Under the pieces are notes generated by a model. The model saw only the letters and a program-made list of their open reading frames with translations. It was not told the DNA's origin and searched no databases. This document shows, piece by piece, positions 1 through 64,000 of a stretch of DNA of 64,000 bases (positions are counted from its first letter, which is position 1; each line of letters begins with the position of its first letter). The position numbers and the translations under genes are program-made. The stretch is from an uncultured Clostridia bacterium (GTDB taxonomy: Bacteria; Bacillota; Clostridia; Oscillospirales; Ruminococcaceae). The stretch is from NCBI GenBank assembly GCA_947630845.1, contig CANRJB010000010.1:1-64000 (forward strand), read 5' to 3'.

Positions 1-17
1 ATTACCTCATACCTTTT

Positions 18-48
18 GAGCCGAGTTTAACCTCGGCTCTATTTTTTT
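18..48 (+). terminator. Intrinsic terminator (plus direction) for a gene left of the window
   Basis: GAGCCGAG-tttaac-CTCGGCTC followed by TATTTTTTT. Confidence 0.6.
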
Positions 49-125
49 ACCCACGGGATTGGTTGGCGCTTACGAAGCAATCTCCCATCACGGTGCAAGC
101 CGCAATGGGAGATTGATTTCATTTC

Positions 126-821
126 TTATACGCCGTACTTCGTAGTGGCAACCGGCACACCGGGTCCCATGGTGGAAGTCACCGTGCAGGACTTGAGATA
201 AGTGCCCTTTGCAGCAGCCGGCTTTGCCTTCACAACCGCCTCAAGCAGTGTGGACAGATTCTCGTCCAGCTTCTGTGCGCCGAAGGATGCTTTGCCGATG
301 GGGCAGTGGATGATATTGGTCTTATCAAGACGATACTCGATCTTACCTGCCTTTGCCTCAGTTACAGCCTTGGCAACATCGGGGGTAACAGTACCAGCCT
401 TCGGGTTCGGCATCAGACCTCTCGGACCGAGTACACGACCCAGACGACCAACCAGACCCATCATATCCGGCGATGCAACCACAACGTCGAAATCCATCCA
501 GTTTTCCTTCATGATCCTGTCTACCAGATCCTGTCCGCCGACATAGTCTGCACCGGCAGCCTTTGCTGCGTCATACTTATCTTCCTTGCAGAATACGCAC
601 ACACGCACGTTTTTACCTGTGCCGTTCGGCAGAACGACTGCACCTCTGACCTGCTGGTCAGCATGACGGGAATCAACGCCCAGACGGATGTGTACTTCTA
701 CGGTCTCATCGAACTTTGCCTTTGCGTTCTTGCAGACCAGATCGAGTGCATCTGCGGACTCATAGAGCTTTGCAGGCTCAATTGCCTTACGGCTGTCAAC
801 ATATTTCTTGCCGTGTTTCAT
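126..821 (-). CDS. rplA: 50S ribosomal protein L1
   Basis: [10 protein letters not shown]... [33 protein letters not shown] signature; downstream of L11. Confidence 0.98.
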
Positions 822-916
822 GATAATTCCTCCTGAATAAGTGGTAGTACCGGTGCGCTCTGCGCAGACCGGTTAGCGGAAAGAGGTTTCCTCCCACCTG
901 ATTTTTTCTGAGGGCT

Positions 917-1342
917 TCAGTCCTCTACAACAACGCCCATCGAACGGGCTGTGCCTGCGATCATGCTCATTGCAGCTTCGATAGAACCGGCATTGAGATC
1001 CTTCATCTTCGTCTCAGCGATCTGCTGGATCTGTGCCTTGGTGATCTTAGCGACCTTAGTTCTGTTCGGCACGCCCGAACCGCTCTGGATGCCGCAAGCC
1101 TTCTTGATGAGGACAGCAGCCGGAGGGGTCTTGGTGATAAATGTGAATGAACGATCGGCATACACTGTGATCACGACCGGGATGATCAGACCGATATCAC
1201 CCTTTGTTCTCTCATTGAAATCCTTTGTGAATGCCATGATATTAACGCCGTGCTGACCGAGAGCAGGACCGACCGGCGGAGCAGGTGTTGCCTTACCTGC
1301 GGGGATTTGCAGCTTGATATAGCCAACTACTTTCTGTGCCAT
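917..1342 (-). CDS. rplK: 50S ribosomal protein L11
   Basis: [43 protein letters not shown] is canonical L11. Confidence 0.98.
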
Positions 1343-1437
1343 GATATTGCACCTCCATATTTGTGGTAAAGGCGAGCGTCAGGGAAATGACAGCTCTCCC
1401 ACTGTGGGAAGGCGGATGCCTTCGGATGTTTTCTTAC

Positions 1438-1968
1438 TCAGCCATCGAGCCTGACAGCCTGATGCAGTGCGATGGTCGTCGGGGTATCACGTCCGAACAT
1501 ATTGACGAGTACTTCGACCTGACCTGCTTCGAGGTCAATGCTGCGGACGATACCAGTAAAGCCATCAAGGTTTGTCCCCGTCACACGAATGCGGTCGCCG
1601 ATGCTGTAGTCTACCTCGACCACAGGTGCCTTGGATTCAACGCCCATAGCAGCGACCTCTCTGTCGGAGAGGGGAGTAGGTACGGAGCCGGGACCGACAA
1701 AGCCTGTCACACCCCTTGTATTGCGGACGACAGCCCACGAATCGTCGGTATAGATCATTTTTACCAGTACATAGCCCGGGAAGATCTTACGTTCGACTTC
1801 TTTCTGCTTGCCGTCAACGATTTCCGTAACACGTTCGGTCGGAACGGAGATTTCCTGAATGAGGTCATGCAGCTTACGATTCTCCACAACCTTTTCAATA
1901 TTCTGGACTACCTTGTTTTCATATCCGGAATAGGTGTGAACGACATACCATTTTGCCGCCTGCGACAT
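1438..1968 (-). CDS. nusG: Transcription termination/antitermination factor NusG
   Basis: KWYVVHTYSGYENKV N-terminus and KOW region; secE-nusG-rplK order. Confidence 0.97.
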   Translation of the reverse strand: MSQAAKWYVVHTYSGYENKVVQNIEKVVENRKLHDLIQEISVPTERVTEIVDGKQKEVERKIFPGYVLVKMIYTDDSWAVVRNTRGVTGFVGPGSVPTPLSDREVAAMGVESKAPVVEVDYSIGDRIRVTGTNLDGFTGIVRSIDLEAGQVEVLVNMFGRDTPTTIALHQAVRLDG

Positions 1969-1991
1969 AATTCATCCTCCTTATCCGATAT

Positions 1992-2321
1992 TTACTTCTG
2001 ACCCAGACCAATCAGGAACTTCAGAAGCTCAAACAAACCAGTATCGAGCGCACCGATGATGACGCTTCCGGCTACGATGACAGAAAGCACCACGCCGGTA
2101 TTGATCGAAACCGTATGCCATGACGGCCATGTCACGTGCCGGAATTCAACGCCCAGATCGTGAAACCATCTGACGACGGCATTTCCCTTTTTCTTTTCGC
2201 CGTCTTTTTTCTTAGCCTGCTTTGCCTGTTTTTCGGGTTTTGTCTTTTTTGTGCTTTTTTTCGTCTCTTCCGGAGAGGAAGCCTCAGCGGTTTGCGACGC
2301 CTTCTTCTTATCCTTCGCCAT
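1992..2321 (-). CDS. secE: Preprotein translocase subunit SecE, Lys-rich N-terminal extension
   Basis: VRWFHDLGVEFRHVTWPSWHTVSINTGVVLSVIVAGSVIIGALDTGL; position before nusG. Confidence 0.95.
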   Translation of the reverse strand: MAKDKKKASQTAEASSPEETKKSTKKTKPEKQAKQAKKKDGEKKKGNAVVRWFHDLGVEFRHVTWPSWHTVSINTGVVLSVIVAGSVIIGALDTGLFELLKFLIGLGQK

Positions 2322-2336
2322 GCGTCAGCCCTCCGA

Positions 2337-2486
2337 TCACTTCGTTTCCTTATGCAGAGTATGCTTTCTGCAGAACTTGCAATGCTTTTTCATTTCGATC
2401 CGGTCAGGGTCGTTTTTCTTGTTCTTCTTGGTAACATAGTTACGCTGCTTGCACTCTGTGCAGGCAAGAGTCACCTTCACTCTCAT
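2337..2486 (-). CDS. rpmG: 50S ribosomal protein L33
   Basis: Hand-translated 49 aa: [49 protein letters not shown]; absent from the ORF track because of length; two CxxC pairs. Confidence 0.95.
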
Positions 2487-2804
2487 ATCGGCACCTCCTG
2501 ATTCAGTAATTGTCTGCTCATTTTCATAAAACGGCAGACGCTTTTAGGTTGTTTGCCTCCCTCAGACAGCGGATGGTACAAAGCACAAAAAATACCCCCG
2601 CAAAGAGGTATTTATATTTTACCATATTCTGTCCGGTTTGTCAAGGGTTTTTTCAAAAAAACACGAAATTCATTTTTATACCAAATGCGATTCAGATATG
2701 TGCCATTCTCTGTAATGCCAATCCCTGACAACCTGATAACGATCAGATCGTCAGGGAATTCCTGCTTCTCAGAAAGCTGCATCATTGCCAGAGCCTGCGG
2801 TCAG

Positions 2805-4136
2805 TCATCCGATCGTCTTTCCGGATGCTGCCCACTTTTTCACATAGGCAAGGTCAAATACATTCACGATACCATTTTCATCAATGTCATATATTCTCTT
2901 CTCATTGCTCTGCATGGTACGCTTTCCATGTAAGTAGTCCATCACAAATGCTGCATCTTCCGCACTCCAGACCTTTTTCTGATACCAGCCGATCTTCCAT
3001 CCGCCGTACACCGGATACAGTGCCATGACTTTATCCTCTCCGTCACGCTGTATGATACGGATCTCATCGCCCTTTGCGATATAACCGATCTCTTCGGCAA
3101 GATCCGGTCTGCTGTAGACAGGAAGATACCACTCAGCAGTGATCGTCTCTGTGTAGGTATCCGGATTCGCCGGCAGAAATGTTGAAAACGGGAGAAAGCC
3201 GATCCTGTTTCCCATTTTGGTCGGGTAAATGAATTTACACCATCCGTTGGTGTAGATCTCACGGATGATGCATTCATCCGTCGGAAATACCGATGCTCCG
3301 CTGATCTCCGTTTCCATGTCGGCATAGTACGGCGTATAGTACTCTTCCTCCCATACATGCGTCCGCAGCGGCAGAAAGGGTTCACAAGCCTCATTGATTT
3401 CCGGGAAATGCTCCGGGAAATAGTTGAAATTCACATAGGAGATGTCCAGATCAATAGCACTGCTGCCGTTGCCGTTCAGATCTCCCTTGTCGGAATACTG
3501 CCACATACAGTAGGTGTCGCTGTAATCCTGAATCGTGTAGTCATACGTATAGCGTGCCAGCCAGAGTGGATAACCCTCCGCAGAAATGGCATCACCATCC
3601 AGAAAATTCCGGAACCAGTTCAGATTGGCATACACTGCCGCATTGAATCCTGCCTCCCGGATCATGGCAAGTCCGTCAAGCACATACTTGGTCATGACCT
3701 CCTTGCCGAGCTTCGTCTGTGCATCACTTTCCACATCCAAAAAGACCGGATAGTCAAATTCCTTCCCCTCGATCGTCACCAGAAACTCATTGACCGCTGC
3801 TTCAAAGGATTCCCATGTCGTCGCTCCGCAGTACAGATAAACACCTACACGCAGCCCGACTCTCCGGGCTGCTGCATAATTGGCATCAAATCTGTCGTCC
3901 TCATAATACTCTGTGCCTTCTTTTGCCAGCTTACCGCCACGCATAATGACAAAATCAATATCATTTCCTGCAAGCAGCGTCCAGTCAATGTCCCCATTAT
4001 AAGTGGAGACATCCACACCATGATAAATGACCTCAGCTGCATTGGCAGTGAGCTGCTGCGGCAGTCCGCCGATCGTGGTCAGCAAAAGCACAAATACGGT
4101 CAACACTGCTGCAAGTCGTCTGTTGATTGCCTTCAT
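2805..4136 (-). CDS. GH25 lysozyme-like secreted protein with SH3-like region and C-terminal degenerate dockerin
   Basis: Signal peptide MKAINRRLAAVLTVFVLLL; YHGVDVSTYNGDIDW and DFVIMRGG GH25 signatures; C-terminal DIDENGIVNVFDLAYVKKW calcium-loop motif; start set at 4136 by ATGA overlap with the upstream gene. Confidence 0.9.
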   Translation of the reverse strand: MKAINRRLAAVLTVFVLLLTTIGGLPQQLTANAAEVIYHGVDVSTYNGDIDWTLLAGNDIDFVIMRGGKLAKEGTEYYEDDRFDANYAAARRVGLRVGVYLYCGATTWESFEAAVNEFLVTIEGKEFDYPVFLDVESDAQTKLGKEVMTKYVLDGLAMIREAGFNAAVYANLNWFRNFLDGDAISAEGYPLWLARYTYDYTIQDYSDTYCMWQYSDKGDLNGNGSSAIDLDISYVNFNYFPEHFPEINEACEPFLPLRTHVWEEEYYTPYYADMETEISGASVFPTDECIIREIYTNGWCKFIYPTKMGNRIGFLPFSTFLPANPDTYTETITAEWYLPVYSRPDLAEEIGYIAKGDEIRIIQRDGEDKVMALYPVYGGWKIGWYQKKVWSAEDAAFVMDYLHGKRTMQSNEKRIYDIDENGIVNVFDLAYVKKWAASGKTIG

Positions 4137-5296
4137 GATTCCTCCGTTTCTCTTAATGCCCGTTTCAAGCGGCACAGTCCATCCCTGACACGCTCTGCCG
4201 GACATGCGATATTCATGCGGAGAAACCGCTCTCCGCATCCGTACTGCACCCCGTTTGAAAGATACAATCCCGTTTTCTGCCGGATATCCTCTGCAAGCTC
4301 CCTTGCATCCCTGTGGAGCGATGTGCAGTCCAGCCAGAGCAGATACGTTGCCTCCGACGGGACAAGTCTGATTTCCGGCAGCTCTGCTTCCAGAAAACTG
4401 CGGACAAGCTGCTTGTTCTGATACAGATAGTCACGCAGTGCATCCAGCCATGCAGCCCCCTTCGTGAACGCTGTCACTGCTGCCTGTACCGCAAATGCAT
4501 TCGGCTCGGCAACTTCATCCGTATTCAGGGCACGCCACACCTTGTGCCGCAGATGTTTGTCAGGCACGACCGCAGCCGATGTCTGAATGCCGGCTAAGTT
4601 GAACGCCTTTGTCGGAGCGATGCAGGTGACGCTGTTCTGTCTGCATACCTCTGAAACCGATGCAAATGGCACATACTTCTTCCCCGGATCGGTCAGATCA
4701 CAGTGAATTTCATCCGACAGCACAATGACCCCATGCGCCGCTGCCAATTCCCCGATGCGTGACAATGTGTCTCTGTCCCAGATCTTTCCGACCGGATTAT
4801 GCGGATTACAAAGCAGCATGAGCGTGGTCTGCGGATCGGACAGTCCTTGCTCCAGTCCGTCAAAGTCGATCTCATACGCCGTCCCGTCATACCGAAGCGG
4901 ACACTCCAGCACAGTCCTTCCGTTGTTACGGATGCAGTTGTAAAAGATGTTATACACGGGAGGCATGAGCAGCACTTTTTCCGCAGGCGTGGTGAGCTTG
5001 CGGACACAGCTTGAAATGGTCGGGATGACACCTGCGCTGAAAAGCAATTCCTCCTTCCGGAATGTCACGCCATGCCGTTCCTGCCACCAATTGCTGTATG
5101 CCTGATACCATTCGTCCGGCACGACAGTATAGCCGAATACCCCATGTGCTGCCCGTTCGGAGAGTGCCTCAATGATCTCCGGTGCTGTGCGAAAATCCAT
5201 ATCTGCCACCCACATCGGCAGCTCACCCGGACGGATATCCCATTTCAGCGAATTGCTCCCGCTGCGGTCAACACATTCGTCAAAGTCATAGTTCAT
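4133..5296 (-). CDS. PLP-dependent C-S lyase / aminotransferase (MalY/PatB family)
   Basis: MNYDFDECVDRSGSNSLKWDI, LPMWVADMDFRTAPEI, PLP-lysine region SVTCIAPTKAFNLAGIQTS. Confidence 0.92.
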   Translation of the reverse strand: MNYDFDECVDRSGSNSLKWDIRPGELPMWVADMDFRTAPEIIEALSERAAHGVFGYTVVPDEWYQAYSNWWQERHGVTFRKEELLFSAGVIPTISSCVRKLTTPAEKVLLMPPVYNIFYNCIRNNGRTVLECPLRYDGTAYEIDFDGLEQGLSDPQTTLMLLCNPHNPVGKIWDRDTLSRIGELAAAHGVIVLSDEIHCDLTDPGKKYVPFASVSEVCRQNSVTCIAPTKAFNLAGIQTSAAVVPDKHLRHKVWRALNTDEVAEPNAFAVQAAVTAFTKGAAWLDALRDYLYQNKQLVRSFLEAELPEIRLVPSEATYLLWLDCTSLHRDARELAEDIRQKTGLYLSNGVQYGCGERFLRMNIACPAERVRDGLCRLKRALRETEES

Positions 5297-6138
5297 GCCT
5301 GTACCTCCGTGATGATCTGCGTAGCGGAAGTATCGACCTTATCCGGCTCGAAGATCAGTTCCCCGATGCTCTTGGCACGCAGGATGCCGCCGGACGGATT
5401 TTTGACACTGTCGATATGGGTACGGATGTCTGCATCCACTGTGGAATACTCAAAGGACAATGTCGTATTCAGCAGTCTGCAATTTTTCATTACAAGATCT
5501 TCGATATAACAAAGCCCCTGCAAGCTCTCGATCGTGCAGTTGATAAAGGTCAGGTGTCTGGAATTCCATCCTATATATTCTCCGGAAATAAATGAGTCAG
5601 AAATCGTGACATTCTCCGTATTCCAGAAGGCATCTTTTGTCAGCATCCTTGCGTTGCGGATGGTTGCATTGCGCAGTCCGTCAAAGGCATAGTTGCCGGT
5701 CACTACCAGATCTTCTGCATCCAGCTCAGTACAGTTCATGCCGAAATAATCGCCGTTCACGGTGCAGTCTTTCAGGGTCACATTCGCACAGTTCCAGAGC
5801 GTTTCGGCAGCGTGCTGAAATTGTACATGGTGCAGCGCAAGTCCGTCACACCGCCGGAAACACTTCGGTGCGTCCACCACCAACTGCTCTGCCGTCAGAT
5901 GGTTTGTATACCAGATACCTGCCCTTCCTGTCTCAAAGACAGCACAGTCCTTCAGCCTGATATCCTGACAGTACCAGAGCGGATATTTCCAGCGGAACAT
6001 ACACTGATAAAGCTCGATGTTCCGGCTTTCCTTCAACGGTGATTCCCCGTCCTCAAAGAGTGTATCGTACACAGCAAGATTCTCTGACCTGAACAAAGCC
6101 CGTTCTCCCGTCAGTCGCTGCTGATGAATTTCTGTCAA
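5293..6138 (-). CDS. DUF3737 family right-handed beta-helix protein
   Basis: LTGERALFRSENLAVYDTLFEDGESPLKESRNIELYQCMFRWKYPLWYC; repeated short beta-helix rungs. Confidence 0.85.
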   Translation of the reverse strand: MTEIHQQRLTGERALFRSENLAVYDTLFEDGESPLKESRNIELYQCMFRWKYPLWYCQDIRLKDCAVFETGRAGIWYTNHLTAEQLVVDAPKCFRRCDGLALHHVQFQHAAETLWNCANVTLKDCTVNGDYFGMNCTELDAEDLVVTGNYAFDGLRNATIRNARMLTKDAFWNTENVTISDSFISGEYIGWNSRHLTFINCTIESLQGLCYIEDLVMKNCRLLNTTLSFEYSTVDADIRTHIDSVKNPSGGILRAKSIGELIFEPDKVDTSATQIITEVQA

Positions 6139-6295
6139 TTTGATTACGACCTCCCCGATTCGTTTTTATACCGATCCTTTCCATTCCGACAGACAAAGTC
6201 CATCCGATTTCAGGAATTAGTATTATTATATCATATTTTATTCAGAATGTCAACAAGGCGTGCAGACAGGCAAACTCTCTGCTATGCACAGAAAA

Positions 6296-6331
6296 TTTGC
6301 GACCATCCGATTGCAGACGGATGGTCGCAAA
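6296..6331 (-). terminator. Bidirectional intrinsic terminator
   Basis: TTTGCGACCATCCG-attgcaga-CGGATGGTCGCAAA; 14-bp perfect stem, T tract on the minus strand. Confidence 0.75.
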
Positions 6332-6411
6332 ATAATATGACATTGAAACAGAGGACGACACAGTCACCCTCCCATGAAGCGGCGATATGATCGCCGTTTC
6401 GGGCTATCTTA

Positions 6412-7479
6412 TTAGTTTCCGTTCAGATAACGATAGAATTCAGACTTACTCTGGCACTTCTCCAGTGCTGCCTGTTCGGAAACAATACCACGCTTCACAT
6501 AACGTGCCAGCTCCTGATCAAGGCACATCATGCCGTACTGCTTACCGGACTGAATTGCCGACAGCAGCAGGTGTACCTTATCATCACGAATCATCGCTGC
6601 ACACGCATCCGTAACTGCAAGGATCTCCATGCAGGCTTCACGGCCCTTACCGTCCAGTCTCGGAAGCAGAGTCTGGGAAACGACACCAACGAGGTTGTTT
6701 GCAAGCTGGGTTCTGATCTGTCCCTGCTGATGCTCCGGATATACGTCAATGATACGGTTGATGGTATCAGCAGCAGAAGTGGTATGCAGTGTGGAGAATA
6801 CAAGGTGTCCTGTCTCGGCTGCGGTGATCGCTGCACTGATCGTCTCAAAGTCACGCATCTCACCTACGAGGATAACGTCCGGGTCTTCACGAAGTGCGGC
6901 ACGCAGTGCGGATGCAAAGTCCGGCACATCGTCTCCGACCTCTCTCTGGTTGACCATGCAGAGCTTATGGGAATGCACATACTCGATCGGGTCTTCAACA
7001 GTGATGACATGCGCACTTCTATGCACGTTGATGTAGTCGATCATGCCGGCAAGCGTGGTGGATTTACCTGAACCGGTAGGACCGGTTACGAGTACCATAC
7101 CACGGGGACGCATGGAAAAGTCAGCCAATACAGGCGGCAGATGCAGATCCTCCAGTGTCGGGATATCATTCCGCAGGAGACGGATCGCAATTGCTGTCTT
7201 ACCTCTCTGGAAATAGACATTGACACGGTGACGATAGCCGGCAGTGGTCTGGAACGAGAAGTCGGTGTCCACATGTCTGCGGACGCTTGCCATCTGCTGC
7301 TCATTTGTCATCTGATTGACAATGTCGAGAACAGTCTCTTCATCGAGTTCGGGGTATTTTGTCATCTTACGGAGCGCACCATTCAGACGGACGATGGGGT
7401 TGATGCCGTAAGTAAAATGCAGGTCTGAACAGCCGATCGCACGAGCTTCGTTCAGAATGCGGTTAATTTCAATAGCCAT
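6412..7479 (-). CDS. pilT: Type IV pilus retraction ATPase PilT
   Basis: Walker A GPTGSGKSTTLAGMIDYIN; AIRLLRNDIPTLEDLHLP; RAALREDPDVILVGEMRDFETISAAITAAETGHLVFSTLHT. Confidence 0.96.
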   Translation of the reverse strand: MAIEINRILNEARAIGCSDLHFTYGINPIVRLNGALRKMTKYPELDEETVLDIVNQMTNEQQMASVRRHVDTDFSFQTTAGYRHRVNVYFQRGKTAIAIRLLRNDIPTLEDLHLPPVLADFSMRPRGMVLVTGPTGSGKSTTLAGMIDYINVHRSAHVITVEDPIEYVHSHKLCMVNQREVGDDVPDFASALRAALREDPDVILVGEMRDFETISAAITAAETGHLVFSTLHTTSAADTINRIIDVYPEHQQGQIRTQLANNLVGVVSQTLLPRLDGKGREACMEILAVTDACAAMIRDDKVHLLLSAIQSGKQYGMMCLDQELARYVKRGIVSEQAALEKCQSKSEFYRYLNGN

Positions 7480-7512
7480 TTTGTTTTCCTCCAGACGATG
7501 TGTTTTTCAGCT

Positions 7513-9192
7513 TTATACAGCATAGGTTACACGTACCAGCTCATCCATAGAAGTAACGCCCTGCTGAACCAGCTCGGATACATTATCACGAAGCAGCTTT
7601 GTGCCATTCTTCTTTGCCTGCTCCTCGATTTCCTCCTTGCTGCCGTTACGGGCAACGATCGTGGAAATACCGGAGGTGCAGTGGATGATCTCATGAATTG
7701 CAGTACGTCCCTTATAGCCTGTATTGTTGCATTCTGCACAGCCCTGATGCTCGAATACCGGAATTGGTGTGGAGACATCCTCAAGCTTCATCAGCTTATT
7801 TTCTTCTTCTGTGGACATACGCTGACGCTTGCACTTCGGGCAGAGTACCTTAACCAGACGCTGTGCAATAACACCGATCAAAGAGGTTGCAACCATGTAA
7901 GGTGCAACACCCATGTCAACCAGACGGACAATGGTAGATGCCGCATCATTGGTATGCAGTGTGGACAGTACCAAGTGTCCTGTGATAGCTGCACGGATAC
8001 CGATATCAGCCGTCTCGGAGTCACGCATCTCACCGATCATGACAATATCCGGGTCCTGACGAAGGATGGAACGCAGTGCTGCGGCAAAGGTCATACCAGC
8101 CTTCGCATTTACCTGTACCTGATTGATGCCGTCGATCTGCTTCTCGACCGGGTCTTCGACCGTGATTACATTGACATGCGGCTTTGCAAGTTCACCAAGT
8201 GCGGCGTAAAGTGTGGTGGTCTTACCGGAACCGGTAGGTCCTGTTACAAGGATAACGCCGTGCGGGCACTTGATCATGGATTCAAACAGCTCATAGTTGT
8301 AGTCAGACATACCGAGGTCTGTGATCTTACGCAGAGCGATCTGTCCGGTAGACAGGATTCTGATAACGATCTTCTCACCATTTACCGTCGGAAGAGACGA
8401 TACACGGACATCAAGCACAGTACCATCTACTGTCTGTGTGAAACGACCGTCCTGCGGAATACGCTTTTCTGCGATGTTCATGCCGGAGATCAGCTTCAGA
8501 CGTGTCGTCAGTGCATTATGTACGACATTGGAAACATTCATCAGCTCAACCAGATCGCCGTTGACACGGATACGGATCCTGGTGTAGGTCTTGAACGGCT
8601 CGATATGGATATCGGTTGCATCCGCACGATAGGAGTTTTCAACGATCGTCGTAGCAAGCTTAACGATAGGTGCGCTCTCAACACGATCTCTGGATTCGTC
8701 ATCCTCTGACTCCTCATTACGGAACTGCTGCACGCTTTCGAGTACGCTGTCAACGTTCTCCATGGAGTAAAGCTGACCGATCGCCTTATTGATCGCCGAT
8801 CTGGTCGCAAGTACTGGAATGGTATCCATACCGGTCTGCATCTTGATATCTTCAAGGATGTTAAAGTTGATCGGGTCATCCGTTGCGACCGTCAGACGAC
8901 GTCCCTGAATGTTGATGGCAATGACGGTATGCTTTTTGGCAAGGCTTTCCGGGATCTTACGGACAGCATCCTCATCGATCTCGACATTGCCCAGATCAAC
9001 ATACGGCACACGAAGCTTAGCAGCGAGCGCCTTGGCGAGGCTGACCTCAGAGATAAAGCCAAGCTCTACAACCATTTCACCGAAGCGCTTTGAGCCTTGT
9101 GCTTCCTTCTGCGCAGCGAGTACCTTTTGCAGCTGATCTTCTGTGATCAGTTTCTGTTCCACAAGGTAATCACCAATACGAATGTTTCTCAT
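7513..9192 (-). CDS. pilB: Type IV pilus assembly ATPase PilB/GspE with N-terminal MshEN-like domain
   Basis: GPTGSGKTTTLYAALGEL, tetra-Cys CPKC...CAEC zinc motif, RIGDYLVEQKLITEDQLQKVLAAQ N-terminus. Confidence 0.96.
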   Translation of the reverse strand: MRNIRIGDYLVEQKLITEDQLQKVLAAQKEAQGSKRFGEMVVELGFISEVSLAKALAAKLRVPYVDLGNVEIDEDAVRKIPESLAKKHTVIAINIQGRRLTVATDDPINFNILEDIKMQTGMDTIPVLATRSAINKAIGQLYSMENVDSVLESVQQFRNEESEDDESRDRVESAPIVKLATTIVENSYRADATDIHIEPFKTYTRIRIRVNGDLVELMNVSNVVHNALTTRLKLISGMNIAEKRIPQDGRFTQTVDGTVLDVRVSSLPTVNGEKIVIRILSTGQIALRKITDLGMSDYNYELFESMIKCPHGVILVTGPTGSGKTTTLYAALGELAKPHVNVITVEDPVEKQIDGINQVQVNAKAGMTFAAALRSILRQDPDIVMIGEMRDSETADIGIRAAITGHLVLSTLHTNDAASTIVRLVDMGVAPYMVATSLIGVIAQRLVKVLCPKCKRQRMSTEEENKLMKLEDVSTPIPVFEHQGCAECNNTGYKGRTAIHEIIHCTSGISTIVARNGSKEEIEEQAKKNGTKLLRDNVSELVQQGVTSMDELVRVTYAV

Positions 9193-9225
9193 ACAATAAC
9201 CTCCATACTTTTTTCATATTTCCAC

Positions 9226-9254
9226 TTGTAAAATATGCATGAATATGATATAAT
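9226..9254 (+). promoter_or_regulatory. Sigma-A-like promoter for pilD
   Basis: TTGTAA - 17 nt - TATAAT upstream of the AAGGAGGG ribosome-binding site. Confidence 0.6.
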
Positions 9255-9286
9255 ATATATACAATCGATAAAGGAGGGCATACATA

Positions 9287-10168
9287 ATGCTACACAATGA
9301 ATACATGGACATGCAGTTTTACATCATGTTCTACCCCATCGTTTTTTTCTATGGGATCTGTATCGGCAGCTTTCTGAACGTTGTCATCTACCGCCTGCCT
9401 CGGGGAGAATCCCTCATCAAGCGAGCCTCTCACTGCACCACCTGCGGTGCCAAGATACGGGTCGTGGATATCATTCCGATCGTCAGCTGGCTGATGCTGA
9501 AAGGCAAATGCCATAGCTGCGGTGAAAAAATCTCCCCACGCTACCCGATCGTGGAAGCTCTCAACGGGATTATTTATGTCATTACTTTCACAGTCATGGA
9601 TTTCAACCTGAAATCACTGATCTACTGTCTGTTTTTCTCGGTGCTGATTTGTCTTGGGTTCATTGACTGGGACACAATGGAAATGGATCTGCGGATGTTG
9701 GGACTGATCGTGGTGTTGGCTCTGCCGGTCATTATCCTGCCGATGCTGCCGCAATATTATAATATGCCGGAGTTCCTGCAATATGAGGACGGCGGCTTGT
9801 GGGCGCATCTGATCGGGCTGGTCTGTGTGAGTGTGCCGTTCTTCCTGATCGGAGAGATCAGCGGCATGATCATCCGGAAACGCAACCCTGAATCTGAGAT
9901 CCGCCGTGGCATCGAGCTGGGCGACACCCTCATCATGGCGGCAGGGGGGCTGCTTATCGGATGGAAAGCATGCGTAGTTTCGGCATTTTTTGGTATCATC
10001 ATTGCGGCGGTGATGGGGCTTGTCAGCAAGTTGAAAACCGGCGAATCAAGATTCGCTTTCGGTCCGGCACTTGCGGTGGGGCTGTTCTTCGGGGGACTGT
10101 TCGGGGATGCGATCATGGACTGGTACATCGCCATTCTGACGTATAACCCTTACGAAATGCTTCAATAA
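9287..10168 (+). CDS. pilD: Type IV prepilin peptidase/N-methylase
   Basis: GSFLNVVIYRLPRGES; CTTCGAKI...CHSCGEKIS double CxxC; membrane protein with aspartates in FIDWDTMEMD and ELGDTLIMAAGG. Confidence 0.95.
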   Translation: MLHNEYMDMQFYIMFYPIVFFYGICIGSFLNVVIYRLPRGESLIKRASHCTTCGAKIRVVDIIPIVSWLMLKGKCHSCGEKISPRYPIVEALNGIIYVITFTVMDFNLKSLIYCLFFSVLICLGFIDWDTMEMDLRMLGLIVVLALPVIILPMLPQYYNMPEFLQYEDGGLWAHLIGLVCVSVPFFLIGEISGMIIRKRNPESEIRRGIELGDTLIMAAGGLLIGWKACVVSAFFGIIIAAVMGLVSKLKTGESRFAFGPALAVGLFFGGLFGDAIMDWYIAILTYNPYEMLQ

Positions 10169-10220
10169 CAGCACGGCAGCCGGGAGAGCAATCTTCCGAC
10201 TGCCGCTTTTTGTGCTGTTA
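10165..10220. terminator. Bidirectional terminator between convergent pilD and minor pilin gene
   Basis: Nested palindrome TAACAGCAC...GTGCTGTTA with inner GGCAG...CTGCC and T/A tracts; includes both stop codons. Confidence 0.7.
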
Positions 10221-11312
10221 TGGTGCGCTTGTATCCTGTTCAGAGCCGTAGCTGTAGATGAAGGTGAGTCCATCTGCTACTTTTTTCGACTGATCTGCTA
10301 TACTGCCGTCTGATGGTACATACTTATAACCTGACACAATGTCGATATAGCCGTCTAACGGCACTGTTGCTCTGTCCACAATTACATTTTTTTCCGAAGA
10401 TGAACCCGTTGCAGGTATGTGCTTCACTACAAAATAGTGACCAGCTACTCCTCCCTGAGCTCTTTTGTAGATATTGACAAGGGACATCGCCGCCACGTTG
10501 ACAAACTGCCGGGGGGTAGTACTTGGCGAACAATTACATATCATTTTACCGTTTTCATCCATATGATAGTCTGCACCGCAGACCTTGCATTTTTCCTTAC
10601 GAGTTGCACGAATGGAGAAAGCGGTACTTGAAGCTTTGATATTATTTAATACAGTCTGCATAAAATCCGTTTGTTCACCTGTATCAATTGCACCGTTACT
10701 GTCCGTGTCATTCCAGATTTCTTCACCACGTTTTAAACATTGATAAACCTCATCAAAATTTCCGATATTCTGAATCGTACCTGGTATAATTGTGAAATTG
10801 TAGGAATCATAGTATGCTTTGTTGACAGGTAAATAACTATCTTTCATCAACTCCACATTCGCAGTGTCGACTTTATAGTAATTACCTTCTGCATTCTTTT
10901 CAGCCTCAAAGCTTTTGATTTTATAGTCCCACTTGGTAATCTTACCGTCGTTGCTATTGTCAAATTGGAGTACATGCACAATGCCGTTTCCATATACGGG
11001 AGAATCCGGATCGCTCTCTGCCTGCAAAACGCCGCCATAGTACGTCCCGGCAAATTCGGCAACCTTATTTTTTAAATCGTTTTCATCTACTACCCTTTCG
11101 CCGTAGATTTTGAGATACTCGGCTGTGGAAAGCTCGGTTTCAAGGTACTTGGAAATGGAGCTGACTGCAGCAGAGCCGTTCTCCATATTCTCGGCATTTG
11201 TCATGATCTTGCTTGCGGGCGTCATGAGAGACGTTGCCGCAAACATGATAATGCTGAAAATCGCAAGCACAACAATCAGCTCAATGAGGGTAAAGCCCTT
11301 AACACGTTTCAT
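10218..11312 (-). CDS. Prepilin-type protein (PilW/GspJ-like) with Cys4 insert
   Basis: MKRVKGFTLIELIVVLAIFSIIMFAAT class III signal; insert CKVCGADYHMDENGKMICNCSP. Confidence 0.88.
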   Translation of the reverse strand: MKRVKGFTLIELIVVLAIFSIIMFAATSLMTPASKIMTNAENMENGSAAVSSISKYLETELSTAEYLKIYGERVVDENDLKNKVAEFAGTYYGGVLQAESDPDSPVYGNGIVHVLQFDNSNDGKITKWDYKIKSFEAEKNAEGNYYKVDTANVELMKDSYLPVNKAYYDSYNFTIIPGTIQNIGNFDEVYQCLKRGEEIWNDTDSNGAIDTGEQTDFMQTVLNNIKASSTAFSIRATRKEKCKVCGADYHMDENGKMICNCSPSTTPRQFVNVAAMSLVNIYKRAQGGVAGHYFVVKHIPATGSSSEKNVIVDRATVPLDGYIDIVSGYKYVPSDGSIADQSKKVADGLTFIYSYGSEQDTSAP

Positions 11313-11329
11313 ACTTCACTCCTCCTTCG

Positions 11330-11707
11330 TCAAGATGTCGGTGCTTCGGTCGCATGCTCTACCTCATAAAACTGGAGATTGGCATCCATACCGGACTGGT
11401 AGAACGGATTTGTTTCGTCAATTTTTGCCTGATATTTTTTTGCATTTATCGTACTTTTGGATGAGCCGGGGACGGTGATTGTCACATCATTTACAAATTC
11501 AGCTTCTGACGGGTCGGTGTTAATAATGGCTGCGACCGGTGCTTCTTTGACGGTCTTGTTGGTCGTGTGGTTGGCGTTCATGAGGAAACGGCAGGTCGAA
11601 GTCACGATCACCGCCATCATGACCGCCATAACGCCGAAGACGAACAGCGCAATGATGCACTCGATCAGAGTCATGCCTTTGACTTTTTTACCTTTTTTCA
11701 TCGTCAA
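11330..11707 (-). CDS. Prepilin-type protein (PilV/GspI-like)
   Basis: KGMTLIECIIALFVFGVMAVMMAVIV class III signal. Confidence 0.88.
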   Translation of the reverse strand: MTMKKGKKVKGMTLIECIIALFVFGVMAVMMAVIVTSTCRFLMNANHTTNKTVKEAPVAAIINTDPSEAEFVNDVTITVPGSSKSTINAKKYQAKIDETNPFYQSGMDANLQFYEVEHATEAPTS

Positions 11708-11719
11708 GCACTCCTCTCA

Positions 11720-14440
11720 TCAATAGTAGTTGTAGTACATGGTGTACAGCTTGTCGGGTGCTGCGGAACTGCTTCCACCGCTGATGCTTCCCGCATTACA
11801 CTTGCATTTTGCGCATGAACACGGGCAGCCACTTGCTCCTGTACATGAAGCACAACAACCACATGTATTGCTTTCTGGCAGGGTAACATATATCAAATTA
11901 AAATTATTCTGCGGGTTAATCTCCCAGCATACCAATTGTCCAATTACTGATATTGGTGTACCACTTCCATATTCCTTTATTGTCGGTGTTATACCATCGT
12001 CACTCCATTGTCTGTATTCTATAGCAGTCGGACAATTATAACCACCATTACCTGTTTGATTAAAAACAAGCGAGGGTGCATTAAAATTAACTGTAAACAG
12101 TCCATTAGCACATGTAAATTTAGGTCTTGCACTATCATCTATACCTTCATATTTTTGTGCATACATGAATACATTTGGATAATATGGACTATCCGAATTT
12201 TCCTGAACCTGATCAATTATTAAAGCTTTTTTAATCGTACCTCCGACATCAATTTCACTAACTGGTAAATTGGTTCCGGGGTCATTACCATCCTTAAAAT
12301 AGTTATTGTAATCATTTGTTATGATATTACAATTATTATTCATGGTGAAATTTCCTCTGACAAAGAAATATACACCCTTTCCATCTTCAATATAAATTGA
12401 ACTTCCAGCCGACATTGAAAAATCATCTACAATAAGAAATACCGCACCACCTGTTGCATCAATATACAAATCCTTACTACACGTTCCACTTAATAAACCA
12501 GAATCTGTTATAGGATTTGTTTCACTAACTTCATCCAATGCAATTGGAGCTTCTGAAACGGTAGCCGTTATAGACGAATCTGCATCTGTCAAATCATCTG
12601 TATAGGAATATTCACTTGCATCAGGTGGAGGTACAATATTGTTTATTATGTTATCCTTTTCATATTCATCTGGATAAATATCACCGTATTCAGAAGTAAC
12701 TGATGAAATTATTACATATTTATCACTGTTCATCGCTTCGTATCTGGGAAAGCTTTCTCCGGTTTCAAAAGATGTAGCTGTTAGCGTTGCTCCAATACCT
12801 AATGCTTCACGTATTTGCTCATCAGTAGCATCACGAATATCCCCACTCATTTGAACAAGATTATACTGTGTTGTGTATGTTATGGTTTCTTTGCTTTCTT
12901 CTCCAACTTCGTTGCCGTCTAAATCGAGATTCTGGCTATGTTTTACATATGAACATGAATATTCATATCTTGCATCACCCCAATCTTCAGTTTTAACATA
13001 TACTGGAGGAGTATGTGTATAATCAGTATACCAAACTCGTGTTGAACCCGCCAATTCATTAGCACTTACGCCCGGACTTCTTGTGTAGATTTTTCCATTA
13101 CATTGGATTGTTCCATTGTTTTCAATCGTATCTGCGTATATGTTATTACATGTCAAAGTTGCACCAGATGCAATTTTAAGAATATTTCCAACAACTACAT
13201 CTCCGCCTACATTACTATTTCTGACTATTGTTAAGTTATTCTCAACTCTGATATCTCCCTCCGTGTCCATATCAGTTTCTAAACTACCTTTGCTATAGAA
13301 TGAACCAAACAAATGATTCTCTTCGTTGCCATCTTTACCAACAATAGTTTTCTTTGTCCATTGATATAATTTTGAAGTTGATTTAGCCTGATAGTACAGG
13401 TAACTTGTCTCAAAAGCATCAAAACAATATATATCACCGTAATTTGAGAATTTTGAGCTTTTATCTGTAGGAGCTTTAATTGAACCGCAATAGATATTTA
13501 CCGGAGTTTTTGAACCATCAGAAATGCAAACATCTGTTGCATTACCCGGTGTCTTATTATCATCGTTTATAGCTTGCAAATGAAGTGTTTTTCCAACATA
13601 AATACAAGGAATTTGATTATAGTCAACCTTATCTGGAAAATCAAAGTCCTCTGCAACTTTAACACCTTCAAAATTATTATTAAACCATAAATCTCCTGTC
13701 ACTGCAAAATACTGTTTTTCAGCTACTTGGTTGAAGTATACATTAACTTGTGACTTCATTTTCAAATCACCGTTAATATAAGCCGGAGCCATTTCAGACG
13801 TACTATTCTCAAATTCAACCATACCGATACCGTCTTTTTTTCCGATACCGATTTCTGTACCACCTGATACAAAGCCACCTGTACCAATTTTTTTATTTGA
13901 TCCACCAACAGAAACAAATGCGCCACCGTTTCCGCCGCCTTTGCCACCGTTTCCGGTGTTGATCTCAGCGTCGCTCATATAAGCTGTATACACCGTCTCC
14001 ACGCCTGTACTCTGCATTATAATCGTAGTGGATACAGAATAAACGTTGCCTGTCTGCCATTTGTCCTTTTCATAAAACGGACGCTCTTCCATCTTTGTGA
14101 TGGTAACAGGGTACTCTTTTTTTGTCCCGCCCTCATCAAAAGTCACATTAAAAGTAAGATCAGCACCGCCTATTGACAGGTTTCCGATTTTGTCCGTCAG
14201 TCCGCCAACTTTCTTGTCATCCTGATTGATTGCCTCCACAACCGCATCAAGCACGGCACGGGCGGTCGCTTCGGTCTGCTCTTTCTGATAGTTGCGGTTT
14301 GCCCGGTTATTCGCCGTCGCCGCCAGTGCGAGGGTGCCCATCAAGAATACGATGAGCACCATCATCACGGACACGACGGTGAACAGGACGGTACCTTTGA
14401 CCTTAGTCAGTCTTGCTTTCTCCTTCATCATCCTGACCAC
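11720..14440 (-). CDS. Large PilX/GspK-like putative pilus-tip protein with Cys-rich C-terminal tail
   Basis: N-terminal KVKGTVLFTVVSVMMVLIVFLMGTLALAA hydrophobic segment without Glu5; embedded in the pil operon; C-tail CGCCASCTGASGCPCSCAKCKC. Confidence 0.7.
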   Translation of the reverse strand: MVRMMKEKARLTKVKGTVLFTVVSVMMVLIVFLMGTLALAATANNRANRNYQKEQTEATARAVLDAVVEAINQDDKKVGGLTDKIGNLSIGGADLTFNVTFDEGGTKKEYPVTITKMEERPFYEKDKWQTGNVYSVSTTIIMQSTGVETVYTAYMSDAEINTGNGGKGGGNGGAFVSVGGSNKKIGTGGFVSGGTEIGIGKKDGIGMVEFENSTSEMAPAYINGDLKMKSQVNVYFNQVAEKQYFAVTGDLWFNNNFEGVKVAEDFDFPDKVDYNQIPCIYVGKTLHLQAINDDNKTPGNATDVCISDGSKTPVNIYCGSIKAPTDKSSKFSNYGDIYCFDAFETSYLYYQAKSTSKLYQWTKKTIVGKDGNEENHLFGSFYSKGSLETDMDTEGDIRVENNLTIVRNSNVGGDVVVGNILKIASGATLTCNNIYADTIENNGTIQCNGKIYTRSPGVSANELAGSTRVWYTDYTHTPPVYVKTEDWGDARYEYSCSYVKHSQNLDLDGNEVGEESKETITYTTQYNLVQMSGDIRDATDEQIREALGIGATLTATSFETGESFPRYEAMNSDKYVIISSVTSEYGDIYPDEYEKDNIINNIVPPPDASEYSYTDDLTDADSSITATVSEAPIALDEVSETNPITDSGLLSGTCSKDLYIDATGGAVFLIVDDFSMSAGSSIYIEDGKGVYFFVRGNFTMNNNCNIITNDYNNYFKDGNDPGTNLPVSEIDVGGTIKKALIIDQVQENSDSPYYPNVFMYAQKYEGIDDSARPKFTCANGLFTVNFNAPSLVFNQTGNGGYNCPTAIEYRQWSDDGITPTIKEYGSGTPISVIGQLVCWEINPQNNFNLIYVTLPESNTCGCCASCTGASGCPCSCAKCKCNAGSISGGSSSAAPDKLYTMYYNYY

Positions 14441-14460
14441 CTTTCATTAAGACTTTTGTC

Positions 14461-15369
14461 TTAGTCGCCAAGCTCCGGCTTGTCAATTGCCTTTGCATTG
14501 TAGAATGTTACTGTCAGACTCATCTCAGAATAGCCGTCCGCAAGAAGTGTCTGCTCGCCACCGGCTGCCGGGGTCTGTGCAGGTGCTTCTGTGGGGGCTT
14601 CGGTCGGTTCTTCGACTCCTTCACCTTCTGCGCCCTCTTCGCCTTCTTCCGGTGCGGGGGGAGCTTCGGTAACTGGCGGTGCAGCTTCAGTTTCTTCTTC
14701 CAGACCGCCGGAGAAGGTGTAGTCGCTGATGGACACGTTGTTGATCAGAACAGCGTTCGGGTCGTCCTTGATCTTCTCCATGAACGCCATGATGTTCTCA
14801 CGTGTGCCGACCACATCGAGCGTAACTTCGTTCGTCATTACGTCTGCAACCTGTCTCTCCGTCAGAACGACCTGATTAACAAGAAGTTCTGCGATATCTG
14901 CGGCATAATTGCCGTTGACATCCGCTGCTTCAAGGAGCGAATAGGTGACAACATTGGGGGTATAATAGTAGTATTCCAGTGTTGTGGATGCCACGCCGGA
15001 CAAATCAAAGTTGCGGACTTCCAGCTCACTTTCATCAATTGCTGCCTGGATATGCTCATCCACAGCAACATTTGCCTTCTCATCACTATAATTTCCATTC
15101 ACATCCGAGAATGCCTCGTTGACGAAAATCGCTGCATCCTTGTTTGCGTCATTATAGAGAGAGGTAACGGTTTCTTTCAGAGCAGGGATCTGGTTGATTT
15201 TCTGTTGGATGCCGTCCCACTCGGACTTTGTCGTATTATACGATTCCAGACTTGCCACGTATTTATCATACTGCGGCTTGATCAGTGCAAAAAATCCTGC
15301 TACGAGAATGACGATGATCGCAATCACGACGAGAATCGTCTTATCTCTTTTGTTCATTTCCTTCATCAT
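14461..15369 (-). CDS. PilO-like type IV pilus assembly protein
   Basis: Short cytoplasmic N-terminus, one TM (TILVVIAIIVILVAGFFALI), coiled region, operon position after the PilM-like gene. Confidence 0.75.
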   Translation of the reverse strand: MMKEMNKRDKTILVVIAIIVILVAGFFALIKPQYDKYVASLESYNTTKSEWDGIQQKINQIPALKETVTSLYNDANKDAAIFVNEAFSDVNGNYSDEKANVAVDEHIQAAIDESELEVRNFDLSGVASTTLEYYYYTPNVVTYSLLEAADVNGNYAADIAELLVNQVVLTERQVADVMTNEVTLDVVGTRENIMAFMEKIKDDPNAVLINNVSISDYTFSGGLEEETEAAPPVTEAPPAPEEGEEGAEGEGVEEPTEAPTEAPAQTPAAGGEQTLLADGYSEMSLTVTFYNAKAIDKPELGD

Positions 15370-15385
15370 GGTTCATCAGCCTCCT

Positions 15386-17101
15386 TTACTCTGCTGCTGC
15401 ATCTTCGGCAGGTGCTTCTTCGGCAGGAGCTTCCTCAGAGGGAGCTTCTGTCGGTGCTTCGATTTCAGGAAGCTGTTTCTCATTATTGACGGTCAGAACG
15501 AGATCAAATGCTACCTCATTCACTCCACCGAGGATCTCCTGTACTGCGCCATTTACTTCCTCGGGTGCTTCATCAATGCTCAGCTCTTGCACAGCATAAC
15601 CTGTATACTCCACTTTCGAGAAGAGATCGCCGTAATTCTTGTACAGATATTCCACCATTGCAGCCGGATACTTCTGCGAGTACACGTCGTTTGTCGCCAC
15701 ATTGACCGGGAATGTGAACACGCCGTTTTCATAGTCAACATTCTGAATCAGTCTGATGCCGGCTACCGCAACAGTGTCCTCACCCTCTGCTCCTTCCGCT
15801 GCCGGAATTGCATTCTCCAGTGCGTCGTCAATGGCAAGATAGTATTCCTCTGTCAGAATCGGCTGTGACAGATATGCTTCTTTTGCAGTCTTTACAGTAT
15901 CCGCATAGGCAGAGACTGTATCCCGCATCACGCCGAGGTCATCGTACTGCTTGAGCTTTTTCGAAGTTTCAGGGGAATCAATATCTGCCTGAAGCCTTTC
16001 CGTCTCATTTTCCTTCGCAACTGTCATTCCTTTCAGAACGCCCCAAACACCGCCTACGCAGACAATACTTGCGATCAATGCCACTGCTGCAAAGACAGTA
16101 AAGGACTTATCTGTTGTACCTGCTCTCTGCGGTGCGCCGGCAGAGCTTTCGGTTTCAAGGAGGTTGATATGTTCTGTAAGCTTGTCACGCTTGAACATTG
16201 CGCCGATGGAGTTGGCATATACGGAGAATTCAAGATTCTGGTAGCCATGGATCTGCGGCGGTACGTTCAGCTGGCTGACATTCAGCTCATTGGATGCAAG
16301 CTCATCAATGAGTCGGTTATAGAGGTTCGGGGAGACATTGATGTCACCGTAGAACACCACATTCTCGATGGTATCCGAGCCACGGCTTCTTGCGAATTGC
16401 AGCATACGGAAGATGTTCTCGTTGACAGCCTCGAATACATAGTCATCAGGATTCTCATAGTCCTCCGGATCAATGGATGCGAAACGGGAGAAGGAGAGCT
16501 GATTGTTCTCATAGAGGTTGAGTGAGATGAAGTCGCTGTCGATCTGTACAGCAAGCAGCGGCATCTTTGCCTTGGTCTTGGAGTCAGCCATCAGCACCTT
16601 GGTGATCGCATTACATCCGATCATGACAGAGCGCAGGTTGATGCTGAGCATATGGAAGATACGCTTGTAGCAGTCTACTACGTCATACGGACATGCAGTA
16701 ACGAGCACCTTCTGCTTCTTTTCACCGTTCTCGTCGTCCTCAGGCTCACCCACGATAACGTAGGCAACGGAGTAGGAGTCATCGACATTGATCTGCACCT
16801 CGAGCTGGTGTCTGATCTCCTTCATGAACTCGCTTTCCTTGGGGTTCGGCGTAATGAGCAGTTCCTTAAAGACTGTCTGGTTAGAGGAAATGGCAACGAT
16901 CGCCTCTTTATCAGGCATGTTGTTGCGCTTGAGTACTTGGTTGATGAGAACGGCAACACGGTTGATGTCGTTGACATGACCATTGACAATGACTGCCTCT
17001 TCCAGTGCAATTTCAGCAGCAGCACTGATCTTGATCTTGCCGCCGCTCTCCGTACCCTTGATGATACGGATCTTTCTATCGGTAACGTCAAATGAAAGCA
17101 T
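15386..17101 (-). CDS. PilM-like actin-fold ATPase fused to a PilN-like membrane segment
   Basis: N-terminal PilM-like fold (MLSFDVTDRKIRIIKG...), internal TM AAVALIASIVCVGGVWGVLKG, C-terminal extracytoplasmic region. Confidence 0.8.
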   Translation of the reverse strand: MLSFDVTDRKIRIIKGTESGGKIKISAAAEIALEEAVIVNGHVNDINRVAVLINQVLKRNNMPDKEAIVAISSNQTVFKELLITPNPKESEFMKEIRHQLEVQINVDDSYSVAYVIVGEPEDDENGEKKQKVLVTACPYDVVDCYKRIFHMLSINLRSVMIGCNAITKVLMADSKTKAKMPLLAVQIDSDFISLNLYENNQLSFSRFASIDPEDYENPDDYVFEAVNENIFRMLQFARSRGSDTIENVVFYGDINVSPNLYNRLIDELASNELNVSQLNVPPQIHGYQNLEFSVYANSIGAMFKRDKLTEHINLLETESSAGAPQRAGTTDKSFTVFAAVALIASIVCVGGVWGVLKGMTVAKENETERLQADIDSPETSKKLKQYDDLGVMRDTVSAYADTVKTAKEAYLSQPILTEEYYLAIDDALENAIPAAEGAEGEDTVAVAGIRLIQNVDYENGVFTFPVNVATNDVYSQKYPAAMVEYLYKNYGDLFSKVEYTGYAVQELSIDEAPEEVNGAVQEILGGVNEVAFDLVLTVNNEKQLPEIEAPTEAPSEEAPAEEAPAEDAAAE

Positions 17102-17133
17102 TTAGTTTTCCACCTCTCTATTATGGTTTAGAT

Positions 17134-18330
17134 TTAAGCTGCGATCGCATCGAACGAGCCATACAGTGCCGGGAATACTGCAAGCAGCAGCATGCAGACT
17201 GCAACGCCCATGACGATGATCATAACAGGCTCAAGCAGACTTACCAGACGTGCAACCGCAGAATCAGCCTCTTCATCGTAATATTCAGCCGTCTTGGAAA
17301 GAATGGTATCCAATGCACCGGCTTCCTCACCGACGAAGATGATGGAGCAGAACATAGAGTCAAAGATCTCGGTTCTCTGGATGGAGGAAGAAAGAGTCTC
17401 GCCCTGTTTTACTTCATCCACAACATTCACAAACAGCTCATTGATATAGCGGTTGCCGAGGATCGCAGAGGATCTTTGCAGACATTCTACCATCGGGATA
17501 CCGGAAGAATACAGGGAAGACAGGGTACGTGCAAATCTTGCAGTATAGATCTTGACGACCAGAGGACCCCATGCCGGACCCTTGATGATCAGCTTATCCC
17601 ATTTGATACGGGTAGCCGGTATTTTCATTACATATGTAACAGCGAAGATCACACCAACGATAACCATGATATAGATGTACCAGAAATGCACCAGTGAATC
17701 CGAGAAAGCCATCATGACTTTGGTGAACGCCGGCATATCATCCGGGCTTTCATACAGACCTGCGAACGTCGGCATGATAAAGGTAAACATGGCAATGATG
17801 ATGACGATACACAAGATACCGAGGATGATCGGGTAGGTCATTGCGCCCTTGATGGTATTATGCATCTTGTTTTCCTTTGCGTAGTGATCCGACATACGCT
17901 GCATGATGACATCGAGCGAGCCGGAGCTTTCACCGGCAGAAACCATGGAAATCAGAAATTCCGGGAACACGCCTCTGTACTGTTCGAGAGAGCTTGAGAA
18001 CGATTCACCTTTCTGCACGTTCTCATAGACACTCTGCCAGATCTCCCTTGCCTGCTGGCTTGGCTGTTCTTTACTGAGGATGTCCAGTGCCTTGACCAGA
18101 GTCAGACCGGATGTCAGCATGGCAGCAAGCTGCCGGCAGTTGAATGCCAGATCCTTCGTGGTAAACTTCTTGATCGTGTTTTTGCTTTTGATGTCCTTTT
18201 CTTCGTACCTCAGGATCTCATAGCCCTTCTGTCTCGCTTGGGCCATAAAGTCCTTTTCGTCTTCTGCGTTGATCGTACCCTTTACCTCTTTGCCGGCTTG
18301 GGTCTTTCCAACGTAGGAAAAGCTCTTCAT
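17134..18330 (-). CDS. pilC: Type IV pilus inner-membrane platform protein PilC/GspF
   Basis: FSYVGKTQAGKEVKGTINAED; FCRQLAAMLTSGLTLVKALDIL; start moved to 18330 because the promoter lies at 18391-18419. Confidence 0.94.
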   Translation of the reverse strand: MKSFSYVGKTQAGKEVKGTINAEDEKDFMAQARQKGYEILRYEEKDIKSKNTIKKFTTKDLAFNCRQLAAMLTSGLTLVKALDILSKEQPSQQAREIWQSVYENVQKGESFSSSLEQYRGVFPEFLISMVSAGESSGSLDVIMQRMSDHYAKENKMHNTIKGAMTYPIILGILCIVIIIAMFTFIMPTFAGLYESPDDMPAFTKVMMAFSDSLVHFWYIYIMVIVGVIFAVTYVMKIPATRIKWDKLIIKGPAWGPLVVKIYTARFARTLSSLYSSGIPMVECLQRSSAILGNRYINELFVNVVDEVKQGETLSSSIQRTEIFDSMFCSIIFVGEEAGALDTILSKTAEYYDEEADSAVARLVSLLEPVMIIVMGVAVCMLLLAVFPALYGSFDAIAA

Positions 18331-18390
18331 TCGACCACCTCCAATGGTTCGATTAAAATGTGAGTATACGCACAATACTCCAGTATCTTT

Positions 18391-18419
18391 ATTATACCAT
18401 CTGCATTCTGAAAATGCAA
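18391..18419 (-). promoter_or_regulatory. Promoter of the pilC-led pilus operon
   Basis: Minus strand TTGCAT - 17 nt - TATAAT. Confidence 0.6.
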
Positions 18420-18651
18420 TCGCTTTTTTACATAAATCCAACACTTTTTTTTAGAAATTTTTACTAAACTGCCGACCGTTTTATACTAAATGTAATATTT
18501 TAATTATTTTTTCAAAATAATGGACGAAATTATATTACATAAGTTAAAACATTTAACTTATAAGTCTTGCCATTTCTGATTCGTATTTTGTACAGTATTC
18601 ACAAATATTTTTCGTTTCACATCCCATGCCCTGTATCATATTATGCGAAAC

Positions 18652-19260
18652 TCATTCATCCTGCCGCACTTTTTTAATAATATGTGAAACAGACTCTGTT
18701 TTTTCCCGTTCCTCACTCTCCGGCTTCTGCGTATAAAGCCGCAGCACAGAGGATGCCATCCTGTCCACCGCCATCAGCACCCGTTCCGCATCCCTGTCAC
18801 GGTACTCCATATAGGCATGATATCCTCCCTGAATGAGATAGGTAAAGACGACATTCATCTCCAGATCATCCTTGTATTCCGGACGCAGCTCATAGATATA
18901 CTCCTTGATGCGCTCCTCCAGCCGTCTGGTGAACAGACTCTCCCGGCTGCCCGAAAACAAGATCCCGATCATGCTCTCATGCGCCATCAGCAGACAGTAC
19001 AGTTCTTCATTGAACCGCTCCGGATCGGTCAGCAGCATGAGCGGATCGGAAAGCCCTGAAAAAATATCGTCGATCTCCTCCTGCTCAAGCATCTCCGACA
19101 ATTCATAGATATCATGGTAATGCAGATAGAACGTTGCCTTGTGTATCCCAGCCTGTTCGGCAAGCTCCCGGACTGTGATCTTTTCAATGGGCTTTTCGCT
19201 CCGGAGTGTCAGAAATGCGTTGATAATGCTGCGCCGTGTGCGGTATTGTCTTGGATCCAT
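18652..19260 (-). CDS. TetR/AcrR family transcriptional regulator
   Basis: MDPRQYRTRRSIINAFLTLRSEKPIEKITVRELAEQAGIHKATFYLHYHDIYEL; RBS GGGAGGG supports start at 19260. Confidence 0.92.
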   Translation of the reverse strand: MDPRQYRTRRSIINAFLTLRSEKPIEKITVRELAEQAGIHKATFYLHYHDIYELSEMLEQEEIDDIFSGLSDPLMLLTDPERFNEELYCLLMAHESMIGILFSGSRESLFTRRLEERIKEYIYELRPEYKDDLEMNVVFTYLIQGGYHAYMEYRDRDAERVLMAVDRMASSVLRLYTQKPESEEREKTESVSHIIKKVRQDE

Positions 19261-19291
19261 ATGCCATCCCTCCCGGACTTTTTGAAAAATA

Positions 19292-19307
19292 TGTCGTATA
19301 AACGACA
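19292..19307. promoter_or_regulatory. Palindromic operator-like site upstream of the tetR gene
   Basis: TGTCGT-ATAA-ACGACA in the tetR/glgB divergent region. Confidence 0.45.
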
Positions 19308-19325
19308 CCTATCGTAAAATGCAGA

Positions 19326-19354
19326 TTGCACCCTGAAAAAAAACATTGTATAAT
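19326..19354 (+). promoter_or_regulatory. Promoter of glgB
   Basis: TTGCAC - 17 nt - TATAAT. Confidence 0.6.
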
Positions 19355-19448
19355 TAAATTATAACAGCTTTTTATGGAATATGCAAGCATTTTTTTATAT
19401 GACAGCATGTCAGATCGTAAGGAGCAGTATCAGAAAGGAAAGTGATCA

Positions 19449-21251
19449 ATGGATATCTACGGTTTCTATAAAGGACAGATGTTCGATGCCCACAAGTACC
19501 TCGGTGTACACCGTGAACGGGGAGGCGGCTTCACCTTCCGTGTCTATGCACAGCATGCCGAACGCATCACACTCATAGGGGACTTCAACGATTGGCAGGA
19601 CTGGGAGCTGCGGCGCAGCTATCACGAGTACTTCTGGGAAGTACATGTCCCGCAGGCAAAACCCGGCGACAGATACCTATATAAAATATGGCACAGCGAT
19701 GAAAGCTACACCGAACACTGTGACCCCTATGGCTATGGGATGGATGTGCGTCCGGCATTCTGTTCAGTTGTGCGTGATCTGTCGGAGTATCGGTTTCATG
19801 ATGCCGCATGGATGCAGCAGAGATCTGACTGCAAGGACAGACCCCTGCATATCTACGAGATCCACTGCGGCTCATGGCGGCAGAAAAAGGCAAAGCCGGA
19901 AGATAAATCCGGCGAATGGATGAATTATGTGGAGCTTGCGCATGAGCTGATCCCCTATGTCAAGGAGATGGGCTACAATTATATCGAGCTGATGCCCATT
20001 GCCGAACATCCGGCAGATGAGAGCTGGGGCTACCAGAATACCGGTTTTTTCGCCCCCACCTCACGCTATGGCACGGCAGCACAGCTCATGGAAATGATCG
20101 ACCTCTGCCATCAGAACGGCATCGGGGTGCTGCTCGACTTTGTGCCGGTACATTTTGCAGTGGACAGCTACGGGCTGGCGAAATTTGACGGTCAGGCACT
20201 CTACGAATACCCCGACATCGGCGCAGGTATCAGCGAATGGGGAAGCTATAATTTCATCCATTCCAAAGGTGAGGTGCGTTCCTTCCTGCAATCATGTGCC
20301 GCTTACTGGCTCGAAACCTATCATTTTGACGGACTGCGGATGGATGCCATCAGCCGGATGATCTACTGGCACGGCAAGCCGGAATGCGGTGTAAACAACA
20401 GTGCCCTCGATTTCATCCGCACCATGAACGCCGGACTGAAAGCACGTTTTCCGGGCTGTATGCTCTGTGCAGAGGACTCCACCGACTATCCGAAAGTAAC
20501 TGCCCCCATCTGGAGTGACGGACTGGGATTTGATTACAAGTGGGACATGGGCTACATGAACGATACCCTTGACTATTTCCGGACTGATCCCCTCTTTCGT
20601 TACAACGACTACCACAAGCTGACCTTCTCCATGCTCTATTTTCATTCCGAATACTATATTCTCCCCTTCTCCCATGATGAGAATGTCCACGGCAAGGCGA
20701 CCATCCTCCAGAAAATGTATGGTCTTTACGGCGATAAATTCCCACAGGCACGGGCTTTCTACATGTATAATGCCATCCATCCCGGCAAGCTCCTTGACTT
20801 CATGGGCAGTGAACTGGGACAGCTCCGGGAATGGGACGAAAGCCGGGAGCAGGACTGGTTTCTGCTGAAATATCCGGTACACGATGCCTTCCATCGCTTC
20901 ATCAAAGAACTGAACCAGCTCTATCTGACACACTCCGCCTTTTTTGAGCGTGACTACAGTGACGGCGGTTTCCAGTGGCGTGACAGCGACCAGAACTATC
21001 CCTGCTGCTACGCTATGCAGCGGTATTCTTCAAAGGAATCCATCGTGGGGGCATTCAATTTTGCCGGCGCACCACAGGTACACTATGTCCTGCACTGCGA
21101 TGCCAAACGCCTGACCGTCCTCATGGACACCAGTGCAGACATCTACAACGGCACACGTCCAAATACTGCCGGCATGGTCATTGAGGGAGAGAACGGAGAA
21201 TTTGTGCTTGACTTGCCGCCGTTTTCGGGGATGCTGTTACAAGTGGAATAA
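19449..21251 (+). CDS. glgB: 1,4-alpha-glucan branching enzyme
   Basis: LGVHRERGGGFTFRVYAQHAERITLIGDFNDW, DGLRMDAISRMIYW, CAEDSTDYP, LPFSHDENVHGK. Confidence 0.96.
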   Translation: MDIYGFYKGQMFDAHKYLGVHRERGGGFTFRVYAQHAERITLIGDFNDWQDWELRRSYHEYFWEVHVPQAKPGDRYLYKIWHSDESYTEHCDPYGYGMDVRPAFCSVVRDLSEYRFHDAAWMQQRSDCKDRPLHIYEIHCGSWRQKKAKPEDKSGEWMNYVELAHELIPYVKEMGYNYIELMPIAEHPADESWGYQNTGFFAPTSRYGTAAQLMEMIDLCHQNGIGVLLDFVPVHFAVDSYGLAKFDGQALYEYPDIGAGISEWGSYNFIHSKGEVRSFLQSCAAYWLETYHFDGLRMDAISRMIYWHGKPECGVNNSALDFIRTMNAGLKARFPGCMLCAEDSTDYPKVTAPIWSDGLGFDYKWDMGYMNDTLDYFRTDPLFRYNDYHKLTFSMLYFHSEYYILPFSHDENVHGKATILQKMYGLYGDKFPQARAFYMYNAIHPGKLLDFMGSELGQLREWDESREQDWFLLKYPVHDAFHRFIKELNQLYLTHSAFFERDYSDGGFQWRDSDQNYPCCYAMQRYSSKESIVGAFNFAGAPQVHYVLHCDAKRLTVLMDTSADIYNGTRPNTAGMVIEGENGEFVLDLPPFSGMLLQVE

Positions 21252-21296
21252 ATGCGATGCCAATTTCTCTGCGGTGCAGAGATCGGCATGTTTACA

Positions 21297-21333
21297 AAAA
21301 AGTGCAGAGTCTTTTACAGGCTCTGCACTTTTA
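21297..21333. terminator. Bidirectional intrinsic terminator
   Basis: AAAAGTGCAGAG-tcttttacagg-CTCTGCACTTTT. Confidence 0.8.
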
Positions 21334-21370
21334 CTGCATACTGACAGGAAATGCACATCACAAAATGCTC

Positions 21371-22357
21371 CTACATAAATATCAGCATCATGGCAGCATA
21401 GATGGCAAATACGACAACATAATATAACACCAAGCAGCCGACGATATTCCAGAAACTTGTGCCGCCGGAAGTCTGGAGGATCAGCTTGCGCATCTGAACG
21501 GGTGCGGTCTTTCTGATCTTTCCGACCGATTTCACAACAAAGCGGAAATAAAGATAATTCCCGAACAGACAGAACAGGAGCTGCATCCCGATGTTGATGA
21601 GATAAAAGGGAACAAACAGGTTCTGAAACAGTGTCTCATTGGATTGCAGGAAGCTGACCAGTCCGTCAAACATATGCGCACCCTGTGCCCCGTAAAGCTC
21701 CTCAAGCAGCTCAATATAATCCTCTGATGTCAGTGCTGTGAGCAGAGACAACAGCAGATAAGGCATTGTGCTGAGGATGAAAAGCAGACCGCTGAGGATC
21801 GCCATGTGCCACATCTTCCGGTAGGCAAAGTAGAAATATGGGAAAAACAGACAGGTAAAGTTGAGCGATGTCTTCCGTCCCGTATCCCGGAAACGCCGGA
21901 AAAGAGGGATATAATAAAGCGTATTCGTCCCCACAAAGCTTGCCACATCGCCAAGCCGTTCCTCCTCGATCGGTTCATCCGGCGACAGACCGCAGCATGG
22001 ATCGGTGGCATCAAAATACACATTCTGTCCGTCCGGCATTGCTATCCTGATCCGGGAGGATTTTTCCTCCTCCGTTTCTTCAAGCTGTTTTCCGCAGGAT
22101 GCGCAGTTTTTAACACCGGGCACGTTGATGAACTGGCAAGCCGGGCAGACCTTGCCGCCGATGGCTCTGCGGTTTTCATCCTGCTGTGCCTGCCAGCTTC
22201 CGCCGACGGCATGGAGAGGTGTATTGATGCACCGTCCCACAGATTCCCAGCAGGAACGATGATAGGGGGTACCGCAATCCGGGCAGACAACTACATTGTC
22301 CTCATCCTCAAACTGTTTCTGACAAATGATGCACTGCGTCCCTGTAAATCTTCCCAT
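21371..22357 (-). CDS. Prokaryotic RING/zinc-ribbon membrane protein
   Basis: N-terminal CIICQKQFEDEDNVVVCPDCGTPYHRSCWE plus CPACQFINVPGVKNCASCGKQL; several C-terminal TM segments. Confidence 0.8.
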   Translation of the reverse strand: MGRFTGTQCIICQKQFEDEDNVVVCPDCGTPYHRSCWESVGRCINTPLHAVGGSWQAQQDENRRAIGGKVCPACQFINVPGVKNCASCGKQLEETEEEKSSRIRIAMPDGQNVYFDATDPCCGLSPDEPIEEERLGDVASFVGTNTLYYIPLFRRFRDTGRKTSLNFTCLFFPYFYFAYRKMWHMAILSGLLFILSTMPYLLLSLLTALTSEDYIELLEELYGAQGAHMFDGLVSFLQSNETLFQNLFVPFYLINIGMQLLFCLFGNYLYFRFVVKSVGKIRKTAPVQMRKLILQTSGGTSFWNIVGCLVLYYVVVFAIYAAMMLIFM

Positions 22358-22519
22358 ATCCGACTCCTTTCTTTTCTATAGATCACTCCTAACCTTATTA
22401 TACCACATTTTCCGGAATTTGCAAGCCCTTTCCGGAAAGTTTTAACACACGTTCACATATTCAGCATAATAAACAGATTTTTTGCATAAGGTGATACCAA
22501 AACAATAGGAGGAAGCTGC

Positions 22520-23203
22520 ATGGATAATAACATTGCCGAGCTGAGCCGGCGTTACCGTGAGGAAATGCTGCGTATGTACAGCAGCAAACAGCCTGCGGTA
22601 CAGCAGACTGCCGCAGAGGTGAGCGAGTCCGTACCAAAGGACGGGGAAATGATGCCCGAACCTGCCGGACTTCCTGCGCCTGCTGAACCGTCTGTATCTG
22701 CACTGCCCGAACCGATCATCGAGGAAAGCTTTGACGATCCTGAGCTGCCGGAGCATTTTCAGACACAGCTCCCGGAGGACTGGACGGCACAGGAGGCATA
22801 TGAAAAATACAACTCTGCCGTGGGTAAGCTGCGTGTGGTCGCAGCAACTGCCCGGAGTGCCTATCCGGTCGCCGGAGCAAGGGTGATGGTGTACACCCAC
22901 ATCGGCGGCAGAAGCTACCTGAACTACGTCCTGACGACGGACATCAGCGGAGAGACACCGACCGTTGAACTGCCTGCACCGCCGGCAGCCCTGTCACAAA
23001 ATCCGGAAAATGCCGACCCGTACTCCATCTGTGACATTGACATCTTTGCAACAGGATATTTTCACAGTGAAGCCAAAAATGTCCACATCTTTGCCGGTGT
23101 CACCACACGGCAGGTATTCCAGCTCATCCCCCTGCCGCTGCATTTCACTGCGGCAGAGGAAGCCGCCTTCCCTGCCAGCGATACAGGGGAGGTGGAACGC
23201 TGA
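22520..23203 (+). CDS. Hypothetical protein with transthyretin/CarboxypepD_reg-like domain
   Basis: GKLRVVAATARSAYPVAGARVMVYTHIGGRSYLNYVLTTDISGETPTVELPAP; operon with peptidoglycan-binding proteins. Confidence 0.6.
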   Translation: MDNNIAELSRRYREEMLRMYSSKQPAVQQTAAEVSESVPKDGEMMPEPAGLPAPAEPSVSALPEPIIEESFDDPELPEHFQTQLPEDWTAQEAYEKYNSAVGKLRVVAATARSAYPVAGARVMVYTHIGGRSYLNYVLTTDISGETPTVELPAPPAALSQNPENADPYSICDIDIFATGYFHSEAKNVHIFAGVTTRQVFQLIPLPLHFTAAEEAAFPASDTGEVER

Positions 23204-24606
23204 TGCTGACCGGTGAGCCATTTATTCCGCAGACCATCACCGTCCATCTTGGCTATCCGGGTGACAGCGGACAGAATGTGACTGTCTCCTTTCCGGAGTA
23301 TATCAAGAACGTGGCATCGAGTGAGATCTACCCGACATGGCCGGAAACTGCACTGCGTGCAAATATCTACGCCATTGTGAGTTTTGCGCTCAACCGCATC
23401 TACACGGAATGGTACCGTTCACAGGGGTATGATTTTGACATCACATCCGAGACACAGTATGACCAGAAATACATTGACGGCAGACAGATCTATGAAAACA
23501 TCTCCATTCTTGTCGATGAGCTGTTTGATGATTACCTCCGCCGTCAGGGACGGGTCGAACCGCTGTTTGCGGCATTCTGCAACGGCACGACCGTGACCTG
23601 CAACGGTCTGTCACAATGGGGGACAGTCGATCTGGCAGAGCAGGGCTTTCTCCCCTATGAGATCCTGACTTATTATTACGGAGATGATATTGATATTGTG
23701 AAAAACGCACCCGTCCGCACAAATACCATGTCCTACCCCGGTGAGCTGCTTGCATCCGGTACAACATCTGCTGCCGTGCGCACTTTGCAGATCCAGCTCA
23801 ACCGCATCTCCCGGAATTATCCGGCGATTCCCAAAATTCCGAATATCTCAGGCATCTATGACATTGCCACACAGGAAGCCGTCCGTGCCTTTCAGGAGAT
23901 TTTTGACCTTGCCCCGACCGGCACTGTCAACAAAGCAACATGGTATCGCATCGCCTACATTTTCACAAGCGTCAAGCGGCTTGCGGAGCTGGATTCCGAA
24001 GGTATCACCTATGAGGAGCATCCGTTCCAGTTCACGCAGCAGCTTTCACCCGGTGACAAGGGCGAAGCAGTCCGGGCATTCCAGTATTTTCTTGCCGTTG
24101 TCGGGGCATATTATGAAGCTGTTCTGCCCATTCAGATCACCGGTACATACGATGCCCAGACAGAAGCCTCCGTCCGTTCCTTTCAGCAGGTCTATGGACT
24201 GCCGCAGACGGGGATACTCGACGAGCGGACATGGAACGATCTATTCCGGGCATATGCAGGTATTCTGGAATCCATCCCACGGGAATATGCGGAATGGATC
24301 CCACAGCTCTACTCCGGCAACACCCTGTCGGAGGGTATGACGGACGACAACATCCGCATCATGCAGGAATATCTGACCTACATCCACGACACCATCCCGG
24401 AAATCCCGGCAGTGCGCAACACAGGCTATTTCGGACCGTTGACAAAAGAGGCTGTCATCGCATTCCAGCGGTATGCCGGACTCGAACCGAATGGTATTGT
24501 AGGGGCAGTGACATGGGATGCCATCGCCGGACTGTATTCTGATCTGCGGCTGGGTTATGAGAAACGTCCCTACCAGTCGCCCGGCTATACCATCCGCAAC
24601 CAATGA
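23203..24606 (+). CDS. SpoIID/LytB-like domain plus tandem PG_binding_1 domains
   Basis: N-terminal ...FDITSETQYDQ...FCNGTTVTCNGLSQWGTVDLAEQGFLPYEILTYYYGDDI resembles SpoIID; repeated RTLQIQLNRIS...GIYDIATQEAVRAFQEIFDLAPTGTVNKATW modules. Confidence 0.8.
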   Translation: MLTGEPFIPQTITVHLGYPGDSGQNVTVSFPEYIKNVASSEIYPTWPETALRANIYAIVSFALNRIYTEWYRSQGYDFDITSETQYDQKYIDGRQIYENISILVDELFDDYLRRQGRVEPLFAAFCNGTTVTCNGLSQWGTVDLAEQGFLPYEILTYYYGDDIDIVKNAPVRTNTMSYPGELLASGTTSAAVRTLQIQLNRISRNYPAIPKIPNISGIYDIATQEAVRAFQEIFDLAPTGTVNKATWYRIAYIFTSVKRLAELDSEGITYEEHPFQFTQQLSPGDKGEAVRAFQYFLAVVGAYYEAVLPIQITGTYDAQTEASVRSFQQVYGLPQTGILDERTWNDLFRAYAGILESIPREYAEWIPQLYSGNTLSEGMTDDNIRIMQEYLTYIHDTIPEIPAVRNTGYFGPLTKEAVIAFQRYAGLEPNGIVGAVTWDAIAGLYSDLRLGYEKRPYQSPGYTIRNQ

Positions 24607-24618
24607 AAGAAGGGTATT

Positions 24619-25137
24619 ATGTATACATCTGAACAAGAAAAAGCGCATATCCGGGAATTACAGAAGATGCTCTACGGCATTTCCCTGTATCATACTGCCA
24701 TCCCACGCATCATCCCGAATGGTATCTATGGTGCAGAATCCGAACAGGCTGTCCGTGACTTTCAACAGGAATTTGGCATGCATGTCACAGGGGAAGCAAA
24801 TCAGGCAACGTGGGATAAGATCGTTGCTGTTTATCAGCAGCTGATCGGCACCCCCCCTCAGCCCCTGCATGCCTTTCCGCAAAAGCCGGGTACTGTCATC
24901 ATGGCAGGGGAGCATGGCTTTCCTGTCCTCATCATACAGGCGATCCTGTTTGCCCTGTCGGAACACTATGCAAACATTCTTCCCTGCCCTATGACGGGGG
25001 AATTTGACAATGACACGCTGCGCTCGCTCCAGCTCTTTCAAAAACTCTGCATCTATCCGGTGACAGGCTGTGTGGACTGCTCTACATGGAATATGCTGTC
25101 ACAGGCAGGCAGTGATCTGCTGATCACAAAGACATAA
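24619..25137 (+). CDS. Peptidoglycan-binding domain protein
   Basis: IRELQKMLYGIS...GIYGAESEQAVRDFQQEFGMHVTGEANQATWDKI PG_binding_1. Confidence 0.85.
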   Translation: MYTSEQEKAHIRELQKMLYGISLYHTAIPRIIPNGIYGAESEQAVRDFQQEFGMHVTGEANQATWDKIVAVYQQLIGTPPQPLHAFPQKPGTVIMAGEHGFPVLIIQAILFALSEHYANILPCPMTGEFDNDTLRSLQLFQKLCIYPVTGCVDCSTWNMLSQAGSDLLITKT

Positions 25138-25142
25138 CTGCA

Positions 25143-25170
25143 AAACGCCGGCGTGATCACGCCGGCGTTT
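25143..25170. terminator. Bidirectional terminator, perfect 28-nt palindrome
   Basis: AAACGCCGGCGTGATCACGCCGGCGTTT between convergent genes. Confidence 0.7.
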
Positions 25171-25178
25171 CACCTTTG

Positions 25179-25883
25179 TCAGGCTGCTGCATCCTTGACA
25201 ACATACAGCGTTTTCTCTTCCTTTTCTGTCAGTGCCTCATACTCCGCTTCAGTCAGGATCACGATCTTTACCCAGTTTTTCTCCATTGTACCGATCCTGT
25301 TCTCATGATCTGCAAGCATGGTCTGCATCTCTGTCCTGATCAGATCGTCCAGAGCATCCAGCTCACTTCTGAGACGTTTCACTTCTGCTCTTAGCTCGCT
25401 GTCCTCTGCTGTGATCGCCGTATAGATCTCCTCAACATGCTTCTCCATTTCCCGGACCGTCAGCAGAAAATTGGTATAGCTGCGCTCATCCAGAATATGC
25501 TCCGCTGTGGGCAGACCCCTGACATTGATTGGCGGAAGCTGGAAACGCAGCAGATGATCCGGCGCATCCACCTCAGGGTCTGCCTCCTCCGCATACTGGT
25601 AGGCAACAAGATCCAGTTCCAGTTTGCCGGCTTCCTGTGTGAATTTTGCACCGATCTCCCATGTCAGGGTAATGGTATCCTCATGCACTTCTTTGAGCAG
25701 GAAACTCTCTGTCTCTCCGCCGGATGGCGTCACTCCACGCATCAGAAACAGAAATCCTGACAGATCTAACCCGTCATGGTATCTGTCCACCTCGATGGTG
25801 ACAGTATCCGCCCTTGCTTCCTCCTGTGAGAGGAGATGATGAATGGGCATGGTGTCGATATACTTGCCGATCGCTTTTAACAT
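25179..25883 (-). CDS. Phage baseplate/tail-fibre-like hypothetical protein
   Basis: C-terminal VKIVILTEAEYEALTEKEEKTLYVVKD resembles the linker common in phage tail proteins; N-terminal beta-rich region and coiled coil. Confidence 0.5.
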   Translation of the reverse strand: MLKAIGKYIDTMPIHHLLSQEEARADTVTIEVDRYHDGLDLSGFLFLMRGVTPSGGETESFLLKEVHEDTITLTWEIGAKFTQEAGKLELDLVAYQYAEEADPEVDAPDHLLRFQLPPINVRGLPTAEHILDERSYTNFLLTVREMEKHVEEIYTAITAEDSELRAEVKRLRSELDALDDLIRTEMQTMLADHENRIGTMEKNWVKIVILTEAEYEALTEKEEKTLYVVKDAAA

Positions 25884-25917
25884 AGTAAAACCCCCTTTTA
25901 CGGGAGCGAAAAAAAGA

Positions 25918-25947
25918 GAAAAATTGCACAATGCTGTGCAATTTTTC
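25918..25947 (-). terminator. Intrinsic terminator
   Basis: GAAAAATTGCACA-atgc-TGTGCAATTTTTC, then a T-rich tract on the minus strand. Confidence 0.75.
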
Positions 25948-25957
25948 AGAATATTTT

Positions 25958-27103
25958 TCAGGAATTGCCATACTTGTTATACTGCGTGATGCCGTCGCTC
26001 GTAGACAGCACAACGACAACCGCAAGACAGCAGATCACAGATGCTCCCAAAAGCAAGCCATTCAGCGGCATGTTGCCGTCCTTCTGGATAAGCAGCGGAA
26101 TCCCCGGAAAGAGCGACAGAACAAATCCAAGCCCGAACAGGAATTTGGTAATGCCTTTGAGCTGTGGAACGGGTGCAGCAAGCACCAGTGCGCTGATGCC
26201 CATCACAACTGCGGCGATCGGGGCAATGCTCTTGACGGTAGAAAGCCATGCGAAATCTGCTTCCTGCTTGTAGCCCAATCCGAATGCGCCGGAAAAGAAG
26301 CATGCAAAGGCAATCGCTCCGACCACACCCACGACCGTCAGAATAATGAGCTGGATAAAGCCCTTGTGTGCCATTTCCCGTTCCCTCTCCTCACGGAGCT
26401 GGTTCATGATACGGATATTTTCTTTTTTCTTCTCCTCTGTCAGCTCCACAGGGGGCGGTGTATATTTCTGCGGTTTCTTGGATTCTTCTTTAATGCGTTC
26501 AAGATCCTGATCCTTGAAGGAGGGAACATATTCCTCTTCTTTCGGTGCTTCTTCAAGTTCCACATCCGCAGCTTCCGGCAGGGCTTCCTCCACCTTCGGG
26601 CGCAGCTCATTGGGGATCATGGGTGCAGGGATGCCGAGCTGCTGCGAACGCATGGCAACGATCTGCTGCTGTTTTTCGGCATCAAGCGTCTTGAATTTTT
26701 CCGTCAGCGCATCATCAAACTGTAATTTCTGGCAAAATTCAGTCACAGGGTCATAGGTTGCCGGATCACTTCCGCCAAGGATATCATCCATATTCCCCTC
26801 AAGCACAACGTTGTCTTTTTTCTCCTGCGGTGTGTAGGAAGCAGGTTCGTCCAGTACCGGTGCTTCGTCCAGTACCGGTGCGCCAAGCTTGTGATCCTCC
26901 CACGTCTGCGACGGCTCATCAAGCACGACCTGTTCCTCCAGAACCGGTGCGCCCTTTTTGCTCTCGTTGCCGCTCCACACCTGCGGTTCATCGCCAAGCA
27001 GACTGCCGAGATCGTCCATATCCAATACTGGTGCGCCCTTCTTCTCCTCATTGCCCGTCCAGACCTCCGGAGTCTCACCGAGCAGATTGTCATTGTCTGG
27101 CAT
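25958..27103 (-). CDS. Membrane protein with N-terminal GAPVLDE repeat region
   Basis: Repeats of TPEVWTGNEEKKGAPVLDM / EPQVWSGNESKKGAPVLEE / PSQTWEDHKLGAPVLDE; C-terminal TM segments. Confidence 0.65.
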   Translation of the reverse strand: MPDNDNLLGETPEVWTGNEEKKGAPVLDMDDLGSLLGDEPQVWSGNESKKGAPVLEEQVVLDEPSQTWEDHKLGAPVLDEAPVLDEPASYTPQEKKDNVVLEGNMDDILGGSDPATYDPVTEFCQKLQFDDALTEKFKTLDAEKQQQIVAMRSQQLGIPAPMIPNELRPKVEEALPEAADVELEEAPKEEEYVPSFKDQDLERIKEESKKPQKYTPPPVELTEEKKKENIRIMNQLREEREREMAHKGFIQLIILTVVGVVGAIAFACFFSGAFGLGYKQEADFAWLSTVKSIAPIAAVVMGISALVLAAPVPQLKGITKFLFGLGFVLSLFPGIPLLIQKDGNMPLNGLLLGASVICCLAVVVVLSTSDGITQYNKYGNS

Positions 27104-27122
27104 TATGTTTCACCTCCAGCAG

Positions 27123-28397
27123 TCAGCGTTCGATCATCTGGTCACGGTCAGGACCCACACCGATCATGCAGACCTTGCATTCACAGAGTTCCTCCAGCCG
27201 TTCAATATACTTCCGGCAAACCTCAGGCAGCTCCTCATACCGCCTGCATCCGGAGATGTCCTCATCAAATCCCGGAAATTCCTCATAGACCGGCGCACAT
27301 TCTGCAAGCTCTTCCAGTCTTGACGGGAAATCACGCAGCTTTGTGCCGTCGGACTTGACATAGCCTGTGCAGATCTTCAGCGTACCGATGCCGCTGAGGG
27401 TGTCAAGTTTGTTGATGGCAAGCCCATCCAGTCCATTGACACGCACAGAATGCCGCACTATGACCGCATCGAACCAACCCGTTCTTCTGGGTCTGCCGGT
27501 CGTCGTACCGAATTCACCGCCCTTGTTGCGGATAGTCTCCCCTGTTTCGTCAAACAGTTCTGTCGGAAACGGACCTTTTCCGACACGGGTCGTATATGCC
27601 TTTGCCACGCCGATGATGTTGTCGATCATCTTGGGTCCGACACCCGTTCCCACGCAGACACCACCGGAAACCGGATGTGAGCTTGTAACGAACGGATAAG
27701 TACCGAAATCAATATCGAGCAGTGTTGCCTGCGCCCCCTCAAAGAGGATGGTTTTGCCGGCTTTCTGTGCCTCATACGTCAGCACGGACACATCTGCCAC
27801 ATAGGGGAGCAGTCTCTTTCCATATTCTGTATATTCCGCAATGACCGCATCCAGATCATGTGCCTGACCGCCATAGACAGCAGTAATGATCTTGTTTTTG
27901 AGCGTACCCGTCGAACGGGCTTTTTCCGCAAAGACTGCCGGGTCTGTCAAGTCGCCCACCCGGATGCCGCAGCGTTCATATTTATCCATATAGGCAGGAC
28001 CGATGCCTCGCTTGGTCGTTCCGATGTCATTGCCGCCCCGGAATGCCTCGGACAGACCGTCCAGTGTCAGATGCCACGGCATGACAACATGTGCCCTCGG
28101 ATCAATGCGCAGGTTTGCAGTCGATACCCCTCTGCGCTCCATCTCGTCAAGCTCTCCGATAAAATCCTTCGGGTCAAGCACAACTCCTGCGCCGATCAGA
28201 CACTGGGTGTCGGGATACAGGATGCCGGACGGCACAAGATGCAGCTTATATGTCTCACCATTGCTGACAACGGTATGACCGGCATTGTTTCCGCCCTGTG
28301 AACGGACGACGACTTCGGCACGGGACGCAAGGATGTCAATGACCTTTCCCTTTCCTTCATCGCCCCACTGCGTACCGATAACAATATTTGCAGGCAT
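27123..28397 (-). CDS. purA: Adenylosuccinate synthetase
   Basis: MPANIVIGTQWGDEGKGKVIDIL, NNAGHTVV, TTTGRPRRTGWFDA. Confidence 0.98.
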   Translation of the reverse strand: MPANIVIGTQWGDEGKGKVIDILASRAEVVVRSQGGNNAGHTVVSNGETYKLHLVPSGILYPDTQCLIGAGVVLDPKDFIGELDEMERRGVSTANLRIDPRAHVVMPWHLTLDGLSEAFRGGNDIGTTKRGIGPAYMDKYERCGIRVGDLTDPAVFAEKARSTGTLKNKIITAVYGGQAHDLDAVIAEYTEYGKRLLPYVADVSVLTYEAQKAGKTILFEGAQATLLDIDFGTYPFVTSSHPVSGGVCVGTGVGPKMIDNIIGVAKAYTTRVGKGPFPTELFDETGETIRNKGGEFGTTTGRPRRTGWFDAVIVRHSVRVNGLDGLAINKLDTLSGIGTLKICTGYVKSDGTKLRDFPSRLEELAECAPVYEEFPGFDEDISGCRRYEELPEVCRKYIERLEELCECKVCMIGVGPDRDQMIER

Positions 28398-28636
28398 GGA
28401 AGTTCCTCTTTTCTTCATAAAATCAGCCCGATACAAGGGCACACAACTATATTATAGCAGATTTGGCACAGTATTGCAAGTGTTTTTTCAAAAAATTTAG
28501 CCTCTCCTCTCTGCGCTGTCAATAGATATGACCCGAAAAAGAGCGTGCTTGTATCATATCATCCTGCCAACTGCCGTACAAAACGCTGTATCTACGGCAA
28601 AAAGATGAAAATTCGGAAAAAGTTTTGTATAATGTC

Positions 28637-28666
28637 TTGCAATCAGTGGGTATCCTATGCTATAAT
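28637..28666 (+). promoter_or_regulatory. Promoter upstream of darA
   Basis: TTGCAA - 18 nt - TATAAT. Confidence 0.5.
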
Positions 28667-28701
28667 AGAATGGAGTGAAGGAATAGGAAAGGAGTATCCG
28701 G

Positions 28702-29019
28702 ATGAAACTGGTATTTGCGATAGTGAGTGGGGATGACAGTCCTGCGGTTTCTAAGGCATTGGCAAAAGCTGGATTCTTTGCCACAAAACTTGCATCCACA
28801 GGATCTTTTCTGAGTGCAGGGAATACCACTTTCCTGACATGTGTGGAGAATCACCGGGTGGAGGATGTGATCGACGTCATCCGGTCAAAGAGCCATAAAC
28901 GCACAAGAGTCGTGCCGCCGGGCATGGCATTCGGCGTGGAGACAGGCATCCCTGTTGAGGTGGAGGTCGGCGGTGCAACGATTTTCGTGACGGATGTGGA
29001 GAGGTTCGAGAAGGTATGA
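28702..29019 (+). CDS. darA: Cyclic-di-AMP receptor (DarA/PstA, PII-like)
   Basis: MKLVFAIVSGDDSPAVSKALAKAGFFATKLASTGSFLSAGNTTFLTCVE; followed by holB and ricT. Confidence 0.93.
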   Translation: MKLVFAIVSGDDSPAVSKALAKAGFFATKLASTGSFLSAGNTTFLTCVENHRVEDVIDVIRSKSHKRTRVVPPGMAFGVETGIPVEVEVGGATIFVTDVERFEKV

Positions 29020-29984
29020 CAATTTATGGCAACGCTCCCGTTCAGCAGCTCATCCGGACGATGGCAGCAAGAGATCGTATCCCCCATGCCTGCCTGCTTT
29101 ATGGGGAAAAGGGGATGGGACGAAAGACGCTTGCAAGATACTTTGCGATGACGGCACTGTGTACGGGTGAGGAGAAGCCATGCGGCATGTGTCCATCCTG
29201 CCGGAAAATTCTGTCAGACAACGACGACACCCATCCGCACCCTGATTTTATCTATGTACCCCATGCCGGAAAAAAGGGCGGCTTTTTGGTGGATACCGTG
29301 CGTGAGGTCTGCAAGGATGCCATCGTTGCCCCCAATGACGGCGAGCGGAAAGTCTATCTGTTCACGGACTGTGACAACATTGATATCCGTGCGCAGAATA
29401 CACTCCTCAAACTTACCGAAGAACCGCCGCCGCATGTACTGTTGTTGTTCACGGCACTGCATCAGGGGGCATTCCTTGAGACGATGCGCTCCCGGATCAT
29501 GCCTATCGCTGTGCTGCCCTGCACGCAGGAGGAATGTCGTCAGGCACTGTTGGAACATGATGTCGCTCCGGCTGATGCGCAGAGAGCTTCAGAATGCTGC
29601 GGCGGCAACATCGGCAGAGCACTTGCATGGCTGGAGGATGATGACATGCAGCAGATGACGGGACATATCACAGCACTCACACACGCCATCGCTGCAAAAG
29701 ACACCTATGAAGTGCTGCATCTTCTTTCCCTGTATGAGAAGGACAGGCAGTGCGCACAGGAGCTGCTCCGGCTGCTTGACCTACAGCTCCGGGATGCATT
29801 GCTGCTCCGGTTCGGTCGGGAGGATGTGACCGGCTGTGACAGAAAGAGTGCAGAAAAACTGCATCTCTCCGCAGGACGCAGTGCAGCCATGCATGATGCC
29901 ATACAGGAGGCATATGAACAGATGCAGGCAAATGTCAGTCTGAAACTTGTGCTTGCTGCACTGGGCGGCAGGCTGATGGGATGA
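29016..29984 (+). CDS. holB: DNA polymerase III subunit delta prime
   Basis: RIPHACLLYGEKGMGRKTLARYFAMTALC, CGMCPSC, LLKLTEEPPPHVLLLF. Confidence 0.92.
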   Translation: MTIYGNAPVQQLIRTMAARDRIPHACLLYGEKGMGRKTLARYFAMTALCTGEEKPCGMCPSCRKILSDNDDTHPHPDFIYVPHAGKKGGFLVDTVREVCKDAIVAPNDGERKVYLFTDCDNIDIRAQNTLLKLTEEPPPHVLLLFTALHQGAFLETMRSRIMPIAVLPCTQEECRQALLEHDVAPADAQRASECCGGNIGRALAWLEDDDMQQMTGHITALTHAIAAKDTYEVLHLLSLYEKDRQCAQELLRLLDLQLRDALLLRFGREDVTGCDRKSAEKLHLSAGRSAAMHDAIQEAYEQMQANVSLKLVLAALGGRLMG

Positions 29985-29995
29985 AAGGAAGTAAT

Positions 29996-30829
29996 ATGGT
30001 AGAGATCGTAGGAATCCGGTTTCAGAATTCCGGAAAGGTATATTATTTTGCCCCGAACGGGCTGCATCTGACATATGGGATGAAGGTCATCGTTGAGACG
30101 GCAAAGGGGCAGGAAATCGGCATTGTGGTGATGCCAAACAAGAACATTGACTCGGAACAGGTGGTATCACCGCTCAAACAGGTGGTGCGCATCATGACAG
30201 AAGAAGATGAGCATCGGTTGGAACAGAATCGTCAGAAGGAAAAGACTGCCTATCAGGTTTGTGAACAGAAAATCGCACAGAGGGGTCTGAAGATGAATCT
30301 GGTGGATGTGAGCTGCACGTTTGACAACAGCAAGCTGCTCTTTTACTTCACCGCTGACAATAGGGTAGATTTCCGGGAGTTGGTCAAAGATTTGGCATCG
30401 GTATTCCGGATGCGCATTGAGCTGCGGCAGATCGGGGTACGGGACAAGGCGAAAATGTTCGGAGGACTTGGTGTCTGCGGACGGGAATTTTGCTGTCGGG
30501 AGTATCTGGCTGACTTCCAGCCTGTTTCCATCAAGATGGCAAAGGAGCAGGGGCTGTCTCTGAATCCGACAAAGATTTCCGGAACATGCGGACGGCTGAT
30601 GTGCTGTCTGAAGCATGAACAGGCAGATTATGAGGAGCTGCAAAAAATAACCCCTCGTATCGGGGCATATGTCAGAACGCCGCAGGGAAGGGGCAGAGTA
30701 GAGGATGCAAACCTCATTACGGGAAAGCTGCGCATCCGTCCGGAAAATGAGGATGATGTCCCTTACATCATCGACCGCTCTGAGGTAGAAGTCCTGAAAC
30801 CCGCACGCCGTCCAGAGACAAGAAAGTAA
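29996..30829 (+). CDS. ricT: PSP1 domain protein RicT/YaaT
   Basis: GGLGVCGREFCCREYLADFQPVSIKMAKEQGLSLNPTKISGTCGRLMCCLKHE. Confidence 0.95.
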   Translation: MVEIVGIRFQNSGKVYYFAPNGLHLTYGMKVIVETAKGQEIGIVVMPNKNIDSEQVVSPLKQVVRIMTEEDEHRLEQNRQKEKTAYQVCEQKIAQRGLKMNLVDVSCTFDNSKLLFYFTADNRVDFRELVKDLASVFRMRIELRQIGVRDKAKMFGGLGVCGREFCCREYLADFQPVSIKMAKEQGLSLNPTKISGTCGRLMCCLKHEQADYEELQKITPRIGAYVRTPQGRGRVEDANLITGKLRIRPENEDDVPYIIDRSEVEVLKPARRPETRK

Positions 30830-30875
30830 GAGACAGAGCGATGAGGGCAGCCGTTTGCAGGTAAAACAGTGGAAA

Positions 30876-30918
30876 TTCCCCATCATCCTGACCAAAACGG
30901 GATGATGGGAAATTTTTA
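30876..30918 (+). terminator. Intrinsic terminator after ricT
   Basis: CCCATCATCC...GGATGATGGG followed by AAATTTTT. Confidence 0.7.
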
Positions 30919-30974
30919 TCAGGATGCACTTGCTGTGTCAAAAGTGCATCCCTTTTTTTATCACAATTTTTCTC

Positions 30975-31003
30975 TTGACAAACGCATGATTTTGTAGTAT
31001 AAT
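30975..31003 (+). promoter_or_regulatory. Promoter of feoA
   Basis: TTGACA - 17 nt - TATAAT. Confidence 0.75.
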
Positions 31004-31048
31004 AATGGTGTGGATAGTTAGCTGACGCTAACCGAAAGGAGGGATACT

Positions 31049-31261
31049 ATGCTGCCGCTTACGCTTGCAAATCCGGATGAGGTGCTTATCGTCCGGAAGA
31101 TCGGAGGAAATCCGGAGGTCAGAAAACATCTTGAAAATCTTGGCTTTGTCATCGGAAGTCAGGTCACTGTCGTCAACCGGCTCGGAAACAATGTCATCGT
31201 CAACGTCAAGGAAACCAGAGTTGCCATCAGTGAGGAAATGGCACAGAAAATCTATACCTGA
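31049..31261 (+). CDS. feoA: FeoA domain protein
   Basis: LIVRKIGGNPEVRKHLENLGFVIGSQVTVVNRLGNNVIVNVKETRVAISEEMAQKIYT. Confidence 0.88.
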   Translation: MLPLTLANPDEVLIVRKIGGNPEVRKHLENLGFVIGSQVTVVNRLGNNVIVNVKETRVAISEEMAQKIYT

Positions 31262-31525
31262 GTGAGGTTTGCTGTGATAAAAACAACATTGAAAATCGAC
31301 GGCATGATGTGCGGTATGTGTGAAGCACATGTGAATGATGCCGTCCGGAATGCATTCGATGTGAGCAAAGTCACATCGTCCCACAAGAAGGGGCTGACGG
31401 AGATCTTCTCCGATGCGCCACTGCCGCAGGAAAAACTGAAAGAGGTCATCGCTGCAACAGGATACACGCTCGTATCAGTGAGTTTCAGTGATGCGGAGAA
31501 ACGAAAATTCTCCCTTTTCAAATAG
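31262..31525 (+). CDS. Heavy-metal-associated (HMA) domain protein, GTG start
   Basis: DGMMCGMCEAHVNDAVRN metal-binding motif; start abuts the feoA stop. Confidence 0.85.
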   Translation: MRFAVIKTTLKIDGMMCGMCEAHVNDAVRNAFDVSKVTSSHKKGLTEIFSDAPLPQEKLKEVIAATGYTLVSVSFSDAEKRKFSLFK

Positions 31526-31542
31526 TGTAGCAAGGAGAAATT

Positions 31543-31824
31543 ATGAGTGTAGTGATCGTAGGCGGCAACGACCGGATGGCACGGCAGTATAAAGAGATCT
31601 GTGAATCCTACCAGTGCAATGCCAAGGTGTTTACACAGATGCAGGGACTGAAAGAAAGAATCGGCACACCCGATCTGCTTGTGCTGTTCACAGGAACAAC
31701 ATCCCATAAAATGGTAAAGCTCGCCCTTGATAAGGTCGATACCAACTGCACGGCTGTCGTTCGTTCTCATACCAGTTCTGCATCCGCTCTTCGCCATATT
31801 CTGGAGCGGAACGTCCCCACGTAG
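31543..31824 (+). CDS. DUF2325 family protein
   Basis: MSVVIVGGNDRMARQYKEICE...VLFTGTTSHKMVKLALDKV. Confidence 0.85.
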   Translation: MSVVIVGGNDRMARQYKEICESYQCNAKVFTQMQGLKERIGTPDLLVLFTGTTSHKMVKLALDKVDTNCTAVVRSHTSSASALRHILERNVPT

Positions 31825-31912
31825 AAAAGGAGCAGCATGATGCTGCTCCCATAGTACCTGAAAAAACGGACATTTCTGTAATTCAGGAAATGTCCGTTTC
31901 TTATGTTTTCAG

Positions 31913-31985
31913 AGCTGATGACCGGATTCGAACCGGTGACCTACGCCTTACCAAGGCGTTGCGCTACCACCTGTGCCACATCAGC
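31913..31985 (-). tRNA. tRNA-Thr (anticodon GGU)
   Basis: Reverse complement GCTGATGTGGCACAGGTGGTAGCGCAACGCCTTGGTAAGGCGTAGGTCACCGGTTCGAATCCGGTCATCAGCT folds as a cloverleaf; loop TTGGTAA. Confidence 0.95.
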
Positions 31986-32088
31986 AACCTTTATTATTAT
32001 AGCACATCCGGAGCATTTTGTCAAGCTTTTTTTGAAAAAAATTCTTCCATGAAAACTGATGCCGGCGAATCTCGCCGGCGTATCAGAT

Positions 32089-33183
32089 TTATACATACTG
32101 GTAAAGCTGACAGGAAAGCATGCCATTGTAAAGTTTACGGCGTTTATCGGCTTTTCTGCCAAAGCAGCTCTCAAAGCTGCTGTCTCCGCAGATGACGAAC
32201 AGCGGTGTTGTCAGGACTCTTCCCATCGTCCGGTAGATCTGTCTTGCCTCGTTCTGCTCTAACATGCGTTCTCCGTAGGGCGGATTGCAGAACGTCACCG
32301 CATCCGGAATGCGCCGGAAGTCTGCCACATCACGCTGCACTACATGCAGAAACTGCTCCACGCCGGCTTTCTTTGCATTTTCCATCGTCAGGTTCACAGC
32401 ATCCGGATCAATGTCATAGCCATACCCTTCAAATGTCACGTTCCTGTCAATGCGGTCAAGTGCCTGTGCCCTTGCCGCACGCCAGATATCTGCCGGGATG
32501 CAGTCCCATTGCTCCGATACAAAGCGTCTGTCCAGTCCGGGAGCAATTCTGCACGCCCTTCTTGCTGCTTCAATCAGAAATGTGCCGCTGCCGCAGAATG
32601 GGTCACATACGATCGTATCACTCCGCAGATGCCCCAAGTCCAGTATTCCTGCTGCAAGTGTCTCCCGGATGGGAGCAAGGTTGGCATTGCGCCGATAGCC
32701 ACGCTTATGCAGTCCGTCTCCGGTCGTGTCCATGTACAGACTTACCTGATCTTTAAGGATGGTGAACTGAAGCTGATGCAGACTGCCTGTCTCCGGAAGA
32801 AAGCCGTTGATGTGGTAGGCTTGCTGCAAACGCTTGACGGCTGCTTTTTTGAGGATCTTCTGACATGCCGGGATACTGGTCAGCACAGAATTGATGGAAT
32901 GCCCCTTCACGGGAAATGCATCTTCCGCTCCGATGTATGCCTCCAGCGGCACACGATACATGCCTTCAAACAGCTCCTCAAAGGTTGCTGCCCTGTATTC
33001 CGCAAGCACGATCTGTACACGTTCTGCGACGGACAGCTCTATGTTGGCACGGGCAAGGGAGGAAAAATCTCCCTCCCAGCTCACTCTGCCGTCCTGCACC
33101 GTGATGTCTGTACCGCCAAGCCTTGTCACCTCAAAGCGCAGTACTTTCTCCAGACCGAAATGACATGGTGCTGATAATCTCAT
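32089..33183 (-). CDS. THUMP-type class I SAM-dependent RNA methyltransferase (RlmL/YpsC-like)
   Basis: CDPFCGSGTFLIEAA, FCNPPYGERM. Confidence 0.93.
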   Translation of the reverse strand: MRLSAPCHFGLEKVLRFEVTRLGGTDITVQDGRVSWEGDFSSLARANIELSVAERVQIVLAEYRAATFEELFEGMYRVPLEAYIGAEDAFPVKGHSINSVLTSIPACQKILKKAAVKRLQQAYHINGFLPETGSLHQLQFTILKDQVSLYMDTTGDGLHKRGYRRNANLAPIRETLAAGILDLGHLRSDTIVCDPFCGSGTFLIEAARRACRIAPGLDRRFVSEQWDCIPADIWRAARAQALDRIDRNVTFEGYGYDIDPDAVNLTMENAKKAGVEQFLHVVQRDVADFRRIPDAVTFCNPPYGERMLEQNEARQIYRTMGRVLTTPLFVICGDSSFESCFGRKADKRRKLYNGMLSCQLYQYV

Positions 33184-35657
33184 TCTTCAGCCCCTCCACC
33201 GTCATCAACAGGCGGTTCGGGTGTGGGGATATCCACTGGCGGCGGCGGTTCGACCGGATCCTGTACGCTGGAATCTTCACCCGGATCCACATACCCTGTC
33301 TCGCCCGGATCAATATAGCCTGTATCATTCGGATCGTAGGTATACCCCTGTCCGGTCGCTTCTCCGGTTGCTGTCGGATCTACAGTTTCCGAAACCCTTC
33401 TGCATGAGGTGCAGGTGACAGCACTCTCTTCTTTCCAGTAACCCATCTCCCCTTTCGGACAGTTGGGACCTGCTATCAGACCGGAATTGGTGCAGACGGC
33501 AGCTTCAATGATGCCTTCACTCGGAACGGGGTATGCATTTTCGGATTCGATGCTATTGGCGTATTCACCAATGGCATTGTACCACATTCTTGCCGAGCTG
33601 ATGGAAGTATCGAGTTTTTCACGCTGAACATAACCGATCCAGACACCCGACACAAAGTCCTCCGTCAGACCAATGAACCAAAGGTCGTCCCAGTTCTGTG
33701 TTGTACCGGTCTTGCCGACAACTTCCTTATTGGAGAGCTGTGCAGCACCTGCGGTACCCTGAGAGGAAACGACATTTTTCATCATGCGGTTCATGATGTA
33801 GGCAGTCCGTTCATCAACAGCTTCATACGGATCACCATTGTTCTCATAGACGAGCTGGTGGTTGCCCTGCTCAACACGGGAAACAATATGTGCCTTGTAC
33901 ATCGTGCCACCGTTTCCGTAGGGAATGTAGGCATTGACCATGTTTTCGAGGGTCACGCCATAGGTCAGAGCGCCGACGGAAAGCGGAGAGAGTGCCATAT
34001 CCGTATTGCCCTTAGCATCAAGCTCTGTGAGATTCAGACCCATGTTCTCTGATGAGAACCGGAACACTGCTTCCGGTGTCAGGGCATCGACCAGACGTGC
34101 AGAAATGGTATTGAGGGACTTCATCAGACCGTAGTACATGCCTACCTCTTTGCCGGAGTAGTTGGTCACTTCGGAATTGGAGCTGTAGTTATGCGGCCAG
34201 AGATCGCCGTCGGGCATTTCGATACCGTAGTCCTTTATCATAGAGCCCCACTGGAACTGGTCGGAATAGATGCCGTAGCCGTAGCCGGCGACGGGCTTGA
34301 TGGTAGAACCCGGCTGACGGGGTTCATCCGTTGCGTAGTTGAGGATGAGTGCGCCCTCTTTTTTGCCGATCGCACCGACGAGCGCAAGGATCTCTCCCTG
34401 ATAATTCATGGCAACAAAGGTTGCCTGCGGATAAACAGGATCGTCCAGCTCATTGACTTCGCCGTCCTCATTGGTATCCTTTTCATAGCGTGCGGAATTA
34501 CGGGTGTCGATGAGGTTGTTCAGATCAAGGTATTTCTCCTCAACATACTCCTGCATATTGGGGTCAACGGTAGTATAGATCTGGTAGCCGCCGGTATTGA
34601 TGCGGTGGATCGCCTGTTCAGCAGTGATGCTGTAGGTTTCCATGAGGTAGTCACGCACTTCAAAGAGAGCAGCGTCGATGACCCAGCTTGTCTCTGCCTC
34701 GTCGGGATCATACTCCTTGATATTATCCTCCGGATGGAGTCTTTTGTATTCTTCTGTATCGGTGAAGATCAGATGCTCATTCATGGCAGACTGATACTCA
34801 TCAAAGGAGATCGCCCCATGCTCATACATCTGCCACAGCACATATTCCTGACGCTCACGGTTACGTGTTCTGCCGGACTGGATGATCTCTCCGGTATCGG
34901 GGTCTTTGGAGGTAGCGAAGGGATTGATGGACTCAGGAGACTGAGGAATTGCCGCAAGAACAGCTGCTTCTGCCACATCAAGGTCGCCGACATTCTTCCC
35001 GAAGTACTTGATGGAGGCAGCTTCGATGCCGTTGGTCGAGCCGCCGAAACCGATAAAGTTAAGATACGTCTCCAGAATCTCGTCTTTGGAGTAATTCTTT
35101 TCGAGGGTCATGGCACGGAATATTTCCCGGAGCTTACGGGAAGGTGATTCCTCATTGTCGCCCGTGACATTTTTGATCAGCTGCTGCGTGATGGTCGAAC
35201 CACCACGTTCCGTGTCCCAGAAGTGCAGCGCAAGGTTCACACAGGCAGCGATGGTGTTCTTGTAGTCCACGCCGTCATGGGTATAGAACCGCTCATCCTC
35301 CGTGTAAACGAAGGCATCCAGTACATGCTGCGGAATGTCGTCGATATTCACAGGGATACGCTCTGATTTGTTCTTGACCTGATAGAGCGTGACAAGCTCG
35401 CCGTTCTTGTCATAGCCGTAGACATTGGTGTTGTAGGACATCTCCATTTCCTCAAGAGTAACAGTAGAAGATTCCTCCATGAAGTCAAGTACATACATTG
35501 CCGCTGCTGTACCGACGATCGTTGTGGTGATGATACAGATCAGAAAGATGGAAAGCAGTGTGGAAAACAGTACAGAGAACACACGTCTGACAATTTTCCA
35601 GACCTTTTTCTTTTTGGGACGCTGGCGTTCCGATTCTGGTCTTTTTCTCTCATCCAT
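33180..35657 (-). CDS. Class A penicillin-binding protein (PBP1A-like)
   Basis: AFVYTEDERFYTHDGVD, RGGSTITQQLIKN, QPGSTIKPVAGYGYG, GKTGTTQNWDDLWF. Confidence 0.96.
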   Translation of the reverse strand: MDERKRPESERQRPKKKKVWKIVRRVFSVLFSTLLSIFLICIITTTIVGTAAAMYVLDFMEESSTVTLEEMEMSYNTNVYGYDKNGELVTLYQVKNKSERIPVNIDDIPQHVLDAFVYTEDERFYTHDGVDYKNTIAACVNLALHFWDTERGGSTITQQLIKNVTGDNEESPSRKLREIFRAMTLEKNYSKDEILETYLNFIGFGGSTNGIEAASIKYFGKNVGDLDVAEAAVLAAIPQSPESINPFATSKDPDTGEIIQSGRTRNRERQEYVLWQMYEHGAISFDEYQSAMNEHLIFTDTEEYKRLHPEDNIKEYDPDEAETSWVIDAALFEVRDYLMETYSITAEQAIHRINTGGYQIYTTVDPNMQEYVEEKYLDLNNLIDTRNSARYEKDTNEDGEVNELDDPVYPQATFVAMNYQGEILALVGAIGKKEGALILNYATDEPRQPGSTIKPVAGYGYGIYSDQFQWGSMIKDYGIEMPDGDLWPHNYSSNSEVTNYSGKEVGMYYGLMKSLNTISARLVDALTPEAVFRFSSENMGLNLTELDAKGNTDMALSPLSVGALTYGVTLENMVNAYIPYGNGGTMYKAHIVSRVEQGNHQLVYENNGDPYEAVDERTAYIMNRMMKNVVSSQGTAGAAQLSNKEVVGKTGTTQNWDDLWFIGLTEDFVSGVWIGYVQREKLDTSISSARMWYNAIGEYANSIESENAYPVPSEGIIEAAVCTNSGLIAGPNCPKGEMGYWKEESAVTCTSCRRVSETVDPTATGEATGQGYTYDPNDTGYIDPGETGYVDPGEDSSVQDPVEPPPPVDIPTPEPPVDDGGGAEE

Positions 35658-35847
35658 ATTGTTTTCTCCTTTCTTTCTACATCAGAATGTGAAAAATTGT
35701 CCATAATGCAAACAGTTCATAATTGCATACATTATCATTATAACACAGGTGCAAAGATTTGTAAAGAGTTTTTTTCGGAAAATCACAGTATATTTTTACC
35801 CATTCCGGGCAGAATAAAGACAGGAAACCAAAGAAAGGAGAATGGCA

Positions 35848-36186
35848 ATGGATCAGATACGCAGATCACTGTATCTGCTGCTGACAGGCATGACAGTGTC
35901 GGCAGTGCTGCTGATGGTGTCGGCGGCAAAGGCAGTGGAGCATGAAAAATCAGCAGCCGTCGTCCGGGAAGCTGCCATGCAGGAGCGAGAGCCGGTCGGG
36001 TATGTGCTCCGGGAATACGAGGGGCATGTCGCACTGTACCGGGAGCATGCCGCAGTCCCGTATCAGGTGCTTGACACGGAAGTCTGGCTGCTGTCGGAGA
36101 AGGACAGGACGGCACTTGCAGAGGGGATCACAGCAGAGAATGAAGCGGAGCTGCGCACACTGCTTGAGGACTGGGACATCCGGTAG
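35848..36186 (+). CDS. Small exported protein, BofC C-terminal-like
   Basis: TM plus GYVLREYEGHVALYREHAAVPYQVLDTEVWLLSEKDRTALAEGI. Confidence 0.55.
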   Translation: MDQIRRSLYLLLTGMTVSAVLLMVSAAKAVEHEKSAAVVREAAMQEREPVGYVLREYEGHVALYREHAAVPYQVLDTEVWLLSEKDRTALAEGITAENEAELRTLLEDWDIR

Positions 36187-36187
36187 G

Positions 36188-37432
36188 CTATTCTGTAAGG
36201 AGTTTCCGGATGCGTTCTCTTTCCTGCGCCACGAGCGTTTCTGCGGACGGTTCCGGTGCAAACAGGGATGCATAGCTGTAGAAGGCAACGCCGTCCGCCT
36301 GTGCCAGAGACTGTGCAGTCTCCTTGGACAGTACTTCGGCATCCGTGAGCCATTCCTGTGAGCCTGCCCCTGCCCACATATCCTCTGCGCCGATCTTGTA
36401 GGGTGCAAGCCCGATAATGAGCTTTGCCGCATCTGTCTTATTCTTCCAGAGTGTCAGTGTCTCTGTGAAGGGGCAGGCGGCATTTTCATATCCATAGTAG
36501 ATCTGCGGCACGAGCCAGTCCGCATACCCCTGCTCAGAGCCCCAGAGCGCAGCATCGGCATAGAGGGTGTCATGGTCGGTCACCATATTTCCCTGCGGAC
36601 TGATGCTGAAGATCAGCGACGGGTCCTGTGCCTTCACCGTGTCATAGAGCAGCTTCACCATAGCATTGGTATTCTCACGCCGCCATTGTGCAAGGTCGGA
36701 TGCACCGCTCTCCGCAAATGCAGCCGCATCAAAGGATGCATCCTGTGTGGGATAGAAATAGTCGTCAATGTGGATGCCGTCTACATCATACTTGTCCACT
36801 ATCTCCGCAGCTCCGTCCGCAATGAGCTGCCGCACCTCCGGATATGCCGGATTCAGCCAGTATCTTCCGTCCACATTCACCAGTCTTGTCCCATTGTATG
36901 CCGGATCGTCATGCCACTGCCGGAGTGGGTACTGTGCATCGCTGCGTGCAAGATTTTCAGCGGTCTGCAAGCGCATGGGATTGATCCATGCATGGGGCGA
37001 CAGTCCCTGTTTCCGAGCCTCCTCCGTCATGATCTTCAATGGATCATAATCCGCTGTCAGGTAGGCACCCTTCGGAAAGAGCGACGAGTCATAGTAGGCA
37101 TCCCCATACGCCCGGACATGCAGAAAGACAGTGTTGATCCCCAGTGCTGCCATCTTCGCAAACGCTTCCCGGACGTTCTCCCGGAACTGGCTTTCCTCCT
37201 TACCGGTCATCCAGTCCCCATACTGCATCACTGGTACCCATATCGCCTGTATTTCGTCTGTTACCGTCTCTGTTCCGGTCTGCTGCGCTGTTCCGGAAGT
37301 CTCCTCTGTCCGGATGTCGGACGGATACAGGTGTGAGATCTCCTGCTGCCAATAAAGCTCCTCTGCTCCTGCACCCTGACTGCATCCCGTCATGAGACAC
37401 AGCACCGTCAGGCATACCAACATTCTGCGCAT
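36188..37432 (-). CDS. Lipoprotein, glycosyl hydrolase-like family 10 (YngK/DUF187-type)
   Basis: Lipobox MRRMLVCLTVLCLMTGCSQ; GINTVFLHVRAYGDAYYDSSLFP...DGIHIDDYFYP. Confidence 0.88.
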   Translation of the reverse strand: MRRMLVCLTVLCLMTGCSQGAGAEELYWQQEISHLYPSDIRTEETSGTAQQTGTETVTDEIQAIWVPVMQYGDWMTGKEESQFRENVREAFAKMAALGINTVFLHVRAYGDAYYDSSLFPKGAYLTADYDPLKIMTEEARKQGLSPHAWINPMRLQTAENLARSDAQYPLRQWHDDPAYNGTRLVNVDGRYWLNPAYPEVRQLIADGAAEIVDKYDVDGIHIDDYFYPTQDASFDAAAFAESGASDLAQWRRENTNAMVKLLYDTVKAQDPSLIFSISPQGNMVTDHDTLYADAALWGSEQGYADWLVPQIYYGYENAACPFTETLTLWKNKTDAAKLIIGLAPYKIGAEDMWAGAGSQEWLTDAEVLSKETAQSLAQADGVAFYSYASLFAPEPSAETLVAQERERIRKLLTE

Positions 37433-37605
37433 ACGCCATCCCTCCCTGTCCGATCCTATGCAAAGTTGTGAACGGATATGTACAAAGATCGCCATGCTGT
37501 TCCTCTGCACCTGCGGCACAACCGGTCACAGGGATGCAAAACAGGCGTTTTTTCATCACCCTGTCAGGCTGAATGATGGGGAAATTCGTATCCCATCTGA
37601 AAAAA

Positions 37606-37647
37606 TCTGAAAAAACCCTTTTCTTTTTCAGAGAGATGTGGTATAAT
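37606..37647 (+). promoter_or_regulatory. Promoter with inverted repeat across the -35 region, site 1
   Basis: TCTGAAAAA-N9-TTTTTCAGA-N9-TATAAT. Confidence 0.65.
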
Positions 37648-37693
37648 AGAGATTGTGTAGTAATCTGTGAACCAGAGAATGGAGTGTATCACT

Positions 37694-38818
37694 ATGGCAA
37701 AAAAGAAAAAGAAAAACCGTAAAAACCAGAAAAAACAGGTCAATCCCGGCGTAAAGGCACTGGACATCATCCTGTCCGTGGCACTGGTGGCAGGGGTTTG
37801 CTATGGCGGTTATCATGTCGCTGCCAATGGCGTGAAGATCGACCAGACCACGACCTACTATACCCCTGATGAGATTCAGGAGAGTACGGAAGCACCGACT
37901 GAGGAAGCCGGTATCATCTATGGAAATGAGGAATATCCCAATTCTGCCATCCATACAGGAACGCTGATCCTTGTCAACAACAACAATGCCTGTGAGACTG
38001 GTGAGGCAGGTCTTGTCAGTCTGGGACTTAAAAAGCTTGATGCGGACAACCACAGCTTTGCCGGTGTCACCGACAATGAGCTGTCGGTCACAGAGGATAT
38101 GGCAGATGCCCTTCTGGCAATGTTTGACGGATTCTATAATGAGACGTTTGACGACAACATTCTGGTCGTATCCGGCTACCGTTCGCAGGAACATCAGCAG
38201 GAACTGTATGATGAGGATCTGGAGAAAACAGGACTGGACTACTCGGAACGGGTGTCCCTGCCGGGCTACAGCGAGCATCAGACAGGCATGGGTGTGGATC
38301 TGGAGCTTGTGGACGGAGAATATGACGGCACGGGAACGTATGCATGGATCGACGAACACTGTGCAGAATACGGCATCATCCTGCGCTATCCGGAGGACAA
38401 ACAGGAGATCACCGGGATCACGTTTGAGCCGTGGCACTACCGCTATGTCGGCATCCCCCACGCTGCTTTCATCATGGAGCATGGGATGTGTCTGGAGGAA
38501 TATATTGACTATGTGAAGGAATTTCCGTATGACGGAGAGCATCTGGAAATTACGGGAACGGACGGCAAGCTCTATGAAGTCTACTACTTCCCGGAGGACA
38601 CAGAGTATGAGACGACAATGGTGCCTGTACCCGGAGGCGGACTGCCTTATACCGTCAGCGGCAACAATGTAGACGGCTTCATTGTGACGGTCGAGCTTGG
38701 CGATGCGCCGGCAGGGGGAGCTGTGGATACGACCGATGCAGAGCAGCCCGCAGAGGAGGAAAGCAGTGAGGACACTGCGGACGGCGAAGCGGAGTCCCCG
38801 GAAGAGTCTGTGGAATGA
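37694..38818 (+). CDS. M15 family D-alanyl-D-alanine carboxypeptidase (VanY-like)
   Basis: VVSGYRSQEHQQELYDEDL, LPGYSEHQTGMGVDLELV, EPWHYRYVG. Confidence 0.95.
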   Translation: MAKKKKKNRKNQKKQVNPGVKALDIILSVALVAGVCYGGYHVAANGVKIDQTTTYYTPDEIQESTEAPTEEAGIIYGNEEYPNSAIHTGTLILVNNNNACETGEAGLVSLGLKKLDADNHSFAGVTDNELSVTEDMADALLAMFDGFYNETFDDNILVVSGYRSQEHQQELYDEDLEKTGLDYSERVSLPGYSEHQTGMGVDLELVDGEYDGTGTYAWIDEHCAEYGIILRYPEDKQEITGITFEPWHYRYVGIPHAAFIMEHGMCLEEYIDYVKEFPYDGEHLEITGTDGKLYEVYYFPEDTEYETTMVPVPGGGLPYTVSGNNVDGFIVTVELGDAPAGGAVDTTDAEQPAEEESSEDTADGEAESPEESVE

Positions 38819-38927
38819 ACGATGGTGCAGGGGACGAAGTCCTCTGCACTTTGTCTTGCCTGATTCGCCGCAGTGCTTTGTGCAGGATGTATAATTTTTC
38901 CCCCAAATCATAATGCATTCATACAAA

Positions 38928-38969
38928 TCTGAAAAAAACATTGCATTTTTCAGAGAATACTGTTATAAT
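38928..38969 (+). promoter_or_regulatory. Promoter with inverted repeat across the -35 region, site 2
   Basis: TCTGAAAAA-N9-TTTTTCAGA-N9-TATAAT, same geometry as site 1. Confidence 0.65.
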
Positions 38970-39002
38970 AATAAGTGAAGGATTTTGATTGGGGGTGATG
39001 TG

Positions 39003-40694
39003 ATGATCTGTCAACATTGCGGAAAGGTAATGGACAATGATCTGCTTGTATACTGTATGTTCTGCGGTTATCCGCTGAAAAGCACAAAGAGCTTTTTTGC
39101 CCGGCAGGAAGAGAGCAGGACAGAGCCATCTGCACCCTTGCCGGAGCAGATGCCGGCGATACAGCCGCAGCCTGTCATGCCGCAGACAATGCAGCCGGTA
39201 CAGCAGACTATGCCCATGCCGCAGCCAATGATGCAGCAGCCCATGATGATGCCGCAGCAGTCTGTCATGAAACCGCAGCCGATGGTGCAGCAGCCTGTGA
39301 TGATGCCGCAGCAGCCGGTCATGATGCCGTATGATTCCGAAGTACAGCCTGTCATGATGCCGCAGATGGGCAGCTATCAGATGCCTGTCCAGTACGGAAT
39401 GCCACAGTTTGCAGGCTATGATGCCGCAGGCAATCCGCTCTATGTACAGACCATGCCGCAGCTTATCGGGTATGATGCCTATGGCAATCCGATGTACACC
39501 ATGGTAACTGTACCGTGTCAGGTCATGCCGAATATGGTCATTACGCAGCAGCCGGTGCAGGATTATACACAGCCTGTTATTCCGAGAGCAGCACCCATGA
39601 TGCAGCCGCAAGTGCAGCCTGTTCAGGACTATGCACAGCCCGTTATGCCGCAGGCAGCACCCATGATGCAGCCGCAAGTGCAGCCCGTTCAGGACTATGC
39701 ACAGCCCGTTATGCCGCAGGCAGCACCCATGATGCAGCCGCAAGTGCAGCCCGTTCAGGACTATGCACAGCCTGTTATGCCGCAGGCAGCACCTACGATG
39801 CAGCCGCAAGTACAGCCAGTGCAGGAGTATACACAGCCTGTTATGCCGCAGGCAGCACCTATGATACAGCCGCAAGTGCAGCCAGCGCAGGAGTATGCAC
39901 AGCCTGTTATGCCGCAGGCAGCACCTACGATGCAGCCGCAAGTGCAGCCCGTTCAGGACTATGCACAACCTGTTATGCCACAGGCAGCACCCATGATGCA
40001 GCCGCAAGTGCAGGAGTATGTGCAGCCCGTGCAGGATGCAGAACCGGTACATGAGGAAAAGATCGTGATCTCGTCCGAAGAGGATATCCCCCTCAGTGCG
40101 GATGCTCTGATGGCAGAGTCGGAGGAGGTTTCGGCGGAAACACAAGAGCTGCCGGATGAGGAGACACTGCTTGACAGCATTTTCAGCGATGAACCGAAGG
40201 GCTATTCCATGAGCAGCAATGCTGTCGCCGGTGAGATGACGTTCTCCATCCATGTGGGTGCGGATGAGATCACCAGCGTGCGTGATGAGGAGGCAAAGCC
40301 CCCTGCTGCAAAGCCAAAGACCACAAGAAAAAAAGCTGAGCCCAAAACTGAGGAGAAAAAGGCAGAGGAGAAGAAGCCGGAAGAAAAAAAAACAGCCACG
40401 AAAAAGAAAGCAGCTCCTAAAACAGCACAGACCCGGATCATCTCCCCGGATGCGTTTTTTGATGATAAGCCGAAAACCGGAAGAGATATCATCACCATCC
40501 CGGCTGAACTTGACAGTCTTAATGATGAGCAGCTTGCTGCCAGACTTGCAGACATCGAGAAGCCTGTCAAAAAATCACGCCGCAGCATGAAAGCGGCAAC
40601 GGAAGAGGAAATCGACCTCTCCAACATCGTTACACAGGATACAGCAGCCACAGGTGCTCCCACACAGGGCGTATCCCCTATGCTGCCACAATAA
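39003..40694 (+). CDS. Zinc-ribbon protein with Gln/Pro/Met repeats and a Lys/Glu-rich segment
   Basis: MICQHCGKVMDNDLLVYCMFCGYPLKS ribbon; seven 22-aa repeats; PKTTRKKAEPKTEEKKAEEKKPEEKK. Confidence 0.8.
   Translation: MICQHCGKVMDNDLLVYCMFCGYPLKSTKSFFARQEESRTEPSAPLPEQMPAIQPQPVMPQTMQPVQQTMPMPQPMMQQPMMMPQQSVMKPQPMVQQPVMMPQQPVMMPYDSEVQPVMMPQMGSYQMPVQYGMPQFAGYDAAGNPLYVQTMPQLIGYDAYGNPMYTMVTVPCQVMPNMVITQQPVQDYTQPVIPRAAPMMQPQVQPVQDYAQPVMPQAAPMMQPQVQPVQDYAQPVMPQAAPMMQPQVQPVQDYAQPVMPQAAPTMQPQVQPVQEYTQPVMPQAAPMIQPQVQPAQEYAQPVMPQAAPTMQPQVQPVQDYAQPVMPQAAPMMQPQVQEYVQPVQDAEPVHEEKIVISSEEDIPLSADALMAESEEVSAETQELPDEETLLDSIFSDEPKGYSMSSNAVAGEMTFSIHVGADEITSVRDEEAKPPAAKPKTTRKKAEPKTEEKKAEEKKPEEKKTATKKKAAPKTAQTRIISPDAFFDDKPKTGRDIITIPAELDSLNDEQLAARLADIEKPVKKSRRSMKAATEEEIDLSNIVTQDTAATGAPTQGVSPMLPQ
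39555..40016 (+). repeat. Seven in-frame tandem 66-bp repeats
   Basis: Unit encodes VQDYAQPVMPQAAPMMQPQVQP; 7 x 66 = 462 bp. Confidence 0.9.
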
Positions 40695-40724
40695 TTATAA
40701 AGATCAGAAAAGCAGGAGGACATT

Positions 40725-41174
40725 ATGGCAAACGAAAACAATGCAGTAAACCTCGCTAAGGGTGCTGCAAAAAGCGCAGGAGGATTCTTTCAGGAATTCA
40801 AGGCATTTATTTCCAGAGGAAATGTACTGGATATGGCAGTCGGCGTTATCGTCGGCGGTGCATTCACGACCATCGTCAATTCTCTGGTCGATGACATTCT
40901 GATGCCGTTTATCGGGACGATTCTGGTCGGCATCAACTTCAAAGATCTGGGCGTCACCATCCCATGGGGCAATAATCCCTATATCAACTTCGGCAGCTTC
41001 ATTCAGAACATCATCACCTTCTTGCTGACAGCACTCTGCCTGTTCATCATCATCAAGATCATCGGCATGTTCCAGCGGAAGAAGGAAGAAGCTCCCCCTG
41101 AACCGCCTAAGCCTACCAATGAAGAACTGCTCCTTACGGAGATCCGTGATCTTCTCAAGGAACAGAAAGAGTAA
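40725..41174 (+). CDS. mscL: Large-conductance mechanosensitive channel
   Basis: FKAFISRGNVLDMAVGVIVGGAFTTIVNSLVDDILMPFIG. Confidence 0.97.
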   Translation: MANENNAVNLAKGAAKSAGGFFQEFKAFISRGNVLDMAVGVIVGGAFTTIVNSLVDDILMPFIGTILVGINFKDLGVTIPWGNNPYINFGSFIQNIITFLLTALCLFIIIKIIGMFQRKKEEAPPEPPKPTNEELLLTEIRDLLKEQKE

Positions 41175-41182
41175 TACATAAG

Positions 41183-41208
41183 AGCCATCCTCCGGGATGG
41201 CTTTTTTT
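41183..41208 (+). terminator. Intrinsic terminator of mscL
   Basis: AGCCATCC-tccg-GGATGGCT then TTTTTT. Confidence 0.85.
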
Positions 41209-41311
41209 GTAAAAGAAGCAACAAAACTATTGACAAATTAGAAACGATATGTTAAAATAAAATTGTATGGATTTACAAGGGGGAGTCAATTTTTTACAGG
41301 AGGTCATTGTT

Positions 41312-43282
41312 ATGAATCACAGGAGGAAACGTGCAGTTGCTGCTATGACGGCAGCATGTCTTGCTGTCGGACTGACAGGGCTGCTGTCAGCCGGTGCAGA
41401 GGTCACACAGGAGGCGCAGACCATTTATGCGACCGATTTTGAAGATGGCGATGTTTCACAGTTTTCCAAGAGAGGAGACACTGATACATCCGTTATCACA
41501 GCAGCAACGGATGAAGACGCACCAAGCGGTACGGGTGTGATGGTTGTGACAGAACGTTCAAATGGCTGGAACGGACCGCAGTTTTCCGTCAGCGACAACT
41601 GTGAACCCGGCGTGAAATATACCGCTTCCGTCTGGGTCAAGACCGCATGGTATAATACCTGTATGCTCAGCATGCAGTACACAGATGCTGCCGGAGAAGC
41701 ACACTACAGCAATCTTGCCACGGTTGTCAGCGATGGTGGATGGGTGCAGATCCCGGAAACAGGTTTCAGTTTCAGCGAAGATATGCAGGATGTCTATATC
41801 TACGTGGAGTGCAGTGACAGCGTTGACCTCTATGTGGATGATTTTTCCCTGAAAACGGCACCAGTCTATGCGATCGAGGACGATATTCCGGGCTTGAAGG
41901 ATGTGTTTGCCGACGATTTCAAGATCGGAGGCGCAGTGACAGCAAACGAACTTGCTCCCACCTCTACAAAAGAACTGATTTTGAAACACTACAACAGCAT
42001 CACCCTCGGCAATGAACTGAAACCGGAGAATATGCTCGATCAGGCTGCATGTCAGCAGCTTGCCGCTGACGGCGACAACACACAGGTCGCTGTCTCCCTC
42101 AAGGGAGAGGCACGCTCCATCCTGAATTTCTGCCGGGACAATGAGATTCCGGTGCGTGGGCATGTCCTTGTATGGCACTCCCAGACTCCCGGCTGGTTCT
42201 TTAAGGAGGACTATACCAAAGAGGGTGAATGGGTCGATAAGGAGACGATGCTTGCCCGGATGGAAAATTACATCAAGGGTGTCATGGAAGCGATCGCAGC
42301 AGACTATTCCGATGTGGAATTTTACGCATGGGACGTAGTGAACGAAGCATGGCTTGACGACGGCTCTCCCCGTAAGGGCGGCATGTATGATGACGACCCG
42401 AACACATCCGGCTGGACACAGGTATTCGGCGACAACTCCTTCATCCCGTATGCCTTCGAGTATGCACGAAAGTATGCGCCGGAGGGATGCAAGCTCTACT
42501 ATAACGACTTCAACGAATATATGCCCGGCAAGGTAAGTGCTATCGTAGACATGGCAACAGAGCTGAAGGAAAAGGGACTGATCGACGGTATCGGCATGCA
42601 GTCACACCTTGATGTCAGAACCGGTTCCGATGCATTCCCGTCAGTAAGTGTCTACAACAGCGCAATGGATAAGTATGCAGCACTTGGTCTGGACATTCAG
42701 GTCACAGAACTTGATGCAACCGTCCAGAAAGATTCCGGAGATCAGTATTTTGAAGCACAGAAGGAATACTACAAGGGGATCATGGAATCCATTCTTGCCC
42801 ATAAGGAAAGTGTTTCGGCAGTGGTATTCTGGGGAACAACAGATGATATGAGCTGGCGGACAACACAGTCTCCGCTGCTGTTCAATGCCGATTATACAGC
42901 AAAACCGGCATACTATGGTGTCATTGAAGCCGCAGGCAACGTCGTACCTTCTGAATCCCCGGAGGAAACGACGGAAGAACTGACGGAGGCAACCGAAGAA
43001 CCGACAGAGACAACCGAAGAGCTGACGGAAGCAACCGAAGCAACGGAAGAACCGTCGGAAACGGCTGGCGATATCCTGTACGGTGATGTGGACGGGAATG
43101 GTTCTGTACAGATGGTAGACATGATACTGCTGAACAAGTATCTGATGATCGGTGCGGAAGTAACGGAGCAGGGACTGCGCAATGCTGATGTCAACCTCGA
43201 TGGTGAGGTACAGCAAGATGATGGTCTGAACATACTGCGCTATGTCATTGACCTGATCACACTCCCGTACACACAGTCCTGA
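41312..43282 (+). CDS. GH10 xylanase with N-terminal CBM and C-terminal type I dockerin
   Basis: Signal peptide; carbohydrate-binding-like YATDFEDGDVSQFSKRG; GH10 core GHVLVWHSQTPGWF, YAWDVVNEAW, VTELDA; dockerin GDVDGNGSVQMVDMILLNKYL...NADVNLDGEVQQDDGLNILRYVI. Confidence 0.96.
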   Translation: MNHRRKRAVAAMTAACLAVGLTGLLSAGAEVTQEAQTIYATDFEDGDVSQFSKRGDTDTSVITAATDEDAPSGTGVMVVTERSNGWNGPQFSVSDNCEPGVKYTASVWVKTAWYNTCMLSMQYTDAAGEAHYSNLATVVSDGGWVQIPETGFSFSEDMQDVYIYVECSDSVDLYVDDFSLKTAPVYAIEDDIPGLKDVFADDFKIGGAVTANELAPTSTKELILKHYNSITLGNELKPENMLDQAACQQLAADGDNTQVAVSLKGEARSILNFCRDNEIPVRGHVLVWHSQTPGWFFKEDYTKEGEWVDKETMLARMENYIKGVMEAIAADYSDVEFYAWDVVNEAWLDDGSPRKGGMYDDDPNTSGWTQVFGDNSFIPYAFEYARKYAPEGCKLYYNDFNEYMPGKVSAIVDMATELKEKGLIDGIGMQSHLDVRTGSDAFPSVSVYNSAMDKYAALGLDIQVTELDATVQKDSGDQYFEAQKEYYKGIMESILAHKESVSAVVFWGTTDDMSWRTTQSPLLFNADYTAKPAYYGVIEAAGNVVPSESPEETTEELTEATEEPTETTEELTEATEATEEPSETAGDILYGDVDGNGSVQMVDMILLNKYLMIGAEVTEQGLRNADVNLDGEVQQDDGLNILRYVIDLITLPYTQS

Positions 43283-43318
43283 CCTGCTGCGGCACAGAAG
43301 TGTGCAAAGTAAAATCTC

Positions 43319-43358
43319 TCCGCCTGATGCAGTGCAATGCTGCATCAGGCGGAATTTT
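43319..43358 (+). terminator. Intrinsic terminator of the xylanase gene
   Basis: TCCGCCTGATGCAG-tgcaatg-CTGCATCAGGCGGA then ATTTTG. Confidence 0.8.
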
Positions 43359-43447
43359 GTAAGCAGGAATTTTTCGTCTGATACACTTTGCTTTCTGAAA
43401 TGACAGCACGCCAAAAACTGATTTCTGTAAAACGGTCGTGCAGACTC

Positions 43448-43476
43448 TTGACAAGCACGTAAAAAAAAGGTATAAT
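43448..43476 (+). promoter_or_regulatory. Promoter of pckG
   Basis: TTGACA - 17 nt - TATAAT. Confidence 0.75.
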
Positions 43477-43560
43477 AATAAAAGACAGTGTGCTGAGCAT
43501 GTGCTTGGTACTCTCTCTGACTGAACCGGTATCTGCCGGAATTTCAAGGAGGTAATTACG

Positions 43561-45387
43561 ATGGCATTAGAAGGCGCTTTGACAAGCAATCAGAAGGTTC
43601 TCGACTGGGTGCAGGAAATGGTTGACCTGTGCAAGCCGGACAAGGTGGTCTGGATCGACGGCTCTCAGGAACAGCTTGATGCCCTGACAAAGGAGGTCAC
43701 ATCCCTTCCGGACGGTGATCCGAATAAGATGTTCTATCTGAATCAGGAGAAACTCCCGGGCTGCCTGTATCACAGAACCGCTGTGAATGACGTTGCCCGT
43801 GTGGAAGACAGGACTTTCATCTGTACCAGAACCAAAGAAGATGCAGGTCCGACCAATAACTGGATGGATCCCAAGGAGATGTATGCAAAGCTGACTCCCA
43901 TGTATGACGGTGTCATGAAGGGGCAGACGATGTATGTGATCCCGTATTCTATGGGACCTGTGACTTCCCCGATCTCTAAGGTCGGCGTGGAGCTGACGGA
44001 TTCGATCTACGTCGTTCTGAACATGAACATCATGACGAGAATGGGCAAGGCAGCTTTCGATAAGCTCGGTGATTCCAATGACTTTGTAAGAGGTCTGCAC
44101 TCCAAGGCACAGGTCGATCCTGAAAACCGCTACATCGTGCAGTTCCCGGAGGACAACACCATCTGGTCGATCAATTCCGCTTACGGCGGCAATGTCATCC
44201 TCTCCAAGAAGTGCTTCGCTCTGCGTATCGCATCTTTCCAAGGTAAGAACGAGGGCTGGATGGCTGAACATATGCTCATCCTCGGCGTTCAGAAGCCGGA
44301 CGGTGAGACAAAGTATGTCTGCGCTGCTTTCCCGTCTGCATGCGGCAAGACCAACCTTGCTATGCTGATCCCGCCGGAAGGCTACCGCAAGAATGGCTAC
44401 AAGGTATTCACTGTCGGTGACGACATCGCATGGCTCAAGCCCGGTGCGGACGGCAGACTCTATGCCATCAACCCGGAGAACGGCTTCTTCGGCGTTGCTC
44501 CCGGCACAAATGAAAAGTCCAACCCGAATGCACTTGCATCTACTATGAAAAATGCCATCTTCACCAATGTTGCACTCAACAATGACGACAACACTGTATG
44601 GTGGGAGAAGCTCTCCAAAGAGCCGCCGGTCAATGCAACTGAGTGGAAGGGCGCAAAGGTCAACGGCAAGGAGTACACCGCTGCCGGCAATACCCTTGCT
44701 CATCCGAACTCCAGATTTACTGCACCTGCAAAGAACTGCCCGTGCCTGTCTCCGGAATTTGACAATCCGCAGGGTGTGCCGATCTCTGCTATCGTATTCG
44801 GCGGCAGACGTGCATCCACCACACCGCTCGTATACCAGAGCTTTGACTGGACACATGGTACATATGTAGGTTCTGCGGTATCCTCTGAAACCACCGCAGC
44901 AGCAGCCGGAGCTGTCGGTGTACTGCGTCATGACCCGATGGCAATGAAGCCGTTCATCGGTTACAATGTCGGTGACTACTGGGCACACTGGCTTGAAATG
45001 GGTGAGGTTCTCGGCGATAAAGCACCGAAGATCTTTAATGTCAACTGGTTCAAGCAGGATGAGAACGGTAACTTCATCTGGCCGGGCTTTGGCGACAACA
45101 TGCGTGTACTTGACTGGATCATCAAGAGATGTGAAGGCACAGTGGATGCCGATGAGACTGCCATCGGTTATCTGCCGAAGAAGAACGACATCAATGTGGA
45201 AGGCATCGAGGATGAAGTCACACCTGAGATCATGGATAAGCTCCTGAATGTGGACAGCGACCTCTGGAAGAAGGAGATCGCAGAGATGCGCCGTTACTAT
45301 AAGGAGGACATCGCCGACAAGGGCGGTCGTATCCCGCAGGCACTCTGGGATCAGCTCGACAAGATCGAAGCTCGTCTCAACGGCTGA
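43561..45387 (+). CDS. pckG: Phosphoenolpyruvate carboxykinase (GTP)
   Basis: FPSACGKTNLAMLIPP, GDDIAWLKPG, FGGRRASTTPLVYQSFDW. Confidence 0.98.
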   Translation: MALEGALTSNQKVLDWVQEMVDLCKPDKVVWIDGSQEQLDALTKEVTSLPDGDPNKMFYLNQEKLPGCLYHRTAVNDVARVEDRTFICTRTKEDAGPTNNWMDPKEMYAKLTPMYDGVMKGQTMYVIPYSMGPVTSPISKVGVELTDSIYVVLNMNIMTRMGKAAFDKLGDSNDFVRGLHSKAQVDPENRYIVQFPEDNTIWSINSAYGGNVILSKKCFALRIASFQGKNEGWMAEHMLILGVQKPDGETKYVCAAFPSACGKTNLAMLIPPEGYRKNGYKVFTVGDDIAWLKPGADGRLYAINPENGFFGVAPGTNEKSNPNALASTMKNAIFTNVALNNDDNTVWWEKLSKEPPVNATEWKGAKVNGKEYTAAGNTLAHPNSRFTAPAKNCPCLSPEFDNPQGVPISAIVFGGRRASTTPLVYQSFDWTHGTYVGSAVSSETTAAAAGAVGVLRHDPMAMKPFIGYNVGDYWAHWLEMGEVLGDKAPKIFNVNWFKQDENGNFIWPGFGDNMRVLDWIIKRCEGTVDADETAIGYLPKKNDINVEGIEDEVTPEIMDKLLNVDSDLWKKEIAEMRRYYKEDIADKGGRIPQALWDQLDKIEARLNG

Positions 45388-45410
45388 GACAGTCTACAGC
45401 AGAATACTTT

Positions 45411-45443
45411 GCCCCCTGTATGATGCAGGGGGCTTTGTTTATT
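45411..45443 (+). terminator. Intrinsic terminator of pckG
   Basis: GCCCCCTG-tatgatg-CAGGGGGC then TTTGTTTATTT. Confidence 0.8.
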
Positions 45444-45537
45444 TCGGGATATAAATTCTGACGTTTTCTTCTTCCGCAGATGTCTGGTCGTAGTGGGACG
45501 GATGCGGCTCGTAGATCCTGACCGGTGGTTCTGCCAT
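45439..45537 (-). CDS. Candidate 32-aa small protein
   Basis: Hand translation MAEPPVRIYEPHPSHYDQTSAEEENVRIYIPK; AGGAGG ribosome-binding site 7-8 nt upstream; directly follows the ORF at 45551. Confidence 0.55.
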   Translation of the reverse strand: MAEPPVRIYEPHPSHYDQTSAEEENVRIYIPK

Positions 45538-45550
45538 GCTGCACACCTCC

Positions 45551-46003
45551 TTACAGATACGGCGTGAGACGGTCGAGATAGGCTTTCTCGTGTTCCAGTA
45601 TCTTCTCCCCCTGCGCATGAAGCTCGTCGGGGATATTGGGGTTATGGTTCAGCAGTTGATGGAGCTGCACCATGCCCATATTTGTACCCTCTACCATGAG
45701 CTTTGCGGCAGTCTCACGGGTCATACCGGCTTTTGCCTTCATGCGGATGAGCATATTGCTGCACTTGCGTGCCATCCTGCCGCTTTCCATCGGCTCAAGC
45801 CAGATCTCAGCCATCTGCTGTGTGATGTCACGTTTCTGATCTTCGTAATACGCACGCTGCGTAAACAGCTCCCGGCGAAGCTTCATGTCGTCCACCTCCG
45901 GCAGCAAGGTGCTGATGCTGTCTGCACCCACGGCAGCATTTTTATAGAATCCGCTCAGCACATTGGCGACCGGATTCGGCGTGGTATGGTCAATTGTTTC
46001 CAT
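45551..46003 (-). CDS. Ferritin-like/helical-bundle hypothetical protein
   Basis: All-helical 150-aa sequence METIDHTTPNPVANVLSGFYKNAAVGADSISTLL...; RBS GGAAAGGAG before ATG at 46003. Confidence 0.6.
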   Translation of the reverse strand: METIDHTTPNPVANVLSGFYKNAAVGADSISTLLPEVDDMKLRRELFTQRAYYEDQKRDITQQMAEIWLEPMESGRMARKCSNMLIRMKAKAGMTRETAAKLMVEGTNMGMVQLHQLLNHNPNIPDELHAQGEKILEHEKAYLDRLTPYL

Positions 46004-46164
46004 TCTCATTCTCCTTTCCTGTTTCTTGCTCTTATTATGTGACAACTGATGGAGTTTATACGTCTGCATTACAAACGCAATGCATGCGTTTTGATGAATC
46101 TATACAAAAAGAGAAAAATCAAGAATGAAATTTATGTCATTATGACAATTTCTGAACAAACCTC

Positions 46165-46193
46165 TTGACAAATGCCGCATAATGATGTATGAT
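46165..46193 (+). promoter_or_regulatory. Promoter of glnN
   Basis: TTGACA - 17 nt - TATGAT. Confidence 0.75.
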
Positions 46194-46217
46194 AAGATTG
46201 TAATCAAAAGAGGAACA

Positions 46218-46269
46218 ATGGCGTTCCGGAGTGTACAGTTGAGATTGTGTACTCCGGAGCGTCATTTTT
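46218..46269 (+). promoter_or_regulatory. Terminator-like hairpin in the glnN 5' leader (candidate attenuator)
   Basis: ATGGCGTTCCGGAGTGTACA-gttgagat-TGTGTACTCCGGAGCGTCAT, 20-bp stem with G-U pairs, then a T tract. Confidence 0.7.
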
Positions 46270-46304
46270 GTTTCCGTTCTTAACTTTAAGAGGAGGAATT
46301 TACG

Positions 46305-48392
46305 ATGGCTAACGAAACTGTGGCAGAATATTTTGGCTGTAATGTGTTCAATGACGTGGTGATGCGGGAACGCTTGCCCAAATATGTGTACAAGGCAGTG
46401 CTGCGTACCAAGCAGCTCGGTACTGCGCTCGACCCGGATGTGGCTGATGTTGTGGCAAATGCCATGAAGGACTGGGCAGTAGAGCGTGGTGCAACGCATT
46501 TCACACACTGGTTTCAGCCAATGACCGGTGTCACTGCGGAAAAGCATGATGCCTTCATTTCCCCTGCACCGCATGGAAGAGTGCTGCTCGAATTCTCTGG
46601 TAAGGAGCTTGTCAAGGGTGAACCGGATGCCTCCTCATTCCCGTCGGGCGGTCTGCGTGCGACATTTGAGGCAAGAGGCTATACCGCATGGGATCCGACC
46701 TCTGATGCCTTCATCAAAGACGATTCCCTGTACATCCCGACTGCATTCTGCTCCTACACCGGTGAAGTACTGGATAAGAAAACACCGCTGCTGCGTTCTA
46801 TGGAAGCTGTCAGCACACAGGCACTGCGTATCCTGCGGCTGTTCGGAAACACCACTGCGACCCGTGTCATGACAACTGTCGGACCGGAGCAGGAATATTT
46901 TCTGGTAGATAAGAAATATTATGACCAGCGTGAGGATCTGATCATCACCGGACGTACCCTGTTCGGCGCAAAGCCGCCAAAGGGACAGGAGCTTGAAGAC
47001 CATTACTTCGGCAACATCAAGCAGAGAGTGTCCGATTTTATGAAAGACCTCGATAAGGAGCTGTGGAAACTTGGTATCTATGCAAAAACCAAGCACAATG
47101 AAGTTGCGCCTTCCCAGCATGAGCTTGCACCGGTATTCACCACCTCCAATATCGCAGCAGATCACAACCAGCTCACAATGGAGCTGATGAAGAAAACAGC
47201 ACTCAAACATGGGCTGGTCTGCCTGCTGCATGAAAAGCCGTTTGCAGGCATCAATGGTTCCGGTAAGCACAACAACTGGTCGATCTCTTCCAACGACGGA
47301 CAGAATCTGCTTGACCCGGGTGCAACACCGCTCGACAACATGCAGTTCCTGACGTTCCTGTGCGCTATTATCAAGGGTGTGCATGAGTATGCGCCGCTGC
47401 TGAGACTGAGTGCGGCATCTGCCGGAAATGACCACCGTCTTGGTGCGAATGAAGCACCGCCTGCTGTTGTTTCGATGTTCATCGGAAGTGAGCTGGAAGA
47501 AGTCATTGAAGCACTGGAAAAGGGCAAGAAGTATGTTTCCTCCACTGCGGAATTTGACATCGGCGTGGATGCGCTTCCGAATTTCAAGAAAGACACGACC
47601 GACCGCAACAGAACTTCTCCGTTCGCCTTCACCGGCAACAAGTTTGAATTCCGTATGCTGGGTTCTGCGGATTCGATTTCCTGCACCAATATCATCCTGA
47701 ACACGATTGTTGCTGAGGAGCTGAGTCAGTTTGCAGATGAGCTGGAGAAGGCAGATGATTTCAATGCTGCACTGAAGTCCCTGCTCGTCCGTACCATCAA
47801 GGAGCATAAGCAGATCATCTTTAATGGCAACGGCTATTCTGATGAGTGGCTCGAAGAAGCAAAGCGCAGAGGTCTGCCGAATCTGGTTTCCACTGTGGAT
47901 GCTGTTCCGGAGTACACAAAGCCGGAATATGTCTCCATGTTCGAGAAATTCAAGGTCTACACCAAAGTGGAGATCGAGTCCAGAACTGAGATCCTGCTCG
48001 AAAACTATGGCAAGGTCATCACGATCGAGGCTCTGACCATGCTCGATATGGCTAAGAAACAGTTTATCCCTGCTGCCGTCAAGGTATCCAAGAGCATCTG
48101 CGATGCAGCACTTGCAAAGAAGGAGCTGGGCGTTGACAATGCGTTCGATGTCAGCTATGCATCTCGTGTATCTGCACTGACTTCCGGCATTTCCGAAGCG
48201 GTCAATGCACTGGAGGAGAAGGTCATTGCATCACAGGGGATTGAGGATGTGGAAGCAAAGGCGAAGTTCTGCCGCAGCGATGTATTCGTGGCAATGCAGA
48301 GTCTGCGTGTGCTGGTCGATGAGCTGGAGACGATCGTCTCCTCTGAGGATTGGCCTGTACCTTCCTACACCGATCTTCTCTTTACCGTATAA
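46305..48392 (+). CDS. glnN: Glutamine synthetase type III
   Basis: [56 protein letters not shown]. Confidence 0.98.
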
Positions 48393-48403
48393 AGACCTGT
48401 TGC

Positions 48404-48437
48404 CCTGCCCCATGTGTATGCATGGGGCAGGATTTAT
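48404..48437 (+). terminator. Intrinsic terminator of glnN
   Basis: CCTGCCCCATG-tgtatg-CATGGGGCAGG then ATTTAT. Confidence 0.7.
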
Positions 48438-48562
48438 ACACTATAGCGGCTATGTCAGACCGTTAGAGATTCGTATCAAAAAAGTTTTCGTCATGTGGAA
48501 AAATGTATGTTTCATGGTCAATATGCACAAACACCGATTATACTATTTGTGCAGATAGACAA

Positions 48563-48591
48563 TTGCGAAAAGTGAAAAAATCGGATATAAT
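48563..48591 (+). promoter_or_regulatory. Promoter of the choice-of-anchor A gene
   Basis: TTGCGA - 17 nt - TATAAT. Confidence 0.6.
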
Positions 48592-48645
48592 AATAAATGG
48601 AGAGAATAGAAAAATCCCGATCCATCGTAAACGGAGGAGAAAATC

Positions 48646-49965
48646 ATGAATAAGAGATTTGTAAGAATGGGCAGCATCTGTCTGGCTGCCGCAGCAGCTC
48701 TTGGCTGCGTTGGGATGAGCGTATCCGCAGATGCTGTACAGTCTGTGACTGACAGCAACCGTGATGTCCTGCTTGGCATCAGTGATCCGGATCAGTATCT
48801 GCTTGGCGTTGCTTCCCAGTTTTCTGTTTTTGTACAGAATGATTTCACGGCATACGGCTCTGACTGTGAGGGCAGACTTGCTGCCGGCGGTAACGCCAAT
48901 CTGGGCGATGTGACCCCCAACTATTCGGTCGGCGCAAAGATCGAAGATGGTTTATCCTATGCACAGGTCATTATCGGCGGTGATACTCTGAAAAACTTCC
49001 TGCCGGAGGGCAAATGCTTTGTTGTTGCCGATGGTGCTTCCGTTTCAGACAATATTCTCAGCTATGCAGATGAAGGACAGTGCAGCATCTATGAGGGTGA
49101 GCTGATCGACTTTGATCAGGAATTTGCAAGACTGCGCAGCGTCAGCAAGAAGCTCGCTTCCTATCCGAGCAATACGACTCTTGAAATTGACACTGACTAT
49201 GCAGACGGATGGACGATCACAGGTTCTGACAAGGAACTGAATATTCTTACCCTGACCGATGAGCAGGTCAAGGCATTCAACGATGACTATATCGAATACC
49301 GCATCCAGATTCCGAAGGGTTCCTATCTTGTCATCAATGTTGAGGGCAGCGGCAATATTGATATGCCTGCGAATTCCCTGAATTTCTATGATGAGAACGG
49401 GGAATCCTATACGCCGGATGTAACACAGATCCCTGTACTTTACAATCTGCCGGATGCCACCAGTCTCAAGTATCTCGGCTCGATCAGCGGCAGCACCCTT
49501 GCACCGAATGCGGATGCATCGGGTGACGAGGGCGGTCACATTGCCGGTGCAACGTTTGCAAAGTCCTTTGAGGGCGGTATCGAATTCGGCTACACCTTCT
49601 TCAACCTCAAGGATACAGAATTTACTCCTGTGGAAACAACAACAACACCTGCAACGACAGTTGCACCTTCAGTTGACGGCACGACCACAACCATTGCAAC
49701 GACCGGAGATTCACTGGAAGAAAGCGGTGAGAACACTTCTACCACTGGAGATTCTCTTGAAGATGACGGCACATCCACGTCCACTTCTACGTCTACATCC
49801 ACTTCGACGACAAGCACGGACACATCGTCTACAGAAACTACCACTACAGGTTCTGGCAGCGATGCGGATGGCTCTCCGGAAACCGGCGATCCGATACAGG
49901 GCGGTATCTTTGTGGCAGTCGGCGTATCACTGATGACAATGACATTGCTGCGGAAGAAGAAGTAA
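48646..49965 (+). CDS. Choice-of-anchor A family surface protein with non-canonical sorting signal
   Basis: Signal peptide; DPDQYLLGVASQFSVFVQNDFTAYGSDCEGRLAAGGNANLGD; Ser/Thr linker; SPETG-TM-RKKK tail. Confidence 0.85.
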   Translation: MNKRFVRMGSICLAAAAALGCVGMSVSADAVQSVTDSNRDVLLGISDPDQYLLGVASQFSVFVQNDFTAYGSDCEGRLAAGGNANLGDVTPNYSVGAKIEDGLSYAQVIIGGDTLKNFLPEGKCFVVADGASVSDNILSYADEGQCSIYEGELIDFDQEFARLRSVSKKLASYPSNTTLEIDTDYADGWTITGSDKELNILTLTDEQVKAFNDDYIEYRIQIPKGSYLVINVEGSGNIDMPANSLNFYDENGESYTPDVTQIPVLYNLPDATSLKYLGSISGSTLAPNADASGDEGGHIAGATFAKSFEGGIEFGYTFFNLKDTEFTPVETTTTPATTVAPSVDGTTTTIATTGDSLEESGENTSTTGDSLEDDGTSTSTSTSTSTSTTSTDTSSTETTTTGSGSDADGSPETGDPIQGGIFVAVGVSLMTMTLLRKKK

Positions 49966-49987
49966 TAAACGTAAAAAATCATCTGTA

Positions 49988-50020
49988 GGGGGCAGAGTCC
50001 GGGAGGATCCTGCCCCTTTT
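49988..50020 (+). terminator. Intrinsic terminator or attenuator before the ABC operon
   Basis: GGGGCAG-a-GTCC-ggga-GGAT-c-CTGCCCC then TTTT. Confidence 0.75.
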
Positions 50021-50052
50021 GGATTCAAAACAGCCGATGAAAGGAGACGGAC

Positions 50053-50757
50053 ATGAGCGCATTTGTAGAATTTCAGCATGTAAAGAAGATATACAAAACC
50101 GGAGAACTTGAAATACAGGCACTCCGGGATGTGAATTTTGAGATCGGGAAGGGGGAATTCTGCATCATTGTGGGGGCATCCGGCGCAGGAAAGACGACCA
50201 TCCTGAATATCTTAGGGGGAATGGATACACTTACGGAAGGACAGGTATGGCTGGACGGTGCGGAGATCTCCGCTTACAACAAGCGTCAGCTCACAGCATA
50301 CAGACGGTATGATGTGGGTTTCGTGTTCCAGTTTTACAACCTCGTTGGCAATCTGACGGCAAAGGAGAATGTGGAACTTGCTGCACAGATCTGCAAAGAC
50401 CCCCTCGATGCGGAGGAGATGCTGCGGCAGGTGGGGCTTGGCGAACGGATGAAGAATTTCCCGGCGCAGCTTTCGGGCGGTGAGCAGCAGCGTGTAGCGA
50501 TCGCAAGAGCGCTTGCCAAAAATCCAAAGCTCTTGCTCTGCGACGAACCGACTGGTGCGCTCGATTACCAGACCGGCAAGGCTGTACTCAAACTCTTGCA
50601 GGATACCTGCCGGCAGACAGGAACGACTGTCATCGTCATCACCCACAACTCCGTCCTTGCGGCAATGGCGGACAGGATCATCACTGTCAAGTCCGGCATG
50701 GTCGCAGAAATGCGGAAAAATGACCATATCGTTGATGTGGCAGACATAGAGTGGTGA
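50053..50757 (+). CDS. ABC transporter ATP-binding protein (MacB/LolD type)
   Basis: [42 protein letters not shown]. Confidence 0.97.
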
Positions 50758-53700
50758 CGGCGATGCGGAGAAATATGCTCAGACGTACCACACTCCGTGA
50801 GATCCGCAGCACAATGGGACGATATCTTGCGATCCTTGCGATCATTGCGCTTGGGGTAGGATTCTTTTCCGGCGTGCGCATCACAACACCCACTATGGTA
50901 CATACAGCAGACAACTTCTACCAGAGAAACCAACTCTATGACTATCGGCTGATCTCCACGCTTGGCTGGGAGCAGGAAGATGTGGATGCGTTGGTACAGG
51001 AGGAGGGCGTGCGTGCGGCAGAGGGGGCAAATTCCCTTGATGTGCTGTTCAGCGACGGTGAGGACGGGCAGTTGGTTCTGAAGACACACTCCCTCACCAA
51101 CAGTCTCAATCTCACAGAACTGCGGGAAGGACGGATGCCGGAGAAGGCAGGAGAGTGTCTGCTTGATGCGGATATGACGGGGTATGAGATCGGTGATACG
51201 CTGACTGTTGCGCCGGAAAATGAAGAAGAAACGCTCGATTCCCTGACATGCAGGGAATTTGAGATCGTCGGCAAAGCGGACTCGTCACTCTATCTCAATC
51301 ATGAACGTGGGACGACTTCCCTCGGAAACGGCAGTGTGGCAGGATTTGTGTATCTGCTGCCGGAGGCATATGACCTTGATTATTTTGCTGAGATCTATGT
51401 AAAGATGGACAATGATGACGAGATCCTGTCACAGCCCTACAAAGACCTCATTACTGACGGTACGGATGCATGGGAAACCATCACGCAGGCACAAGCGGAT
51501 GCAAGATACGAACGGCTTGTGGAGGATGCGGAGGAGAAAATCCAAGAGGGCAAGGATGAACTTGCGGAGAAGCGTGCAGACGGAGAACAGGAGCTTGCCG
51601 ATGCCGAACAGGAGCTTGCCGACGGCAGGAAAGAACTGGATGATGCGGCACAGGAGCTTGCCGATGCCGAGACGGAGATCACTTCCGGCAGAAAGGAACT
51701 GGACGATGCCAAGGCAGAGCTTGCTGCTTCTGCCGGTCAGATCAGCTCCGGCGAAAAGGAATTACATGATGCCAAAAGCCAGCTTGATGCGGCAAAGAAA
51801 CAGCTGGAGGATTCCCTTGCGCAGATCACGGAGGGAGAACAGCAGCTTGCCGACGGACAGGCACAGCTTGATGCTGCGGTGCAGGAGATGGAGACAAATG
51901 AGGCTGCTCTTGATGCTGCCGATGCTGAACTGACGGCACAGGAAACTGCCTTTGCAGAGCAGTATGCACAGGCACAGGCGATGTGGGATCTTTTGCCGGA
52001 GGAACAGAAGGCACAGTTGACTGCTGCACAGGAGCAGCTCACTGCCGCCCGTACAGAGCTGAATGCCAATCGCCTGATGCTTGAAGAAGGGAAGGCACAG
52101 CTTGCCGAACAGCAGGCTGTACTTGACCAGTCCAAAGCAGAACTGGAAGCCGGACGGGCACAATATGAACAGGGACTTGCGGAATACCAGTCGGGACTTC
52201 AGACCTATCAGGCATCCCTGAAAAAATTCCAGAGCGGCAAGGCACAGTACCAGAGCGGACTGAAACAATATCAGGACGGGGAACGCTCCTATCAGGAAGG
52301 CTTGCAGGAATATGAGGACGGCAAGAAGGAATATGAGGACGGACTTGCAGAGTATGAGGACGGGCTTGCGGAATATGAGGACGGGAAGAAGGAATTTGAC
52401 GAAAAGATCGCCGATGCGGAACAGGAGCTTGCAGATGCCGAAGCGGAGCTTGCTGAAGTAGAGCAGCCGGATGTCTATGTGCTGGACAGAAATACCAACA
52501 TCGGCTACTCCTGCTTTGAGAGCGATTCTCAGATCGTGGAACAGGTCGCAAGGGTGTTTCCGGTGTTCTTTATCCTTGTGGCAGCACTGGTGTGCATGAC
52601 GACGATGAGCCGGATGGTCGAGGAGCAGCGGACACAAATCGGTGTGCTGAAAGCACTGGGCTATTCGGAAGGACAGATCATGGGAAAGTTTCTGTTTTAT
52701 GCAGGCAGTGCGTCACTGATCGGGTGCATAATCGGGTATGCGGTCGGATGTGTGCTGTTCCCGACTGTTATCTGGATGTCCTATCAGTTGATGTATGTGC
52801 CGCTGCAATTGGAGTATATCTTTGACTGGAAGCTTGCCATGCTGTCGATACTGGCATCGCTGCTGTGTTCGATGGGAACGACATGGATGTCCTGCCGCAT
52901 TGAGCTTGCAGAAACTGCCGCAGGTCTGATGCGTCCAAAGGCACCCAAAGCCGGAAAGCGTGTAGCCCTTGAATATGTGCCGTTCATCTGGAACAGGCTG
53001 AAATTCCTGTACAAGGTGTCGATCCGGAACATTTTCCGGTACAAGGGCAGATTCTTCATGATGATCATCGGTATCACCGGCTGTACAGCGTTGTTGCTGA
53101 CGGGATTCGGATTGAAGGATTCCGTTGCAGGATTTGCGGAGGTGCAGTACGAGGAGATCCAGATCATGGATGCTGCTGCAGCCCTGAAAGCCGACCTCGG
53201 AACGACACTTCCCAAGGAACTGACAGAGAAGCTTGACTCCCTCACAGAGAACTATCTGCCGGTCTACGAAAGCGCATGGGACATTGTGATGGATGACGGT
53301 AAGGTCAAGAGTGTGAATGTGCTTGTGCCGTCGGATGCGCAGGTATTGCAGGACTATTTCCGGACAAGGACAGAACATGGCGAAGAGATCGCCTTTCCGG
53401 GAGAGGGAGAGATCATTGTGGGGACAAGTGTGGCAGAGCGATATGGCGCAGAGCTTGGCTCGACCATCACACTCCGGAATGAAGATATGGAGGAGATGCA
53501 CCTGAAAGTGACGGGCATCTTTGAGAATCATGTCTACAACTACGCTATCATCTCACCGGAGACTTATACCGCACAGCGCAGCATTTCGCCGGAATGGAAC
53601 ACCCTCTACCTTAACTTTCCGGAGAATGCCGACACCTATCAGATTGCCGCAGACCTTGCGCAGGATGAGAACATCACCAACATCCAGATTTTCCGGGACA

Positions 53701-54134
53701 TGCAGGACAGACTTGGAAAGATGATGAAGAGTCTGGACTATATCGTGCTGCTTGTCATTGTCTGTGCGGCAGGGCTGGCATTTATTGTACTCTACAACCT
53801 GACGAACATCAACATCACGGAACGCATCCGGGAAATTGCGACCATCAAGGTGCTCGGCTTTTTCCGGAAAGAGACTTCTGCCTATGTGCTGCGTGAGAAC
53901 ATTGCACTGACGGCAATGGGTGTGATTGCAGGGCTGCTGCTCGGTATTCTGCTGCACCGGTTCGTGATGGCGCAGATCGTTGTGGACATGGTGTCTTTCC
54001 GGATACGCATCCTGCCGATGAGCTTTGTGTACAGTATCCTGCTGACATTTTTCTTTAATTTTATTGTCAATGCCGTGATGGGGAGCAAGCTTGACAAGAT
54101 CAACATGGCTGAATCCCTGAAATCAATTGATTAA
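50751..54134 (+). CDS. FtsX-like permease with large extracytoplasmic coiled coil, GTG start
   Basis: TM1 YLAILAIIALGVGFFSGVRIT; coiled coil EQELADAEQELADGRKEL... ; C-terminal FtsX TM regions. Confidence 0.93.
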   Translation: MVTAMRRNMLRRTTLREIRSTMGRYLAILAIIALGVGFFSGVRITTPTMVHTADNFYQRNQLYDYRLISTLGWEQEDVDALVQEEGVRAAEGANSLDVLFSDGEDGQLVLKTHSLTNSLNLTELREGRMPEKAGECLLDADMTGYEIGDTLTVAPENEEETLDSLTCREFEIVGKADSSLYLNHERGTTSLGNGSVAGFVYLLPEAYDLDYFAEIYVKMDNDDEILSQPYKDLITDGTDAWETITQAQADARYERLVEDAEEKIQEGKDELAEKRADGEQELADAEQELADGRKELDDAAQELADAETEITSGRKELDDAKAELAASAGQISSGEKELHDAKSQLDAAKKQLEDSLAQITEGEQQLADGQAQLDAAVQEMETNEAALDAADAELTAQETAFAEQYAQAQAMWDLLPEEQKAQLTAAQEQLTAARTELNANRLMLEEGKAQLAEQQAVLDQSKAELEAGRAQYEQGLAEYQSGLQTYQASLKKFQSGKAQYQSGLKQYQDGERSYQEGLQEYEDGKKEYEDGLAEYEDGLAEYEDGKKEFDEKIADAEQELADAEAELAEVEQPDVYVLDRNTNIGYSCFESDSQIVEQVARVFPVFFILVAALVCMTTMSRMVEEQRTQIGVLKALGYSEGQIMGKFLFYAGSASLIGCIIGYAVGCVLFPTVIWMSYQLMYVPLQLEYIFDWKLAMLSILASLLCSMGTTWMSCRIELAETAAGLMRPKAPKAGKRVALEYVPFIWNRLKFLYKVSIRNIFRYKGRFFMMIIGITGCTALLLTGFGLKDSVAGFAEVQYEEIQIMDAAAALKADLGTTLPKELTEKLDSLTENYLPVYESAWDIVMDDGKVKSVNVLVPSDAQVLQDYFRTRTEHGEEIAFPGEGEIIVGTSVAERYGAELGSTITLRNEDMEEMHLKVTGIFENHVYNYAIISPETYTAQRSISPEWNTLYLNFPENADTYQIAADLAQDENITNIQIFRDMQDRLGKMMKSLDYIVLLVIVCAAGLAFIVLYNLTNINITERIREIATIKVLGFFRKETSAYVLRENIALTAMGVIAGLLLGILLHRFVMAQIVVDMVSFRIRILPMSFVYSILLTFFFNFIVNAVMGSKLDKINMAESLKSID

Positions 54135-54155
54135 GGAGCAGATGCGCATTTCCTG

Positions 54156-55646
54156 TCAGTCCTTTCTGAACAGATCTCTTGTATAGACCTTATCTGCCAC
54201 ATCATCAAGAACCGGATCGTATCTGTTTGCAATGATGCATTTGCAGCCTTTCTTGAACTGATTCAGATCGTTCTGCACCAGTGAACCGTAAAAGAACGAA
54301 CCGTCCGGCAGGGTGGGTTCATAGATGATGACTGCTGCCCCCCTTTCCTTGATGCGCTTCATGATTCCCTGAATCGAGGAGTGGCGGAAGTTATCCGAAT
54401 TGCTTTTCATGGTGAGACGGAAAACACCGATCGTGACTGCTTCCTGCTTGTCCGCAGGAGCAGGACAGGCATTCTCCGTGCCGCAGATGCCGGCGATCTC
54501 CAGAACACGGTCTGCAATAAAATCCTTCCGGATGCGGTTGGATTCCACGATCGCTGTCATCATACACTGAGGGATATCCCGGTAATTGGCAAGCAGTTGT
54601 TTGGTGTCCTTGGGCAGGCAGTAGCCGCCATAACCAAACGAGGGGTTGTTGTAAAAATCACCGACACGGGGGTCAAGACATATGCCATGAATGAGATTGG
54701 CAGTGTCCAGTCCCTTGACCTCTGCATAGGTGTCCAATTCATTGAAATACGAGACTCTCAGTGCAAGGTAGGTGTTCACAAACAGCTTGGTCGCCTCTGC
54801 CTCTGTGGTCGTCATGTATAACACCGGAACAAAGGCGGACGCTGCACCCTGCCGGAGAAGTGCGGCAAATTCCATAGCTGCGTCTTTGTTAGCATCGTTC
54901 GTACCAACGATGATGCGGCTTGGATAGAGGTTATCATAAAGTGCCTTGCTTTCACGAAGAAATTCCGAGCTGAAAATAATGTTGTCCATGCCCATTTTTT
55001 CACGCACCTGCATGGTATAACCAACAGGGACGGTAGACTTTATGACGATGAGCGGCGGATGGATTCTGTCTGCTGTGACATGCCGGATAAGCGAAAGCAC
55101 AGTTTCCACTGCGCTGCAATCAAAGAAATTTGTCTTGGGGTCATAATTGGTCGGTGCGGCGATAAGGATGAAATCCGCTTCCCGGTATGCTGCGCCGCCG
55201 TCAGTGGTGGCAGAGAGGGAAAGCCCTCTTTGCTCGTGTTCAGAAAGATATTGTTCAATGTACGCATCCCGGATGGGACTGCGCCAGTTGTTGATCATTT
55301 CTGCCTTTTCCGGAATAATGTCCACAGCGGTCACATCATTGTGCTGTGAAAGGAGTACGGCAAGCGACATTCCGACATAACCGATACCTGCAACGGCAAT
55401 TTTCATTCTGCCGGTTTTTTTTATTTCTTCCGCATCGTCCGCAAGAACATCGGCATGCCGGAAACCCAGTACCTCGGACAGAGCAAGAAACTGGTCTGCG
55501 AATGGAGAATACTCTCCCTTTTCCAGTCCGGACAGGACAGAACAGTGTATGTCCGTCAATTCCGACAGGGCTGCCTGTGAAAGACCGAGGGCTTTTCTTC
55601 TGTCTCTGATGACAGCAGCAAGCAGCTTCAACGACAAATGTTTCAT
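54156..55646 (-). CDS. XRE-family HTH domain fused to UDP-glucose/GDP-mannose dehydrogenase
   Basis: [77 protein letters not shown] ... [25 protein letters not shown] before ATG at 55646. Confidence 0.93.
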
Positions 55647-55764
55647 AATGACCTCCCTGTTTGTGAGGAGTATGGCTGCCATACTCCTTTTCCTGCAATT
55701 GTCCTGATATTACTCAAAAAAAAATAACAGCCGCTCCAGAATCCTCTGAAACGGCTATTTTACG

Positions 55765-55841
<77 letters not shown>

Positions 55842-56038
55842 TTATCTATGGGATCGCATCTTTGGGGTACTAATATAGTATAGCACAAACGCAGCGTTTC
55901 GTCAATACTCCACGCACACTTTCATCCAATTGCACAAATAACACTTTTTTTCAACATCCATTTCACTGCAATATACCCACACTTTTCTGGACTGTGCAAA
56001 GATGAGCTTGTCTTTCTGCGGTGTCAGTTATAACGATG

Positions 56039-56075
56039 GCATGCCCCCTCTGCACTACGTGCAAAGGGGGCATGC
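56039..56075. other. Long imperfect palindrome of unclear role
   Basis: GCATGCCCCCT-c-TGCAC-tac-GTGCA-AGGGGGCATGC. Confidence 0.5.
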
Positions 56076-56155
56076 GGTTTTGGCAGTATCATAAGACTGA
56101 CAGAAAACGGCAATTGGTATAGCCAATTACAGCCTGTACAGCAGGTGTTCCCTGA

Positions 56156-57664
56156 TCAGGATTCTTCGGCTTGCGTCTGTTCCTCAGCATCCACGCTGTC
56201 GCCTTCCGCTGCAAGAGCTGCCGTTTCTTCCTTTTTCTTCCTGTTCTCTATGACAAGAGCATATACAAACGCCACTCCCAGATAGAGTACAAACAGAATG
56301 GCTTCACATATCAGAATGGATTCGGCTGAGGATTTCATCACATTGGTTGCTGTGCTGATCGCCGATGTGGTCGCAGGTACAAGTATGGTGTACGCATTGC
56401 CAAGATATACCGTCTCATAATATTCATTTGCTGTGTCGTTGACCTTGTTGAGCAGATCTACGATCTTGTTGTTGAGGGCAGTCATCTGTTCATCCACTGA
56501 CTGCATCATTTCCTCATCTGCCGCACTCTTGCTCTTCAGCGCATTGACACGCTCCTGATACATGCTGATCTCCTGTGTCGTTGATGCGACTGTGTCGGTA
56601 GCTGCAATCTGCTTTGTGAACATATCATCATAGGTTGCTGACGGCTGTGAATACTGTGCATCTTCCTGATCGCCATAGATGATGGTGACATCCTTTTCAT
56701 ACGTCGCAATAGAAACTTCCAACTGTTCAAGCCGCTTCTCTGCTTCGCTTCTTTTCTTAGCAAGCTCCTGAATTTTATAGGTGTAGTAATTCATGAGCTT
56801 GTTCTTATCCTTTGTCACGTTGTTGACGGTGATGTAGGAGACGAGCTGGTCAAGATCGACAGTTTCAACGGTATCGATCGCTGCGCTCAGATCGGCAAAG
56901 GTGTAGCCGGTTTTGGAAGAGCGGAAGTGCGTCTGATCCTGCTCTGCAAGGTCATTGACATAATCCTTCAAAGAATCCAGTGAGGATGCGAACACATCCA
57001 TTGCCGGTGCATAGTCATAAGTAGTGTAGTCAAATGCCATGACTGCATTACCGAGTGCGGCATTGAAGCCGTACTGCTCAAAGAAATACTCTCTGTATGC
57101 ACTGAGCATGGTGTTGAGAAATTCCACAGCCTTTTCTCCGGAAAAACCGGTAGCTGCATAATTGAAGCTTACGGTGTACTGTGTCGGGTAGACTTCTGTG
57201 CTGATCATTTCGACACCGGCTTGCAGGTTGCCCTGCTCAAAGACGCTCTTATAGGTGTTGATCTTATCGACAGCATTTGCCGGGATCACACCAGTGATGG
57301 TGATGTTCTGACGAATCGTTTCAAGTGTTGTCAGCGGCAGGTCAAGCTCCGTGAGTGCTGCCTCGATGACAGCCGGATTTTTCAGCGTGGTAGCATCAAA
57401 GACCTTACCATCTGGTGTCAGTCCCTTTTCGATGCCGTCGTAGTTAAAGCTGACGGATGCCTGTAAATTCTTATGCTGATCGGATGCAAAGATCGCAGAA
57501 CCGACCGGAATCAGAATTGCTGCTAAAATTGCAAGGACAAGCCAGAAGGCAAGAAATTTTTTCAGCATCTTAAAAATCGTGCCGAACGAGATGATGATTT
57601 CATCCTTTTCCTGCTCATCATTTTTCAATGTTACATCAAGGTAACTATGCTGTTGATTCTCCAT
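56156..57664 (-). CDS. Wzz/chain-length-determinant-like membrane protein
   Basis: Two TM segments flank a long coiled-coil-containing region; FKMLKKFLAFWLVLAILAAILIPVGSAIFA N-terminal TM. Confidence 0.7.
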   Translation of the reverse strand: MENQQHSYLDVTLKNDEQEKDEIIISFGTIFKMLKKFLAFWLVLAILAAILIPVGSAIFASDQHKNLQASVSFNYDGIEKGLTPDGKVFDATTLKNPAVIEAALTELDLPLTTLETIRQNITITGVIPANAVDKINTYKSVFEQGNLQAGVEMISTEVYPTQYTVSFNYAATGFSGEKAVEFLNTMLSAYREYFFEQYGFNAALGNAVMAFDYTTYDYAPAMDVFASSLDSLKDYVNDLAEQDQTHFRSSKTGYTFADLSAAIDTVETVDLDQLVSYITVNNVTKDKNKLMNYYTYKIQELAKKRSEAEKRLEQLEVSIATYEKDVTIIYGDQEDAQYSQPSATYDDMFTKQIAATDTVASTTQEISMYQERVNALKSKSAADEEMMQSVDEQMTALNNKIVDLLNKVNDTANEYYETVYLGNAYTILVPATTSAISTATNVMKSSAESILICEAILFVLYLGVAFVYALVIENRKKKEETAALAAEGDSVDAEEQTQAEES

Positions 57665-57876
57665 TCTTTTCCTCCATTTTTCTGAAATAGATGCTTGCAG
57701 CTGTGAAATGAGCTTCTTCGCCCATTTTCCACACTATTTATTATACCGCCTTCCTCGTACTTTGTCAATACCAAACAAATGGAAACGAAAATTTTGTGCA
57801 AAACATCGAAAAAAGGCGAATGCTGCAATTTGAAATTGTAACATCCCTCTCCGGAACGTTGTGAGCTGCGTGCCGT

Positions 57877-59811
57877 TTACCTTAATTTTGCACCGCACGG
57901 ATAGCGATCGTCCGCAAACTGCACCACCACACTGCCGTCCGGCAGGTCTGCGGCACAGATCATGCCATTGCTCTCCACGCCGCAAAGCTTGACGGGTTTC
58001 AGATTCGCCACGATGATGACCTTCTTCCCGACCAGATCTTCCGGCGCATACCACTGTGCAATGCCGGATACCACCTGTCTGCCGCCCATCCCGTCGTCCA
58101 GCTGGAGACAGAGCAGCTTTTTCGACTTCTTCACCTTCTCGCACGAAAGCACCTTTGCCACACGCAGCTCCACTTTGGCAAACTCCTCAATGTCGATCTG
58201 CTCCGCAAGCGGTGCAGGGGTGTAGGCAGGTGCATCGGATGGTGCATTTGCCCGGATGATCTCGTTCAGCTCGTCGATCTCCTTTTCCACATCAATTCTC
58301 GGAAACAGGATCTCCCCCTTGTGTACGGTCACATTCGCCGGCAGCACGCCGAATTTTGCCGCATTTTCATACGTCACGTCCGCATCTGATGCGCCGATCT
58401 GTTTCCAGACTTCCGGCATGGTCGTCGGCATGAAGGGACTGAGCAGTGTGGACAGAATGCGGATGCTCTCCAACAGATTGTACAGCACGCTTGCCAGTCT
58501 TGCACGCTTCTCTGCATCCTTGCCGAGTTTCCACGGTTCTGTCTCGTCAATATATTTATTCGCCCTGTCCACAAGGCGGAAAATATCTTCCAGTGCATTT
58601 TTGAGCTGCGTGTTGTCGATCATCTCATCTACCCTGTCACGCAGCGATACCGCAAGTGCTTTCAGCTCCTCATCTATGGGCGCACTCTCCCGTTCTTCCG
58701 GCAGCGTGCCGCCGAAATACTTGTCTGCCATTGCCACCGTCCGTGACACAAGATTGCCGAACCCGTTGGCAAGGTCGGAGTTGATGCGGTTGATCAAAAT
58801 CTCGTTGGAGAAGTCGCTGTCTGCGCCAAGTGCCATTTCACGCAGAATATGGTAGCGGATGGCATCTGCACCGTAACGCTCACCTAAAATGAACGGATCA
58901 ACAACATTCCCCAGTGACTTGGACATCTTCGTGCCGTTGAACGTGATCCATCCGTGGACAGCAAGGTGCTTCGGCAGCGGCAGATCAAGTGCCATCAGCA
59001 TTGCCGGCCAGATGATGGCATGAAAACGCTGGATATCCTTTGCCACCATGTGAACATCGGCAGGCCAGAATTTGTCCATATCGCTGTACTGCCCGTTCAG
59101 GTAGCCAAGTGCTGTGATATAGTTGGAGAGAGCGTCGATCCAGACATAGACCACATGCTTCTCATCAAATGTGACCGGTATCCCCCATGTGAAGGAGGTT
59201 CTCGATACGCACAGATCTTCCAGACCCGGCTTGATGAAGTTGTTCACCAACTCGTTCGCACGGGTACGGGGCTGCAAATAGTCCGTGTTCAGCAGCAAGT
59301 CCTCGATGCGGTCAGCAAACGGTGACATCTTGAAAAAATATGCCTCTTCTTCGGCATCAGCGACCTCTCTGCCGCATTCAGGGCATTTGCCGTCTTTGAG
59401 CTGACTGGGTGTCCAGAAGCTCTCGCAGGGGGTACAGTACTTGCCGACATACTTTCCCTTGTAGATATGCCCCTTGTCATAGAGAGCCTTGAAGATCTTC
59501 TGCACGCTCTCTACATGGTAATCATCTGTAGTGCGGATATAGCGGTCGTAGCTGATATTCATATAACTCCAGAGCTTTTTGAAGATCGTGACAATGCCGT
59601 CCACATACTCTTTCGGGGTGATACCGGCTTTTGCGGCATTCTGCTCGATTTTCAGCCCATGCTCATCTGTACCGGTCAGGAACATGACCTCATGCCCCTG
59701 CATCCTCTTGTATCGTGCGATGGCATCGCACGCAACGGTCGTATAGCAATGCCCGATATGCGGATTGCCCGACGGATAATAGATCGGTGTCGTAATGTAG
59801 AAGCTTGACAT
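57877..59811 (-). CDS. metG: Methionyl-tRNA synthetase with C-terminal tRNA-binding domain
   Basis: ITTPIYYPSGNPHIGHCYTT, KMSKSLGNVVDP, C-terminal VELRVAKVLSCEKVKKSKKLLCLQLDDG. Confidence 0.98.
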   Translation of the reverse strand: MSSFYITTPIYYPSGNPHIGHCYTTVACDAIARYKRMQGHEVMFLTGTDEHGLKIEQNAAKAGITPKEYVDGIVTIFKKLWSYMNISYDRYIRTTDDYHVESVQKIFKALYDKGHIYKGKYVGKYCTPCESFWTPSQLKDGKCPECGREVADAEEEAYFFKMSPFADRIEDLLLNTDYLQPRTRANELVNNFIKPGLEDLCVSRTSFTWGIPVTFDEKHVVYVWIDALSNYITALGYLNGQYSDMDKFWPADVHMVAKDIQRFHAIIWPAMLMALDLPLPKHLAVHGWITFNGTKMSKSLGNVVDPFILGERYGADAIRYHILREMALGADSDFSNEILINRINSDLANGFGNLVSRTVAMADKYFGGTLPEERESAPIDEELKALAVSLRDRVDEMIDNTQLKNALEDIFRLVDRANKYIDETEPWKLGKDAEKRARLASVLYNLLESIRILSTLLSPFMPTTMPEVWKQIGASDADVTYENAAKFGVLPANVTVHKGEILFPRIDVEKEIDELNEIIRANAPSDAPAYTPAPLAEQIDIEEFAKVELRVAKVLSCEKVKKSKKLLCLQLDDGMGGRQVVSGIAQWYAPEDLVGKKVIIVANLKPVKLCGVESNGMICAADLPDGSVVVQFADDRYPCGAKLR

Positions 59812-59909
59812 GATATTTCCTCCTGTAATTGATTTGCCGTTCAGACGGCACGTCTTTATTATAACACATTTTCCCGGATTTGTAAAGATGAAAAGAGGAA
59901 ATTTGACAG

Positions 59910-59957
59910 CAAAAAAAACTCAGCCCCCGTGAACGTAAAACCGCCACGGGGGTGAGT
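59910..59957 (-). terminator. Intrinsic terminator of nifJ
   Basis: ACTCAGCCCCCGTG...CACGGGGGTGAGT with 8-T tract on the minus strand. Confidence 0.8.
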
Positions 59958-60050
59958 CAAAAAAATAAATGATGTCACATGATCAGACAGTATGCCGATA
60001 ACTGACAGGATCACACATCTGTGCAGCTATCCCCGAAAACCGGGAGCGCA

Positions 60051-63000
60051 TCAGTTGTACATAGCAGCCAGTCTGGTCAGGTAGTCATAGCGATCCTTTG
60101 CATTTTCGAGAGCCTCATTGAACAGCTTCTCTGCACGCTCCGGATTCTCACGAGTCAGTCTGTTATAACGTACCTCACCCATGAGGAAATTCTTGTACTC
60201 CTCAGTGTTCGGTGCCTTGGAGTCGAGAATGAACGGATTCTTGCCTTCCTTCTTCAGATCGGGGTTGTAACGGTACAGATGCCAGTATCCAGCCTGTACA
60301 GCCTTCTTCTCCTCAGCCTGTGCGGTTGCCATACCGGTCTTGATACCATGGTTGATGCACGGTGCATAAGCAATGATGATGGACGGACCGTTGTAAGCCT
60401 CAGCCTCACGGATCGCCTTCAGGCACTGATTCTGGTCTGCGCCCATAGCGATATGTGCCACATAGACATAACCATAGCTCATAGCGATACCTGCAAGATC
60501 CTTCTTCTTGACAGCCTTACCAGCCGCAGCAAACTGTGCGATCGCACCAGTCGGAGTAGCCTTGGATGCCTGACCGCCTGTATTGGAGTACACCTCGGTA
60601 TCAAATACCATGATGTTGACATTCTTGCCGGAAGCGATAACATGGTCAAGACCGCCGAAACCGATATCATATGCCCAGCCGTCGCCGCCGAAGATCCACT
60701 GGCTCTTCTTGCGCAGGAAGTCCTTCTCAGCAAGGATAGCCTTAGCTTCGTCACAGCCGCATGCTTCGAGTGCAGCGATGAGCTTTTCTGTAGCAGGGGT
60801 GTTGGCAACGCCGTCGTCCTTGGTAGCAAGGAATTCAGCGATAGCTTCCTTGACCTCAGGCTTCTCAGCCTTCTCAGCGAGCTTCTCGACCTTAGCGATC
60901 GCACGGTTTCTCAGTGTTTCCTGACCGAGGAACATACCGTAACCAAACTCTGCATTGTCCTCAAAGAGGGAATTCGACCATGCAGGACCCTGACCCTTCT
61001 TGTTGACGGTGTAGGGAGTGGAGGGAGCGGAGTTACCCCAGATAGAGGAGCATCCGGTCGCATTGGCAATATACATTCTGTCGCCGAAGAGCTGTGTGAT
61101 GAGCTTTGCATACGGTGTTTCGCCGCAGCCTGCGCATGCGCCGGAGAATTCGAGCAGCGGCTGACGGAACTGCGAACCCTTGACGGTAGCATCTGTGAAT
61201 TTCGCAGTTACCTCTTCCTTGACCTCGGTCTTTGTGCCGTAATCGAAACCTGCCTGCTGGTCAAGCTGTGTTTCGAGGGGCTTCATGACAAGTGTCTCTG
61301 CCTTGTTGTTTGCAGGACATACATTTGCGCAGACGCCGCAGCCGGTGCAGTCCAGAACGGAAACAGTCATACCGAACTTCAGGTCACCCATTGCAGGCTT
61401 CAGTGCAGCAAGCTTCATGCCAGCCGGAGCAGCAGCAGCTTCCTCAGCGTTGAGCGTTACCGGACGCAGCACTGCATGCGGACATACATAAGCACACTGG
61501 TTACACTGGATGCAGGTATCCGGATTCCATGACGGAACATTGACAGCGATACCACGCTTCTCAAATGCAGCCGAACCGGACGGAGAAGTACCATCAGCCA
61601 GACCTACGAAGGTAGAAACAGGCAGCTTGTCGCCCTGCTGTGCATTGCAGGGGATCTGGATCTCGTTGACGAAACGTTCCAGCTCCTTGTTCTCGCAGCT
61701 TACCTTTGCCATGCCCATGGGCGTATCCTGTGCATCAGCCCATGCAGCCGGGACATCGATCTTGACAAGACCCTTGTAGCCGGCATCAATGGCATCGTGG
61801 TTCTTCTTGACAACATCCTCGCCCTTCTTGGAGTAGGAAGCAGTAGCAGCGTCCTTCATGTACTGGAGTGCATCCTCAAACGGGATGATGTCAGCAAGCT
61901 TGAAGAATGCGGACTGGAGGATGGTATTGATGCGTGTGCCCATACCAGTTTCCTGACCGAGCTTGACGCCGTTTACGGTGTAGAAGTTGATGTTGTTCTG
62001 TGCAAGGTATCTCTTGACCTGACCGGGGAGATTCTTTTCCAGACCCTCTGCATCCCAGATGGTGTTGAGCAGGAAGGTACCGCCGGGCTTGATGTCGGAT
62101 ACCATGTCGTACTTATCAATATAGCTCTGGTTGTGGCAAGCCACGAAGTCAGCCTTATTGATGAGGTAAGTAGACTTGATGGGGGTATCGCCGAAGCGCA
62201 GGTGGGAAACGGTAACACCGCCGGACTTCTTGGAGTCATAAGCAAAATATGCCTGTGCATACTTATCAGTATGGTCGCCGATGATCTTGATGGAGTTCTT
62301 GTTTGCGCCGACAGTACCGTCAGAGCCAAGACCCCAGAACTTGCAGGAGATCGTGCCTGCCGGAGCGGTATCCGGAGAGAAGGAATCATCCAGAGACAGG
62401 TTGGTCACATCGTCCACGATACCGAGGGTGAAACGCTTCTTCTCAGTATTCCTGAACGCAGCGATGATCTGGTTCGGGGTGGTGTCCTTGGAACCCAGAC
62501 CATAGCGTCCGGAGAAGATCTTCACGCTGTCAAACTTAGAATCCTTGAGTGCAGCCACAACATCAAGATACAGCGGTTCGCCGAGAGAACCGGGTTCTTT
62601 TGTCCTGTCGAGGACGGTGATCTGCTTTACGGTATCCGGCAGCTCTGCGATGAGCTTGTCAGCCACGAACGGTCTGTACAGACGGACACGAACCATACCA
62701 TACTTGCCGCCGTTGGCATTCAGGTAATCCACAGTCTCCTCAACGGTATCCATCACGCTGCCCATTGCGATGAGGACATGTTCTGCATCCGGAGCGCCGT
62801 AGTAGTTGAAGAGCTTATAATTTGTGCCGATCTTCTTGTTGACCTTGTCCATGTACTTCTCGACAACAGCCGGGAGTGCATCGTAGTACTTATTGCAAGC
62901 CTCACGAGCTTGGAAGAAGATGTCAGGGTTCTGAGCAGAGCCTCTGAGAACGGGATGGTTCGGGTTGAGAGCCTGATCACGGAATGCCTGTGCAGCCTCC

Positions 63001-63590
63001 TTATTGAGCATCTCGTCGAGGTCAGCATCGTCCCACACCTCGATCTTCTGGATCTCATGGGAAGTACGGAAGCCGTCGAAGAAGTGCAGGAACGGAACTC
63101 TGCCTTCGATGGTGGACAGATGTGCCACAGCAGCAAGATCCATAACTTCCTGCGGATTGGATGAGCAGAGCATTGCATATCCGGTCTGACGGCATGCATA
63201 GACATCAGAGTGGTCGCCGAAGATATTCAGAGCATGAGAGGATACGCAGCGAGCCGAAACATGGATGACATTCGGGAGCAGCTCGCCGGCGATCTTGTAC
63301 ATATTCGGGATCATCAGCAGCAGACCCTGTGAAGCGGTGTATGTTGTGGTCAGCGCACCTGCGGACAGAGAGCCATGAACAGTACCGGCTGCGCCAGCCT
63401 CGGACTGCATCTCCACAACAGTGACAGGGTCGCCGAACAGGTTTTTCTTACCTTTGGCAGACCACGAGTCGGTCACTTCCGCCATAACGGATGACGGGGT
63501 GATCGGGTAGATCGCAGAGAGGTCGGTAAACGGATACGACGCCCAAGCAGCGGCGTTGTTACCGTCCATGGTTTTCATTTTTCTTGCCAT
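60051..63590 (-). CDS. nifJ: Pyruvate:ferredoxin (flavodoxin) oxidoreductase
   Basis: KMKTMDGNNAAAWASYPFTDLSAIYPITPSSVMAE; CIQCNQCAYVCPHA and CTGCGVCANVCPANNK; TPP region GGDGWAYDIGFGGLDHV. Confidence 0.98.
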   Translation of the reverse strand: MARKMKTMDGNNAAAWASYPFTDLSAIYPITPSSVMAEVTDSWSAKGKKNLFGDPVTVVEMQSEAGAAGTVHGSLSAGALTTTYTASQGLLLMIPNMYKIAGELLPNVIHVSARCVSSHALNIFGDHSDVYACRQTGYAMLCSSNPQEVMDLAAVAHLSTIEGRVPFLHFFDGFRTSHEIQKIEVWDDADLDEMLNKEAAQAFRDQALNPNHPVLRGSAQNPDIFFQAREACNKYYDALPAVVEKYMDKVNKKIGTNYKLFNYYGAPDAEHVLIAMGSVMDTVEETVDYLNANGGKYGMVRVRLYRPFVADKLIAELPDTVKQITVLDRTKEPGSLGEPLYLDVVAALKDSKFDSVKIFSGRYGLGSKDTTPNQIIAAFRNTEKKRFTLGIVDDVTNLSLDDSFSPDTAPAGTISCKFWGLGSDGTVGANKNSIKIIGDHTDKYAQAYFAYDSKKSGGVTVSHLRFGDTPIKSTYLINKADFVACHNQSYIDKYDMVSDIKPGGTFLLNTIWDAEGLEKNLPGQVKRYLAQNNINFYTVNGVKLGQETGMGTRINTILQSAFFKLADIIPFEDALQYMKDAATASYSKKGEDVVKKNHDAIDAGYKGLVKIDVPAAWADAQDTPMGMAKVSCENKELERFVNEIQIPCNAQQGDKLPVSTFVGLADGTSPSGSAAFEKRGIAVNVPSWNPDTCIQCNQCAYVCPHAVLRPVTLNAEEAAAAPAGMKLAALKPAMGDLKFGMTVSVLDCTGCGVCANVCPANNKAETLVMKPLETQLDQQAGFDYGTKTEVKEEVTAKFTDATVKGSQFRQPLLEFSGACAGCGETPYAKLITQLFGDRMYIANATGCSSIWGNSAPSTPYTVNKKGQGPAWSNSLFEDNAEFGYGMFLGQETLRNRAIAKVEKLAEKAEKPEVKEAIAEFLATKDDGVANTPATEKLIAALEACGCDEAKAILAEKDFLRKKSQWIFGGDGWAYDIGFGGLDHVIASGKNVNIMVFDTEVYSNTGGQASKATPTGAIAQFAAAGKAVKKKDLAGIAMSYGYVYVAHIAMGADQNQCLKAIREAEAYNGPSIIIAYAPCINHGIKTGMATAQAEEKKAVQAGYWHLYRYNPDLKKEGKNPFILDSKAPNTEEYKNFLMGEVRYNRLTRENPERAEKLFNEALENAKDRYDYLTRLAAMYN

Positions 63591-63845
63591 GGGATTATTC
63601 CTCCTAAAATATGAAATTCTGTTTGGCACATCGTGCCTTACATTATCTATAATAGCACAAATTCACGCATTTGTAAAGGGCTTTTTTGTAAAATTTTACG
63701 AGAATTTTTGAACACATTCCACAACGTCTGAACATTTTCCGGCATTTCCGGACGGGATATTGTACATTTTGACTAAAAACGATTTCATTTATTATTTACT
63801 TTATACAAAGATTCAAATTGATGCCCATTTTTTTGTCTTTTTCTC

Positions 63846-63874
63846 TTGACGGAATCGTTTTTTTAGGGTATAAT
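63846..63874 (+). promoter_or_regulatory. Strong promoter for a transcript leaving the right edge
   Basis: TTGACG - 17 nt - TATAAT. Confidence 0.7.
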
Positions 63875-63880
63875 ACAGGT

Positions 63881-64000
63881 AGTGTTAAATACGGATCACG
63901 TATGATAACACTCGTTTTGTTGTCTCCTTTCTTTTGTTCTACACAAAAACTTGGTTTGTATTCATTTGCACTGTCGCCCGGATGGTTTTCATCCGGGCAT
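63881..64000 (+). ncRNA. Candidate small RNA or structured leader
   Basis: Promoter, 5' hairpin GTGTTA/TAACAC with inner ATACG/CGTAT, CU-rich TCTCCTTTCTTTT, 3' hairpin GCCCGGATG-gtttt-CATCCGGGC. Confidence 0.4.

Follow-up and report, generated by a model that had tools for sequence, protein, structure and literature searches.

An exchanged three-gene minor pilin cassette encoding a putative tip pilin with a predicted inserted beta-helix and a variable linker in an uncultured Clostridia bacterium

The exchange of minor pilin sets is known in Pseudomonas aeruginosa, and metallothioneins resemble the cysteine cluster described below in their CxC/CxxC spacing and in density (9-10 cysteines in about 25 residues). 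Tip complexes are capped by a subunit without Glu5 (PMC10191384). ComZ of Thermus thermophilus (PDB 6qvi; PMC6561018) lacks Glu5, is encoded beside partner minor pilins, has been proposed to occupy the tip and binds DNA. Its pilin domain is closest to GspK, and its solenoid of about 380 residues is placed between the penultimate and last pilin strands via two short linkers, the domains being rigid (PMC6561018). In the GspI-J-K set of type II secretion the K subunit also lacks Glu5, the I-like and J-like pilins accompany it with a canonical Glu5 in J, and in GspK a helical domain separates strands 3 and 4 (PMC6561018). Modular pilins generally present ligand-binding modules, and PilB/PilC of Streptococcus sanguinis are monoderm minor pilins bearing a foreign functional module at the C-terminus on one short loop (PMC8179133).

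The window analysed here is a stretch of 64,000 nucleotides from an uncultured Clostridia bacterium, and contains a pil operon in which the gene designated K adjoins I- and J-type minor pilin genes (Table 1). The gene order C-M-O-K-I-J / D / B / T was kept in every locus spanned by its contig, and K was present in 35 of the 38 genomes of the genus that were searched, of which 33 complete homologues were used for the linkers and 29 full-length homologues for the alignment. Other genera of the family also have a K gene in this genomic context, and its C-terminal region is related. The hosts are presumed, from gene content, to be monoderm anaerobes. The genome to which the window belongs (G000; 92 % complete, 43 contigs) has a single full-length K, which is the one K-like match at E <= 0.001. 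Two major-pilin-like genes of 168 and 207 amino acids (GFTLVE and GFTLTE motifs; L130:1495-2001 and 2146-2769, contig C20) are unlinked to the pil operon in this genome, and the operon in the window is without an evident major pilin.

Table 1 Positions of the pil genes, the cassette and the elements of K in the window
Feature	Position	Strand	Basis and remarks
T, PilT retraction ATPase	6412..7479	(-)	PF00437, synteny
B, PilB assembly ATPase	7513..9192	(-)	PF00437, PF05157
D, prepilin peptidase PilD	9287..10168	(+)	PF06750, PF01478; conserved flank, convergent with J
Exchangeable K-I-J putative tip cassette, about K codon 57 to J end	10218..14272	(-)	Edges by analogy with sister-genome pairs
J, minor pilin	10218..11312	(-)	PF07963; GFTLIE motif (Glu5 present), aromatic C-terminus; in exchanged cassette
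I, small minor pilin	11330..11707	(-)	N_methyl motif PF07963; part of exchanged cassette
K, GspK/ComZ-like minor pilin with predicted inserted beta-helix	11720..14440	(-)	906-aa ORF; genus-wide homologues and model
K residues 898-905, conserved C-terminal aromatic strand (LYYNxY)	11726..11749	(-)	Model strand, block pLDDT 79
K residues 857-892, putative return linker with Cys cluster	11765..11872	(-)	pLDDT < 50; hypervariable low-complexity in homologues
Cys cluster, K residues 860-881, CGCCASCTGASGCPCSCAKCKC, 9 Cys in 22	11798..11863	(-)	Translation; homologous clusters in 6 other genomes
K residues 175-856, predicted AT-rich beta-helix module	11873..13918	(-)	Model, sub-cut-off Pfam matches, GC3 blocks
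Stretch of highest variability in the beta-helix, K residues about 456-570	12731-13075	(-)	
K residues 159-171, first disordered linker, Gly-rich	13928..13966	(-)	pLDDT < 50
K residues 94-157, four strands, predicted start of pilin beta-sheet	13970..14161	(-)	Model; same in most distant allele class
K residues 18-73, predicted pilin helix alpha-1	14222..14389	(-)	Model helix
O, PilN/PilO or GspM-like assembly protein	14461..15369	(-)	Weak T2SSM match, synteny; conserved flank
M, PilM	15386..17101	(-)	PF11104; conserved flank
C, PilC platform protein	17134..18444	(-)	PF00482; conserved flank

K starts with a GTG codon (an alternative ATG is possible at codons 4-5) and has a class III signal with a hydrophobic alpha-1 helix. 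Its prepilin motif is KVKG/TVLFT, with cleavage after residue 16 and Thr in place of Glu at +5. This residue, Thr21 (mature position 5), was invariant in 29 of 29 aligned full-length homologues, as were K15, G16, T17, V18 and L19, and the preliminary description, which placed a product with a PilX/GspK-like N-terminus lacking Glu5 inside the pil operon, was borne out. The Pfam N_methyl model gave no match on K, and at the N-terminus the NCBIfam ComGG_2 model scored 18.3 bits against a cut-off of 40 (weak matches in 8/29 homologues) and the NCBIfam tapirin model, on residues 4-68 only, 26.2 bits against a cut-off of 600 (E 2.4e-6). Further along, a Bactofilin-like Pfam match at residues 378-454 scored 20.1 bits against a gathering threshold of 27.9 and recurred at E <= 0.01 in 14/29 homologues, a DUF7305-like match at residues 610-710 was under its cut-off, and a sequence search of K against solved structures returned Bactofilin A alone (E 0.0075).

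Predicted structures of K, of moderate confidence (mean pLDDT 73), were obtained for the window protein and for the most distant allele class (G012), and both showed an identical order of elements, comprising helix, strands, linker, beta-helix of ~680 residues, return linker and final strand. The pilin helix ends at residue 73 in the window model and 74 in the G012-class model, with strands to about residue 160, and the low-confidence first linker occupies residues 159-171 and 164-173, respectively. The beta-helix runs to about residue 855 in both, followed by a low-confidence return stretch (857-892 and 856-868); the chain closes with a strand of eight residues at pLDDT near 78 (898-905 and 872-879). 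The last residues of the window protein are KLYTMYYNYY, and this Tyr-rich end corresponds to a strand conserved in the genus. When the G012-class model was searched with Foldseek the best PDB match was ComZ 6qvi (E 5.1e-4, probability 0.99); the model of the window K gave no significant fold match against the PDB and the viral library, and ComZ was not among its listed matches. From the architecture shown by these models, and by analogy with ComZ, we infer that the beta-helix is inserted in the pilin fold just before the last pilin strand, the pairing of this strand with the pilin sheet being suggested by the order and length of the strands and by the example of ComZ.

K resembles ComZ in the missing Glu5, the neighbouring partner minor pilins and the proposed tip position, but belongs to a different phylum, has a predicted solenoid of about 680 residues and has a putative return linker that is long and hypervariable. 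It shares with the GspI-J-K set the combination of a K subunit without Glu5 and I-like and J-like partners, whereas its extra domain would be a beta-helix before the last strand. Compared with PilB/PilC, the module of K would be inserted through two linkers rather than appended, and is carried in a mobile three-gene block. The tapirins of Caldicellulosiruptor match K over the N-terminal 65 residues and their C-terminal domains were among the fold matches of the beta-helix, but the score on the full-length model was far under its cut-off (26 bits against 600) and the fold matches were not significant (best E 0.011). A beta-solenoid inserted in a tip pilin is already known from ComZ, and grafted pilins are known as well. 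What appears to be new is the combination, in presumed monoderm anaerobes, of a sharply bounded three-gene tip cassette exchanged across the genus with a predicted beta-helix insert of ~680 residues and with a return linker that is interchangeable and can take a Cys form.

K, I and J are exchanged as one cassette. In sister-genome pairs the machinery genes were 93-100 % identical while the K-I-J sets were unrelated, with sharp edges between the two. In the pair G035/G037 identity was 99 % for C, 93 % for M and O, 96 % for D and 100 % for B and T, but 38 % for K, 48 % for I and 46 % for J. The set was likewise replaced in G033/G029, G012/G015, G026/G016 and G001/G016, and was kept in G019/G020 and G006/G032 (K 79-81 % identical). 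The reverse case was seen in G005/G006, where the machinery differs by 24 % and K by only 43 %, compared with 3 % and 71 % in G035/G037. The horizontal exchange originally proposed for K held in sister-pair, edge, tree and distance tests and extends to the three-gene cassette, and the whole protein is not conserved across the genus. The comparisons turned up no donor and recipient that carry near-identical cassettes, and a search of the cassette edges found neither repeats nor the ends of mobile elements. A diversity-generating retroelement was set aside as the source of the variation, which spans whole genes with insertions and deletions.

We consider it probable that K is a tip-capping minor pilin with an inserted beta-helix, that the K-I-J tip complex is exchanged and that the Cys stretch is one version of a linker. 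K, as a K-type subunit without Glu5, is expected at the tip, and as such would cap a retractable type IV pilus. The beta-helix of ~680 residues, tethered by two flexible linkers, would interrupt the pilin fold of K just before the last pilin strand, and the Tyr-rich C-terminus would supply that strand. I and J would partner K as minor pilins, and the three would build a tip complex that sets ligand specificity, with adhesion to a surface or a polymer as its most likely role. The co-adapted block would be replaced by homologous recombination between related species, with edges in the conserved start of K and the end of D, and the Cys cluster would be one return-linker version, probably metal-thiolate. 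The exchange of the cassette, the variability of the linkers and, at the level of models, the architecture are what the data show; we infer the tip location, the I-J-K complex, ligand binding and the metal.

Replacement of the whole tip set at constant machinery fits a specificity determinant. By analogy with modular pilins a tip adhesin is plausible, and adhesin is the leading reading of K, although we would put its chance at about even. The cassette would then be the part of the pilus of a gut-type bacterium that probably decides attachment and is replaced between species with near-identical machinery, and tip specificity would be testable through comparison of natural alleles. The main alternative, possible but somewhat unlikely, is that the tip serves natural transformation as a receptor for DNA, as ComZ does, and is not an adhesin; the predicted fold and its placement are like those of ComZ (PMC6561018), and a cell that takes up DNA would thereby also gain the recombination by which the cassette moves, but a DNA receptor gives little reason for swaps to unrelated versions between sister species. 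A wider interpretation of the locus can be offered tentatively, and at less than even confidence, as a polymorphic-tip system. A conserved retractable motor would carry K-I-J sets of unrelated, co-adapted types that the species hold in a common pool and exchange at fixed edges. The linker that precedes the last strand would itself be interchangeable, and in one of its states it would form a metal-thiolate clip outside the cell of a presumed anaerobe. If this is true, attachment specificity (and possibly phage sensitivity) would shift in one recombination step.

The nine cysteines in 22 residues of K reported in the preliminary description were found exactly at the coordinates given there, but the stretch is not a terminal tail, being located between the beta-helix and the conserved final strand. 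The corresponding slot in the homologues, bounded by the beta-helix end IGQLIAxxIxxxxxWGMLYV and the C-terminal LYYNxY, varies between genomes. A Cys cluster is present in 7/33 complete homologues (G000, G035, G009, G008, G023, G001 and G014) and lacking in 26/33, so that the Cys stretch is retained in some homologues and missing from most, and it was absent from all 20 K genes fetched from other genera. Other return linkers are poly-Asp (G026), Gly-Glu (G033), Pro-Thr (G005, G034), Asn-Pro (G006) or Gln-rich (G030 and G032), with further types elsewhere, and the close relatives G006, G032 and G028 have wholly different return linkers despite near-identical flanks. The first linker is Pro/Thr, Asn/Pro or Gln/Asn in other homologues, and the two linkers of one species are often alike in composition. 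From the models and the aligned sequences, the Cys stretch is best read as one version of an interchangeable return linker rather than as a functional tail end, because of the predicted inserted-solenoid build like that of ComZ, the hypervariable slot, the relatives that differ there and the first linker of matching flavour.

It is unlikely that the cluster is instead a dedicated functional end, such as a metal-binding or disulfide-locked tip. The cluster is constrained, since G009 and G014 retain all ten Cys and most cluster residues although their K proteins differ by 50 %, and the Cys state of the seven K bodies requires 3 changes on the K-body tree (0/500 shuffles as low). Against a functional end, the cluster precedes the conserved final strand in a slot that elsewhere holds poly-Asp, Gly-Glu, Pro-Thr and other sequences, it is missing from most complete homologues and from the other genera, and it is scattered on the machinery tree much like shuffled states (6 changes against a shuffled mean of 6.5). 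The 3 changes on the K-body tree and 6 on the machinery tree indicate that the Cys state travels largely with the K allele.

The seven clusters have the common spacing C-x-C-(G)-C-x-x-C ... C-x-C ... C-x-C, and a Pfam search of the seven tails gave no family match, metallothionein included; the cluster also differs from metallothioneins in belonging to the linker of an exported pilin. A profile of the seven tails found the cluster in K alone among the 38 genomes, which argues against chance. There were a few weak further hits (E 0.03-0.6), and at those inspected the frame that matched held no plausible gene. The idea that the Cys-tailed genomes encode a second protein with such a cluster was rejected, the inspected weak-hit loci holding other genes in other frames. 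The disulfide-locked tail suggested previously is disfavoured, as no match to DsbA, DsbB or VKOR was found in the 92 % complete genome of the window, and this favours a metal-thiolate over a disulfide cluster. The cluster is thus probably a compact metal-thiolate link, and would be an uncommon dense thiolate module displayed outside an anaerobe. J of the window has a zinc-ribbon-like CxxC...CxC insertion of its own at residues 242-261 (CKVCGADYHMDENGKMICNC; gene at 10218-11312, minus strand), which was unseen in J of other genomes, save for CxxC...CxxC in G002. A coupling between this insertion and the Cys stretch of K was rejected, the motif being private to G000 and absent from the other Cys-tailed genomes.

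It is very unlikely that K, I and J are merely fast-evolving genes inherited vertically under diversifying selection. K is the fastest gene even in non-replaced pairs (79-81 % identity when C is at 98-99 %), but the ratio of K to machinery divergence is 2-7 in some close pairs and 22 in others, and the edges are abrupt at the DNA level: in five sister pairs DNA identity was mostly 75-95 % outside the cassette, dropped to mostly 30-60 % near K codons 50-60 and recovered at the J end, with a step of about 90 % to about 40 % at the edges. The tree conflict and the joint movement of K and J also stand against it. Distances for K, I and J were intercorrelated (r 0.84-0.88) and correlated with the machinery at only 0.24-0.33; for K and J, r was 0.85 (0.24 with the machinery), and the partial correlation of 0.84 was reached in 0/2000 permutations. 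AU tests rejected the machinery tree for K, for I and for J, and the K tree shared 3/30 splits with it. The K, J and I trees shared 11-14/30 splits, and AU tests rejected each other's exact tree, which argues for smaller exchanges layered on the block exchange. Where the cassette was kept, a smaller variable patch was seen in mid-K (about codons 380-580) and another at the return linker, and in G019/G020 and G006/G032 the most variable part of the beta-helix (residues about 456-570 in the window protein) was replaced alone.

That the mosaic is an assembly artefact, in which cassettes of different strains were joined to the wrong genomes, is highly improbable; most genomes appear to be many-contig drafts and several contigs end inside K, but many cassettes are unbroken in long contigs with the operon order intact and the genes in-frame, and independent genomes show these edges again. 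The least probable of the explanations is that silent copies within one genome feed antigenic variation, as they do for hypervariable pilin genes elsewhere, given the one K-like match in the 92 % complete, 43-contig assembly of the window's genome, in which no silent K cassettes were found, and the lack of flanking repeats. Draft contigs were observed to end inside K in G036 (codon about 68), G030, G014, G002, G004 and G031, at codons about 28-330 and later, and breaks of this kind are what strain-level differences in K within a single species would be expected to cause.

The AT-rich body of K relative to the flanking pil genes, also noted in the preliminary description, was evident in GC and GC3 along the gene. 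The GC of positions 12001-14000 is 0.345-0.365 compared with about 0.50 in the flanks, and GC3 in 40-codon blocks starts from 0.80 at the N-terminus, drops to about 0.2 along the beta-helix and climbs back to 0.65 in the tail. At 4-fold degenerate sites GC is 0.28 in K compared with 0.44-0.71 in the other operon genes, and the drop in GC3 is therefore not due to amino-acid content alone. K was under its neighbours in GC3 in 34/36 genomes, with a mean gap of 0.106, and G000, G035 and G037 were the extremes of this deficit. AT-richness as a sign of import is unsupported and the AT-rich body is poor evidence for it, because the cassette also contains gene I, whose GC3 is normal, and because K is low in 34/36 genomes; an AT-rich donor would not on its own account for the bias.

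Elsewhere in the window, a gene pair at 22520-24606 (plus strand) encodes a 227-aa protein without a Pfam match followed by a SpoIID-like protein with three peptidoglycan-binding repeats, and a Prok-RING_1 prokaryotic RING-finger protein (E 2.5e-22) with membrane segments is encoded at 21371-22357 (minus strand). The gene at 2805-4238 (minus strand) encodes a glycoside hydrolase family 25 protein, whose C-terminus resembles a dockerin at a score just under the Pfam cut-off and so hints at an organism of the cellulosome type.
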